Both the position numbers and the translations under genes were made by a program. From Onchidella celtica (Eukaryota; Mollusca; Gastropoda; Systellommatophora; Onchidiidae), in NCBI GenBank assembly GCA_963931925.1, contig OZ007571.1:11015474-11079473 (forward strand): a stretch of 64,000 nucleotides of DNA. Direction: 5' to 3'. The notes below the pieces were generated by a model. The model saw only the letters and a list, made by a program, of their open reading frames with translations. It was not told the origin of the DNA and made no database searches. Below are positions 1 to 64,000 of this stretch, piece after piece. Every line of letters begins with the position of its first letter. Positions within the stretch are counted from its first letter, which is position 1.

Positions 1-1772
1 GTCATAGAGACCAATGAAACATTGTGGTAATATCATTTAAGCAAGACAACAATTTCTGGTGGTTAGCTGCTCTAGGGTTTGGCTATGTACCCAAAAAAAA
101 AAAGAAGACTGACAACATGTATGTTACTATTTGTAATAACAACACAAAGTGAGAAATCAGGAGATCCGTTCTACCACACGGACAGAAGCGTGCTGCATAC
201 ATGCAACACAAAGTTAATTCGAAATGCGCACTTGGAATAAGGCCGTGAAGGAAGAGCGGGGGAAGGGTGGGGAGGAGAGACGACGTGTGAACAAGGGAGC
301 CGCGCCCGGTAGTCAAAAGCGCCATATTTCTACATCGTTTGAAAAAGCTTCACAGCTTAACCAGTGATTCAAGTTAAACGTACCGAATCGTTCCTGCGAT
401 ATTGTGAAGTCAAAAGTGAACAGTTTACAACAACACCGCCATGTTATGGAAAAGATCGCATGCACTAGAAACAATATTTTACAGATGACGCCAAAAAAAA
501 AATAAAAAAATCCATTGTTCCTTGTTCAATTTCCATCTCGCGCTGACCAAAAAACAAAAACAAACTATTTCAGTATTTGGCGTACACTACTGTAGCTCAG
601 ACAGAAAGGTACAGTAAAAGTTATTTCATTCTATAAAATGTTTGACCCTGACTGACGTACTGGCTTTTCCGTAACACCGCTGAGTAGGCTATTCACTGCG
701 TTGCCTTTCCAAAAAAATTGTCCGGCTTGAACGACAATGCGGTTGCAATTACTTGATATGCAACCAGTCTTTCACGTACTGCAAGAATGTAAATTATACC
801 ACTAACACAAACAAAATTTCATTCGCCGTTGGATTACGCCTGTCCAATATGCGCCTCGGAGCTTTGTCTTTCAATACCAATGCTGTTGTTCAGTAGGGCA
901 CTGGCAAAGGTATATTTATGTTCAGATAAGTCACCATAATGCACTACAGCCATTTTCTAGGCATGCACATGCATCTTAAGTGCAGTGACAACAGCCGTCC
1001 ACGCGTGCATGGGCATTTTAACAGGTAACAGAAAATGGTCCTATTTTCATGCACTCTTTGACAAGAAATTAATATTCCTTAGTCGTGATAATGCACGTTT
1101 GCTCCGCCCGCCCCCCCTCCCCCCCCCCCAAAGAAATTCTTTATAAAGCCCCTACTGCCAGACTTTCGGAATTCTTTAATTGTGGTTGGGTTTTTTTTTT
1201 AAAGAAAAATGACGCACAGATTTCAAGTCTTCATTTGATCATAAGCTCAGCCTAGATCTTAGTTAATGTGCCGAAAACTTAGACTTGTTTAGATTCAATT
1301 GACAATTAATGCAATGTCTAACTTCTGTGATCCTGACTTGCACAGAGAGCAAGGCGTGGAAGCCGCCACGTCATCACGACTAAAAATACCATAACCAGCA
1401 AACCATGGTGAGACAATTTACCACTACATCAAAGCCTACTTTCCCCAACATCAAACACACATGCACACACACGCGCCTTGACACGAGATCAGAACTGCCT
1501 CTCCTTCTCAAATCTTGCAGTAACCTGGAAAACACCAATAACTACTTCCCTTCCAATTTATAAAACACCCACGTCTTCCCCCCCCCCCCCACACACACAC
1601 ACAAAAACCACCCTCAAACATGCCCTGAACAGTTCCAAGCTAAGGATTCCAACGACTACAGAGCATTCACCTACACATAGAGCCACCCTCCCCTTGCTCC
1701 TCAAAAGGTCCCCAGCAATCAAAGCTGGACCGAAATCTCGGATTTATATACAACAATTAGTTGTGCAAAGCG
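1..1772. other. No gene seen; probable 3' flank of the minus-strand gene
   Basis: AT-rich non-coding sequence with short homopolymers, including a C-run followed by a CA tract near 1579-1604. I found no reading frame with recognisable protein content. If the small exon at 1773-1954 is real, this stretch would hold the 3' UTR. An ATTAAA-like hexamer on the minus strand near 1173 could serve as a poly(A) signal, but this is weak. Confidence 0.4.
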
Positions 1773-1954
1773 CTAACGCCAGGTTTGGAATGTGTCTTTT
1801 CTGATGCAAATCCTCAGGATTTCCCGCTCTAAGCTGAAAGTTTCCTGCTCGCCTTCTTTTGACATGAAAAGAACTCTCCTCTTAACTTCCCCTGAATTAT
1901 CCAAGCGCACTGCTTTAAAGTTCCGACCATGTTCATCTGTTGGTCTTTCCTTCA
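1773..1954 (-). CDS. Possible terminal exon of the minus-strand gene
   Basis: A minus-strand open segment of about 60 codons ends at a TAG at 1775-1773. It could begin after a TTAG acceptor at 1956-1955. The upstream large exon ends one base into a codon, and this exon would supply the other two bases, so the phases agree. The residues are highly charged (KERPTDEHGRNFKAVRLDNS at the start) and look more like coding than most frames nearby. A second acceptor, TTCAG, lies just inside and is also in phase. Against it: the pyrimidine tract before the first acceptor is poor, and the peptide matches no family I recognise. It may equally be a chance frame in a long intron. Confidence 0.28.
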
Positions 1955-2440
1955 CTAACATAAATAATCATTTATTCCTTCTTCTGATTTACTAGGACAC
2001 GTACGAATTGTACTATTTTACATAACTTTTAGATTGCAGATCCACGAGACGAGTGTATCAATCTGACTGTTCCTTCTCAGGTGGACGCTAAGTTTTAACC
2101 AACTGCGTGCTATCACATTTGCTTTGTCTAAAGAAAACGTGCTCCGACCGAACAAAGAAAAACTGGCAAGTTTAAGTGTTGATATTGTGCTATCAGTATT
2201 TCCCGGGTCTTTTCTAGGTGTTAAGTGGTCATTCATCATGGGGTCAGGTACGTGATGAAGCGGCTGGAAATAGTCTTGCTAAAACAGTAATGTTGATACG
2301 ATCTGTTTTCTATCTATGGGACAACTCGTGGATCTTACACTGTTGGGCTGGCAATAACATCAAATGGGACATGAACAATCTAGTCTTTGCGGCAAGAGAA
2401 CCCTGAACATCAAAGCTGAATTCATTAAACACGATCTTAC
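1955..2440 (-). other. Probable intron following the large exon
   Basis: On the minus strand this stretch begins at the donor GTAAGA (2440-2435) directly after the last coding base of the large exon. The reading frame runs on into it for about 43 codons before a stop at 2310, but the residues lose the Ser/Asn-rich character of the exon. I see nothing else here. The intron may end at 1955 or continue beyond the window. Confidence 0.5.
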
Positions 2441-5400
2441 CTTTTAATGTTCCTTCTTGTTGACTTTTACTGCCCTCTCCACTCAAGTTTGCTGTGTATC
2501 CACTGTAGCTCAATCTTGACCCAAATTCCGAATCCCCGCTGTTGTTTAATCTGTCCTTTTCACAAAACTCGTTGGTTCTCTTGTCACGGCGAAACACCGC
2601 ACTGTTGTTGCTGCTGTTGTTATACTTGCAGTTGTCATCAACAACTACTCCAAACGGAGGTTTCACACTGTCAGGGCTGAAATCAAAGTAATCACTACGA
2701 TCCACATTGGTCGCTGTAGCATCAGAATTAAATGAATTCAAACTGTCGTTGCTGAAGTTTTTCTCAGAAAAATTATCTTTGTACCCCGAGTTCACATATG
2801 AGCCGTTGTGACTTATATACAAATTGTGGTTATTTTCACATAACGATGACCGTTTGTCTGTGTAATTAAAGTAATCATATACACCATCTCCTGACATCCG
2901 CCGATTTGGCGTACTTCCACCCGAGGCTGAACTAGATACAGCTCTTTTGTTGGAACTGTGGTGGTCAGAAAAGTCATTTGATCTATTACTTCGCTCCAGC
3001 TCCACTGACCGACTACCACCTCTGGAACTACATGACATAGCTTCACTATAGGCACTGGAAGAGTCACTGATAAAGCTGCCCATTGGCAAGGGCTGGCTAT
3101 CAAACCCTGCATATAATTTACGACGTGGTCGACCTAAAGACGGCGGACCCCTTCTGAGGTCCTGCCAGTAGGGATCATCTTCAAAGAACGTGATGGATCC
3201 CGACTGGGGAGATCTGGGTGCCCCACTGGTATAGGAATGGCTCCTAGAGACGTCGGAGTCGGCAGATATTTGCCGCTGGACTAGCCGTGCTTCTGGCAAT
3301 GTGTTAGAATGTTTGGGAGTTTGTAGACCCCGAGACGGGGGTGTGGACTGGCTTCTTTTGTGATCATTTTTCGTACTGCCTTTTACTTCTCGCCGCTTGC
3401 TAGAAGACTTGGAGCTCCCTTTGTTGTTTCTACCACGACGTGCCTGACGCTGGGCCAGGTTGGGATAGCCATACTCCACTCCACACCCATAACAATGGAA
3501 CATGTTCAAAGGTCTCGACACTTTAGGCGACTTTCCTTTATTAGGCAAAGAGTTACTTTTGCCCGTGCTTCTTCTATTCCTAGAATTCTCCACAGGAATG
3601 ACTTCGGGTCGAGTGTAGGGAGATTTACGCGACCACTGGCGTATCTGTACTCGTGGTGAGGATCTGTGTATGTCATCACCAAACCGCGGGCTGCTCCCCG
3701 CAGAGCTGTCGCTCGCTCGAAAACTGGTGTTGTTGGCTGTATAAAAGCTGGTATCGCCTGAAATACTGTCGTAATTGTCAGAATATCTGTTAACGCTTAG
3801 CAAATGAGGCGCAGGCGGGGAGTAGTTCAAGTCTTTGCTCTCACGCCATTGTGGCTTTGTTTCCCTCATGGTCAGTACTGGCGACGGGCTTGCCTTCTCA
3901 GGCTCTGTACTCTGACAAGAGTAGAAGCTGCCAAAAGATGAGTTTAAACGTCCACTAGAAAAACTTGATCCACGAGGTCGTCGGCGCAACGAATCTGGAG
4001 TCATCTGGAATTGGGGAGAGCCCATATTTTCAGAATTGCTTAAGTTTTTATCATTCTGGCTATTCAAGATTGGAGACTGGTCTCCGAAGTCTGTGTCATC
4101 AATATCACACCTTAAATCTGAAATACTTGACGTTGCCAACATAAATGAGCGCCTTTTTATGGTATTTAATTGTTCTTCGCTGTCTTCTCTTGGTATCTGT
4201 GTTGGTCTGAGAGTATTTTGATCTGCTGCCGTTAGACTTCTCTCTTCCTCACGGAAGCATACTTTGCTGGAATTTTGCGAAATGTCATGCTGTTTGACGT
4301 TGAAACTTTCATCCTTCATCGGCATTTCCGAGGTTGAATATTGATTTCTAACAGCCATGAGTTCATTATAATCCTCTTCTAACAGCCAAACATCTGCAAT
4401 ACTTGTAGTTGCTAACCTAAACGATCGCCTTTTGACTGGGCTTCTAACAAGTTCCTCCGACAGTTTTGACGTATCATCAGGGGCCCAATCCGTTGTCGCT
4501 TCCTGCGCATCTCTTCCATTTATGTAGTGTGTTTGCGTTGGTTGATGTGAATTATCATAATTATCAATGTTTATATGTTTCTTCTCAGAATGACCCCCTG
4601 ATTCAGTTCGACTGACGATAGCTTTGGAATCAAACTCTCGCCCGCGCAAACCAATTTGATTGTACAAGTCTTCAACACTATGCATTCCTTCAGGGGCATT
4701 AGTTGGCGTACTGACCTCTCGTATATCCTCACTGTTGAGCTGCAAACGTTCCACAGAGTTGGTTAAATCCGACATGCTCGCGTATCCCTGTGTGGCCAAT
4801 CTCATGGAATTACGTTTCCATGGAGACTTGAATTCACAGGTCTGATCTGGGTACATTTCAGTGTTATCCAGCAGCTGGGGCACATTCCTCTGAATATTAT
4901 AGTTGCGGTCTGCACAGGATTTTGATGCTGCGTTTTGGATTGTGCTTTGTGGCGACATGAACTCGGACTTGTCTCTGCACATGCTCTTGTGATCTACATG
5001 CGCATCTCTCCGCACTGGAATTGTGTCTCTGATTATATGACTAGGATAGGCTGCCCTGGGTTCGGTGTTAGCTTCCTCCATTTTGTTGCTACCAACAGTT
5101 TTTATCCAACGCCGACGATTGATTTCATCACCTTTCCTCGTTGGCACTGTTCCCGTGTTATTGACACGTAGTTCTGATGTAAACTCGCGATCTGACCCAA
5201 TTCCACTATCGCTTCTGCGACTGCTGGCATTGCTAGAAGTGTGACGATGCGCGGGACTAACGGATGAGGTGACAGTACTGTTGTCACTATTAATGGCTTG
5301 GCGTATCTGAGTACTGTACATACTGCGTGCCTGCGTCAGATCATGCTGTCTTAGAATGTCTGTGGAACAGTGAGAATCACTGGGATTTGGCGACCACGAC

Positions 5401-6248
5401 CCTTCCTCTTCCGCATCAAAAGGTTTATAGAGAGGTGATTGGAATATCAGCTGTTGACTTTCAGTAAGATTTGGATCTATCGTAGAACTCTGTTCCTGAC
5501 AAGCGTCATGGAAGACATCACTGGAATCCGTTGAAGGGCACGGGGACAGTTCTGTTTCATCGCTGTAGTCACTGGTGTTTTTACTCGATGTACACTCAGG
5601 GCTGCGCACGGTATGTAAATCCGTACGAGACTCAACATGTCCTTGAATGCAAGAGCCAGGCTCGTTTTGGTACTGGTTGGGGGTGTCACTGGACACGCTG
5701 CTGGGGTTCCTGGCTAATGAAGGCGAGGAATTGTTTGAGTCACGAGCACGTACAAAGTGTTTAGGTCCAAGTCGTGGAGATGAAGTAAGTGGTCTTTTGT
5801 CCTCCACCCTCCGATTCCGAGGCTGCCATTTTGCTTTCTGAGTATCGCCCAACTCCGGACTTGGTCTGGTAACAGTTACAAATTCTGGAGAATCCGAGAT
5901 GAGAGAAGGACGGCCACGTGCCAGTTCAGATTGTGGCCTTTGTGGTCCTCCCAGATTCGGTGTTAAGCACCGCAAGGGCTGCTTACGTGATTGGGTTATA
6001 GGTTCCGCCGCTTCCGATTTAGGTCTACGAATCACTCGCAATGAACTGAACTTGTCACTTTGTCCCGATCGTCCTTTGGACTCCACCGAGGTATCTGATT
6101 CAATGGTGGCTAGTGGAGCCACAGGTGACCTATCTTCTGGTGATAATGGCACAGACGATGGAGTGACTGGACGAACTTTAGACGGGGGTGTGTATCCATG
6201 GATAGTACGCGACTTGACATAGTGCACAACCCGTCGACGCTCCATCAT
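2441..6248 (-). CDS. Large first coding exon of an unknown Ser-rich disordered protein
   Basis: I do not recognise this gene. The exon encodes about 1269 residues starting [14 protein letters not shown]. An in-frame TAA lies nine bases upstream of the ATG, which fixes the start. The exon ends in phase 1 at AAAG/GTAAGA, a strong donor, so the protein continues elsewhere. The sequence is rich in Ser, Asn, Arg, Asp and Pro with no globular, membrane or signal segment visible, and is likely disordered. A nonapeptide motif occurs three times: KRNSMRLAT (478-486), KRRSFRLAT (606-614) and KRRSFMLAT (698-706), each followed by a short T/S-S-I/Y-A/S-D/S-like tail. The first three residues plus Ser look like a basophilic kinase site. 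A lone CYGC pair sits at 919-922 before a basic stretch ([19 protein letters not shown]). Such long disordered exons are common in cytoskeletal or signalling scaffolds, but no role can be assigned. Exon call is strong, function unknown. Confidence 0.75.
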
Positions 6249-6287
6249 GGATGGTTAGGCACGTGTTGGTTCATTCAGACATGTTCT
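6249..6287 (-). promoter_or_regulatory. 5' UTR piece, uORF and candidate splice acceptor
   Basis: On the minus strand CCGTTACTATTTCAG ends at 6286, a good acceptor context. The exon would then start at 6285, giving 37 bases of 5' UTR in this exon. That leader contains a minimal upstream reading frame, ATG TCT GAA TGA, then an in-frame TAA, then the main ATG. This implies a non-coding upstream exon beyond the microsatellite. The acceptor is inferred from sequence only. Confidence 0.45.
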
Positions 6288-6370
6288 GAAATAGTAACGG
6301 AAAATAACTGCTGGTTAATGTGGGGGCAAATCAGTGTAGTCCGCTGCACAGTCAAACAATCAATCAAACA

Positions 6371-6604
<234 letters not shown>

Positions 6605-6649
6605 CACACACATACACGCACACATACACACATATATACATACATATTC

Positions 6650-8619
6650 AATCGCTTTATAATCTTCTCTAAAGAATCAGTTTTTCTAGAATGGGATCCG
6701 TGCTACATTCTTAACGTGTACTGATGGTAGACTCAGATCACCGAGATCAGCGACTTTATTAGAAACATGGACACAGGAATGAAACAAAGTGATGGCAGTG
6801 TCGATTCAACATTGAAAAAAATTTGCATTTCACATAGCCCTCCCAGTGAGTCCTATAGGAACGCGTTAACCCATCCAAGATAGCAGTAATTCTGACCAAC
6901 ATTCAGCCCACATGTGCAAGTGCTGGCTGTGTGTTCACACCTGGCATAATCACAATCGACCTTGATTTCTAAGTGTAATGACGTATTGGAAAATTTCTAA
7001 CCAGAATCCCTTCAGCTGGCACAACAAGCCCGGCGTATTTTCGTATATTACCGAAAAAGACCGAACTCCAATCTACGTCAAATTCTTTAAATGTATGCAT
7101 CATTTTTTTAGTTTCAGTTCGGGTCTGGTGAAGCATGTCGAAGCACGATGATAATAACGTCGTGCCAGGAAAAATTAGGACGACAGAAAGAATATGAAAA
7201 ACGACAGGACAGAAGGATGACAAGAAGCGCCAACCAACCACCCGCTCTTTTTTATACAGTAGAAGGAAATGCGCCCTTTCCTCCTTTCTGGGTTGCAAGT
7301 TTGCCCCGATTAAGTTTCTCTTGGTCATTACAATAATGGAAACTGAATAAACGATGAAACTGGCTGCAAAGTGATATGTTTCTCTTGTCTCCAGTAAAAT
7401 TTTGCTTTTGGTGTAAACTGTTTTTACCCATAGAACGGCAATATTCTCCACCGTATGTGGTCCCAAGGTTTCATCGACTGGCACAGCCTGACTCAGACAT
7501 CTAATGATATCGTATAACCTTCTGCCACTCTTCGTTAATGTTTGCCATTAAATATGAATGAAGGACAAAGGTGAAAAGGTTATTACAATAACAAGCAGAC
7601 AGAATACTTTAGTTTAGTGAGGATACACTTAATAAAGTGCGCTGGTGCTGCATGCTAGAAAGGATCTCGCACTTGACATTTGTTTACTTCCAAAAAACCT
7701 GCGCACCAATTACGTAAAGCCCCAGAGTGACATAATATATAGACTGAGAGTGTGTGTGTGTGTGGGGGGGAGGGGATCTTTATGAGGATCTCCGTCCTGG
7801 GCATTTACACCCCACCCGTTTTTTTTCCTTAATAAACTTAAAAAGGCTGAAGGAGAGTGTTATTTGCAAATTCGGCGCAATAAATAAATCAGCAACACAA
7901 ACGGGCCGCCATGGTGGACAATGTCGGGAACATCTGATGTCTTATCTTATCAGGGAATGGCAAACAGGCGACAGAAAACACTCGGAGTGGCGAGAGAAAC
8001 AACAGGTCAGAAGATATCCAATTAACTCCCATTACACCTGACTGTGTTTCAGTCATTATCCACAGGTTGGGGTGTATTCAAGAATGCTGTGTCCAGTTGT
8101 CGTTGTTGTTCACTTATTTATTCCATAAGGAGTTATGAAAAACAGCGATCATAATGCAGCACATATTGTGTTTCATAGCTTGTCTAACATCCCCTGACAC
8201 TGACACCAGAATAGCCAGTGGATGACTCAGTTCCTTTCACCAAAACTTTGAAACCAGAGGTATAAAGACATTCCACAAAATGTGTAAATATTAATATACA
8301 ATACCATAAATTTGTAAATTAGTATAAATTACAAATAAATTACTTTGTGTTTAGGTCTTTATTTTAGGAGGTTCGCTGCCATTGGCATTTACACCTAACT
8401 TTTTTTGTTTCCATTTTTCTTGTTCGTGTTTTTGTGGTAGGGATTCATTTAAAAAAAAAATTTTTCTCGGGGAGCCATCTCGTTCGGCCTGCTCTTCTCG
8501 ACTTTTAACTGCCAAGCTATCTTTAACCTGCGCAACGTGCACATTGGCCCTCCGAGATTTTCGTCCTTATCCGAGAAGACTAGGTGCCCGATCCTACCCA
8601 CCATAGGACAAGGGACTGG
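6650..8619. other. No gene seen; contains one dispersed-repeat copy
   Basis: Non-coding by inspection. A minus-strand open frame at 6969-7484 has no recognisable domain and overlaps the dispersed repeat at 7130-7247, so I do not call it. Short GT and G runs occur near 7751-7775. Confidence 0.5.
7130..7247. repeat. Dispersed repeat, unexpanded copy
   Basis: This stretch runs from GAAGCATGTCG through GTGCCAGGA and GACAGGACAGAAGGA to AGCGCCAACCAACCACCCGC. The same blocks in the same order flank the 23-bp minisatellite at 39448-40300. Here the CAGAATGTAACAGA-type units are not amplified. The family is unidentified. Confidence 0.55.
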
Positions 8620-8930
8620 AACTCCTTAATTGGCAATATAACGCTGAACCTGAGCACATGACACATGATAACTCCTTGATTGCCAATACAACGCTAAACC
8701 TGAGCACATGACACATGATAACTCATTGATTGCCAATACAACGCTAAACCTGAGCACGTGACACAGGATAACTCCTTAACTGCCAATATAACGCTAAATC
8801 TGAGCACACGACACACGATAACTCCTTAACTGCCGATATAACGCCAAAACCTGAGCACATGACACACAATAACTCCTTAACTGCCAACATAATGCTAAAT
8901 CTGAGCACATGACACACGATAACTGCTTCA
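8620..8930. repeat. 50-bp minisatellite, about six units
   Basis: Units begin AACTCCTTRAYTGCC at 8620, 8670, 8720, 8770, 8820 and 8871, with a partial unit at 8921. Each is 50 bp (one is 51) and contains the block CTGAGCACRYGACACA. Units differ by a few substitutions. The array abuts the 5' side of the LINE fragment. Confidence 0.95.
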
Positions 8931-8941
8931 CAGTAACTTCA

Positions 8942-9451
8942 CAGTGCCCTCTTACTATCAACAATGAAGAGGTTAAAATTGTCACAGAGGCCAAATATCT
9001 TGGCATTACTATTGATTCATTGCTTAACTGGCATGCGCATGTAACATATGTATACAAGAAAGCCAACCAGCGCATGTATTTCCTCAGAAAGCTCCGCTTT
9101 TTAAAAGTTAGCAAAAGCATTCTGAAAATATTTTACACCATGGCTATTCAGAGCGTTTTGATGTATGGAGTTGTCTGTTGGGGAGGAAACATCTTACAAA
9201 AAGATAAAAATAAGATCAATAATTTAATTAAAAAAGCATCCAAAATTTGTATCTGTGATCTGCCATATTTTGATGAGCTGTACACTGGTGCTTGTATTAA
9301 AAAAGCTAATATTATTATAAATGACCCCCAACATCCCCTGAACAAGGAATATATAAGATCTGTAAGAAGTTTAAGGATGTTGTCAAAGAAAACTAAAACT
9401 GAGCGCTACTTTAAATCGTTTATTCCATCATCAACTAGGATGTTACAATAA
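8942..9451 (+). pseudogene. LINE reverse transcriptase C-terminal remnant
   Basis: Open frame remnant of the LINE ORF2. It shows the thumb-region signature YLGITID, then a segment like AHVTYVYKKANQRMYFLRKL, then SILKIFYTMAIQSVLMYG and VCWGGN, all typical of the end of RT in L2, CR1 and Rex1-like elements. The catalytic FADD-type motif lies upstream and is absent. The C-terminal segment (NDPQHPLNKEYIRSVRSL) corresponds to the short conserved tail after RT. The frame is open only from the point of truncation and has no promoter or start of its own, so it is a fossil rather than a gene. Confidence 0.85.
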
Positions 9452-9724
9452 TGTCGTCATCTTGATCGTAATCTGTGCACAGTTGAATTGTGTCCTGCGT
9501 GTCAGGTCAATGTGTTTTAGTTAGGGAAGCATATTGTGTGCACTGTTAATTTTGTTAATTTAGTTAATTTATCAGTGTGTGTGTATATATGTGTGTGTGC
9601 GCGCTATGTATCATACTTTCTGCTTCTGTAACTGTATTGTTATGTATTCAATGATCAAAACAAATTTCCTTGTACAAGGACGAATAAAATTTATCTTATC
9701 TTATCTTATCTTATCTTATCTTAA
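8942..9724 (+). mobile_element. L2/CR1-like LINE, 5'-truncated copy 1
   Basis: A truncated non-LTR retrotransposon. It keeps the C-terminal part of reverse transcriptase and the downstream region to a TAA at 9449-9451, then about 270 bp of 3' UTR ending in GAATAAAATTTATC and (TTATC)n. A short-repeat 3' tail of this kind is typical of L2/CR1-group LINEs. The same 3' end recurs in opposite orientation at 15838-16095, which proves it is a dispersed family. Endonuclease, most of RT and the 5' UTR are missing. The 5' boundary is uncertain because a minisatellite abuts it. Confidence 0.88.
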
Positions 9725-12700
9725 ATAACGAGTGCTGCTTGATGGCTTCTTCTTTACACTATCCTGTTCCGGGGTGTATAAAATTATTTAAATTGAAATG
9801 GCCCATAGAAAATGTGGCATGTGCGTGCCATGAGCCAATGCCGATTTACTCTCTGAAAAAGGAAAATGCCCACCGTGATCACTACTCTTGATTACTAACA
9901 TACGTAGATCTGAGTCAACGCCCACAACTGCAAAACACCTGTAAGCTGCAGTGGCAGGTATCACTGTTCAGAACTCGCCACCTCCTCAGAACCTGTGACA
10001 ATTGTTAAGGAGATCACTATGTATTATAATAATAATATCTCTCAATCAAAATATTTGCTGTCGAAATAATGTAATGTCCCCAATTCAACGACAAAATTTT
10101 ACGTCTTATGATATTTTTTACCTAACACAATAGAACCACAGGTATTCTTAAAGTAAACAAATCCCGGATCCCCCAGAGCAGTAAAGAATGTTTTATTTCA
10201 CGTTCAGAGCTTTAATGTCCGGATACAGCGTCATAATAATAAACAAACCAAGTAGCAGACTGGAAAAAGGCTGTTTGGCATGTTCCCTATTCACACCTAG
10301 AAATACAACCAATTCGTTTTTTAAAGTAAGTTATTTTAAGTCCTCTTTACCTGCAGGCATCCATCCCATAATCATCTTCAAAGATGAACAATTCGACGGG
10401 GGAAAGATACATCCCGCTGTGAGAGGAATGTACAAAGCAAATGGCCCGAATCAAGCTCTCTGTGAAATGAAGCTATCTCAGCGTTTACTGTGCTCGCAAA
10501 CCTAAATTTGAATGTAAAATACCGTCGGAGCGTAAGCCAATATGCAAATATGGCGCTCCAAAAACCGAGCTGGGCGCCGTCGGTCCTCAATATCTGAATA
10601 AACATGGCAGTTCTCACATGGCAACTCTCGGAGTAGACTGGGTGGTGAAGCAGAGGCGTGACGGTGTGGAATATTATCATGGCTCTGTTTTTGTGCTCAT
10701 ACCCATTTAAAACATAAGAAAGCAGATAAACTGTGACAGTAGTAACCTTCAAGAACTTCAGGAGTAAAGACGACCGTTGCCGCCTTCGACGCTGTAACGT
10801 CTTTTTCTGTGAGCACTGGCACAGTTGTCACCCTGCAGGTTGATCTTATTTATATTCAAATTAGAGTGACACTCAAGTGCAGTCCTGCTAACATTATGCG
10901 TTTTTGTGCTGGGAAAATTTCGGCAACAATTCTTCCGTTGGCGTAGACAGCAAATCAGGCGCGATAAGGGTAATAGGATAGGCAAATGATATCGTTCAAG
11001 TAGCAAAACTTGTGGTGGCAAATTAATGCTATACCACAGCAGTGCAGTAAAGTAAGTTAAGCTAAAACTTCACAAAATTATCACAAAATGATAAAAGGGC
11101 ATCAGGAGAGCAGAGAGCAAAAAATGGTATCAACTGTTTTCAAGAATAGCACCGATTCCGGCCTATAGTAGAAGAGAACCGAGAACACAGACTGAAGATA
11201 AGACAGAGCGGACAGCTGTATGACTATATTATAGCATTTGTTTGTGGCCAGATTCTCAACGCGGGATTATATTAGGGTTACTGCTCCCGTGTCACCGATG
11301 TGATTTGAGAACGCTGATCCAATGATGGGTTCAACCATGAGGGTGTTGCAAAGTAGTATATGTATGTCCACTGTGGTTTGGATGGTTGTAACTAGTGGAA
11401 GTGAAAGCGTGCATATGATGGCATTTACAATGACAGTTTCAGAAATATGACGACCAGGTTAAACACTCCACTTGTCAGAAGTGTGTATTACGGCGTCTGA
11501 GGTACCTCCAAAATTAATGTTCTATGGAAATGGATAACGTTGTAGATGGGCCTGCTATACAGGTCTGGGTTGGAATCTGGATTTCACGGCGCGTGAGTTC
11601 ATGAATGTAATGTATCCTCGTCAATGTGGTTTACCAAATAAGTGCAGTCGCTATATGGCCAAAGTGTAGAGTTTACCATGAAGCTTCAAATATTAAGAAT
11701 ACAAATGTAAGCACTGATGCTGCAGACGGGATGGTAATGTAGCTACTGTATTAGTATTCACGAGTGCGGCTGGGCTGGCCTTTGAATCAAACGAAAACAA
11801 AATGTGGAAATGGAATGTTTCAATGAAAAAAAAAAAAAGGGAATCTGCATGATGTACGCTAATCTTGGTATTTGACTGCAGAATACCCCACTCTGCCATC
11901 TAATTTCCGTGTTTCTGTGCCCTAAACATGGCATTGCCTCCTTAAGGCAAATGGCCCGCCCCTGAAACCACTGTCTGCCTGGGCTGGCCCCACATCTGAA
12001 ACAATATAACACTGGACTGACTCGTTTATCGGGTCATCTCGACATTTTCATCCTTCACCCTTTTTTCCTTCTGCTCTTATCGATTAAAAAAAAAAAAAAA
12101 ACCAACAAAAAACATGTCAAACGCTGAATGCTAAGTTGCAGTGGAAAGAACATGAATGGCAAAATGTCAGTAAACTTCCTGGTCAGAGGCTGAATACGAT
12201 ATGTTCCACAAGCTCCAAAGGAAGTTCGAATTTCAGAGGGGAAATATAAAATGAAATACAGACGGTTTTATCACCTTTTTAAACAACAACACCCACACAT
12301 ATACACACACACTAAAACTGTCCAATCCAATTGTTGGTGACCGGTCTACATTTCCAACGGCTCAGATGAAATAAAAACAAAACAAAAACTGCTCTTCAAC
12401 CTTTTATGGATTGTTTTTCGGCATCGACAATCTAGCTGTTACAGAATTAAAGAAAAGTAGCACGCTTCACTGATGACTCACACATTTTTTTTTCAATTTA
12501 ATTATTATTTTTGTTGTTGTTGTATATAACATGACAGTCTGTTAAAGTCAGTGTTCCCTCTCTCTCTCTCCTCTCTCTCCCCTCCCCCCTTTTTTTTTTA
12601 AAGTCGTGTTTTATTTTACTTCCTCCCTGTGACGCTGTGGAAAATAATCTTGGGCAAATCGAGGCAAAAGGACACAACATTCACACGGATTACATGGGAA

Positions 12701-13454
12701 CTCCGAGCAACGATTCACTATTGCCAGAAGCTGGAGGGGAAAAAAGAATCAAAGAAATAAACAAACAATGCATTGCTTTCTTTCCCACAGTGGCGTTCAT
12801 TTCCAGTTGTGGAGGATTTCCTCTTTTGACTGGGTGTTTGTACAAAATTTGGTACTTTTCCTCGTGGACAACAACACGTCTTGGCTGTCTCACAAATGGT
12901 TAGTGCCCACCAGTTAACTTTGGAAAACTCCTGACACCCTGCGGCAAAGTTACAAAATATATCCTCCGAAATCCCCCCCCCCCTTTCCCATGTTTTCCCT
13001 AACACACACACACAAAAAAATCATCTGTAATTGCTTCCGAAAACGAACGACAGAAGACGGAAACACATATTATGAACAGAAGTAAACACCCTCCCCTTAA
13101 AAAATTGTACTTGTGTGTCTGGAGGGGAGGGGCCGGGAGACAGAGAGAGAGAGAGAGAGAGACAGACAGAGAGCAGACCGCTTTCCTCTGATCTAGCAAT
13201 ACCTGATTAATGTACATGTACCTATGCCCTGTGATTCCAGTGGTAACGAGGAGTGAAAATGAAGCAACCCAACAACGCTGTTCTCTGTGGTCACTCACCG
13301 TCAATGATAATGTTCGTAAGAAATAATCATTGCATCCTGCCGTGCTCATCTCTTATTTAAGCTCTGCGGTGGTCAGTGAAAACTGGACAGTCAAATATCC
13401 TTACAATTAACTTTAATGAAAAATGTTGCAGAGACAGCATAAAGTGTCAGTCGA
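9725..13454. other. No gene seen
   Basis: AT-rich sequence with small simple runs (poly-A near 12087, CT-rich and poly-T runs near 12555-12600, C-run near 12976, GA run near 13140-13162). Several 60-125 codon open frames occur on both strands but none has recognisable domains or codon regularity. Confidence 0.5.
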
Positions 13455-13684
13455 TTAACTCTTTGTGTGCCATGAATTTTTCCATGTTTGCTGATACAGG
13501 AAGAGAAAACAGTGGTGGAAATGGATCACGACTAACTACAACAACATCTATTAATAGAAAGCCGACTTCCTTTCTTCCGGAAACAAAATAGCCCAGCATT
13601 CTAGTGCGCCGATACATCGGCGATTGGCACAAACGTGACCAAGGGAAGAACCGATATGTTGGTGACTGGCACACAAAGAGTTAA
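13455..13684. mobile_element. piggyBac-type MITE with TTAA target duplication
   Basis: A 230-bp unit bounded by TTAA at 13455-13458 and 13681-13684. The inner ends are perfect inverted repeats of 14 bp, CTCTTTGTGTGCCA on the left and TGGCACACAAAGAG on the right. TTAA duplication is the hallmark of piggyBac insertion. The right half holds two diverged subterminal blocks, CGATACATCGGCGATTGGCA and CGATATGTTGGTGACTGGCA. There is no transposase, so it would be non-autonomous. Confidence 0.75.
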
Positions 13685-14771
13685 AAGTACTCTGTCCTGG
13701 TGGCACACTAGAATGTAGCCATTCACATAATTATAACCTTTTTCACAACTTGAGCTGTCGTGCTAGTGCCATCTGTTTAATATTGTTTACGTTGCTAATA
13801 ACTGCCTATGGAAGTTAAAATAATTGTTTACCTCCTTAAAACATCAACACCGTAAATCATATCGGTACGAGAACATTTTAAACTGCTGCCATTCAAGGAA
13901 GTATGATGAAATTCTGTCAACCCACTTTTGTAACTTTAATACACCTCACCCAGCAGTTTTGACACATGAATCAACTCTGCCTACATATCCGCGTCCTCTC
14001 AGTTCATCAAAACCAGAGAGAAGCCTGTTCAATAAGCTTATGGGAACTCCACTGATCCATCAGCTGGAAAGAAATGAATACAAAGTCACGTATTTGAACA
14101 TCATCTTTCCCAAGTAATAATCCTGTACCATTTGCCGCGCAACGGAGCAGATGACGAGATAATGGAAACTGGGCGTTATATTCGTCAAGGGCTCACATAA
14201 TATGGATGCATGCATGACTCAACGCACATTGGGTTACTGGCGTCTGTTTATGACGATCACTATCATTTTTATTTATGGATTCGAGTCAATAAACAGACGT
14301 AGATTTGATTGGAGTGTAATACTATGCTTATTTAATTTTTTTTTTTTTAAGCGAAAACGGCGGGCTGCATGCGGCATGGAGGAAATGATTGCTTTTTTAT
14401 ATTTTTTTATTTAAAGAATAAATAATGCTGGCCATAATGACATGACATTCTCAAACCTTCACGGCTGATGCACAACTGCGACTGTTGCACAGACCGTGGG
14501 AACGATGCACCACACCCCAGCCCACCCCACCCCCCTTTTCCTCTGTTCTCCTAGGTTTTTACTTCTGGTTCAACCTCCTTTTTCACTCCCATGTTTTCAA
14601 AGTAACGCATTTCGCGCTCGTACCCGATAAAGCTTTCAATTAAAGAAGTATACCTGCAAAGGTGGTGAGTACAGGCATGCAGAGTAGTGATGGGAAGTGC
14701 GGGAGAGAGAGATAGAGAGGGGGAGAGAAAGAGAGACAGAGACAGACAGACAGAGAGAGACAGAGGCAGAC

Positions 14772-14832
<61 letters not shown>

Positions 14833-15837
14833 ATCTATTTGTCCAGACTATAGAACCAACTTCTTAAATAGAGAGACATGAGCACGACAACACCCACCTA
14901 CCCTCATGCTTTCATGTGTCGTGAGTCCCATCTCGGCTTGCTTTGCCCTCAATGAGTGTTTGTGTCGTTAACTACGGTTGAACGCGAGTGTATAATTTAA
15001 TATTATAAACCTGATGCGTTCAGATTTTGAGCCTCTTACGATTGCGAGTTCCACTGTTACAACACTGTCCTCCTACATAAGTTCATTGTACCGTTATGTA
15101 AATGTTTCATTCAACGCTGTAACCCTAAGGCTCCGGGGCTCCCTTGTCGCTGTTACTATAAGTTTGTATTTCAGCATCACAGAATACCTACTGAACTATG
15201 TTTCGCACTGACGCTCGGCATTCCAAACAGGTTATCCTCTTTCAATCCTGGTCGTGAATATCATTTCTTTCGCTGCAGCCACTACTATTCTCGTCTCTTT
15301 TCTTTCATTTGTTATTGACGCGGAGTCTGTTTCGTCATTATTGGTCCGGTTGTTTATGTTACTGCTGAATTCACTGACTTGATTATTCGGTCATGGATAG
15401 TGTTGAAATTAATGTTCCCACTTGCGTGGCTGTTTCTGACGCCACATTCAAGTGCCATAACCCAGTTGTCACGGATCATCGCCCTTACAGGGCAAAGAGA
15501 TATTTTTTTAGAGCTTATGACTCTATACATGGGCGTGTAGCAGCAAAAACATTGAGGCGAAGCATGAGATTACGTTGGTATGATATATATAATATATAGA
15601 TCTGAACACCTCAGGTAATTATATCTTTTAATGCCTGCAGTGACTTTTTGAGCAAAAGAGTAACAGGGCAGCGGAGACTTAAAATACACGACTAGGCAGT
15701 GTATGAGATCATCTTTAAATACAGAAAATTCCTGATTTATATAGTAAATGACCATGTTGACATAGCACTATGGTGGTTAAAACAAAAAAATCACGATGGT
15801 AAGCTGAACCACATATGCCACACCCACTGTTACTGAT
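13685..15837. other. No gene seen apart from simple repeats
   Basis: Non-coding sequence. It contains a GA-rich microsatellite (listed separately) and poly-T runs near 14337-14348. No supported reading frame. Confidence 0.5.
14701..14831. repeat. (GA)n-rich microsatellite
   Basis: Purine-only tract of GA units with ACAG interruptions. The open frames across it on both strands are products of the repeat. Confidence 0.95.
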
Positions 15838-16095
15838 GATAAGATAAGATAAGATAAGATAAATTTTATTCGTCCTTGTACAAGGAAATTTGTTTTGATC
15901 AGTGAATATATAACAATACAGTTACAGAAACAAAAAGTATGATAAATAACGCGCGCGCACACGCACCCACTAATAAATAAACAAAATTAACAGTGCACAC
16001 AATATGCTTCCGTTACTAAAACACACTGACCTGACACGCAGGACACAATTCAACTGTACACAGATTACGACCAAGATGCCGGCATTATTGTAACG
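15838..16095 (-). mobile_element. L2/CR1-like LINE, 3' end copy 2
   Basis: In reverse orientation this is the same 3' end as at 9440-9724: the ATTATTGTAAC around the ORF end, ATTGTGTCCTGCGTGTCAGG, GCACACTGTTAAT-type sequence in the 3' UTR, CTTGTACAAGGACGAATAAA, then (TTATC)n. The copy retains only about 258 bp, truncated close to the end of the ORF. Divergence from copy 1 is modest. A (GAT)n stretch adjoins its truncated end at 16095-16110. Confidence 0.88.
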
Positions 16096-19057
16096 ATGAT
16101 GATGATGATGTTCGTCCATCGCTTTCGATGATGACCATGACTTCATGACACTATTACTATGGGGCCTAAATATCACACTAATAACAACTAAATGCATTCT
16201 TATTCGGTGCTGAATTGATAATTAATGCACTGTAACGAAGTCATGCCTACAGATATTTATTGTACATTACTCACAGCCTCACTGTTATTGACTTTCCTGT
16301 TTGGCTGCTACGGAGCATCCTTCCTTCGCTTTCAGCCTTCCCACTTCATACGGATACACGTACACGGTATTTACTTAGCACTCTTTTCTTGGAACAGTAA
16401 TTCCTCTTGCAATCATATCCTGCATACCTGGTACACTTTCGCCTGCCTGTAACTGGCGAATAGCACAATACAATTTGCGTCAAATAATTGTTATATTACT
16501 TATACCAAGTAATAATATAGAGACGGCCACTGTTATGCAGATATACTACACATGCAAACTGAAGACAGAAACTGTGGTCACTGGCACTAAATTGGGCCCC
16601 TGTTACCCTTCAATAGTAAGTCATAAACCTCATGGTTCCTTTTTTTTTTTGTTTGTTCGTAGACAGAGCGACCACCACTACAAACATTGGATAATGAAAA
16701 ACAACAAAAGAAGAGAATTTCGAAAGTCAACAAGATCCGGGAATGGGGGAGGAGTCAAGAACAAAAACAGACGCCATATATAGGGACAAACAGACCTGAT
16801 CCAGTCATTTCTGCGCTAAATGAAAATCTCTCAACTTCAGATTTAGCCTATATAATGAATAATATAGATATTTTTTCTACGACTACAGCAAACATCACTA
16901 TTACTTCTATTATTACTACTACTAGGTATTCTACTACTGCGAAATAAAGAAATCTCAACCTTGGTGAACAAATTAACTAATACAATGAACAACACATGTA
17001 AAGATTTAAAATAAATTAGCAGAAAGGCTAAGTGTTAACAGTTATAGACAATAACATCTATCACCACTGCAACCACTAGCGCCGTTAGAATCATTATAGA
17101 CTTCAGTGTTGGGACTAATATTTGAAGAACTATTGCAAACACCTCCCCTCATTCAAATTTACTCCTCTAATATAAACAGTGCCAGGCCTACTCTTATTCT
17201 TACTGTTAATGCCACTAGGGTATCTTTACTACTGCAACATGCAACATGTTACAACAAACGCTAACCAGTCTTAATCCTCAAACAACGATCAAACGACAAA
17301 GTGTGCGAGAAAAAAATTCCTAAGGACACCTTCACTAATTTCCATACCTGAACACGTACTGATATCCGCATTTGATGTGTGAACTAGATCTAGATCTTAG
17401 AACGTTATCACCAACACTACGCTACAGAACCCACTGCACGCCTTCTTATCCGGTTTCAGCCCAGGTTCCCGATACTATACTTCGCCAGTGCGGCCCGGTC
17501 TCATTCACGCCTTGTTGGTCAAACAAAATTTCTCCGGTATGTGTACTGGAGAATGAGGAAACTGATGGTAGCTGTATGTGTGAGTGTGTGTATGTGTGTT
17601 TGTATTTCTGTTTTGAAGGGAGGGGAGCTATAACCTCCCCTTTCCCCCGCCCCTCCCACTAATCAGCCAGTGCAGACATTTTCACTACGTACTTCACGAA
17701 AATGATCCCGGAAACGGCTCTAAATCACGCGACTTCACTACTGTAGGGACTAACCTAGTGATCTGTACGTTCGTTCATTTACGTGGGGGTCCAGTCTGCG
17801 GCGCATTCGCTCGAAAGAATTTAACAATTAGATTCAGGTCTGAGAGACAAGTGTGGAGGGGTCAAGGTGGAGGGCAGTTTGTGGGAATTCAGAGGGACCA
17901 TTATGGTTTTCAAAACTACTCATAGCCAAAATTCACGAGTCATGAACTTAACAACATCTTATCAACGCATTCACAGTATTCAATTAACAAGCTCACGACA
18001 AATTCCATATTTATACGTTGTATAAAGTGTAATCTACCAGCAGCTGTTTCACGACACTCTACTCTGGTTACACCTGCTTCCGCAGCATGGCTCGTTCTTT
18101 AAAACTACTTCCCATAGTGTACAGTGCTATTGTTGTTTCTACAGTTACAACATGTACAATTATCACCTCGGGTCATTTGGCAAGTTTGTGTCTAGTCGGT
18201 TGAAAAGAGAGGCCGCACATATTTTCAGAGTCGCTAATATAATTTGTTTCTAGGAGCAATGAAATGAAAAAAAGAGCCCCAACGCCCAAGCCTTAGCGGA
18301 AAAATGATTAAAGAAACTTCAAAAACAGACAGACAGACAGACGGACGGACGGACAAGGCAGACAAACAGAACTAACAGATTTAACATTTATCAAAGCACC
18401 CGTGTCCCCGTGTTTTCACTTTAACCTTGTGTGAAGTGTAATTGAAAACATCAGAACCTTCATCGTCTTCAAAGACGGGCGACCTCACCTGATACACCGT
18501 GTTACTTCCACTTTGTTGGCAAAGTTGGTCTAGATTGTGTTTTCTGGTTTACCGAAAATGGGCGATTCTGACATTTAAAAGCAAAATATGCAAATGTCTC
18601 CAACAAAACGTTGACAATATGGGAAGTCGTAGCCGTACATTATGCATAATAAATTATATTATTTTTATTAAAACCACAACAAACTAAGCAAATGTGTGCA
18701 CAGATATCGTGATAATGTAAGCTTCCAAACGGGCGGGAGACAGGAAATGGTTACACTTTCGGGACTGACCTCGACGTGGAAGAGGGAAAGAGATAATGTT
18801 GCAGGCAAAAAAAAACAACAACGAAACAGTGTCAAATGCTTTGAACAGGCAATTACAGATGGTTGTGCTGAATAGATATCCCTGCACATTGCAGACAAAC
18901 AGAATGGAGCAGTGACAAAGAACAGACATTGCGCGAACAGATTGATACATGTACATGTACTAAGACAGACAGACAGACAGACAAACAGAGAAGTAGCTAA
19001 GTAGGTAGGCAAATAAATCAGACAGGCACTGAGAGAAGAAGGGGGCACAAGGGGAGA

Positions 19058-19109
<52 letters not shown>

Positions 19110-22100
19110 GACATACTAAAAGACGGACGGATGAACTGACAGACAAGCTGTAAATATCCTGTGTAAAGTGAAGGTAAGGTCTCCACAAAAGGATATAGGC
19201 CTATATATATATAAAATATACATTATTTTCTTCAACTTTTCTGCTACTGTTTCCCATGATTGTGCATGAGACTGACCAACTTGGTGGAACTTCTTCAGTT
19301 CGTGATTCATACAATACAGGAACGAAACTGCGACCCTATTCCTGGAGTAACGACGAACTTTCACACGTCAATTGAAATAATATTTAACACAGAATTGCCC
19401 AGGAAGAACTCTATAAATCAATTTGAAAAAAAAAAATCTCTGTCGTCGGGTATCGATATGGTAACCGAAATGACCCAGTCTCTGGTAGTTTCCACCACTT
19501 TGTGACACTGGCGGAACACCGCGAGTCACGGGTCGATGCCAAGGAATGGGTGGGATGATTCTAGCTTTTGTAATGCCTCTGTTGTGCATTGGGTAACAAG
19601 CTGTAGAATGAGGGCGAGACCGGATGAGACCTTGGCCCTTTTTTCAATGTGTGCGTGTGTAATTGCAAATACAATCATGTTCGTGATCTAGTGTTAGTTG
19701 TGGAAGGCAAAACATGGGTGGAAATCATTGCAAAAACAATTACATTGGATCAATATCTTCCTTCATTACCTAATTTGAGGAAAACGTTTCTTACAACAAG
19801 ACAATCTAGGGGTTTGTTCCAAGGCCATTCTAATGACTATCAAGATGTTTTGAAGATATATTTGGGTATTTCTGCAGGAAACGAAAACAACAAACTCAGC
19901 AGCAATAGTAGCATGTCTCGGCAAACTGTAGTGAAACTCTTGCAGGTCTTATCGGAGGGAAACATGTCTTGTTGTTTGAAGAGATTGGAGAAGAAACAAA
20001 TGCAGTCCTAAGCAGCCACAGACAGTCGGCAAGATACAATCGAACACTGTGTTCTTGAAAACAATGGCGGCCTCTGTTGTTCCCTCTCCCTCTCCCCTAT
20101 CCCATAATTTCCCAAACGCGTTCCCACTGACTTTAATCCTCTGTACTGATAGTTCTTTCACAAACCAGGCTCCCGTCACGTTCCGTAAAAAGGTGATTCA
20201 TAAGCCAACAACGAGGGATCGATTTATCGCATTAATACGTCATGCCACGCAATTCGATGCCAACTCAAACTGATATCCTCATGTGCTATCGGAATTTGAT
20301 ACTTGTTTATCTGATTTCGGATAGTTGCTCCCTAAACCAAAACATATCGCCGGCTAAATCTGGGTTTCCTACAACAACTTACATGCACACAATTCACTCC
20401 TTTGATCAAGTAACGTCCAAGTAAAAAACTCAATAATGCTTTAGCGAAACCACGCCAATATATTATGTTGAGTACTAACTGCTGTAAGTCTTGCAATACT
20501 TGCGACACTGTTTAATGGCGCCGCAGAAAGGCATTCGCTTTTTTTACTTCATCTATCGTTCAGGTTTCAAGTGAGCTGTGCAGCCAACTGTCCAAATTAT
20601 TGTCACGACTGTCGGCAACATAAAATCTGGACATTCTGTAACTCCTATCGCAAGCTTTTGATGTCAAAGCATCGTAATAATTTTCAAAAAATGGGAGTAT
20701 ACGTCGGTACCCAAAGTCAACTTTCTGTACTGTGTAATTCACACTGTCGAGGCAGAGTTGAAAGGTCAAAGACAGGCTCACCCAAGTGCTTCCATCACCC
20801 ATAAAGAAAACAGATTATGAGGCGTTATCAGATCACGTTTATCAGTTGACAAACAAAACGTCCATTGCCTACAAATCTCACATCTGTGTCACGTAGTCGC
20901 ATTCCATCGCTTTATCCAAATGACATGGTCAACAAATGTTTGTCTTATCACGAACTCCATAAAGAAAAGAGGGCACTGGTTAGATTGTGGTGTCACTGCC
21001 ACAGCCTTTTCTTTCTCAAGATATCAAAATATGTCAAAACGCATGATATACACAAAACTGGTCCGTGTTCTGAATAATATCATTTCAAATAGAATGTAAA
21101 ACGGTGTGAACCATGCCTTACTACAGATTTCGAATTAAGGTCATAAGGGCAAAAATCAGGGCGTTTGGGTACTTTCAAATATTGTTCAAGATTATGGCAT
21201 GATGAACTGACAACATGGGAACACAAAATAGAAATGAACGACAAAAAACGTGTTTATGTACATTATTATTTCATTAAATTCGATCCGACTTTCGCTGAGA
21301 GACGTAAATTTACATGTGCGCTGCAGTGCATTTCATTTTCTGCGTCTCTTTCCCGTTGACATCCGATGGGGCTGTGATACAAGCAAAAACGCGTAAAACG
21401 ATACGAAATTAGGACCATAGAGCTACATTAAGAGTACAAGTTAACTTGTTCGCTGAGTTTCGACAGTTTGACATTGTCATCTGTTTCCTGACACCACTTC
21501 TGGACATTCTCCCTATCGGACCATAGAAAGATTAAGCAAACAGAAAATCAAAAATGCCCTGGTGGAAAAAAACCCTAAAAACATGAAGTGTACATTTTTA
21601 CGGTCACCAACCATTGCCGGAATTAAGAATCAACAAACAAACAAATTAACCATACGCTGTGATATTAAAGCAAAAAAAATGAAGCACAATTAATTGATAC
21701 TTGTAATTTGATTTCTGGCACATCCATCACGAGCTGCTAGCTGTCCACCAGATATGATGAAAACTAATGAAATAACAGCTGGCAATCGAGATGACACTGA
21801 ACCTTTAACTTCAAGCCTGTGATCAGTCACATATGGTATCCACAGAATGGGGTTCGATTAGAAAGGACTGAGTCACAGCGATTTCAGTTTTGCACCTAAA
21901 AGAAACGGCAATAATACTGTTGTAAAGCAGTAATGTTTGCTGTTAACCCTGTTCTGTCAGCGACCTTCTCAGCTATCAGTTATCTGACTCATGCATCTGA
22001 ACTTTGTTTATTCACCACTCCCTCCATTTAGCATGTCATGACAGTAGATGATACCACACGGTCTACGAGGTGATTCCTGATGAGTCTATTCAACATTTCT

Positions 22101-25100
22101 CATGACGATATGAGTCGGATTGGGTAGACTCCCTGGGGTACTGGATCACTAGGGGTGAGGGGAGGAGGTGTGAAGAAGAGAACGTCGAACATTCTAGTGG
22201 AAGTACCAGAGTATGATATGGTTGATCACCTGATAATGTGAGGAAGTTAATAATTTCTTAGCTGTGAGACACGTTCAACTGTTTTCCACTTGTTTCTTAT
22301 CTAATCTTTACCATAAAATGCTAAACGCGCAAGGAACGGGCGCCTAGAAAGAAAATTAAACTTTATGACAATGACTTGTTCGTCCTATTGTAAATATGAC
22401 TTGATGATCGACTGGGGACGGAAGGTCTTAAAACAAAACAGAATGTGAAACAAACGGAAAATATGCTGCGATTATAACTGGGTTAATATTTGCGCTACAT
22501 GTATTTACTCCAATCTCATAACCTCAGTGACACGAAACTCAGCAAACTGGCCGGACAAATGTATTGGTTAGATCTATAGAGAGGCAGCAGCTGCTTATCA
22601 CGTATTTCCCCAAATCTGCCGAGTCAACATATTGCAAATCGCGGTATTAAGTGTCATGAAATTTTGCTTTAGTAGACTAGCATTTTACACAATATTGATC
22701 CCATCTAAAGAAATGTACATTCCACTTTCCAAAATATTGATTTCACCTGCTGGAATTTATATATATAAATATTACAACTTCATTTCTGCACTGGTTTCTT
22801 TGACTTTATTGCCTATATCTTAATACGATGTCAGCATAACAGAGCGACAAAGAATGAGCTGTGATAACTATTACGCCACTTTCTGTGAAGAGAGGATGGG
22901 CCGTCTGAGATATTAATCAGCTCGTCCATTTTATGCATTTATACAAGTACCAGTGCGGTAGGTAAATATAATGGTGTATGCTGTGAAACAAACGCGAAAG
23001 CGCATCTGTTGTGGGTTGTAAAATAATCGTAAACACTGACGCAATCTAAATTGTACTCAAGCAACCCTCGATAAGGTAAGATACATGTTTCCTGGCTCGA
23101 TAGCTCTTGGCAAAGGCAGGGATACCGTGCATTATCTTTATATCTCAATGAGGTTACCTCTGATGTTTTCAAATCGCAGGGTGCATTACGGGTGCAACTA
23201 CAGACTGCACACAATTTGTCTTATGATTTCAATGGGGCTGCTCCCTTCGTCTTCTTGCTGCCAGTATGAAAGAGAATGTAAAACGAGGTGAGGGGCGCAG
23301 AAATGGGTGACACAATTTAAACACAGATAATAAACAGAATATGACACATGTGATCTACTTTTAGAGTTCACGACTCAGGCATTTTAAACATGCAACACGC
23401 TGCAAGATAAGGCTACTAAGGTCTTTATATCAAGAATGAGGCAGAAAGTTACGGCCTTCTTTTATTTTACTATGTCTTTCATCTCAACTGAGGATTTCAT
23501 TACAGTTCTTCCAATGATATTGTATCACGCGATTTGTATCTGTAAGCAACATGGACAGAAAAATCGATGTGACAACTCGAGATATGAAATTATTATTCAC
23601 AGGGGTTTACAATATGATGTTGACAACGTGTGTTTCCTCTGCACAGCACACACGTAACTGATATTAATATGACTAACTGTGTAAATTAAAAGTTTCAATG
23701 GGTTTGGTTTTATTCAAATAATTAAACTGTAGTAATGAAGGAGATGTGAGTCATTCTAAGCTCTTTGTTCCTGCTCTAGTTTCTGCCGTCCGTTCCGTAA
23801 CCTGAAAATTTGGGGCGTTATGTAAACCTGCTATAATAATGCCTAGGGGCATCATTTATAACAGATAACTAATTATGTGGTAAACCTTATTTCAAACAAT
23901 AATTAGTAGTCATAGTATACCAATTGCTACCATAGCGTCTTTGTATCATGTGTTTTCAAATTAGACAGTCGCTATTGTATGACTTCATTCAACTCCCAGT
24001 GAACAATGGATCTATGCGGGGGGTCGATGGTGGAGACGCTTTCGTTAATCATTGACCAAAAAGAAAAAAAAAAATCGACAATTATGCGGAAAAGCTATGC
24101 AAATTTAATGATGCCTTGAACATATCGATCTTCAGTCCATTTCGTGATGAATGGCTGGGACCAGACTTGCTTTCAAGGGCAGGGCAGGAAGCGTTCAGAT
24201 ATCTTTCATTTTGTCTCCTTCCCGGCTCGTTGATGTGGATCTACCCAGGCTGCCAAGGCTCATGGCCCCCTTCCCCGGGACGAGCCGTTTCTTAGTCTTA
24301 GGTAAAGGTCCCCGAAATATTACTCAATCACGTCATGCCCCTCCCTTTTCAAGCCGTGCTTATTCCCCTCCGGGTCTCTTGTGGCAGTTCATCGAATGGC
24401 GAAGTAGATAAGCTTGAAATGCATTCCTAGCCTTCAGTCTGCAATATTTAGATAATCATACCAAGGCATGCAGAATGTTTCATTTGAGTGAATGTGATTT
24501 AAGAACACAACTCTACAAACTTCTGAATGGACAAATGGGTGAGGGGGCGAATGGGTTCAAGCATCCATGCATACCCGCTCATGAAATTGGACATGAATTA
24601 TATTATTCACTTACATTTTTGTGTGTGTAAATTAACGCATATTTCATCCCAAAAAAACTTTTTTCATTCATGCACGTATGCTCCAAGGTACATGGCTCAT
24701 CACATCCAGAGCAAGACTCGAGAACAACCACATAACTGGAAGGCACGCATCACCAGATTTTAGATTGAAAAAAAAAATATATATATCTCCTTCCCCAACT
24801 TGACTTAAGAGACATACACATCCAAAAATAAACGTGCCTTGGCTATTTGTATAAAAAACATTTTTCAACCTCCCTGATGTATCTAATACTGTACACATAC
24901 ATGCACATAAAAACGTATTATGCCTTTTAGATATTTATAACCGCATGACCGACTTAATTTACGCACTTGAATTCTGATGAAAGCCTGGAGCGCGTCACCT
25001 ATTCACCGTTGAAAAGCGACCAGACCAGGTTATCATAATGGCATTCAAGCCAGATAAACAAAACGTAGCTTGTGCATTTTATGTATGTGAGAGGTGCTCA

Positions 25101-26464
25101 AACATTTACGTAGGGGAAATGACATTTTCAACTTGAACTGATAAAATAGCATGTGTGGCAAGGAATTCAGGAAAGGGGTCGATGACTGGAGTGAAAGAAT
25201 TTGGTCGCTTGAAGAATGAATGTTGTGAAGAGCTGTCTGTTACCACGCACTTTTTAAAATGGAAATGTTTTACGGAAAAACTGTATTATAGTTTGGGGAC
25301 ATCTGAGAAACTTAAATGAGACAGATGTTCACAGACAGACACAGACTGAGAGAGATATTGTAAAGAGTGAGAAATGGGACATTTGTGACGTAGGACTAGC
25401 GGCTTCCAAATTCGCATAGGAAATTATGCCTATGACAATGTGAATGACAAAGCCATAATATTGTCATCTGCCATGGATTACGCATACAACATCTGGCAAC
25501 ATTAACATCACACTGTACAAATTTGCAAAATGACGGGTCAGATGATAAATGCTGGGAATTGCCTGCTACAGTAGACCATAATACCGTGAAACACCTGCAG
25601 ACTCCTGCATTGCCGTGGGACAATAATCATTAATTATCATGGTGATCCATACCAAAATTCATCCACTGGGACAGGTGCATTCAGTTATTTTGTATACTGC
25701 GTACTTAAAAGGACGAAAGAATGCTTTTCAGCGCCCAGCCTACCATTACGTTTCTTGACGTGCTAAATGGGTTTCTGAATGTTTCGTTTATATCTACCTA
25801 AATATGTCTTTAGAAACACTTATTGGGTATAGCGTCTGAGCATTTCTATTTTGAATTTATGGCTTCAAAAGTTTACGCCTGCCCTGATTTTTTCAATCAT
25901 ATAGGCATATTGATTTGTTTCTTTTATACTCTATTCTATGAACTGAAAATGGTACACCCTGTTTTTTTTTTACTAGAATTAAAACGAATGTTTTATCCTT
26001 TCCTCATCATAACTGAGGAAGTTTACCATTACTTAGCATCTGTACACTATATCGAACAACTCTTGAGATTTGGACGTTAATATAATTTTATTACTATCAT
26101 ACTATGCTTACACTATACGGTCCATACCTTGCAAGTGACATCGGGCAGCAAAACTGTCCAGTGACCATAAATTACATTGAGTTGGTGTGCCCTTGATAAT
26201 GTGAAATCATTGCGATACCTTTCTCGTGTCAACACAAAAACTGAGATGGAAGCTAAATATGGAAACAATCGATACCCAGAGTGTAATCACCACCCACAGC
26301 GACCACGCCGTAGCATCTGGATAAACTGCGACAAAACTGAAACACGTGAATGTGACTCATGACCTACAAATGACTGGGGGACAGAGCTGTTTCCACTACA
26401 ACTTCGTCACGGGGAAGGTATTTCTGTGTATGCAGCACAGCTCGTGGTGGCTATGGGTTTATTA
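16096..26464. other. Long stretch without a recognised gene
   Basis: About 10.4 kb of AT-rich sequence. Visible content is limited to (GAT)n at 16095-16110, ACAG/ACGG repeats near 18325-18355 and 18963-18990, a GA run (listed), and scattered TAGATCTA and TAGGCCTA motifs. A GC-richer patch at about 24150-24400 has an 86-codon plus-strand frame with no recognisable content. No splice-bounded frame convinced me. Confidence 0.5.
19052..19105. repeat. (GA)n microsatellite
   Basis: Simple GA repeat with a single ACAG interruption, preceded at 18963-18990 by a short (ACAG)n run. Confidence 0.95.
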
Positions 26465-26800
26465 TATACTAGATGACCTACCGGCATTGCCCAGAATAAA
26501 CAATCATGTGACCCCCCCCCCCTTCTCTCTCTAGTATAATAAAAGTAATAAACTACAGTCTTGCTTCAGAACTCATGCACTATATATTACGAGACAAACA
26601 TGCAAAAATACAGGTGTTACATAGCAATAAACATTGTTATTTTTTTTAAATGCATGCTTGAAGTAAACAACTTTTAATTTCGCCATCATCTTCCTTATCT
26701 CAATTGCCACCTTCCTGCCAAATTTAAGGCCTGAAGAGTGTATAGTTTGGTCAGTTAGTCATGCCAAAGGTTGCAAGTTACTGAAATATATAATAGATTC
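26465..26800. repeat. Dispersed repeat, diverged copy A
   Basis: Head CTAGATGACCTACCGGCATTG followed by CCCAGAATAAA near 26469-26500, and tail block TGCCAAATTTAAGGCC near 26717-26732, followed by ATATAATAGATT near 26788-26799. The element at 36130-36660 has the same head, tail block and terminal ATATAGATT in the same order. I cannot name the family, and the boundaries are approximate. Confidence 0.45.
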
Positions 26801-29800
26801 AACAGAAATAACTCACAGCTGAACTATTCGAAAGAAGGCTTGATCTGTTATTTTGCTCGGCACATACGCACTTAGAGAAATAATAAATACCCCCCCCCCG
26901 CACACACACACACACACCCCTGTGAACTAAGTGTATTTAAAGTATTCAAAACGTTTTGTGTTCACAAGTTTTCTTCTAAATAATATTATGTTTTTCCAAG
27001 CCAGCGCGACAATGCACCCGTTGTATATGAACTATCTACTACAACGTGACTGACTACAAGAGCGGCCGCTCCAATGATGGAAGGGAACAGTGGAAAGATC
27101 TCTTGACTCAACCTTTCGCTTCTGGGAAGGCCACTCGAAACAGCAACAACGACAAGAACAACAACAACAATTAAACACATGACCACAAAGTCGTTCCACA
27201 TTCCTGGCGGAGGAATATGGAACAAGTTGTCGAAATAAAACTGAATATTAAAAGCAAACCACATTTTTATCGAATTCTAACTGGAAGCTGGACTATTCAA
27301 TAGGGTAGGCCTATTCTGCCAAGGAAAATAAACAAGCGATATAGGGTTAAAAATAACAATAACAAATCAATGTGGATGTTAATTTTTGCCCTACATCAAG
27401 AGTTTCATGATTTGCTAAGCAGTGCTGACAAAAGTGTGCATCAGTCACCATAGTTCTTATCAGTCTTGATCCTCGTTTGAGACGAGAAGTCGTTTCACAA
27501 TGTCCAGCGTGTCCTGAGATTTTCGGCAACGCCTTGGGGTCTGACGTGCCGTGTCTGACATTTCACCAAGACGTAAACACCTCTGGAAAATCTCTGGCAT
27601 AAAAAGAATATCCCACCCCTCCCCATCCTGGGCAAATCCCTTCCTAGACTCTTCAAAATTTTCTGAACCTTGTACTTAGAATTACAAAAAGGCGAAATCG
27701 AGAAACGACTGATGCAGTGCAGATACCCTCTCCTTTTTTTTTTCTTCCCTCCATCTTCATACTTCAAGATTTCAAGAAAAAGAAACCGCATCACTGGTTT
27801 GTCCTGTTGCCACAGTTGGACATGCCAGAAAGATCAATAGCGGTTCAGGCCTATTAGAACGACGGCCACCCACAACACCAAGTGGCATTAAATTTGTCTA
27901 GGAAAGGAAGGCTCGTTATTGGCAGAGGCCGAAGAGTTTTGTATTGCGGACAGTGTTATATCACCCCATTTTAAATGAGCAATTTTTCTCCCTATATTTT
28001 GATCTTGTTGTTTTTTTTTTTGAGGGAGGAGTAAAGCTACAGACCGGGATAAAGTATCACCGGGACAGATTCATTGCATAACCCGCACCATCGTTTCTTC
28101 TTCTTGTTTAAAAAGATAGCCGTCTCTAGTGCGGCTCAGGATCTCAAGAAATGATGAGAAATATCAGAAGATACGGTGATGCATAATTTGTGATTTGGAA
28201 TCTTTATGTTGATTCACTTAAGTACAAGACACGATTTTATGCAACCCAGACAAATTATGACATTACAAATAATACGTCTATAGTCATGTTCATAAGAGCA
28301 TGGCTGACCCACACACTGACCATCACTGCTGAAGAAAATCCGGAGTGCAACTTTATATGTCGTCTGAATTATAGGGTTGACATGAATGAGGCAACCTCTG
28401 CGGACTGATGGTAATGGAAGACTGTATGATATAATTATCCTCACAAAGAAACGCAATTCCCCGACAAAATAAGTGTTTTGGTGTGAATTTTTCCATCTAT
28501 CCGACTGAACAGACTCTCACACACACAAAACTTATTTATAGAAAGACATGTGTATAATTAAGATTGCATTTCCCCGAGCTTCGCAGTAAGGATGGCGGTG
28601 ACAAAACATGTTAATTTTCAAGTGACAGTTCAAATGAAATGACTTAAAAGCTGTATCTAATCCTTAACAGTTGAGTTTCTTGCAAAATCCGGACGATTTA
28701 CTTGGAAAGTAGTTCATGCACAAGAAATAATAATAGTTTGTCTTGAAATAACATTTTTGGGAGCGGAGTGGGGCAGGCACACTTACTATCTATTCTGCAT
28801 GCCAAAAAAAAAACACAAAAAAACTTCCAATTACCACAAAAACTTATGTTCAAAATGATTTAGTGGTTTCGAAACAAAACTGCATCATGCTCCCGTAAAT
28901 ATCACTTTCATCCCACCTGAAACCCATATGACTCGCTACCAAATGTCTGAGTTTTCTGAAAGGATAATTATAACACAGAACGAAATCGAAATGCTATGAC
29001 ATTTTAGTCCTTCGGATTTCTCACACTCGTGTAGTAAGATCGTTCGCCGCTGCTGTAATTTAGCCGCGTTTTCGATATCTATGCCTTGGAATAATTGCTG
29101 AATATACTTTAAATACTGAATTGATGGAAAATGTGACTATGGTGGCACACAGTATTTAGTGTGTAAACATCTCTACAGACCTATATCTTTGGGGAGATGA
29201 CTGTAAGAGATGCATAGGCCTACTGGTATAATTTTGCTTAAAAAATCATCACTCTGAAAGAACAAATATATAAAAAATCGTTCTGTTTTTTTTCCTACAA
29301 GCGGACCTGCTGACAACAACAAACAGTTGAATGATTGCCCGTGAAAGTAAAAATGGGATCACCGAGAAGCCACAATCTGTCCATGAAAGATGATCTTAAC
29401 AGAGTGATTTCCTCCCGTGGCAGGTAACCTCCCGACAGTTGATTAGGCCTACGGTAATTTAGCTGTGGGGTTTTCACAAAATGTCGACACATAACTCTAC
29501 AGTGATTGTGTAAAATGCTACGGAACGTTTTTTTCCCATGTCCTTTATCATTAATTTTGACGTCGTGTTTGACGTAAACTAATTTTTTTTTTTTAAACAG
29601 AAAGATAGAATGTTCTTCAACCAAGTTTCCTTTCAGTTCCTCCGTCTTCTCTTCCCATCCCTCACCAGCCAAAGGGGACATTTTGAATCTCTCAAAAAAT
29701 GTACAAAAAGGTATAAAAACTATCCAACATTATTCACGTTATCCAAGGAAGTTAGGTCTGAATAAAGAGGAGTAAAAACCGCGAGACACGTATGAATTTG

Positions 29801-32671
29801 TCAACTGTTATCATTATGAACCAAACAGCTTTGAAACACAGAAAGTTGTTGTTTTTTTTCTTCTGCATCACAGGGATTTTTTAGCAATTGGATGGGGATA
29901 AATGAAATATCCATTTTTCACGCGATGAAGCAACGAATCTATTGCTGGTCTTGCAAGTTCTAGGGTGGTAGTTCATCACGCATGTTGACCCAACATTCAT
30001 CTTCCTGTGCATTATGTGGGTTGTAAACTGACACTCCACACCAGCATCAAATAAAGCATTTCTTGAATGGGCCCTGTTTGTTCTGCCGGTAATGGAGGAT
30101 GCAACGATCAGGCATGCAGGCTTATTTATAAACTACATTGCTTACATACTGCCTATAAGTATAACATCACTGAAACAATACTGATCATAGGCTCTAGATT
30201 CTATTTTCTTAAGACTTTCAACAAAGATACAACAATAAATAATATGCATTTCTCGTTCATGTCGCACCCGGGGTATCTTAGCCACTCACTCAGAGAATAA
30301 TTATTAGATCAACATGATTTGATGTAAGATGTGGATGTTGGGGACGGAGGTAAGAAACAGCATAATTAATTAGATTATAGGAATACAGAATCTAGTCAAA
30401 AACTAAATAACGATGTCATGGTAAGTAGGCCTTCAATACTGATGCATCAGAGTACATTAATTGTGACACATGTCGGCTATTTTAGGCAAAATTTGACATT
30501 CATTTAAATTTCAAGATGATAACTGTTATACAGAGACAAGTTATGGAAGGAGTACCACATGAGTTACACAATTTTAGTCTGACATCTCTTTTATGTTCAA
30601 TGTGTTAATTGCCGAGCTGTGAATTTACTATAAAAACATTCATGCAGGGGGTGTAACTTGCCAGGGAGCGCTGCCCCCTCCCTCCCCCGCGACCCCCCAC
30701 ACACGGACGCCCCTAAAGTCGGGCCCTGACTTGTAATATCCCTATTGTGTAACTCAAATGGAACTCTTCCCCAAAATGATTGCGAGAACTAGATCTAGAT
30801 CTAGATCTATGAGAAGTTTAGTTCAGTTAAAATGCATCCAACACTGTCCCGGCAGCCCGGCCTGGTTCTCTTCTCTTGCTCTAAAATTATGTAGACTAGA
30901 TCTAGAGTCTAGATCTACCCAATCGCTTATCCGCCCGCCCATGCGAAGAGAACATTTCACTAACATGACTTGATGATGAAGTTATTATTATTAGTAATCT
31001 GCGAGATAATTTGATCTTTGTCCTATATTATTTCTAAATGCTTCTGGAAAACATTGCCCGTCCAGCAGACGACATCTGGCGTTTACACATTAATAAATGT
31101 CTCGCACAATTATATCGTTTAGATCTGTAAATATTAGAGGTATTACACATTCCCATACAGAATAATATTGGCTAACTAGATATCTATACTTATTCAAATG
31201 TATCTTACGCAAACACATGGTTTGCAAGCAATAAGCAACAATTTGTACAGCGACTAGATCTATGTGGAGCGGAATGTCAATAGCCGACCAATAAGGTGAG
31301 CTTAACCATAACAAAGCGTTCTTACCAACCTGTACAATATCGAAACTAGATCTAGATCTAGTATTAACGGGTAGTCCTGCCGAGGAAATTCTGGTCAAAT
31401 TCACAACCGACAGAAATGTCACATCTTCAGATATAATCCAGCTTGTTTGAGAATCACCACTATCTTTACGAAATCGGGAAAATTGTATGTGTCACCCTAA
31501 AAATCCCAAGGATTTTGAATCATTCTCATCGTGCGAAATTCCCCACACAAACTTGCCAGTGTACACACAGTGGCTCGTGCCCAAGACAAGCTGCCGCGTT
31601 GGCCCGAATGAAAAGTCGCGTTGAGCAGGCGGCGGTTAGAAAGAAACGAAACGATCGATAAATCAGGTAGGAGGCGCGGTGCAAAATGGGCCAAGTTGCG
31701 GATACCGCGAGACGATCGGCATGATTTAATCATGTAACGGTGAACTGTTTTGTAACGTGAAAAAATGTAACCAAATCTGTCATTGTGTCATTCAATCAGT
31801 CGGAGTAATGATCAACGATGTCTAAAAAAAAACAACACACAGGCTGAACAATTTCCTGCACGAAAAGAATAAAAAGGGGGGAAATACGGATGTGCACCCC
31901 ACCCCACCCCGCCCTCACCCACCCAGCCTTGTCAGGGCAATGAAGCTGTTAGCAATGACTATGCTTATAATTTAAAGATTGAGATGTGCAGAAAAATAAA
32001 ACAGGACCTCATTTTCAATTTTAATCAATCTGAAGAAGAGGGTTAATGGAAAAAAAATTATTGTGACAAAAGAATGTCCATTCTCCTCTCAGTCATGTAA
32101 TATGTGACACTATGATGGCTGAAAAAAACAAGGCTCATTTCATGTTGAAATTAATGCCAATAAATCGCTTGAGTTTGAAATAAAAAGTTGATACATGTAA
32201 TAGTTGGATTTCATACTGCTCAGACGATACTGTTTATTACCTCCGTTATGCTAAAGCTCTTTTTTTAAAAATATATAACGGTCAGTGAGCAGATTAAATT
32301 GGGTACGGTGGCCATTGACTCTGGTGCTAGAGGTCAGTAAGTTCCAGTCCCACTATGTTTATAAGACATTCACAATCAATCATGTCAGTGACCTCATTTC
32401 TAAGAACTGAAATGACACCCCAACAAAAAATTAATTTAAAAAAAATGCAATGTCAAGCGTAGTTGTAACAAAAATATATGGTAAAAGCGAAACTGCATTG
32501 CACATTTTATTTACGAGATTCTAGATTTGTGTCAGTAGAAAAAGAGACAGCTGCTGAAGATTTGTCAACAAACTAAAGATAACATCCTCGCTGATTAAAA
32601 AGACACGCATGCTTTTATTTTGCATCTAGACAGGTAATTCTGTCGTCTTACTGTCGTTTGAAACTGTGGTT
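26801..32671. other. No gene seen
   Basis: AT-rich non-coding sequence with small C/CA runs (26890-26920), poly-T runs, and a cluster of CTAGATCTAGAT motifs (listed). No recognisable protein, RNA gene or mobile element ends. Confidence 0.5.
30788..31364. repeat. Cluster of (TAGATC)n palindromic short repeats
   Basis: ACTAGATCTAGATCTAGATC starts at 30789. Further copies are ACTAGATCTAGAGTCTAGATC near 30896, ACTAGATCTATG near 31253, and ACTAGATCTAGATCTAGT near 31346. Single instances occur at 17383 and elsewhere. The unit is self-complementary. Confidence 0.8.
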
Positions 32672-36120
<3,449 letters not shown>

Positions 36121-36129
36121 TTAGATACA

Positions 36130-36660
36130 CTAGCTGAGTTGCCCGGCCCTGCCCGGGATAAATCGATTTATTAGTTTCAGTTCTGGGTGATTATTATGGA
36201 CCTGCTTCATTTTGCCTGTTCCTTTAGCTTTATTTTGTTTTTGTTTGTTTGTTTGTTTTTAGATAAGTTTTACTGCCTCCCAGTGCGCGTTGACATCCTG
36301 CATCCCGTCAGCATCCGTCGAATGGCAATGATTTGCGCACGGGTTAGTTTGTTTGTTAGTGAACACATCGCAGGAAGTGATAACGTCATGTGTAGGCGGA
36401 AGTGGGCTATTATTAGAAACATACGCCAATATCTTATTGATCGTAAAATTCGGATCAAACGCTCTCGTGAATTTAGTCTTTAATTATAACCGCATTTACC
36501 GATTAACTCAGAAAAAACAAAAGGTTTTGTTTGTGTATAGCGATAGGAACAATGTTCGCTACCCCATAATTCTTTGTGCCAAATTTCAGGTCGGTACGTT
36601 GTGTAGTTTCCGAGTCCATAGGACTATTAGGGGTTTTGTTGTAGCTTTATTATATAGATT
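36130..36660. repeat. Dispersed repeat, diverged copy B
   Basis: Begins CTAGCTGAGTTGCCCGGCCC then TGCCCGGGATAAAT, a GC-rich near-palindromic head. Ends with GTGCCAAATTTCAGGTCGGT, GTTGTGTAGTTTCCGAGTCC and TATATAGATT. This head-tail layout resembles abundant invertebrate repeats whose tail carries a CCAAATTTCAGG-like block. Copy A is at 26465. The interior (about 36180-36560) has no recognised coding region. Confidence 0.5.
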
Positions 36661-38263
36661 TAAAATCAGAGTAAATAAACTGAGCACACTTACTACTCTG
36701 AGCGCAGCTGGTTCCACGTTGAAGTGATGACGATGATTTCGTCTGTAATGGGACTGCATTTTATGGACCACCTTAATTATTGGCCTGATATTCACTGAAA
36801 GCTCAACCTTCAACAACTAGTGTACGGTAGTGACTTCTCACCAATACATTTTTTGACAAGGATTTCAAACCCCTGATTCTAGGTGAGTACTATCAAATGC
36901 ATAGGCCTACAATTCAAATGTAAATTTGAGGTGTCGTGGACAAGTACTGCACGTGAAAGAATCGTTTTAATTTGAAAATGTACAGGAACTGACTCGTCCA
37001 ATCAGAACTTCTGAATCTTGTCCCATTCAAAAGTGAGTCAGCGTTAATCGATGTAACAGTTCTGGAGTATCTTTGAAATCGATAGTTAGTTACTTGTTAC
37101 CCAAAGAGTGTATTTCAGTGGAAAAGAGCCTTATGGAATGTGGAAATCTGCAGGTTAGATCCACCCACGATAAATTCCAACACCGTGATGACAATTCCTA
37201 ATCAAAGCTACATCAACTTTAATCAATATAAACAAATGTGGTATCTTTGAAATCGCTTGCAAGATGCTAGTTTTCTGAGTAAAGCATCCCCGTGGAAAAT
37301 GCAGAGGCACAATGGAAAGGCCTTGGCGTAGGACATACACCAAGCACATGGATGTATTCAAACTGGATGCGGTCGTAGCTTTTTTCATCGCTGTTGTTTA
37401 TCGAATTTAGAACTGACGAAGAAAAGACAAAAACTAATCTCAAAGTCATTGTATATAAATATCTATATAAAAAAACAGCAAGGAAAAAAAATTCACTGCT
37501 GCGAGGAAGAAATGCCCAGACCTGAAAAAATTACATGTGAAAGATAGTTCTTTTTGCTACTATGTCTATTCTTTTGACATGAAAGCGAAGTATCGTAATT
37601 TTGTAATAAATGAAAATAGGCCTAAAAATATCGAATAATGCTTTCTCCTCAACAATGATGGCCTCCCTCCTGCCTTTGTTTTGTTTCGGCTTTAGTACCG
37701 TGCATGTCATAAAAAGTAACCATATCAAGCTTGGTGCGCAGTGTCCTGGCGCGCATTTCAAGGGCCATGCGGGCGTTACTGTGCCAGTTGGGAGTTGTTT
37801 TCCTCCTAGATCTACATATTTAATCTGTGTGCTGATTGTGCGTGTTGTTTGAACGGGTCCTTTCATTAGTACTTCAAAAGGTTTGTTGCCGTTAGTATCT
37901 CATTGTAACAGATTCTGAATCAGACTATGACAGCTTTTTACCTCGCATGCTTTCTCTGTCTGTCTATTATTATGTAACCAACACATTACACTCTTACACT
38001 GTCTGAGACAACTTACATACACCATTTGAAATCCTCGACATTGCCCTCGCACAACAGAGTGGTGGGTTACGAGCACTTCCAACACATACAATTCTATAAT
38101 GATTATGTTATACAATAAAATGCCAATGAAACTATAGAAATGACAGCAAATTCGCTGCATCATTCACCTGGCATAATGATGACTGTATTGATTAGAAAAC
38201 CTGCAGATCTGTCGATATTGATCGTACCGGAGCCTTAATTAGAATATCAATACATCTGGTCAG

Positions 38264-38264
<1 letters not shown>
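36661..38264. other. No gene seen
   Basis: AT-rich sequence without recognisable coding or RNA features. Confidence 0.5.
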
Positions 38265-38295
<31 letters not shown>

Positions 38296-38344
38296 CAGAT
38301 AGATAGATAGATAGATAGATATATAGATAGATGGATAGATAGGT

Positions 38345-38415
<71 letters not shown>

Positions 38416-38440
38416 CAGATAGATAGATAGATAGATAGAT
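38265..38440. repeat. (GATA)n microsatellite
   Basis: About 176 bp of AGAT units with occasional ACAG, ATAT and AGGT variants. Followed by degenerate GGAT/GACG-rich sequence leading into the next repeat. Confidence 0.97.
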
Positions 38441-38510
38441 TGGTGGTTGGTTGGGAGGATGGACGGGTAGATGGTCAGGCGGACAGACGGACGGACCGGA
38501 CTGCACTGAG

Positions 38511-38563
38511 GGATGGATGGATGGATGGATGGATGGATGGATGGATGGATGGATGGATGGATG
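38511..38563. repeat. (GGAT)n microsatellite
   Basis: Thirteen near-perfect GGAT units. Confidence 0.97.
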
Positions 38564-39447
38564 TGAGGAGAAACGAATGATCCTGATCGCAATAGATAGT
38601 TCTAAATGACGTTTCTGTCAAGAACCTGTGCGCCAATCAGCTGCGAGAGTTCAGACACAAAATCGTATTAATTTTTTCTTGACAAATGATGGGCAACAGG
38701 CCTGACAGCAAGATTTCATGTTTCTAACATGGTCACAATGATACATATTGTGAAAGATGACGTAAATAGGATGTTTGTTTGCATTACGTCATAGGCTAGG
38801 GACGCTTTGTTGTTTCAATATGTAGGTCAGCTATCATCAGTTGACTTCAGTGAGTGAGATGATAAAATTACGAACTGACATGATTCACTTTTCGCACTGT
38901 ATCGAGTAAAACATTTTCATACCGATGTTAAAGGATATCGCATGATTTTCTACGGAATTGTTACTGATCAAATAGAGGGAACTCTGAAAGCCCAGCATTT
39001 TCTGTCGAGCACGCACAAAGATGTATACATGAACAGAGCGTGAGTAATTCTGCCCATTTACGTAAGAACACTGTTTACGCTAATCTCGGTCAAACCCACA
39101 TTTAAACATTAGTTTGTAACATGAAAATTGCTCCACGTGTCTATCTGGGTTATAATGCTGTACCATTGATCATTCCTTTAGATCGTCACCAAATAGAAAT
39201 TGCAGAAAGAATAAAGCGATGCGCGTCCCGTACAGTTTTGGTCGTGTACTTAGACGGTCTCCTTCACAGCACGGCCGAATTGTAGCATTAGAGGGGGTGG
39301 GAGATGGCTTGGGGGAGGAGGGCCAAAGTTTCAAAATGAATTTTATCCCTGAATATTGTTAAGATCACCAATTCACACCCTCTTCCAAATCTATACCCCC
39401 ACATTCTCTACAAGTCTCAGCTCTTTGGTTTTGAGTTGGAATTTCGA
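38564..39447. other. No gene seen
   Basis: Non-coding sequence between two repeat blocks. Nothing recognised. Confidence 0.5.
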
Positions 39448-40300
39448 GAAAGCACGTCGACAAGTCAATGATCACATTGTGCCAGGAAGACGCAACACGT
39501 TAGACAGAATGTAACAGAGAGACAGGACAGAATGTAACAGAGAGTCAGGACAGAATGTAACAGAGGGACAGGACAGAATGTAACAGAGAGTCAGGACAGA
39601 ATGTAACAGAGGGACAGGACAGAATGTAACAGAGAGTCAGGACAGAATGTAACAGAGGGACAGGACAGAATGTAACAGAGGGACAGGACAGAATGTAACA
39701 GAGAGACAGGACAGAATGTAACAGAGAGACAGGACAGAATGTAACAGAAAGTCAAGACAGAATGTAACAGAAAGACAGGACAGAATGTAACAGAGGGACA
39801 AGACAGAATGTAACAGAGGGACAGGACAGAATGTAACAGAGAGACAAGACAGAATGTAACAGAAAGACAAGACAGAATGTAACAGAGAGACAGACAGAAT
39901 GTAACAGAGAGACAGGACAGAATGTAACAGAGAGACAGGACAGAATGTAACAGAGAGACAGGACAGAATGTAACAGAGAGACAGGACAGAATGTAACAGA
40001 TAGACAGGACAGAATGTAACAGAGAGACAGGACAGAATGTAACAGAGAGACAGGACAGAATGTAACAGAGAGACAGGACAGAATGTAACAGAGAGACAGG
40101 ACAGAATGTAACAGAGAGACAGACAGAATGTAACAGAGAGACAGGACATAATGTAACAGAGAGACAGGACAGAATGTAACAGAGAGACAGACAGAATGTA
40201 ACAGAGAGACAGACAGAATGTAACAGAGAGACAGACAGAATGTAACAGAGAGACAGGACAGAAGGAGACCATACCAAAAGCGCCCACCAACCATCCGCTC
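39448..40300. repeat. Dispersed repeat copy containing a 23-bp minisatellite
   Basis: Outer blocks GAAAGCACGTCGAC, TTGTGCCAGGA (left) and GACAGGACAGAAGGA, AGCGCCCACCAACCATCCGC (right) match the unexpanded copy at 7130-7247 in order. Between them, about 39503-40263, lie about 33 units of 23 bp with core CAGAATGTAACAGAG plus AGACAGGA or GGACAGGA. A minority are 22 bp and lack one G of the GG. Because 23 is not a multiple of three and no unit carries a stop on the minus strand, all three minus frames stay open for about 190-230 codons. These frames are not genes. Confidence 0.9.
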
Positions 40301-42132
40301 AGCTCTTTGGAAAATCCGGTAAGTCACCTTTATTCTGGTCGCACAACAAAGCTCTGACCCCTGTCTGTTTACATGTAACAGAGACCGTTACCAGGAAAGG
40401 TATCATCCTGGCCTTTTGTTTAGATACCACGTCAGACAGCGTGATGAGGCTCGCTGGAAGCGAATCGTTACCTCTGTATGTTCAGAGCCCCAGTAGAGTT
40501 CTAGAATTCCACGAGAGTGAATCGCATCAAAGCGTCCGACATTCATTCACCTCATCTCACAGCGTTTATATTGTGACTCAAAAGCGTGTTTGCCACTCTG
40601 TTGTGGAATGAAGCAGGTCATTGGATGTTGACAGGCAGATGCTGGATTTTTTTTTTGGTCATGCACATAGGGTAAACGTAGATCTGCACAATTCCTCTCT
40701 ATTATCATGGTGACTGACATCTTTGATAAAGCATCCTGTCACAAACACCCGAGGATAATTATGTTAACGCCAGCAGGCGGGTGTGTGGGTTTTGGTCAAA
40801 TTCTGGCAATTTCGGCCTTGATAAATGTCCATTATTGGCTTGGTACTTGCTCCTCTACAACAGGTCTGAAAGCGTTAGAAAATGGATCTGCATCTTACAC
40901 CCCAATCTTCTCGGTGAAAAAAAAAGACAACTTTCAGGCCAGGATTATGTGTATTTGACATCTTCAAATAATAACAGATCCTACATAATTATCACCAGTT
41001 TTGTGCAAACTTCAATGAAAGCTTGGGTACAATGTAACTGTTTCAAAGACAAGACTTGGAGTTTCTGACTAACGGCAAACCTTCTGTTTTAGGAGGGAAA
41101 GCAGCAAGCTGAGGACACTTTAACATATCAAAATACCAAAGTCTTTCTGCCTTAGAAATAGTATATAGTTTTTCTCTTTACAGCTTTAATTATAAATCAT
41201 AATATAGATTTCGGAAATAAAACCAGTGTAAAACAATAGGGACGATTTTCTTAAGAAACTGGAATGGGAGGTCTGTGGAAGGTACCATTGAAATGATCTT
41301 TCCTATAGATTTACCCACATTGATGGGAAACAGTTATATAATGAGAAAAACAATTGTAATTAAAAGACTTTGAATTCACAAGGCAATCGAAAGTCACTGG
41401 ATGCATTATGTATATTATCAGTTCTACAAAGATCTCCAACACTCTTTGTTTTCATTATTACAAACACCACGCTACTCCACCATCCAAACGCTGTTGCATG
41501 AAGTAAGTGGTGGCGCGCCTGTAGTAATCTTATAGCAACAACCAACACATACATGCAAAGTCTCAATACGCAAAATGTTATGTCAGCCTGCCAAGTATGT
41601 CTTTATGCTATGTAGCTATTCAAAGCACTGTTTTTTAAAGTGAGGGATATGGGCATACAGACAGACAAAACACACAACAGCTGGAAAACTTCCAATAGAC
41701 AGTACTGTAAGAACAATGACTACATCATAAAAAATTAAAGTGAGATCTACCCAAGCATGTGGGATCAATAGACTGTGTCGTGTGTGTAACAGGTGGACTG
41801 TGTGTGTAAATGTAGGTATACGGGGGTGCCCCCGCTGGGAAAAATGGGTGGGGGCAGACATGGGGGGGGGGGGGAGGGAGGCGGGTGATTTAGCCAGCCG
41901 GTAAAGTTTGCCAAAGGGTGAAACGGAATAGTATAGATCTAGGGAAAATACTAAAAGAATGATTGTGTAGGAAACTAAAATTTGCTGACATATATTATTG
42001 AACAAACTGAATCACTAATTAATACTGAGACGGTGAAGCATAATTAATATATGGATTGTAAGATGGAGCTAATACAGTAAATGGATAGAATGTGCCACGA
42101 GATTGAGAAACCAAATGAATACGATGGTGTAG
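40301..42132. other. No gene seen
   Basis: Non-coding sequence. A G-run lies at about 41862-41875. The target-site duplication AGTA of the next element begins at 42133. Confidence 0.5.
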
Positions 42133-42136
42133 AGTA

Positions 42137-42317
42137 TGTAGAGCCAAAATAATTCGGCTCGCATCGGCCGAAATCTGACCACCGGAAGTTGCCTGAGGAG
42201 GACTACAACGGAAGTGAGAAGGTCAGATGACAACCGGCTGAAGAAGTGAGTACATCGTAGACTAGTTTCAAGTTAGGATTATTTAAGATCCAACTTCATC
42301 CACTTCTTAATTCTACA
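42137..42317 (+). repeat. 5' LTR, 181 bp
   Basis: Begins TGTAGAGCC and ends AATTCTACA, with 6-bp inverted ends TGTAGA/TCTACA. Compared with the 3' LTR there are three substitutions, in the GGCCGA, CTGACC and GATGAC blocks. No clear TATA or poly(A) signal is evident in this short LTR. Confidence 0.95.
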
Positions 42318-42318
42318 T

Positions 42319-42329
42319 TGGTGACCCCG
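42319..42329 (+). other. Primer-binding site, tRNA-Trp type
   Basis: TGGTGACCCCG starts one base after the LTR end. It complements the 3' end of eukaryotic tRNA-Trp (...CGGGGTCACCA). The match breaks after 11 bases and resumes as TTTGAAC, so a few bases may have been lost. Confidence 0.75.
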
Positions 42330-42345
42330 TTTTGAACCGCTCATC

Positions 42346-44407
42346 ATGAATTCTGATTCTTCCTTCGATACAGTCAACGCTGTCTCGATTAAACTGCCAG
42401 AATTCTGGACAAAGTCACCGGAGGTCTGGTTCGCACGAGGAGAGGCCCAGTTCGGGACAAAGGGCATAACGAGTGATCAAACCAAATACGATTATGTCGT
42501 CAGTTCACTCAACGTCGATACAGCCGAAGAAATTCAAGCAACCCTGCTCAATCCTCTCCACCAACAGATCGGACTGGCCTGCAACGGTTTCTCGGTATCA
42601 CAGGTTTATGCCCAATATCGCTCAGGTTTTAGCTCCCCTTCATGAGCAAGCCAGCGGGAAAGGTAAAAAAATTGAGTGGGATCTGCGCTGCGAGAGGGCA
42701 TTTCAGGCAGCCAAGGAGGCCCTTAGCGGAGCGGTCTTACTTCATCATCCTCGTGCAGACGCTCCTACCAGCATTACTGTGGACGCTTCAGGCGTGGGAA
42801 TCGGTGCCCGGTTGGAACAGCTTCATGGACGGTTTTGGGTGCCTGTGGCGTTTTTCTCGCGCAAATTTTCTTCTGCTGAAACAAAATACAGTGCATTTGA
42901 TCGGGAACTTTTGGCAGCATATAGTGCTATCAAACACTTTCGTCATATTTTGGAAGGTCGGCCGTTCACATGCTACACTGACCACAAACCCCTTACTCTG
43001 GCGTTACATTCTTCGACAGACCGATCTCCACGTCAGACACGCCATTTGTCTTACATTGCGGAGTTCACGTCAGACATTCGTCACATCAAAGGCAAATTCA
43101 ACGTTGTTGCGGATGCACTTTCTCGCATCAATGCTATCTTCACGGATGGTGATCAGTCAATCAGAGATGGCTTACCTAGGGGCACATTCCTCGATTTATC
43201 TCAAGCACAGGTGGATTCCGGGGAGATGGCAGATTATGATACAGTCTGCACCGGTTTGGAGCTGCGTTATTTCACATTCGATGATGCCCGAGTGTTGTGT
43301 GATGTATCGACTGGCAATCCGAGACCTATTCTCCCTTCGACCTGGACTCTGGTAGCATTTGATAGTGTCCATAGCTTATCTCACCCAGGACAGAAGCCAA
43401 CTCAGAAGTCTATCGCGCAACGCTTTGTATGGCATGACATGAAGCGTCAGATACGACAGTGGTGCAAAGAGTGTCACGCCTGTCAGGCTTCCAAGATCTA
43501 TAGGCACACACAGGCGCCCCTCACTTCACGCCCGTTACCTGCTGCACGATTCAGGAGTCTCCACATTGACATTGTTGGTCCCTTGCCAGTCAGCCATGGT
43601 ATGTCATACCTCTTGACAATCATTGACAGGTTCACTAAATGGCCAGATGCCATTCCTTTACCAGACACTCAAGCCTCAACATGTGCATCGGCTCTCCTCC
43701 ATCACTGGGTCTCGAAGTATGGTGTTCCGGAAGACATCACAACGGACCGTGGTACTCAATTCACCTCACGCTTGTGGCAAGAGTTTAACAAGCTTTTAGG
43801 GATTGCCAGTCATAACACAACTGCCTATCACCCTCAAGCTAATGGCATGATTGAACGTGTGCATCGTCAGTTGAAGGCGTCTCTTAAGGCTCGGGTTGTT
43901 GGATCTGATTGGTACAATCAACTTCCCATTGTTCTTCTGGGCATTCGATCATCTTGGCGTGTGGACCCCGGATGCTCTCCAGCTGAGTTGGTGTATGGAA
44001 CAACACTTCGTCTTCCAGGAGAATTTTTTCAGACAAAGGACTCAACAGATTTTGTCCCAGATTCCATCTTCTTGAGACGTCTACAAGACACCATGCATAA
44101 GGTACGGCCAAGTCAAACCTCTTATCACGGCCACCAAAACAGCTATATTCCAAGCAACCTGTCCTCCACAGGTTTTGTCTATGTCCGATAGGACGCTCAC
44201 CGCAGTCCTCTTCAACGGCCATATGAGGGTCCGTAGAAAATCTTGGAAAAACATGAGAAATATTTTCTACTAGACATTCAAGGTCGCCACAACAAGATTT
44301 CCATAGACCGCCTCAAGCCAGCCTTTATTGGAAACAACGTGGAACCACTTACATCTACCACTCGGTCGGGTCGTATCACCCGTCGGCCGAGCCGGTACGA
44401 TGTCTAA
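42346..44407 (+). pseudogene. Decayed gag-pol with RT deletion
   Basis: The gag frame starts at ATG 42346 and is recognisable to about 42550. Coding similarity then jumps to the end of RT (GLQRFLG in one frame, YHRFMPNIAQ in another), so a large deletion and a second small one lie between about 42555 and 42600. From there the pol frame reads through RNase H (TVDASG; TDHKPLT; VADALSRI) and integrase. The latter has an HHCC zinc motif ending CKECHACQ, and the catalytic triad in HIDIVGPLP (43568-43570), TTDRGTQF (43745-43747) and NGMIERVH (43853-43855), with 35 residues between the last two. In-frame TAG codons at 44189-44191 and 44234-44236 break the integrase C-terminus (SRRSPLQRP-like then ILEKHEKYFLLDI) before the ancestral TAA at 44405-44407. 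Confidence 0.9.
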
Positions 44408-44479
44408 CTTCATCATTTCGCACGCGGTGTAGCGCTGAGGATAAGCGTTCACCGTGTGCTACATTGGATGGGGGGTAGA

Positions 44480-44660
44480 TGTAGAGCCAAAATAATTCGG
44501 CTCGCATCGGCGGAAATCTGGCCACCGGAAGTTGCCTGAGGAGGACTACAACGGAAGTGAGAAGGTCAGATGGCAACCGGCTGAAGAAGTGAGTACATCG
44601 TAGACTAGTTTCAAGTTAGGATTATTTAAGATCCAACTTCATCCACTTCTTAATTCTACA
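44480..44660 (+). repeat. 3' LTR, 181 bp
   Basis: Starts TGTAGAGCC directly after a purine-rich tract (44467-44479) and ends TTCTACA before the AGTA duplication. Same length as the 5' LTR, three substitutions. Confidence 0.95.
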
Positions 44661-44852
44661 AGTACATGCATACAAGTTAATGAGATGAGCTGAAAGAATA
44701 AACAATGATATAAAGGGCAAGAGGGAAAGATTGTAGATGAGAAATGAAGTGTGGAACACAGAGATCAGCAACATCATCACCACACCACCATCACCACCGC
44801 CAACAACAACAACAAGATTGCAAAACAGATCTCAATGAAACTTGACCCGCCA

Positions 44853-44915
44853 GCCAACTAGTTGGATCTCAATGAAACACAATGTTATGACGTCAGCATC
44901 CAACTGGTCGTCCCA
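44853..44915. repeat. Short dispersed repeat with hairpin, copy 1
   Basis: Block from CCAACTAGTTGGATCTCAAT through CACAATGTTATGACGTCAGC to ATCCAACTGGTCGTCCCA. GTTGGAT and ATCCAAC can pair to form a stem around the interior. A similar block occupies 63941-64000 (CGAATTGGATCTCACTGATT, CACAATATCGTGACGTCACC), about 70 percent identical by eye. Confidence 0.55.
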
Positions 44916-47721
44916 TGAAAATCGGCCAGTGTGCGCGCCTGGACTTAAACAGGACAAATAAAACACGAATTCGAGACAGAAATAAATGATACCAAATAAA
45001 AAAAAAGAACGTGTCTTTACATCCGCCAACAATTAATGTAACCAATCACTGAGTGGCTACAGCCCATAGCGCTATTCAGGTTTACACAACACATTGTGGA
45101 AGAGATGAATTGAGGTTACTGACCATTGTGGCCACACGGGACCTCTCCCTCCAGCCTGCATACAATAAACATTGTTGTCATAGCGACGACCCTGTTGATG
45201 TGTGACCTTTCACTGAACACATGTAAAAAGCGACAAATGGTATGGGTCATAAAAAAAACAACTAGTCGTGCATTAACGAGCATTAAGCGGGGAAAAACTA
45301 TCATTATGACTCTGCCAATTTCTGAACACTGTCAGACTATGGAATACCGTTTTGTCCCGTTTGCTCACGCATGAGATGGGTAATACAGTGTAGTAAAGAT
45401 TACGCATGGAACTATATATAATTTGTAAACTTTCACCAAGCTGTCATTATTTAGAGTTTAACCACAGGGCTCTCGCCACTTTCTACTGCTTATTTGACCA
45501 ATACGTCAGCCGCTGCCACCACCCTTCTCTTCACTCTCTCCCCCGATCCTACCTACCTCTGTTTTTGTTCTTATGTTTACAGCCACTGACAGCCTTGCAA
45601 CTTCTAACCCCATGTACAAAATCACGACGTAACCCTGTATCTTTGCAATCTTTAAAACCCTAAAATTACACCCTATCTGCTTTTTGGTGTTCAATAATTT
45701 AACCATTATCAAACTCTGCAGTTATCGATACCGTGAACTGATACCATTCACAATAATTTGCACCACATTATAAAGCAACAGGCTATAATTATAGTATCTG
45801 CGGCAGAACACACGTAAATATTACAGCACATGAAAGGAAGCCGTACGTGCAAAGATCCTGACACGATGCAAGTTTCACCGTCAATCCCTTGTCTAATTCT
45901 ATCTCTTTGACGCTGGGCAAAGGGCAGAGAGAGGACTTAATAGTTATATGGCTATAATCTACCATTCAGCCATGACCAGTTCAAAGAACGTGTACCTTTA
46001 CAATTGAAACTAGAGAACTCTGAAAGTCAAATCCACAAAAGAAAAGATGGCAAATCTAAAATTTAAAGATACCCTAAAACACTGTCCAGGTAAAGCCTTG
46101 TCATTTCGTTTCAAAACTATAAGATTGATTTCCCGAGGTCCCCAAATCCGACCTCAAGTTCCAGATTTAATGACCAATCTTTCATTACCAAGGTAATTTC
46201 AGGTTACCTTAAAAGGTTTCAGGCTCGGGAATCCAATATTGACTACCGGGACAATTCTCAATGAAAATACCATCAACAGTCTTTATAGTGGCACTAACGC
46301 CGGAACTTTCAAATGGATAGAGAACAAAGGCAACGACAACAAAGTCACCAGCTACAACTGACCTTCGTAGATTTCATTCATGAAGGGAACGGTGTGGCCG
46401 GGCTGCCACATTGGCTTTGATGTACGAGTACAATGGGCGCTTTAGTTTCATACGAAATAAATATGGTATTGATTCTCCACTTTGCTTTCTGATGCCGTTA
46501 ATTGAAATGTATGCTGCGGTCAAGTCTTCGTGGATGGAGCTTTTGTGCGATCAACAGCTGGGTATTTCAGGGAGTAACTAAAAGAGGAGTTTTCAATAAT
46601 TATAAGAATAAACCAGGTCACATAACGCTTGATGAAAAAGACAACATGCAAATACTAAAAAGTATGATATGTAAGCGTTATCACACTTCACTGCAAGTAT
46701 CCCCTGCTAAATTACTGGTAAGTATCTGTATAAAATAAAAAATAAAAAATAAAAAACTTCTTCATTTCAAGGGCGATGCGATTTATTCTGAATTTCTAAC
46801 TTTCAGTCACTAACTTTGAAATTGACAACACGCCCTTTTTCTGGCCAATTCGACTTTCACATTTCTTTGTTTCGTGACAGTTTTATCCACCATGTCGAGG
46901 ACTTGACTCAGACGCCACAAGCACGGAAGACAACACTGAAGACTTAACGTTACACCACAGGCCCATTTCGTCTCCAGCTGGCCCAGGGACAGTTGGCTAA
47001 GCCTGGCCTTCAACAAGTACACAGCATTACGTCAATGGGACAGAAGTATCACCCTGAGGTATTGCAAATACCAGTAGTTAATGAATCAGAAGATCTGCTC
47101 TGCTTCACTGTAGCCTCGGTCTTTGTAGTCTTTGTTTCCTTTTTCGCCCCGGAGGATTTGGCCTGGACTTCGCTGTAACAGCCAAGTGGTTCAAGAATTC
47201 ATGCCATGCTTGAAAAAGAAAGGGATTCCGCCCAAGGTCTGGTCAGAGTTTTTTTCTTTTTTCAACCTGGAATTCAATGTGAAATGTAAAAAGTAACTAA
47301 TGGAAATCTGATGTCATTTTGACGAAGTGACCTGGAAAACACTTGGCATTTGAATTGTCTAATTAAATCAATGGGACTGACCATCACTTCTAGACATAAG
47401 GTTTGGGGACACTTTCGCAGTGAAATAAATAACTTTTCAGAGACACCATCCAAATATTTTTAGCTAAATAAAAAAAAAAAAGCTAGATTTTCCACTTCAA
47501 TCAAGATCAAACTAAGGTCTGTGTAGCAGAAATTGTTGTTCATTCAACAGCGTTTATTGCGGAGTAGTGCCGGTCATCCAGTTCTTCTTAGCCGGTCAGG
47601 GGAATGCCGACTTCATAAAGTTTGAGCAAAAAAATCTTCTGGGAGATCATAATTATATTCAGGAGAAATCAGATGAATTACTGGTGGCAGTCGGGTATGA
47701 TCTGAATCAGATGAAGCATAA
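44916..47721. other. No gene seen
   Basis: Non-coding sequence with an AAATAAA-type run near 46734-46756. Small open frames have no recognisable content. Confidence 0.5.
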
Positions 47722-47790
47722 TGCCCTCTGAGCTCTTCTGGTAGGGCAAATGCCCTAGGGGCGAAGTCCTCGAGTTTGATTCCCATTCAC
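47722..47790 (+). mobile_element. tRNA-like SINE head (tentative)
   Basis: GCCCTCTGAGCTCTTCTGGT then AGGGC resembles a Pol III A box (TGAGCTCTTCTGGTAGGGC, 47729-47747). GAGTTTGATTCCC (47772 onward) resembles a B box. Spacing is tRNA-like. There is no anticodon-arm quality to suggest a working tRNA, so a SINE or tRNA pseudogene is likelier. The body and 3' end were not defined. Confidence 0.45.
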
Positions 47791-48375
47791 TGACTATATT
47801 TTCGGGATGAGATCATCTTTACTCTCCAATCTCTTCTTAGTTGTACAACTGTTTGCAGGTTTTTCAGACTAAGGCCTGTGGTATAATTTAGGCATACCTG
47901 GTCCACTATCTGTCAGAAATATAAGATGATCGTTTATTCTGAAACATCCACCGACAGTTACAGAAACATCTATGTGTGAACAGATTTTCCCTGTAAGTCA
48001 CACTCATAGAATGATGTACTCTGCAACAACAACAACAACGTCAAGCAGCGTTAATTTGGCGCTCTATAATTCGTACCGACTCAATATGTTGACGAGCGCG
48101 ACCTCCCTGAAGTGAAACAGTGTCTGATAACATTTTTAAGCACCCGTTTCACACCCATTTCTGATGTCATTACAGTATCGAAGTCTCCGGATTGCCAGTA
48201 ACTTGCTGGAAAATCACTGATTCTTTGCTAATGGACGCCAGTTGTTTGCCAAAGGCTCGAGTTGTCGGTCATTGTCTATTAGTATTACTGATATCTCTTT
48301 CGCGTCACCCTACCGCTGTTTCACTCTCCCTAGACCTAGACACAGACAGACATACAGACAGACAGACAGGCGGGC

Positions 48376-48454
<79 letters not shown>

Positions 48455-48463
48455 CAAGCAGAC

Positions 48464-48553
<90 letters not shown>
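48376..48553. repeat. (GATA)n microsatellite
   Basis: About 178 bp of AGAT units with a few ACAG/AGC variants. It is inverted with respect to the TATC array that begins 279 bp further on. Confidence 0.97.
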
Positions 48554-48832
48554 CAAGAAAAATACAAAAAACCCTTGCATTTCCCCTTCTGTCGTCTTGC
48601 ATCATACAGCCAAATTCCTTCATTCTCTCCAGTCTACTGAGCATCTTAGTCTATGGGTCGTTGTTGTTCCATTTTTATCTGGGTATTTTGTCATTCAGGT
48701 TTTTCTCTCCTGCACTGTTTATCCATATGTCAAGGATGATTCACGTCCCGCACTAGATGAGATGGAAATGTTTTAGTTATCCGGGTGATCTTTTGTCTTT
48801 CCTCTTACCTGCGTCACTTTTGGATGATAAAC

Positions 48833-49507
<675 letters not shown>

Positions 49508-50564
49508 ACAAGTTTGATAATGAAATAAAAAAACAGGATTCAGAAACAAGCCAACTGCTATGATACGAAAGAAAATGCAACTCATGGATCTCCTACAGCT
49601 CCGTCTTCCACCTTCTCCCCACAGAAAACTCCCTCAGTGGATCAGAATTAGGTCAGATTCCAGACAACTGGAGTTTCTCTTGACCCACATTTTTTTTTTT
49701 TTTTCGCGGAGGAAAAGGATCACGCAAAAGGCATGGGAGGTCCGCCCCCAGGGGACAGTTGTATGACATTGATTAAGGTTTATCGTATAAACGAAGGAAG
49801 AGAAGGGGGAATATAGTAGTCTCCAAAGTTTCCCAACTGCCCTTTTGTTTCAGTGGCTGGCGAGTTTAGATCTTCATTGACTTACTGACTCACTCTCTAC
49901 AACGATTATCTTATGGCGCGGGCTATGCTCTATCTTCAGACATTTTACCACATCTATGATGGAGAGTTCGTAACAACTTAAGTTCACCTTAAATGTTAAG
50001 TTGAAACTGAGGAAGTCGAAATATAAAACACTGTGACGTTTAAAAATAAAATAAAATAAAATAATAATGCTCATTTTCATTCAGAAAAGAAATAATTGGA
50101 ATATTAAATACTTTTACTTTAAACGGTTTTTTTATTTCGAGTCGTACGGTCGGAGTTTTAATCTTTTGATTTGTGGCGTTTAGATCCCGAACTTTAAAAT
50201 TACCTTAAACCATTTCAGCCAGTCGTCAATGACAGGCTCCGTCTTTACAGCCGAGTAACCCTCTGGCATTGTTGGAACAAATACTTGGAAGATAACAGAG
50301 GGTATTGTAAATACCTTGCGTACCCAGTAGACTGACGCTGAGATGTTCAACATTTTTGGCTTTACATTAAATGAGGAAAACAGTTGTTACTAATACTGTG
50401 GAGTTATCTTGTGAATGCTGCTCTCAACTGCTTTACCTTGGCTGAAGTAGACAACACTTAAACCACACTTAGTTATATGAACTCTCTGAACTTGTGTTAG
50501 TCGGTGGGGTATACCGTGTGTTATAATCGTGGAATGACTTTAAGCAGGAAGTGAGAGAAAGAAA
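49508..50564. other. No gene seen
   Basis: Non-coding sequence with a 16-bp T-run near 49689 and ATAAA repeats near 50044-50065. Confidence 0.5.
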
Positions 50565-50721
50565 CTTAAAGAAAATGACACATCGAAAATATGGCATGAC
50601 GCACACATCAGAACCGAAACTACTTAAAAAGAATGACAATTCGAAATACGGCATGACGCACACGTCAGAACCGAGACTACTCGCGTTATGAGTGAGCGCT
50701 CTACCAACTGGACTATTGAGC
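50565..50721 (-). mobile_element. tRNA-derived SINE-like unit with tandem tail
   Basis: On the minus strand GCTCAATAGTCCAGTTGGTA then GAGCGC contains a good A box, TAGTCCAGTTGGTAGAGC (50715-50698). CTCGGTTCTGACG (50675-50663) is a weak B box. Downstream a block of about 57 bp containing GTGTGCGTCATGCC is present twice in tandem (about 50678-50622 and 50622-50565), about 85 percent identical by eye. The duplicated block includes the B-box region. A decayed tRNA gene is the alternative. Confidence 0.5.
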
Positions 50722-53700
50722 AGCTAGTAGAATGAGCTACTGAATCGAAACAACCCAGATCGCCACAAGTCTGTGTCCAAATGTTTGGTGAATATAATAA
50801 TTATTGTTATCTTGGAAAAGCCTTTGTGAATGTTGTATCGCACAAACAAGGCTTCTCCTTTATTTAATCTGCACACGGGAATAAACGGGTCACTGAGAAC
50901 TGACATTTCATCAGTTGAAAAATAGTTTGATGTTATCTGGAGCTTAGAATTAGCTTAAAGAATTGAAAATAAAAGGGTGAATCTTCGGGAGATTCAAAAA
51001 GTGATTACAGATAAAAACTATTGTTCGTATCGTCATTAACGCTTTGGTTTTGCCATCACCTATTTCAGAAATTGGGAAGCTGTTTCGATTTCTCAGATCT
51101 CCAGCTGGTAAAAACTACCAGCTAAAGTCTAATGCAACAACAACTTGTTCTGTTTGTTGTGTTTGTCCGCTTTTGGTCATTTTTACGAGGAGAATAGCCA
51201 CACAAATCATCAGCTCACATTTTGATCACAGGAACTACGGTAGAAAATGTGAGTAAGAATCTCAACAACTAAAGCAACCACAAACGCTAATATTGACCAA
51301 TGGACAGTGCACACGCAGACAATCTAAGCAAAGATTTGCAATCACAAGAAATAAAGACACGACTTTCACCAGCAAAACTCACATCACCAGTAGCCAGAAA
51401 ACAAAAATGGACGCAATGGGTGTTCACAAGCGCCAAACACACGTCTTAAAACTGCAAACGTTTTAAGAATATGACCACAAGCCGAGATGGAAGAAAACTG
51501 CAATAAATATGCCGGCCACACATGCTTATGAGTTAATGTTATCTGTGGAGGTGACACACTATCTGATCAAACACAGAGAGAGGCAGTAAATCTCCTGGAA
51601 ATCAGCTTCAGATTGTCACTCGATCGCAAGCAGTGGTTGGGAACTTCATGGAATCTAATCTGCTTGGCGGTCATGTCGACATATTTCATGTACACGTGCA
51701 TCATTGATTCGTCACGAACAGCTGTGATAGAATCTATGGGGATGAAATATTTCATTTCTTCAGTAATAGCATTTATGAAATGGTTCGTGAAATAATATCC
51801 CACGAGTTGCGCAATTGCGTCGCGTCTTTTGGTGAAACTGAAATCGGACTGACAATTCAGCGCAGCACGAGGCATGTGACGTACTAAAACAGAGGCTAGA
51901 TAAACTAACTAACCGCAAAATACAAATCAAATCATAAAGTAATACCTTTTTTTTCCTAAGAAAACAAAAAAAAAAATCTGGCAAGGAGTGAATTTTTCAT
52001 TCCCGGGAATTTGCTGGCTTCACACGATGAAGTATTGTTAAGGCCAAGCTCGGACGTTCTTTTGTTTTTCTGCAGCAACAATGATCCTTCCCTGTGATCT
52101 AACTCCCGTTGGATATTAATATCCCCCCCCCCCCTCCTTGTATTTGTATCATAAAATTGTCAAAACCTCCTTAAAATCCTAAAAAGCAAGTAACTCTTGC
52201 CTGTGTGTATGTCACGCCAGATTTTAGATTCCTCCATACCTTAAAAGTTATGACTCAGACAGTGGCTGGAGACATGTCAAATTGTTGGTAAAACACTGGA
52301 CAATAAAACACAACTACGAATCAGCTAAACAACAACGTGTGTAAAGATTTAGCCCAGAATACAAGTGTGACAGAAGAGAATTTAACAGCGCAGGTTCGTT
52401 CTGTAGCTGTCTACAAATCTCAAGCCTGAAATTCCTGATTTTCGTTCTAAAAATGACGGTGAAGCTTTATAAAAGGTTTCATTGCTGGATTATGACAAAA
52501 ACCGAGACATTTATTGGTTGAGAAATGTTTTTAGTATCCATAAAAACATAAACCCCATTTTCGCAAACACAAAACGCTTACCCAAGCTTGTGGACATAAT
52601 CACTGTTATTAACATACTATCAGTAATTGAACCCGTGCTCTACCAAACAGTCGTAAAACAACCAAACAGAGCGGAAACAGTTTGTAAGGAGAGGTCAAGG
52701 GTATGGATTACAAGTTCAAAGGATTTCGCGAGCACGCATCCACCACAACATAGTTTTACAATCTCTGGACGAGACGATACCGGGGGCGAAAAGTCAATCA
52801 CTTGGAAACGACAGCATGAAAAAGCTAAGCTGACTTTCAAAGAGAGCCCTGAAATATTGTCGGTCGTAGATGTGAAACTAATCTGGATTAAACTCCAATT
52901 TGGTGAAATTAAGGGACGCAATAAACTCAAGGATAGCCTCCACTGACACCCCTGACCTGTGGATGAAGTAAGGGGTAGATTGAAAATTACCGATTGCGAA
53001 GATAAATGCCGTAATATGAGGATAGAATTAAATGGATAAAAGAATGGCGTAATATTTCAGTGGAATAAAGATCTATCTGCCCCTAGACGAAATCAACTAA
53101 TTGTTTAGTGTTTTTCACTGAGCCTATTTTTAAAATCAAAGTGTCTTTTAAATATTGGAACTGACATTTTCTTAAACAACTAACGCCGTGGAGTTGGATC
53201 ATTCTTTTTTTTTTTTTCGTGGGCACACTGTCTTATTTTCCCATTGGCTCCCTCGGTCGTTGTACATGAGGTCTACGGTAAGGAATAGATTGGCTTGGTG
53301 GTGGTGAAATACTGAAGAGACGTGACCATAGCGCTGAAGATGCAGACACCGGGGCACAAAGAGAATTACATCTACACTTATTTCATTACGTGACTTGCCT
53401 GCTGTGTGCCCGGTTCTCCCGGCCCTTGTGCCCGGCCAAGGAAATGAAGATGATTGAGCCCCGTCCGCTCTGTGCTGGGTGGGCAGAAAATCAATTATCC
53501 TACAATTAATCATTGAGAAAGTTTGTCTACTTTTACACTGTCAGCTCTTTTATTCGTCCTGTCTTCTCTTTCCCCTTTTCTTCAATGATTCTTTTTCATC
53601 CACCAACCCCTGTGCTTTATTTACCTGTCCTCTCTTGTTTCTTTCTGTCACCCTTTCTTCCTTGGTTGCACCTTCCTTTGCATCGTTCTTCCATCTCACC

Positions 53701-53724
53701 TTTAATCATTCCATTTTCCTCCTA
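50722..53724. other. No gene seen; pyrimidine-rich right end
   Basis: Non-coding AT-rich sequence with a T-run near 53205-53218. A 154-codon open frame at 52482-52946 has no recognisable domain. From about 53530 the plus strand becomes strongly pyrimidine-rich; this tract continues on the far side of the next element. Confidence 0.5.
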
Positions 53725-53729
53725 CCGTT

Positions 53730-54921
53730 TGTCACAAATCCCAGACTGGGAGATGTAATAGTTTATGACAGGACGACAATCACGAACAAACAAGTTTAAC
53801 ACTTAACAAAACAACCCATCAGACTCACAAATTTATTAAACATAATTATACATATAATAGCGCAATTACATACATTATATTATTGAAATGACTGCCGTAC
53901 AACGGCCTTATTCTCACACACACTCTCCCTCGGATCCACAATCCGGTAGTTACTCCTAAAGGCACTTCGGCCTCAGCCTCTCCCCTCAGGGTCTTAATAG
54001 TACATTAATGATTCACTGGCACCGCAGTCTCTCAATATCACCTTCCTATTGTCATACACCTTAGCACTCCCCTAGCACCTCAGCAGGGCAATAACACATT
54101 ATTATTTCCATAGCCATCAACATGGCAACAACATAATATCAGTTCACTAGCCTATCAACATGGCAACAATATAGTATCTCAGTCACTCTCATATCTACGT
54201 CCCTGTCCGTGACCTGACTGCCACGACCTTATGTGCCTCCACTGTCCTACACTGACAGCCTCACTTCTGGCCTATGTGTGGCCTCCGGCCCTATGCTGGC
54301 CTATCCCCTGTGCTCATCGAGGTGGCTCTGCGGCCCGTCCCCGACACCTACAAGAATAACATTACATTGGTATAATACCCTACCATTTCTATTCACTCCA
54401 CCTCTCCTTACAACCCATGAGCGTACACACACTAGTTCACCTTTCACTCACCACACATCTTACGGTAACACACTTCCATCGGAGTACACACTACTCACTC
54501 GCGCTACAAATCCATGAACTCACTTTCATCTATCGCTCATGGCGCACATTGCTATATCCAATATCAAGGACTTCCACATTCCTCACATATACTTATTCAC
54601 ATCATGGTAATAGACGAATATAATATAATACATCAATCATAATAATCAATCAACGTTCTACATACCAGTCATAACTGGAAAGACTCTCACTAGTCTTCTC
54701 GACTGCTTCCCCTTTATGTCCGCCCGATGGGCTTTTATTCACAGGTCCGATCCCTAGGACCTTCTAACTTGCAGTGATAGTAATACCGCGCTTTCGCCTC
54801 CTTCAGACCCCGCCCCCACTACTCACAACAGCACGCTTAACTTGCTGTCTACTGTGAGCCTTTCTTACTCTACACCCGCTCTGTAGCAATCCCCTTAATT
54901 GCACTCACTCCACTCGTGACA
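53730..54921 (-). repeat. 3' LTR (left copy), 1192 bp
   Basis: Terminal dinucleotides TG/CA with the longer inverted ends TGTCAC/GTGACA. Same length as the right copy, offset exactly 7134 bp, with no indel. In element orientation an AATAAAAG box (54738-54731) could be the core promoter, as in murine gammaretroviral LTRs, and AATAAA at 53837-53832 could be the poly(A) signal. That would imply a long R region. The antisense 60-95 codon frames in the LTR are not considered genes. Confidence 0.96.
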
Positions 54922-54942
54922 TCATCCCCCACCCCAAAAAAA
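54922..54942 (-). other. Polypurine tract
   Basis: On the minus strand a T-run, then GGGGTGGGGGATGA directly abuts the TGTCAC start of the 3' LTR. This is the expected place and composition for the plus-strand primer. Confidence 0.8.
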
Positions 54943-55277
54943 TTAATGCAATTAATTTCAAATCGCATCAAGATGACTGTCAACGAGTGAGCGTGAGCAA
55001 TACCTACACTAAAAAAACTGACCTAGCAGTTCCCCTAGTATATAGAATACCGAAATCAGGGGAAAATATGGGGATCAATATGGCCTGCAATATGCGTATA
55101 TGTGTCACATCATGAATAGCTAACTAACCACCATATCTAATACAGAATCAAAAACCATTCAACCTATCAACCATTCTTCATATCATATTTATAATGTCAA
55201 TATTTTAAAGTCGACTCATTCACACAGATCCTGTCAATGTTCCTGTCCTCCGATGTATAAGCTCCTGAAATCTTCCC

Positions 55278-58200
55278 CTAGGCTCGACTAAGGTAGTCGG
55301 CGATATGATTGCTGGTTCCTGGAATTGGTTGAATAACGAAGGTATACGGCTGCAAAGCCAATGCCCATCTAGACAAGCGTGGGCTGGACGAACGATTCTT
55401 CGACAAAAATGTCAGTGGCTTGTGGTCTGTCTGGATACAAAATTCTCGTCCCATGAGATAACGTCCTAGTTTCTGGACTGACCAGACAATGGCAAGACAC
55501 TCACGCTCTATCACAGAATACTTTCTTTCTCTCTGCAATAACTTCCTACTGACATAACATACAGGATGGAGACATTCGTTCTTCTCCTGTAGAAGACAAG
55601 CGCCGACACCAGAGTCCGACGCATCCGTTCTGAGGATAAAATTAGATCGAAAATCGGGTAATATCAGAATGGGTGACGATGATAATGCTGTCACCAAATT
55701 ATCAAATGATGTCTGACATTCAGACGTCCACTGGACCTTATCGGGTTGTCCCTTCTTAGTAAGGTCAGTAAGAGAAGATGACAAGGAGGAAAAATTTGGA
55801 ATGAACTTTCTGTAATAATTTAAAATTCCCACTAAGCTTCTGACTTGTTTCTTTGTTTTAGGGATTTGCAACCCTACTAACTTGTCAATTTTTGTTTCTT
55901 CAGGTCTCTGAACACCTCTACCCACGATATGTCCTAAGAATACTATCTCTGGACATGCCAAATCCATCTTTGCGGGTTTAGCAGTTAACCCAAAATGGCG
56001 TAATCGTTGAAAAATTACTGTTAGTGTCTGAATATGATCAGACCATGTCGACGTATGGCATGCTATATCATCAAAGAATGACACGACATTAGGTATGTCC
56101 TTCAACACTAATCTCATTAATCGTGCAAACGTCGCTGGTGCGTTTACCAACCCAAATGGCATGACCTTAAATTGGAATAATCCAATGGGCGTTTGGAACG
56201 CCGTGTATTGTTTAGACTCCTCAGTAAGCGGGATTTCCCAATACCCTTTCGTCAAATCTATCTTGGAAAACCACGTGGACCCGGCCAATGAAGCTATTAA
56301 TTCCTCCTGGAACGGGATAGGTTCCCTATCGCCTACCGTAATAGTGTTCAATCTTCGAAAATCAATACAGAACCGCACCGATCCATCAAGTTTTTTCACG
56401 AGGACGATGGGTGATGAATACGGCGATGTTGATGGTTCTATCACATCTAACTTCAACATTGACTCAACTTCCTTTATGACTCTATCTCTCGAAGAAAACG
56501 GCAACGGATACGGTCTAAGAAATACTGGCTTATCCGAAGTCAACTTTATTTGGTGCTCGATCACTGTAGTGCGACCCGGCAAATCCGTAACAACATCCGG
56601 AAATGACGCTAACAGGGTCTCAAGTTCCCTACTCCTTGAACTCGTAAGGTCAGGGTTAATTTTTACGTCCCTGTAACCTTGTGTCGCAGTTAACTCCGGC
56701 AATTGAATTTGCAACTCTTGCTGCGCCTCGGTGTCGCTTACGTCACAGTCCGACTGGTCTACGACCCCCGTACAAGCAGTAGAGAAGACAGTCTCCTCTG
56801 GTCTTGTCTGTGCACACAGATACTGTGGTCTCTCATAAAATCTCTGTAGCATATTAACATGGAAAACCTTACTCGTTCCATCAATGTGGATAGCGTAATC
56901 TACCTTTGAAACAACTCGCTCAATAACATAAGGGCCTTTCCATGTCATCAATAACTTATTATGGTCCGTAGGTAACAACAGCAGAACCTTGTCTCCTGGC
57001 TTAAAAATTCTCAGTTTGGACCCTCTATCTTTATAGTCTTTTGCTCTTTTCGAAGCGATACCAGAAGCTTCTTGTGCTATAGTGCGCGCTGAAGATAATC
57101 TTTCTCTTAAATCAACAAGGTACTGAAACACCGAAATCTGATCATCGTCTCCCGATGATGGTGACGTCATCATGTCCCGAAGAACATCAGTTGGGCCCCT
57201 AGGACTACGACCGTACATCATTTCGAACGGCGAGAATCCCGTTGACTCCTGCCGTACCTCTCTGTACGCGAATAACACTGCAGGGATATATCTATCCCAA
57301 TCTTTAGGGCGATCAGCAGCTACCTTACGCAGCATCGACTTCAACGTCGAGTTCAATCTCTCGCACATGCCATTAGCCTGCGGATGATAAGGGGTGGTAG
57401 TGATGGGTTGTATACTGAATAAGCGGAACAATTCCTTCATCATCTGCGACGTAAATTGCGCGCCCCTATCAGACAGAATTTGCTCTGGTATTCCTACCCT
57501 AGCGAAAATTGCAAACAACGCTTCCGCGACTGCCTCAGACGTTATGGTCCGCAGAGGAACCGCCTCTGGCCATCTCGTAGCATTACATATGACCGTTAAG
57601 AAAAATCGATTCCCCCTATCGGTCGCTGGGTGAATGGGGCCAACAAGGTCTATCGAGACCTTTTTAAACGGTTCCGAGACCGTGGGGATCTTCTGAAGAG
57701 GGGCCTGGGGTGTACGACCCTTATGCGTCGTCTTTTGGCACGCACTGCACGTCTTACAATAGACCTGCACATCTCTGTGGATCGATGGCCAGTAAAAATT
57801 TTTAAGGACCCTTTCCTTGGTTCTAGCTATCCCCATATGACCCGCTAATGGGACATCATGTGCCAAGTGCAATACTGTTGCGATCAGCAACGCTGGCACA
57901 ACGACCTGCTTTAAAATGGAGGACACCGTTACATACTTACGGAACAGAATGCCCGCCTGAACAATAAAGGAGGACGACCCGTTCTTATATCTCCTCGTTT
58001 TCTCGGTTCGCGCTTCCCCAAAACATGGGTTTAATGATGGGTCCTCCCTTTGTAATCTCGCCAAGCGCTCTGGCGTGATATCTAGGTTGACCGCTGGCGT
58101 AGCCAAAGGTCTAATCTTATCTTTATCGGCTACCCGTCGGCGTGTTTCGACCGCGGCGCAAAAGTCAATACCTTTTGATTGCGACCATGCTTGCACGTTC

Positions 58201-59870
58201 TCATCGGAAGGGGAAACTACCCGTGATACATTCCCAATGATGAGCTGGGCGCCTGGAAAACAACCAACGACTGCTTCGACTTCCCCGCTAAGGAAAGGTG
58301 TATCTATCATTATTTTTGCCATGGGTAATTTCTCAATGGCCCCCGAAAATTGGATGCACGGGACAGTCTCACCTGTAAGCTGTGAATCCCGAATGCAGTC
58401 TCTATGCACTCCCACAACGGTAGATCCCGTATCTCGTAAAACCGAGACCGGTTCGTCCCCAACAAACCCCGGATAAACCCTAAGACCACCTCCTGTATGA
58501 CATGAATTTATAACGGGGATCTTTCTCCCACAAGGTAAAACACCGGAAGATAATAACTTCTCACAACTGGGACACTTAGAATACTGTCCGCCTCCGTTGT
58601 CCGATGTAACACACGCAGCCGCATGATGAAATTTATTTGGGGAACATGGACTGGAGCTACTGTCCACGTTCGCCGCTATCCTACCTGCAGGGCAGTTCAC
58701 GGTGATGTGATCTGCTCTTCCGCAGTTCCAACACTTCGCGGCCCTACACTCGCGTGAAAAGTGACCCACGCGTCCGCAAGTCCAACACTCCGCTCCCTGT
58801 GCTGTACTAGGCCTGGGTCCCCGTGACCCATCGCGACCGGAACTACAGTCCCTATGCCGTCGGTCATCGGCAAAGGTCACAACTCGCCCCCGGCCATTAC
58901 CGCGACCTAGCCCTCCTGCTCGGTCAAACTTACCGGATCCATATGCCGGTGATTGGTGATAGCCCCTACGCTGCCCCTGGGCTTGCCCGCTATAGGCACC
59001 ACGCTGACGCGACCTGTCCCTAAGTCCTGCCGGCGACCCCTCGACAACGGCGACGTACCCCGCATCTTGGACGTACGCCCTGGCGACTGGTTTGGACGGA
59101 TGCGCCGTACGGTATGCCTCCGCCAACTTAGACGCCTCCTGCACCGTCGCGGGTTCGTTCTCTTTCAGGAAAGCCACCAGATCTTTGTGGCACGACGCGT
59201 ACAGCTGGTCACGGATCATTAGATCTTTCAGTTTAGCGAAATCCGTGCCCACATGCGCCAAGTCTACCCAGTTCGCGAAATACTCAGTTAGTCTCGCGAC
59301 GAAGGCAGCAAAGTCCTCCCTGGTATTTGCACGTGCTCGCCTAAACTGCTCCCGGAAGTATTCCTCGGTACGCGCAAATCGGCGAAGCAGCAAAGCCTTC
59401 AGCTTATCGTAATCTTGTACGTCTTCGCGCTGTAGCTCTTTAAAGTATGTTAACGCTCGCCCCTGCAATAGCGATGCCAGGTACGTGGCCCATAATTCCT
59501 TATTTTCCCCCCATTGCAATTGTGCGTTCAGTTCGAACCTGTAAAGGAAGGCGTCTATGTCGTCCTTCCGGTCGTCGAACGTAGGGAGCTTAATCCTAAC
59601 GCCACCTTTATTGTGTACCTGCCGCTCAACCGTTTCCGCTGGCGTATTCTTCTTGAGTTCTAACTCCGCAATCTTTACTTGCGCCTCTATCTCCTTTAAC
59701 CTTATCTCCTGCTCCCTTTCCTTAACCTGTCTCTCCTGCTCCTCTCGCTCTCTATCCTTAGCACGCTCATCGCGCATTTCTGCCTGCTGTTCTTTAATCC
59801 AGCCGCGTAGCTCGTCTCCCTCCAGGCCAAGTTCCTTACCCAACTTCATTAATTGTTGGAGTTCCGCCAT
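55278..59870 (-). CDS. gag-pol: Gag-Pol polyprotein, gag-PR-INT-RT-RH order
   Basis: One 1530-residue frame, no frameshift. Residues about 5-75 form a charged helix, probably coiled coil. Gag capsid follows, with a SCAN-like segment at about 170-255 (YFREQFRRAR ... LMIRDQLYASC ... EASKLAEAYR). Two CCHC knuckles lie at 362-375 and 380-393. Protease has DTGS at 480-483. Integrase has an HHCC zinc motif ending CSAC (708-711), the triad D741, D801, E837 (DX35E) and a GPY motif at 979-981. Reverse transcriptase comes after it, with FFDD at 1265-1268 in place of the usual YxDD. RNase H ends the protein (RTDASDSG; TDHKPLTFL; NHIADYLSRA). The order places integrase before RT, as in Gmr1-clade elements. 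It would make virus-like particles, copy its RNA and integrate the DNA. No envelope gene follows. All catalytic residues I checked are present. Confidence 0.96.
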   Translation of the reverse strand: MAELQQLMKLGKELGLEGDELRGWIKEQQAEMRDERAKDREREEQERQVKEREQEIRLKEIEAQVKIAELELKKNTPAETVERQVHNKGGVRIKLPTFDDRKDDIDAFLYRFELNAQLQWGENKELWATYLASLLQGRALTYFKELQREDVQDYDKLKALLLRRFARTEEYFREQFRRARANTREDFAAFVARLTEYFANWVDLAHVGTDFAKLKDLMIRDQLYASCHKDLVAFLKENEPATVQEASKLAEAYRTAHPSKPVARAYVQDAGYVAVVEGSPAGLRDRSRQRGAYSGQAQGQRRGYHQSPAYGSGKFDRAGGLGRGNGRGRVVTFADDRRHRDCSSGRDGSRGPRPSTAQGAECWTCGRVGHFSRECRAAKCWNCGRADHITVNCPAGRIAANVDSSSSPCSPNKFHHAAACVTSDNGGGQYSKCPSCEKLLSSGVLPCGRKIPVINSCHTGGGLRVYPGFVGDEPVSVLRDTGSTVVGVHRDCIRDSQLTGETVPCIQFSGAIEKLPMAKIMIDTPFLSGEVEAVVGCFPGAQLIIGNVSRVVSPSDENVQAWSQSKGIDFCAAVETRRRVADKDKIRPLATPAVNLDITPERLARLQREDPSLNPCFGEARTEKTRRYKNGSSSFIVQAGILFRKYVTVSSILKQVVVPALLIATVLHLAHDVPLAGHMGIARTKERVLKNFYWPSIHRDVQVYCKTCSACQKTTHKGRTPQAPLQKIPTVSEPFKKVSIDLVGPIHPATDRGNRFFLTVICNATRWPEAVPLRTITSEAVAEALFAIFARVGIPEQILSDRGAQFTSQMMKELFRLFSIQPITTTPYHPQANGMCERLNSTLKSMLRKVAADRPKDWDRYIPAVLFAYREVRQESTGFSPFEMMYGRSPRGPTDVLRDMMTSPSSGDDDQISVFQYLVDLRERLSSARTIAQEASGIASKRAKDYKDRGSKLRIFKPGDKVLLLLPTDHNKLLMTWKGPYVIERVVSKVDYAIHIDGTSKVFHVNMLQRFYERPQYLCAQTRPEETVFSTACTGVVDQSDCDVSDTEAQQELQIQLPELTATQGYRDVKINPDLTSSRSRELETLLASFPDVVTDLPGRTTVIEHQIKLTSDKPVFLRPYPLPFSSRDRVIKEVESMLKLDVIEPSTSPYSSPIVLVKKLDGSVRFCIDFRRLNTITVGDREPIPFQEELIASLAGSTWFSKIDLTKGYWEIPLTEESKQYTAFQTPIGLFQFKVMPFGLVNAPATFARLMRLVLKDIPNVVSFFDDIACHTSTWSDHIQTLTVIFQRLRHFGLTAKPAKMDLACPEIVFLGHIVGRGVQRPEETKIDKLVGLQIPKTKKQVRSLVGILNYYRKFIPNFSSLSSSLTDLTKKGQPDKVQWTSECQTSFDNLVTALSSSPILILPDFRSNFILRTDASDSGVGACLLQEKNECLHPVCYVSRKLLQRERKYSVIERECLAIVWSVQKLGRYLMGREFCIQTDHKPLTFLSKNRSSSPRLSRWALALQPYTFVIQPIPGTSNHIADYLSRA

Positions 59871-60802
59871 TTCACGGATCTATGGTTATGGTATCTATTA
59901 TGAGAACGACCAACCTGTCGGTATGATCACTAACCAGAGACCTGAAATTATGTCACTATAATAACAACACCCACTTGTCTCAAATACAATTCAGAAATTT
60001 ACGTACTTCCTAACTAATTCTATATTTATAAAATGTATAGCACTATTAATAATAAAAAAGAGTAGAAAAGACAAGAATAAGGAAATTCAGTAGAAAGACC
60101 ACAAGTACGTCAAGGACAACGAACCAGACTAGGACAAAGCTTCTACAAAAGAAAATATAATGGAAAAAAATGCAACCTAACTACGCCGATTACACAACAC
60201 GGTACGAACAAGAACAGAGTCTGAAAAAAAAGAACGATCTACAGAAAGGTAGGAGAGGGACAAGAGAAACGTCTTCCTAAAACAACGAGGAAGATAGAAC
60301 GCTACAATCTAAACAAAAATACAGGTCCCTACAGAACTGTTCACTGTGATGAACGAAGTTCCTAGATTAGCCCACCTCCCGAAGAGGACAAACTACGCTC
60401 ACCACAGCAAACCCGCGCCACCGCCCGTATAACCTATAACGACAACAAAAACAGCAAAAACAGGGAAAAAGACAGATCAAAGGGACAGCCCCCAATCCAG
60501 GGTACAAAACTTCAGCTTCACTTAACTTTTGAAATTTTGAGTAAAACTTCTCCCTTTAATCGGAGCTCTGGCTGCTCGTCTCCTCAGGCTGCACGCACAC
60601 ACTCTGGAAAGTTTAAATACACATTAATACCTATTCATAGCAATACATGCATCAATACATATTATTATTCATAAACATACATAAATCATATCATGAAATT
60701 TCCATTCATCCGACGAACAAAGACAACAGCATGAATTCCTAGCACAACAGAAAAACAACTAGATATAACGAATACACAATGTCAAAATGACCACAGGTAA
60801 AC
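59871..60802 (-). other. Untranslated leader of the Gmr1-like element
   Basis: About 0.93 kb between the primer-site array and the gag ATG. A/purine-rich on the plus strand, with no recognisable protein. It could hold packaging and translation-initiation signals, but none can be pointed to. Confidence 0.6.
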
Positions 60803-60862
60803 AGGACGAGCCCCCAGTGTCACAACGGACGAGCCCCCAGTGTCACAACGGACGAGCCCCCA
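60803..60862 (-). other. Triplicated tRNA-Pro-type primer-binding site
   Basis: In element orientation the LTR end TTTGTGACA is followed by C and then TGGGGGCTCGTCCG (60862-60849). This is the well-known primer site complementary to tRNA-Pro, as used by murine leukaemia virus. The site recurs 23 bp on (60839-60826) and again (60816, ending TCC then TG). The units are joined by TTGTGACAC, which equals the last eight LTR bases plus the spacer. The period is therefore PBS plus an LTR-end fragment. Confidence 0.9.
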
Positions 60863-60863
60863 G

Positions 60864-62055
60864 TGTCACAAATCCCAGACTGGGAGATGTAATAGTTTAT
60901 GACAGGACGACAATCACGAACAAACAAGTTTAACACTTAACAAAACAACCCATCAGACTCACAAATTTATTAAACATAATTATACATATAATAGCGCAAT
61001 TACATACATTATATTATTGAAATGACTGCCGTACAACGGCCTTATTCTCACACACACTCTCCCTCGGATCCACAATCCGGTAGTTACTCCTAAAGGCACT
61101 TCGGCCTCAGCCTCTCCCCTCAGGGTCTTAATAGTACATTAATGATTCACTGGCACCGCAGTCTCTCAATATCACCTTCCTATTGTCATACACCTTAGCA
61201 CTCCCCTAGCACCTCAGCAGGGCAATAACACATTATTATTTCCATAGCCATCAACATGGCAACAACATAATATCAGTTCACTAGCCTATCAACATGGCAA
61301 CAATATAGTATCTCAGTCACTCTCATATCTACGTCCCTGTCCGTGACCTGACTGCCACGACCTTATGTGCCTCCACTGTCCTACACTGACAGCCTCACTT
61401 CTGGCCTATGTGTGGCCTCCGGCCCTATGCTGGCCTATCCCCTGTGCTCATCGAGGTGGCTCTGCGGCCCGTCCCCGACACCTACAAGAATAACATTACA
61501 TTGGTATAATACCCTACCATTTCTATTCACTCCACCTCTCCTTACAACCCATGAGCGTACACACACTAGTTCACCTTTCACTCACCACACATCTTACGGT
61601 AACACACTTCCATCGGAGTACACACTACTCACTCGCGCTACAAATCCATGAACTCACTTTCATCTATCGCTCATGGCGCACATTGCTATATCCAATATCA
61701 AGGACTTCCACATTCCTCACATATACTTATTCACATCATGGTAATAGACGAATATAATATAATACATCAATCATAATAATCAATCAACGTTCTACATACC
61801 AGTCATAACTGGAAAGACTCTCACTAGTCTTCTCGACTGCTTCCCCTTTATGTCCGCCCGATGGGCTTTTATTCACAGGTCCGATCCCTAGGACCTTCTA
61901 ACTTGCAGTGATAGTAATACCGCGCTTTCGCCTCCTTCAGACCCCGCCCCCACTACTCACAACAGCACGCTTAACTTGCTGTCTACTGTGAGCCTTTCTT
62001 ACTCTACACCCGCTCTGTAGCAATCCCCTTAATTGCACTCACTCCACTCGTGACA
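60864..62055 (-). repeat. 5' LTR (right copy), 1192 bp
   Basis: Identical by eye to the left copy. In element orientation it begins TGTCACGAGTGG at 62055 and ends TTTGTGACA at 60864. The AATAAAAG box is at 61872-61865 and the AATAAA hexamer at 60971-60966. Confidence 0.96.
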
Positions 62056-62060
62056 CCGTT

Positions 62061-63454
62061 ATCCCTCTCTTTTTCTTCTGTCTTCTCTTCCAAACTCCCG
62101 TTTCGCCCAACCAGCCGCCTCCTTTCCATCCCACTTTCCACCGTTCTTACTCCTTTATTTCGACTTTCTTTCTGTCCTCCTTTCCTCCGATCGTTCATTC
62201 CACCCAATTCCATCCTCTTAATTCTATTGCTCAATTTATTCACTATCTTTAACCCATCCAATACCGTCTTTCTTCGGTGATCAAACACAAGCGTGCGGTG
62301 GCATGTGGTTATGTGTGAAGTCACATTTGGAGATCATCTACGAACACAACATGCACGGAACACTTTTGTCACCTCATCTAAAACACCTCATATATTTATA
62401 CACACTCTCCATTACTACCGAAATCGATAATTTCATCGCACTTGGACTCGCTAAATAATGGATGATATTATATTAAAGCAAATAAATAGCTTTGTGATGG
62501 CCAGAGAGTGCTCGAATACGAGATTTTACCCCTCGGGATCGATTTCTTACTTTGCTATCAACATTTCCTTGCTTGGGAAAATGAAACTTAGAAAGTAAGT
62601 ATATCTTACCATTAGTTGGTAGAGTCCAGAAAATACTCGAGGAAATGTTGGATGCCAAAATAACGAAGGACTATGAGTACAGTTACTCACAATTCGAATG
62701 TCCCTCTAGAATTGTACAGCGTGCGTGCCGCATGGATATAAACAAACAGCCATAGCCTCGAGACCAGCACAACTCACACCCAAACACACACATACATACA
62801 CATATATCTATACACACACACCCGCAGACACATACCTACCTGTTTCAATATACCAAGATCGAGGGTGAGAAAAGATCTCTCAATTTGCGTCGCTATTTAT
62901 CATTCGCCACCCCACCGAGTTACTCCATAGATAGAGAAAGCGGGCTCTCTTCGCCTAAACAATCTTTCATGCCATCATTCTGTATACAGCAGGAAAACGG
63001 GCATTCCGACTTCCATAATACATGTATTGTATCTACATTATCCGGGTTCAGAACGTGCGAGCAAGCCGGGACATTGACCCTGTAACAGGCGCTAATTGAA
63101 AACAGCGAGGAGCGAGGGCCCACTAAGCGTTGTATGGACATGGCGGGGGGTATTATTATGAAGAAAACTGCATGCCCATCGAATTCATAAGTAATATTGA
63201 CCAATTAATATTGTAGAATCGTATCATCATCATCATCATCATCATCATCGTCGCCGTAGTCGTCGTCATCAGAAGAGTCTGCATAATTCGACATAAACGT
63301 TTTCTGAAATTGTAGCAAATGATTCTGTCAGCGATCAGCTCCATCCTATAAATCATTTACCAACATTAAGTGAGCACAGCTTAAGTTAGTGTTGAAGTTC
63401 TGCGAATAGTGGAGTTACGTTACCACGGTTATCACATCAGTTACGCTACTACTA
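62061..63454. other. Pyrimidine-rich flank, then no gene seen
   Basis: From 62061 to about 62280 the plus strand is strongly CT-rich and continues the tract interrupted at 53729. The rest is AT-rich with CA runs near 62776-62830 and (ATC)n at 63223-63249. No gene recognised. Confidence 0.5.
63223..63249. repeat. (ATC)n microsatellite
   Basis: Nine ATC units followed by GTC/GTA variants to about 63270. Confidence 0.95.
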
Positions 63455-63575
63455 AGATGATGATCTTTATTGTATCTGCTTTCACAGATTTTAACACACT
63501 TACTCGGAGTGATTCGAACATCGAACCACTCGCACTTGGTTCAAAGGCTCTAACAATTGGGCCACTGCCCCGAGG
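63455..63575 (-). mobile_element. tRNA-derived SINE
   Basis: On the minus strand CCTCGGGGCAG leads into an A box TGGCCCAATTGTTAGAGC (63564-63547) and a B box GTTCGAATC (63519-63511), spaced as in a tRNA. The A box resembles those of Leu/Ser tRNAs. The unit then runs through about 40 bp to ACAATAAAGATCATCATC (63472-63455), a LINE-like 3' end with a short ATC tail. Head, short body and repeat tail together indicate a SINE rather than a tRNA gene. Target duplications were not found. Confidence 0.7.
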
Positions 63576-63907
63576 AAAGTCTAATAAGGACAAGACTGAA
63601 TAAATGTCTTGGCTCATTAAAAAAAAAAAATCAGTGACAAAAAGTGGCAAACGTTGTCACCTCTTTGCACGCCATCTCCTACCACCTTTATTATCACTAC
63701 TGCCAATCATCACAACTTCATCTTTACCCTATATACTAGTACCACCACCATACATTATACTACCGACGACAACGACGTCGACGACGATGACACATTATCC
63801 ACCAAGAACGGCAACACCACTGCAGTGTAAGCCTAAGCACACAATACACAAGTCGAGTTTGATCTGCCGCCTAGTGGAATGATGGTGCTATTTCATTGAG
63901 TTCCAGT
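63576..63907. other. No gene seen
   Basis: Short non-coding stretch. The segment TGGTGCTATTTCATTG then AGTTCCAGTCCC near 63880-63910 resembles TGGTGCTAGAGGTCAGT then AAGTTCCAGTCCC near 32323-32352 and may be another B-box-like SINE fragment. Confidence 0.4.
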
Positions 63908-63938
63908 CCCCCCCCCCCCCCCCCCACACACACACACT
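63908..63938. repeat. Poly-C/(CA)n run
   Basis: Eighteen C followed by ACACACACACAC. Confidence 0.95.
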
Positions 63939-63940
63939 AC

Positions 63941-64000
63941 CCGACGAATTGGATCTCACTGATTCACAATATCGTGACGTCACCATCCCACTAATTGCCC
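63941..64000. repeat. Short dispersed repeat with hairpin, copy 2 (cut by window end)
   Basis: CGAATTGGATCTCACTGATT, CACAATATCGTGACGTCACC, ATCCCACTAATTGCCC. It matches 44853-44915 across its length with about 70 percent identity by eye. The window edge truncates it. Confidence 0.55.

Follow-up and report, generated by a model that had tools for sequence, protein, structure and literature searches.

A probable Gmr1-like Ty3/gypsy retrotransposon with integrase upstream of reverse transcriptase in the genome of the gastropod Onchidella celtica

The open reading frame of 1530 codons at 55278-59870 on the reverse strand of the window (the whole stretch of 64,000 nucleotides analysed here) is proposed to belong to one copy, inserted recently, of a Gmr1-like Ty3/gypsy LTR retrotransposon that is present in multiple copies in the genome of a gastropod, a reading to which we give a probability of about 0.92. 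The element fits the Gmr1-like clade because of its integrase-first order, the grouping of its reverse transcriptase (RT) and integrase (IN) on one side of the trees and its SCAN-type Gag, and these features, together with an RT of Ty3/gypsy type, support the original prediction, which had reached the same identification from the order of domains. The Gmr1-like clade of the Ty3/gypsy elements (Metaviridae) was reportedly described by Goodwin and Poulter in 2002. With the present element, a clade whose first known members came from deuterostomes gains a gastropod family that has young copies.

The whole element spans 53730-62055, with the Gag-Pol frame inside it, and its parts lie on the reverse strand. 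The 5' LTR (60864-62055) and the 3' LTR (53730-54921; TGTCAC...GTGACA) measure 1192 bp each and do not differ at any position, and the pair is flanked by a 5-bp target-site duplication, CCGTT, at 53725-53729 on one side and 62056-62060 on the other, to which no strand applies. Read on the sense strand, the 13-nt primer-binding site TGGGGGCTCGTCC, which we take to be complementary to the tRNA-Pro 3' end, begins one base past the 5' LTR, and a G-rich purine stretch, read as the polypurine tract region, lies just before the 3' LTR at 54922-54942. The LTRs, primer site, polypurine tract and target duplication are those of an LTR retrotransposon, the identity of the primer tRNA being putative. The coding frame stops directly after RNase H, the last domain, and the interval from there to the 3' LTR contains no open reading frame of at least 120 aa. 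Scans of the window with Rfam (at the gathering threshold) and ARAGORN gave no match.

The frame runs from Gag through protease, integrase and RT to RNase H with no internal stop, and a Pfam scan of four pieces of it (E up to 0.01) returned its matches in that sequence; the single-frame order from protease to RNase H first read from the motifs is thus confirmed, and the residues then assigned (D480, D741, D801, E837, GPY 979 and FFDD 1265-1268) keep their positions on re-reading. Gag carries a SCAN-type C-terminal capsid domain (59100-59363; aa 170-257; E = 2.5e-8, 34 bits against a Pfam cut-off of 27), followed by nucleocapsid zinc knuckles at 58686-58793, one found as a Pfam zf-CCHC match (E = 4.7e-7) and the second by eye, with nucleocapsid structures matching inside aa 354-397. 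For the protease piece Pfam gave no family (E up to 0.01), and the assignment is based on the DTG motif and on the alignment of the piece to 113 of the 120 listed relatives. The motif, RDTGS from aa 479 (DTGS, aa 480-483, 58422-58433), has a final serine where most relatives read DTGC or DSGC (RDTGC in 48/120, RDSGC in 48/120, with no pattern match in 16/120). The integrase comprises an H2C2 zinc-binding domain (57726-57899; Integrase_H2C2, E = 2.8e-19), a catalytic core (57381-57674; rve, E = 1e-12) with D741 and D801 inside the match and E837 just past it, and a C-terminal GPY/SH3-like region (56838-56972) recognised by the GPY motif at aa 979 and a weak match to SH3_Tf2-1 (7e-4; 20 bits, below the cut-off of 30). 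The RT core, with its FFDD motif, lies at 55923-56399 (RVT_1, E = 1.9e-30) and RNase H at 55344-55730 (RT_RNaseH, 5.4e-37; RT_RNaseH_2, 5.1e-35).

Among solved structures, the RT piece was matched by phmmer to 4ol8 (1.8e-78), which is near-identical to Ty3, and to Ty3 itself (7q5b, 6.8e-78), and of the named solved proteins it is Ty3 that best matches both RT and IN. These matches, and a tree in which the window element stands with Ty3/gypsy rows, identify the RT as being of Ty3/gypsy type. Placing integrase before RT is a trait shared with Ty1/copia, but the RT piece matches RVT_1 and the RNase H models and no other RT polymerase model in Pfam, where RVT_2 is presumably the copia-type model; the RT is not of Ty1/copia type.

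The same order characterises the element's relatives. An integrase match precedes the RT match in every one of the 120 listed closest relatives (the best 120 of 2872), the nearest among the matches listed being P0004 (65% identity) and P0005 (62%). The organism is named for 24 of these 120 and, by hand count, 17 are molluscan (eight genera: Ylistrum, Littorina, Pinctada, Haliotis, Argopecten, Mizuhopecten, Pecten and Crassostrea) and seven are from echinoderms or a hemichordate (Patiria, Strongylocentrotus, Lytechinus, Diadema and Glandiceps). The order, sought among molluscs, is therefore present in the public sequences of eight of their genera; the Littorina, Haliotis, Crassostrea, Pinctada and scallop proteins share it and are 47-51% identical across the complete IN-RT piece, and many integrase-first mollusc proteins carry SCAN, as the window element does. 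In contrast, the 120 listed relatives of another Ty3/gypsy fragment in the window all match RT/RNase H first and integrase after it, and in 58 the match spans the whole RT piece. Thirteen related loci were found in prokaryote records, where L001 and L002 are integrase-first and eight (L003-L006 and L008-L011) place RT/RNase H before integrase, the tally leaving out L007, L012 and L013. L001-L011 are Ty3/gypsy elements within records labelled bacterial, and those in two named isolates, Thalassococcus profundi (L004) and Alcanivorax profundi (L011), are near-identical; such elements in prokaryote records are most likely contaminating eukaryote DNA. A scan of viral_contigs with the RT alignment gave 18 pattern-matching stretches, none of them a relative.

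A SCAN domain is listed by Pfam for 73 of the 120 best-listed homologues (hand count), and the 47 others comprise 22 proteins shorter than 1200 aa, from which Gag may be missing, and 25 longer ones (hand count). Among the contaminant loci, the divergent integrase-first L002 scores 37.8 bits, above the cut-off, and L001 scores 20.6 bits, below it; SCAN was not found upstream of RT in the RT-first loci L004, L008 and L009 or in L007, the stretches available for L004 and L009 being short. One review describes the SCAN domain as similar to the C-terminal portion of the Gag of Gmr1-like elements (PMC4592553). The results are consistent with an integrase-first order carried along with a type of Gag that is thought to be the source of vertebrate SCAN domains.

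Of the 120 integrase-first proteins, 30 entered the trees, together with 15 of the 120 relatives of the other element; the outgroup was limited to those relatives, Ty3 and the contaminant loci. In the RT-RNase H tree (58 rows, with L007, whose order was not determined, counted among the RT-first rows), the 33 integrase-first rows lie on one side of a starred branch with support of 100/95. The window element joins P0004 and P0005 (99/97) inside a nine-member group (100/98) with Littorina among its members, and it groups with the integrase-first elements of sea urchin, starfish and hemichordate. The integrase tree (56 rows, P0236 and L007 being absent) recovers the same split at 90/57, unstarred and with long branches flagged; in quick integrase trees the split was starred when Ty3 and L008 were removed (100) and when L006 and L002 were removed (97). 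These sequence groupings are consistent with a single origin of the integrase-first order, in trees that are unrooted as to order and whose rows include no labelled Gmr1, Mag, CsRn1, Athila or Ty1/copia sequence.

Membership of Gmr1 is accordingly judged here by features and by the integrase-first sea urchin, starfish and hemichordate relatives, with no labelled Gmr1 element in the comparison, which leaves some room for a separate lineage outside Gmr1 that gained the integrase-first order independently. Molluscan elements may also sit under other clade names (MolGy) in PMC6238403. We nevertheless regard such an independent gain as improbable, since the mollusc, sea urchin, starfish and hemichordate integrase-first elements share one side of the RT-tree branch, and a SCAN-type Gag, ascribed to Gmr1-like elements in the review text (PMC4592553), is common to many of them.

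The Gmr1-like assignment is also in keeping with published descriptions, as far as the text available from each source goes. The clade shares with the window element a Ty3/gypsy RT, an integrase upstream of RT and a SCAN-type Gag (PMC4592553), the window element differing in its gastropod host; the single Gag-Pol frame is seen here in the window element and the one to three primer-site units in its family. The crustacean elements GyRex4, Gychoro2, GyMaja1 and GyLiva4 were called the first Gmr1-like elements in protostomes (PMC3587641), and the annelid family LGF3 was placed in Gmr1 (PMC8220671); the comparison with these protostome elements is one of descriptions, their Gmr1 placement being that of their authors. 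Gmr1 is counted among five clades occurring in several phyla (PMC8556966), and the same paper states that the Gmr1 element of the annelid that carries LGF3 falls in a clade absent from its own annelid analysis. About 200 Gmr1-like copies are reported in a frog (PMC4131045). The background section of PMC6238403 gives the Gmr1 domain order, and its mollusc clade table, in the text available, has no Gmr1 entry. In a search of the literature, mostly outside subscription journals, none of the titles listed had Gmr1-like elements of molluscs as its subject. Because members from decapods and an annelid have been published, the remark that the clade was first described from deuterostomes no longer marks rarity and, with vertebrate members and integrase-first relatives in eight mollusc genera added, the element is itself unsurprising. 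It can be surmised that Gmr1-like elements may be a widespread and under-named part of molluscan genomes.

In the host genome, an assembly of 1.14 Gb in 43 contigs, the LTR piece was found at 40 scored places with 99-100% identity. Copy numbers are lower bounds because 40 of the 2257 first-look candidates were scored; 30 of these became loci, a number that includes both LTRs of the window element. The 28 remaining loci match the window LTR at 97.4-98.7% identity over its full length, L032 being partial. Script rules sorted the loci, at least 30 in number, into seven 5' LTRs, eight 3' LTRs, 12 solo-like LTRs, each with a 5-bp duplication, and three unsorted, among them L041 with one primer unit. 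All six LTR pairs compared, the window's included, are 99.9-100% identical and flanked by 5-bp duplications. The LTRs of one pair stand 12.9 kb apart, and that element therefore probably contains a further insert. Together, these findings point to recent activity of the family and to removal of copies through LTR recombination, and the element itself would appear to be active at present.

Integrase lies upstream of RT in all seven other host copies that were read, of which L049 has one frame shift in integrase and L051 an RT broken near its end. The suggestion that an ordinary Ty3/gypsy element was rearranged locally, in this copy alone, had been raised as a way for the identification to fail; it is rejected as scarcely credible, since the order is common to the 120 listed homologues and to these seven copies and the coding sequence is one open frame. 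A domesticated Gag-Pol host gene, which the long open frame might bring to mind, is rejected just as firmly by the identical LTRs, the target duplication, the primer site, the further copies and the solo LTRs.

In two copies, L054 (C12) and L055 (C3), the same part of the integrase core is missing, as is nearly the same stretch across the integrase end and the RT start. The L054 element has identical LTRs (L036/L037), and the shortened form therefore seems to have moved, which suggests mobilisation in trans. By eye, the left flanks of two solo-like LTRs, L028 (C13) and L031 (C18), resemble the family's LTR (on the other strand) and internal sequence, and the family therefore seems to insert into itself.

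For the Gmr1-like retrotransposon proposed here, the following cycle can be envisaged. RNA started in the 5' LTR would be translated as one Gag-Pol protein, whose Gag, with its SCAN-type capsid domain and zinc knuckles, would form particles, and the protease would release integrase and then RT-RNase H. A tRNA, putatively tRNA-Pro from its 3' end, would prime DNA synthesis beside the 5' LTR, and integrase would insert the resulting DNA, leaving the 5-bp target duplication.

The predicted priming region is itself repeated. In the window, TRF delimits three 23-bp units at 60804-60871 (reverse strand), each containing the last six LTR bases and the 13-nt primer site. Across 11 copies, the window's included, there is one unit in six, two in two and three in three, the units following one another at exact 23-bp steps, when up to two mismatches per unit are allowed; a strict pattern gives one unit for both L058 and L048, for which the tolerant count gives three and two. 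The unit number could have been changed by misaligned strand transfer or by ordinary slippage. We tentatively raise the idea, which we hold to be somewhat less probable than its converse, that the arrays are a record of strand transfers misaligned in the course of reverse transcription and give the element more than one place at which to prime. A literature search for duplicated or repeated primer-binding sites gave no match for the combined terms, and the broader matches listed were mostly unrelated; among them was one HIV-1 primer-selection paper with the term 'multiple PBS'. An array of primer sites that varies between copies could serve the study of strand-transfer errors.

Elsewhere in the window, the longest other open reading frame (2310-6248, reverse strand, 1312 codons) matched nothing in Pfam (E up to 0.01), and the protein collection contains two relatives of it, one from Aplysia californica (over 32% of the frame) and one from Biomphalaria glabrata (38%). 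It probably represents a host-gene exon, and its matches, to these two molluscs only, bear out the lophotrochozoan host that had been suggested as possible. The fragment of another Ty3/gypsy element used above as a contrast lies at 42325-44191 on the forward strand; its Gag start (Pfam DUF7041) overlaps, in a different frame, an open reading frame in which RNase H precedes integrase, as is usual, and which has no match to the RT core, and the fragment's named mollusc relatives are Plakobranchus and Elysia. Many microsatellites and short tandem arrays were delimited by TRF, at 39503-40263, 48833-49474 and elsewhere, including one array in which a 23-bp unit recurs 33 times and another of 160 CTAT units.
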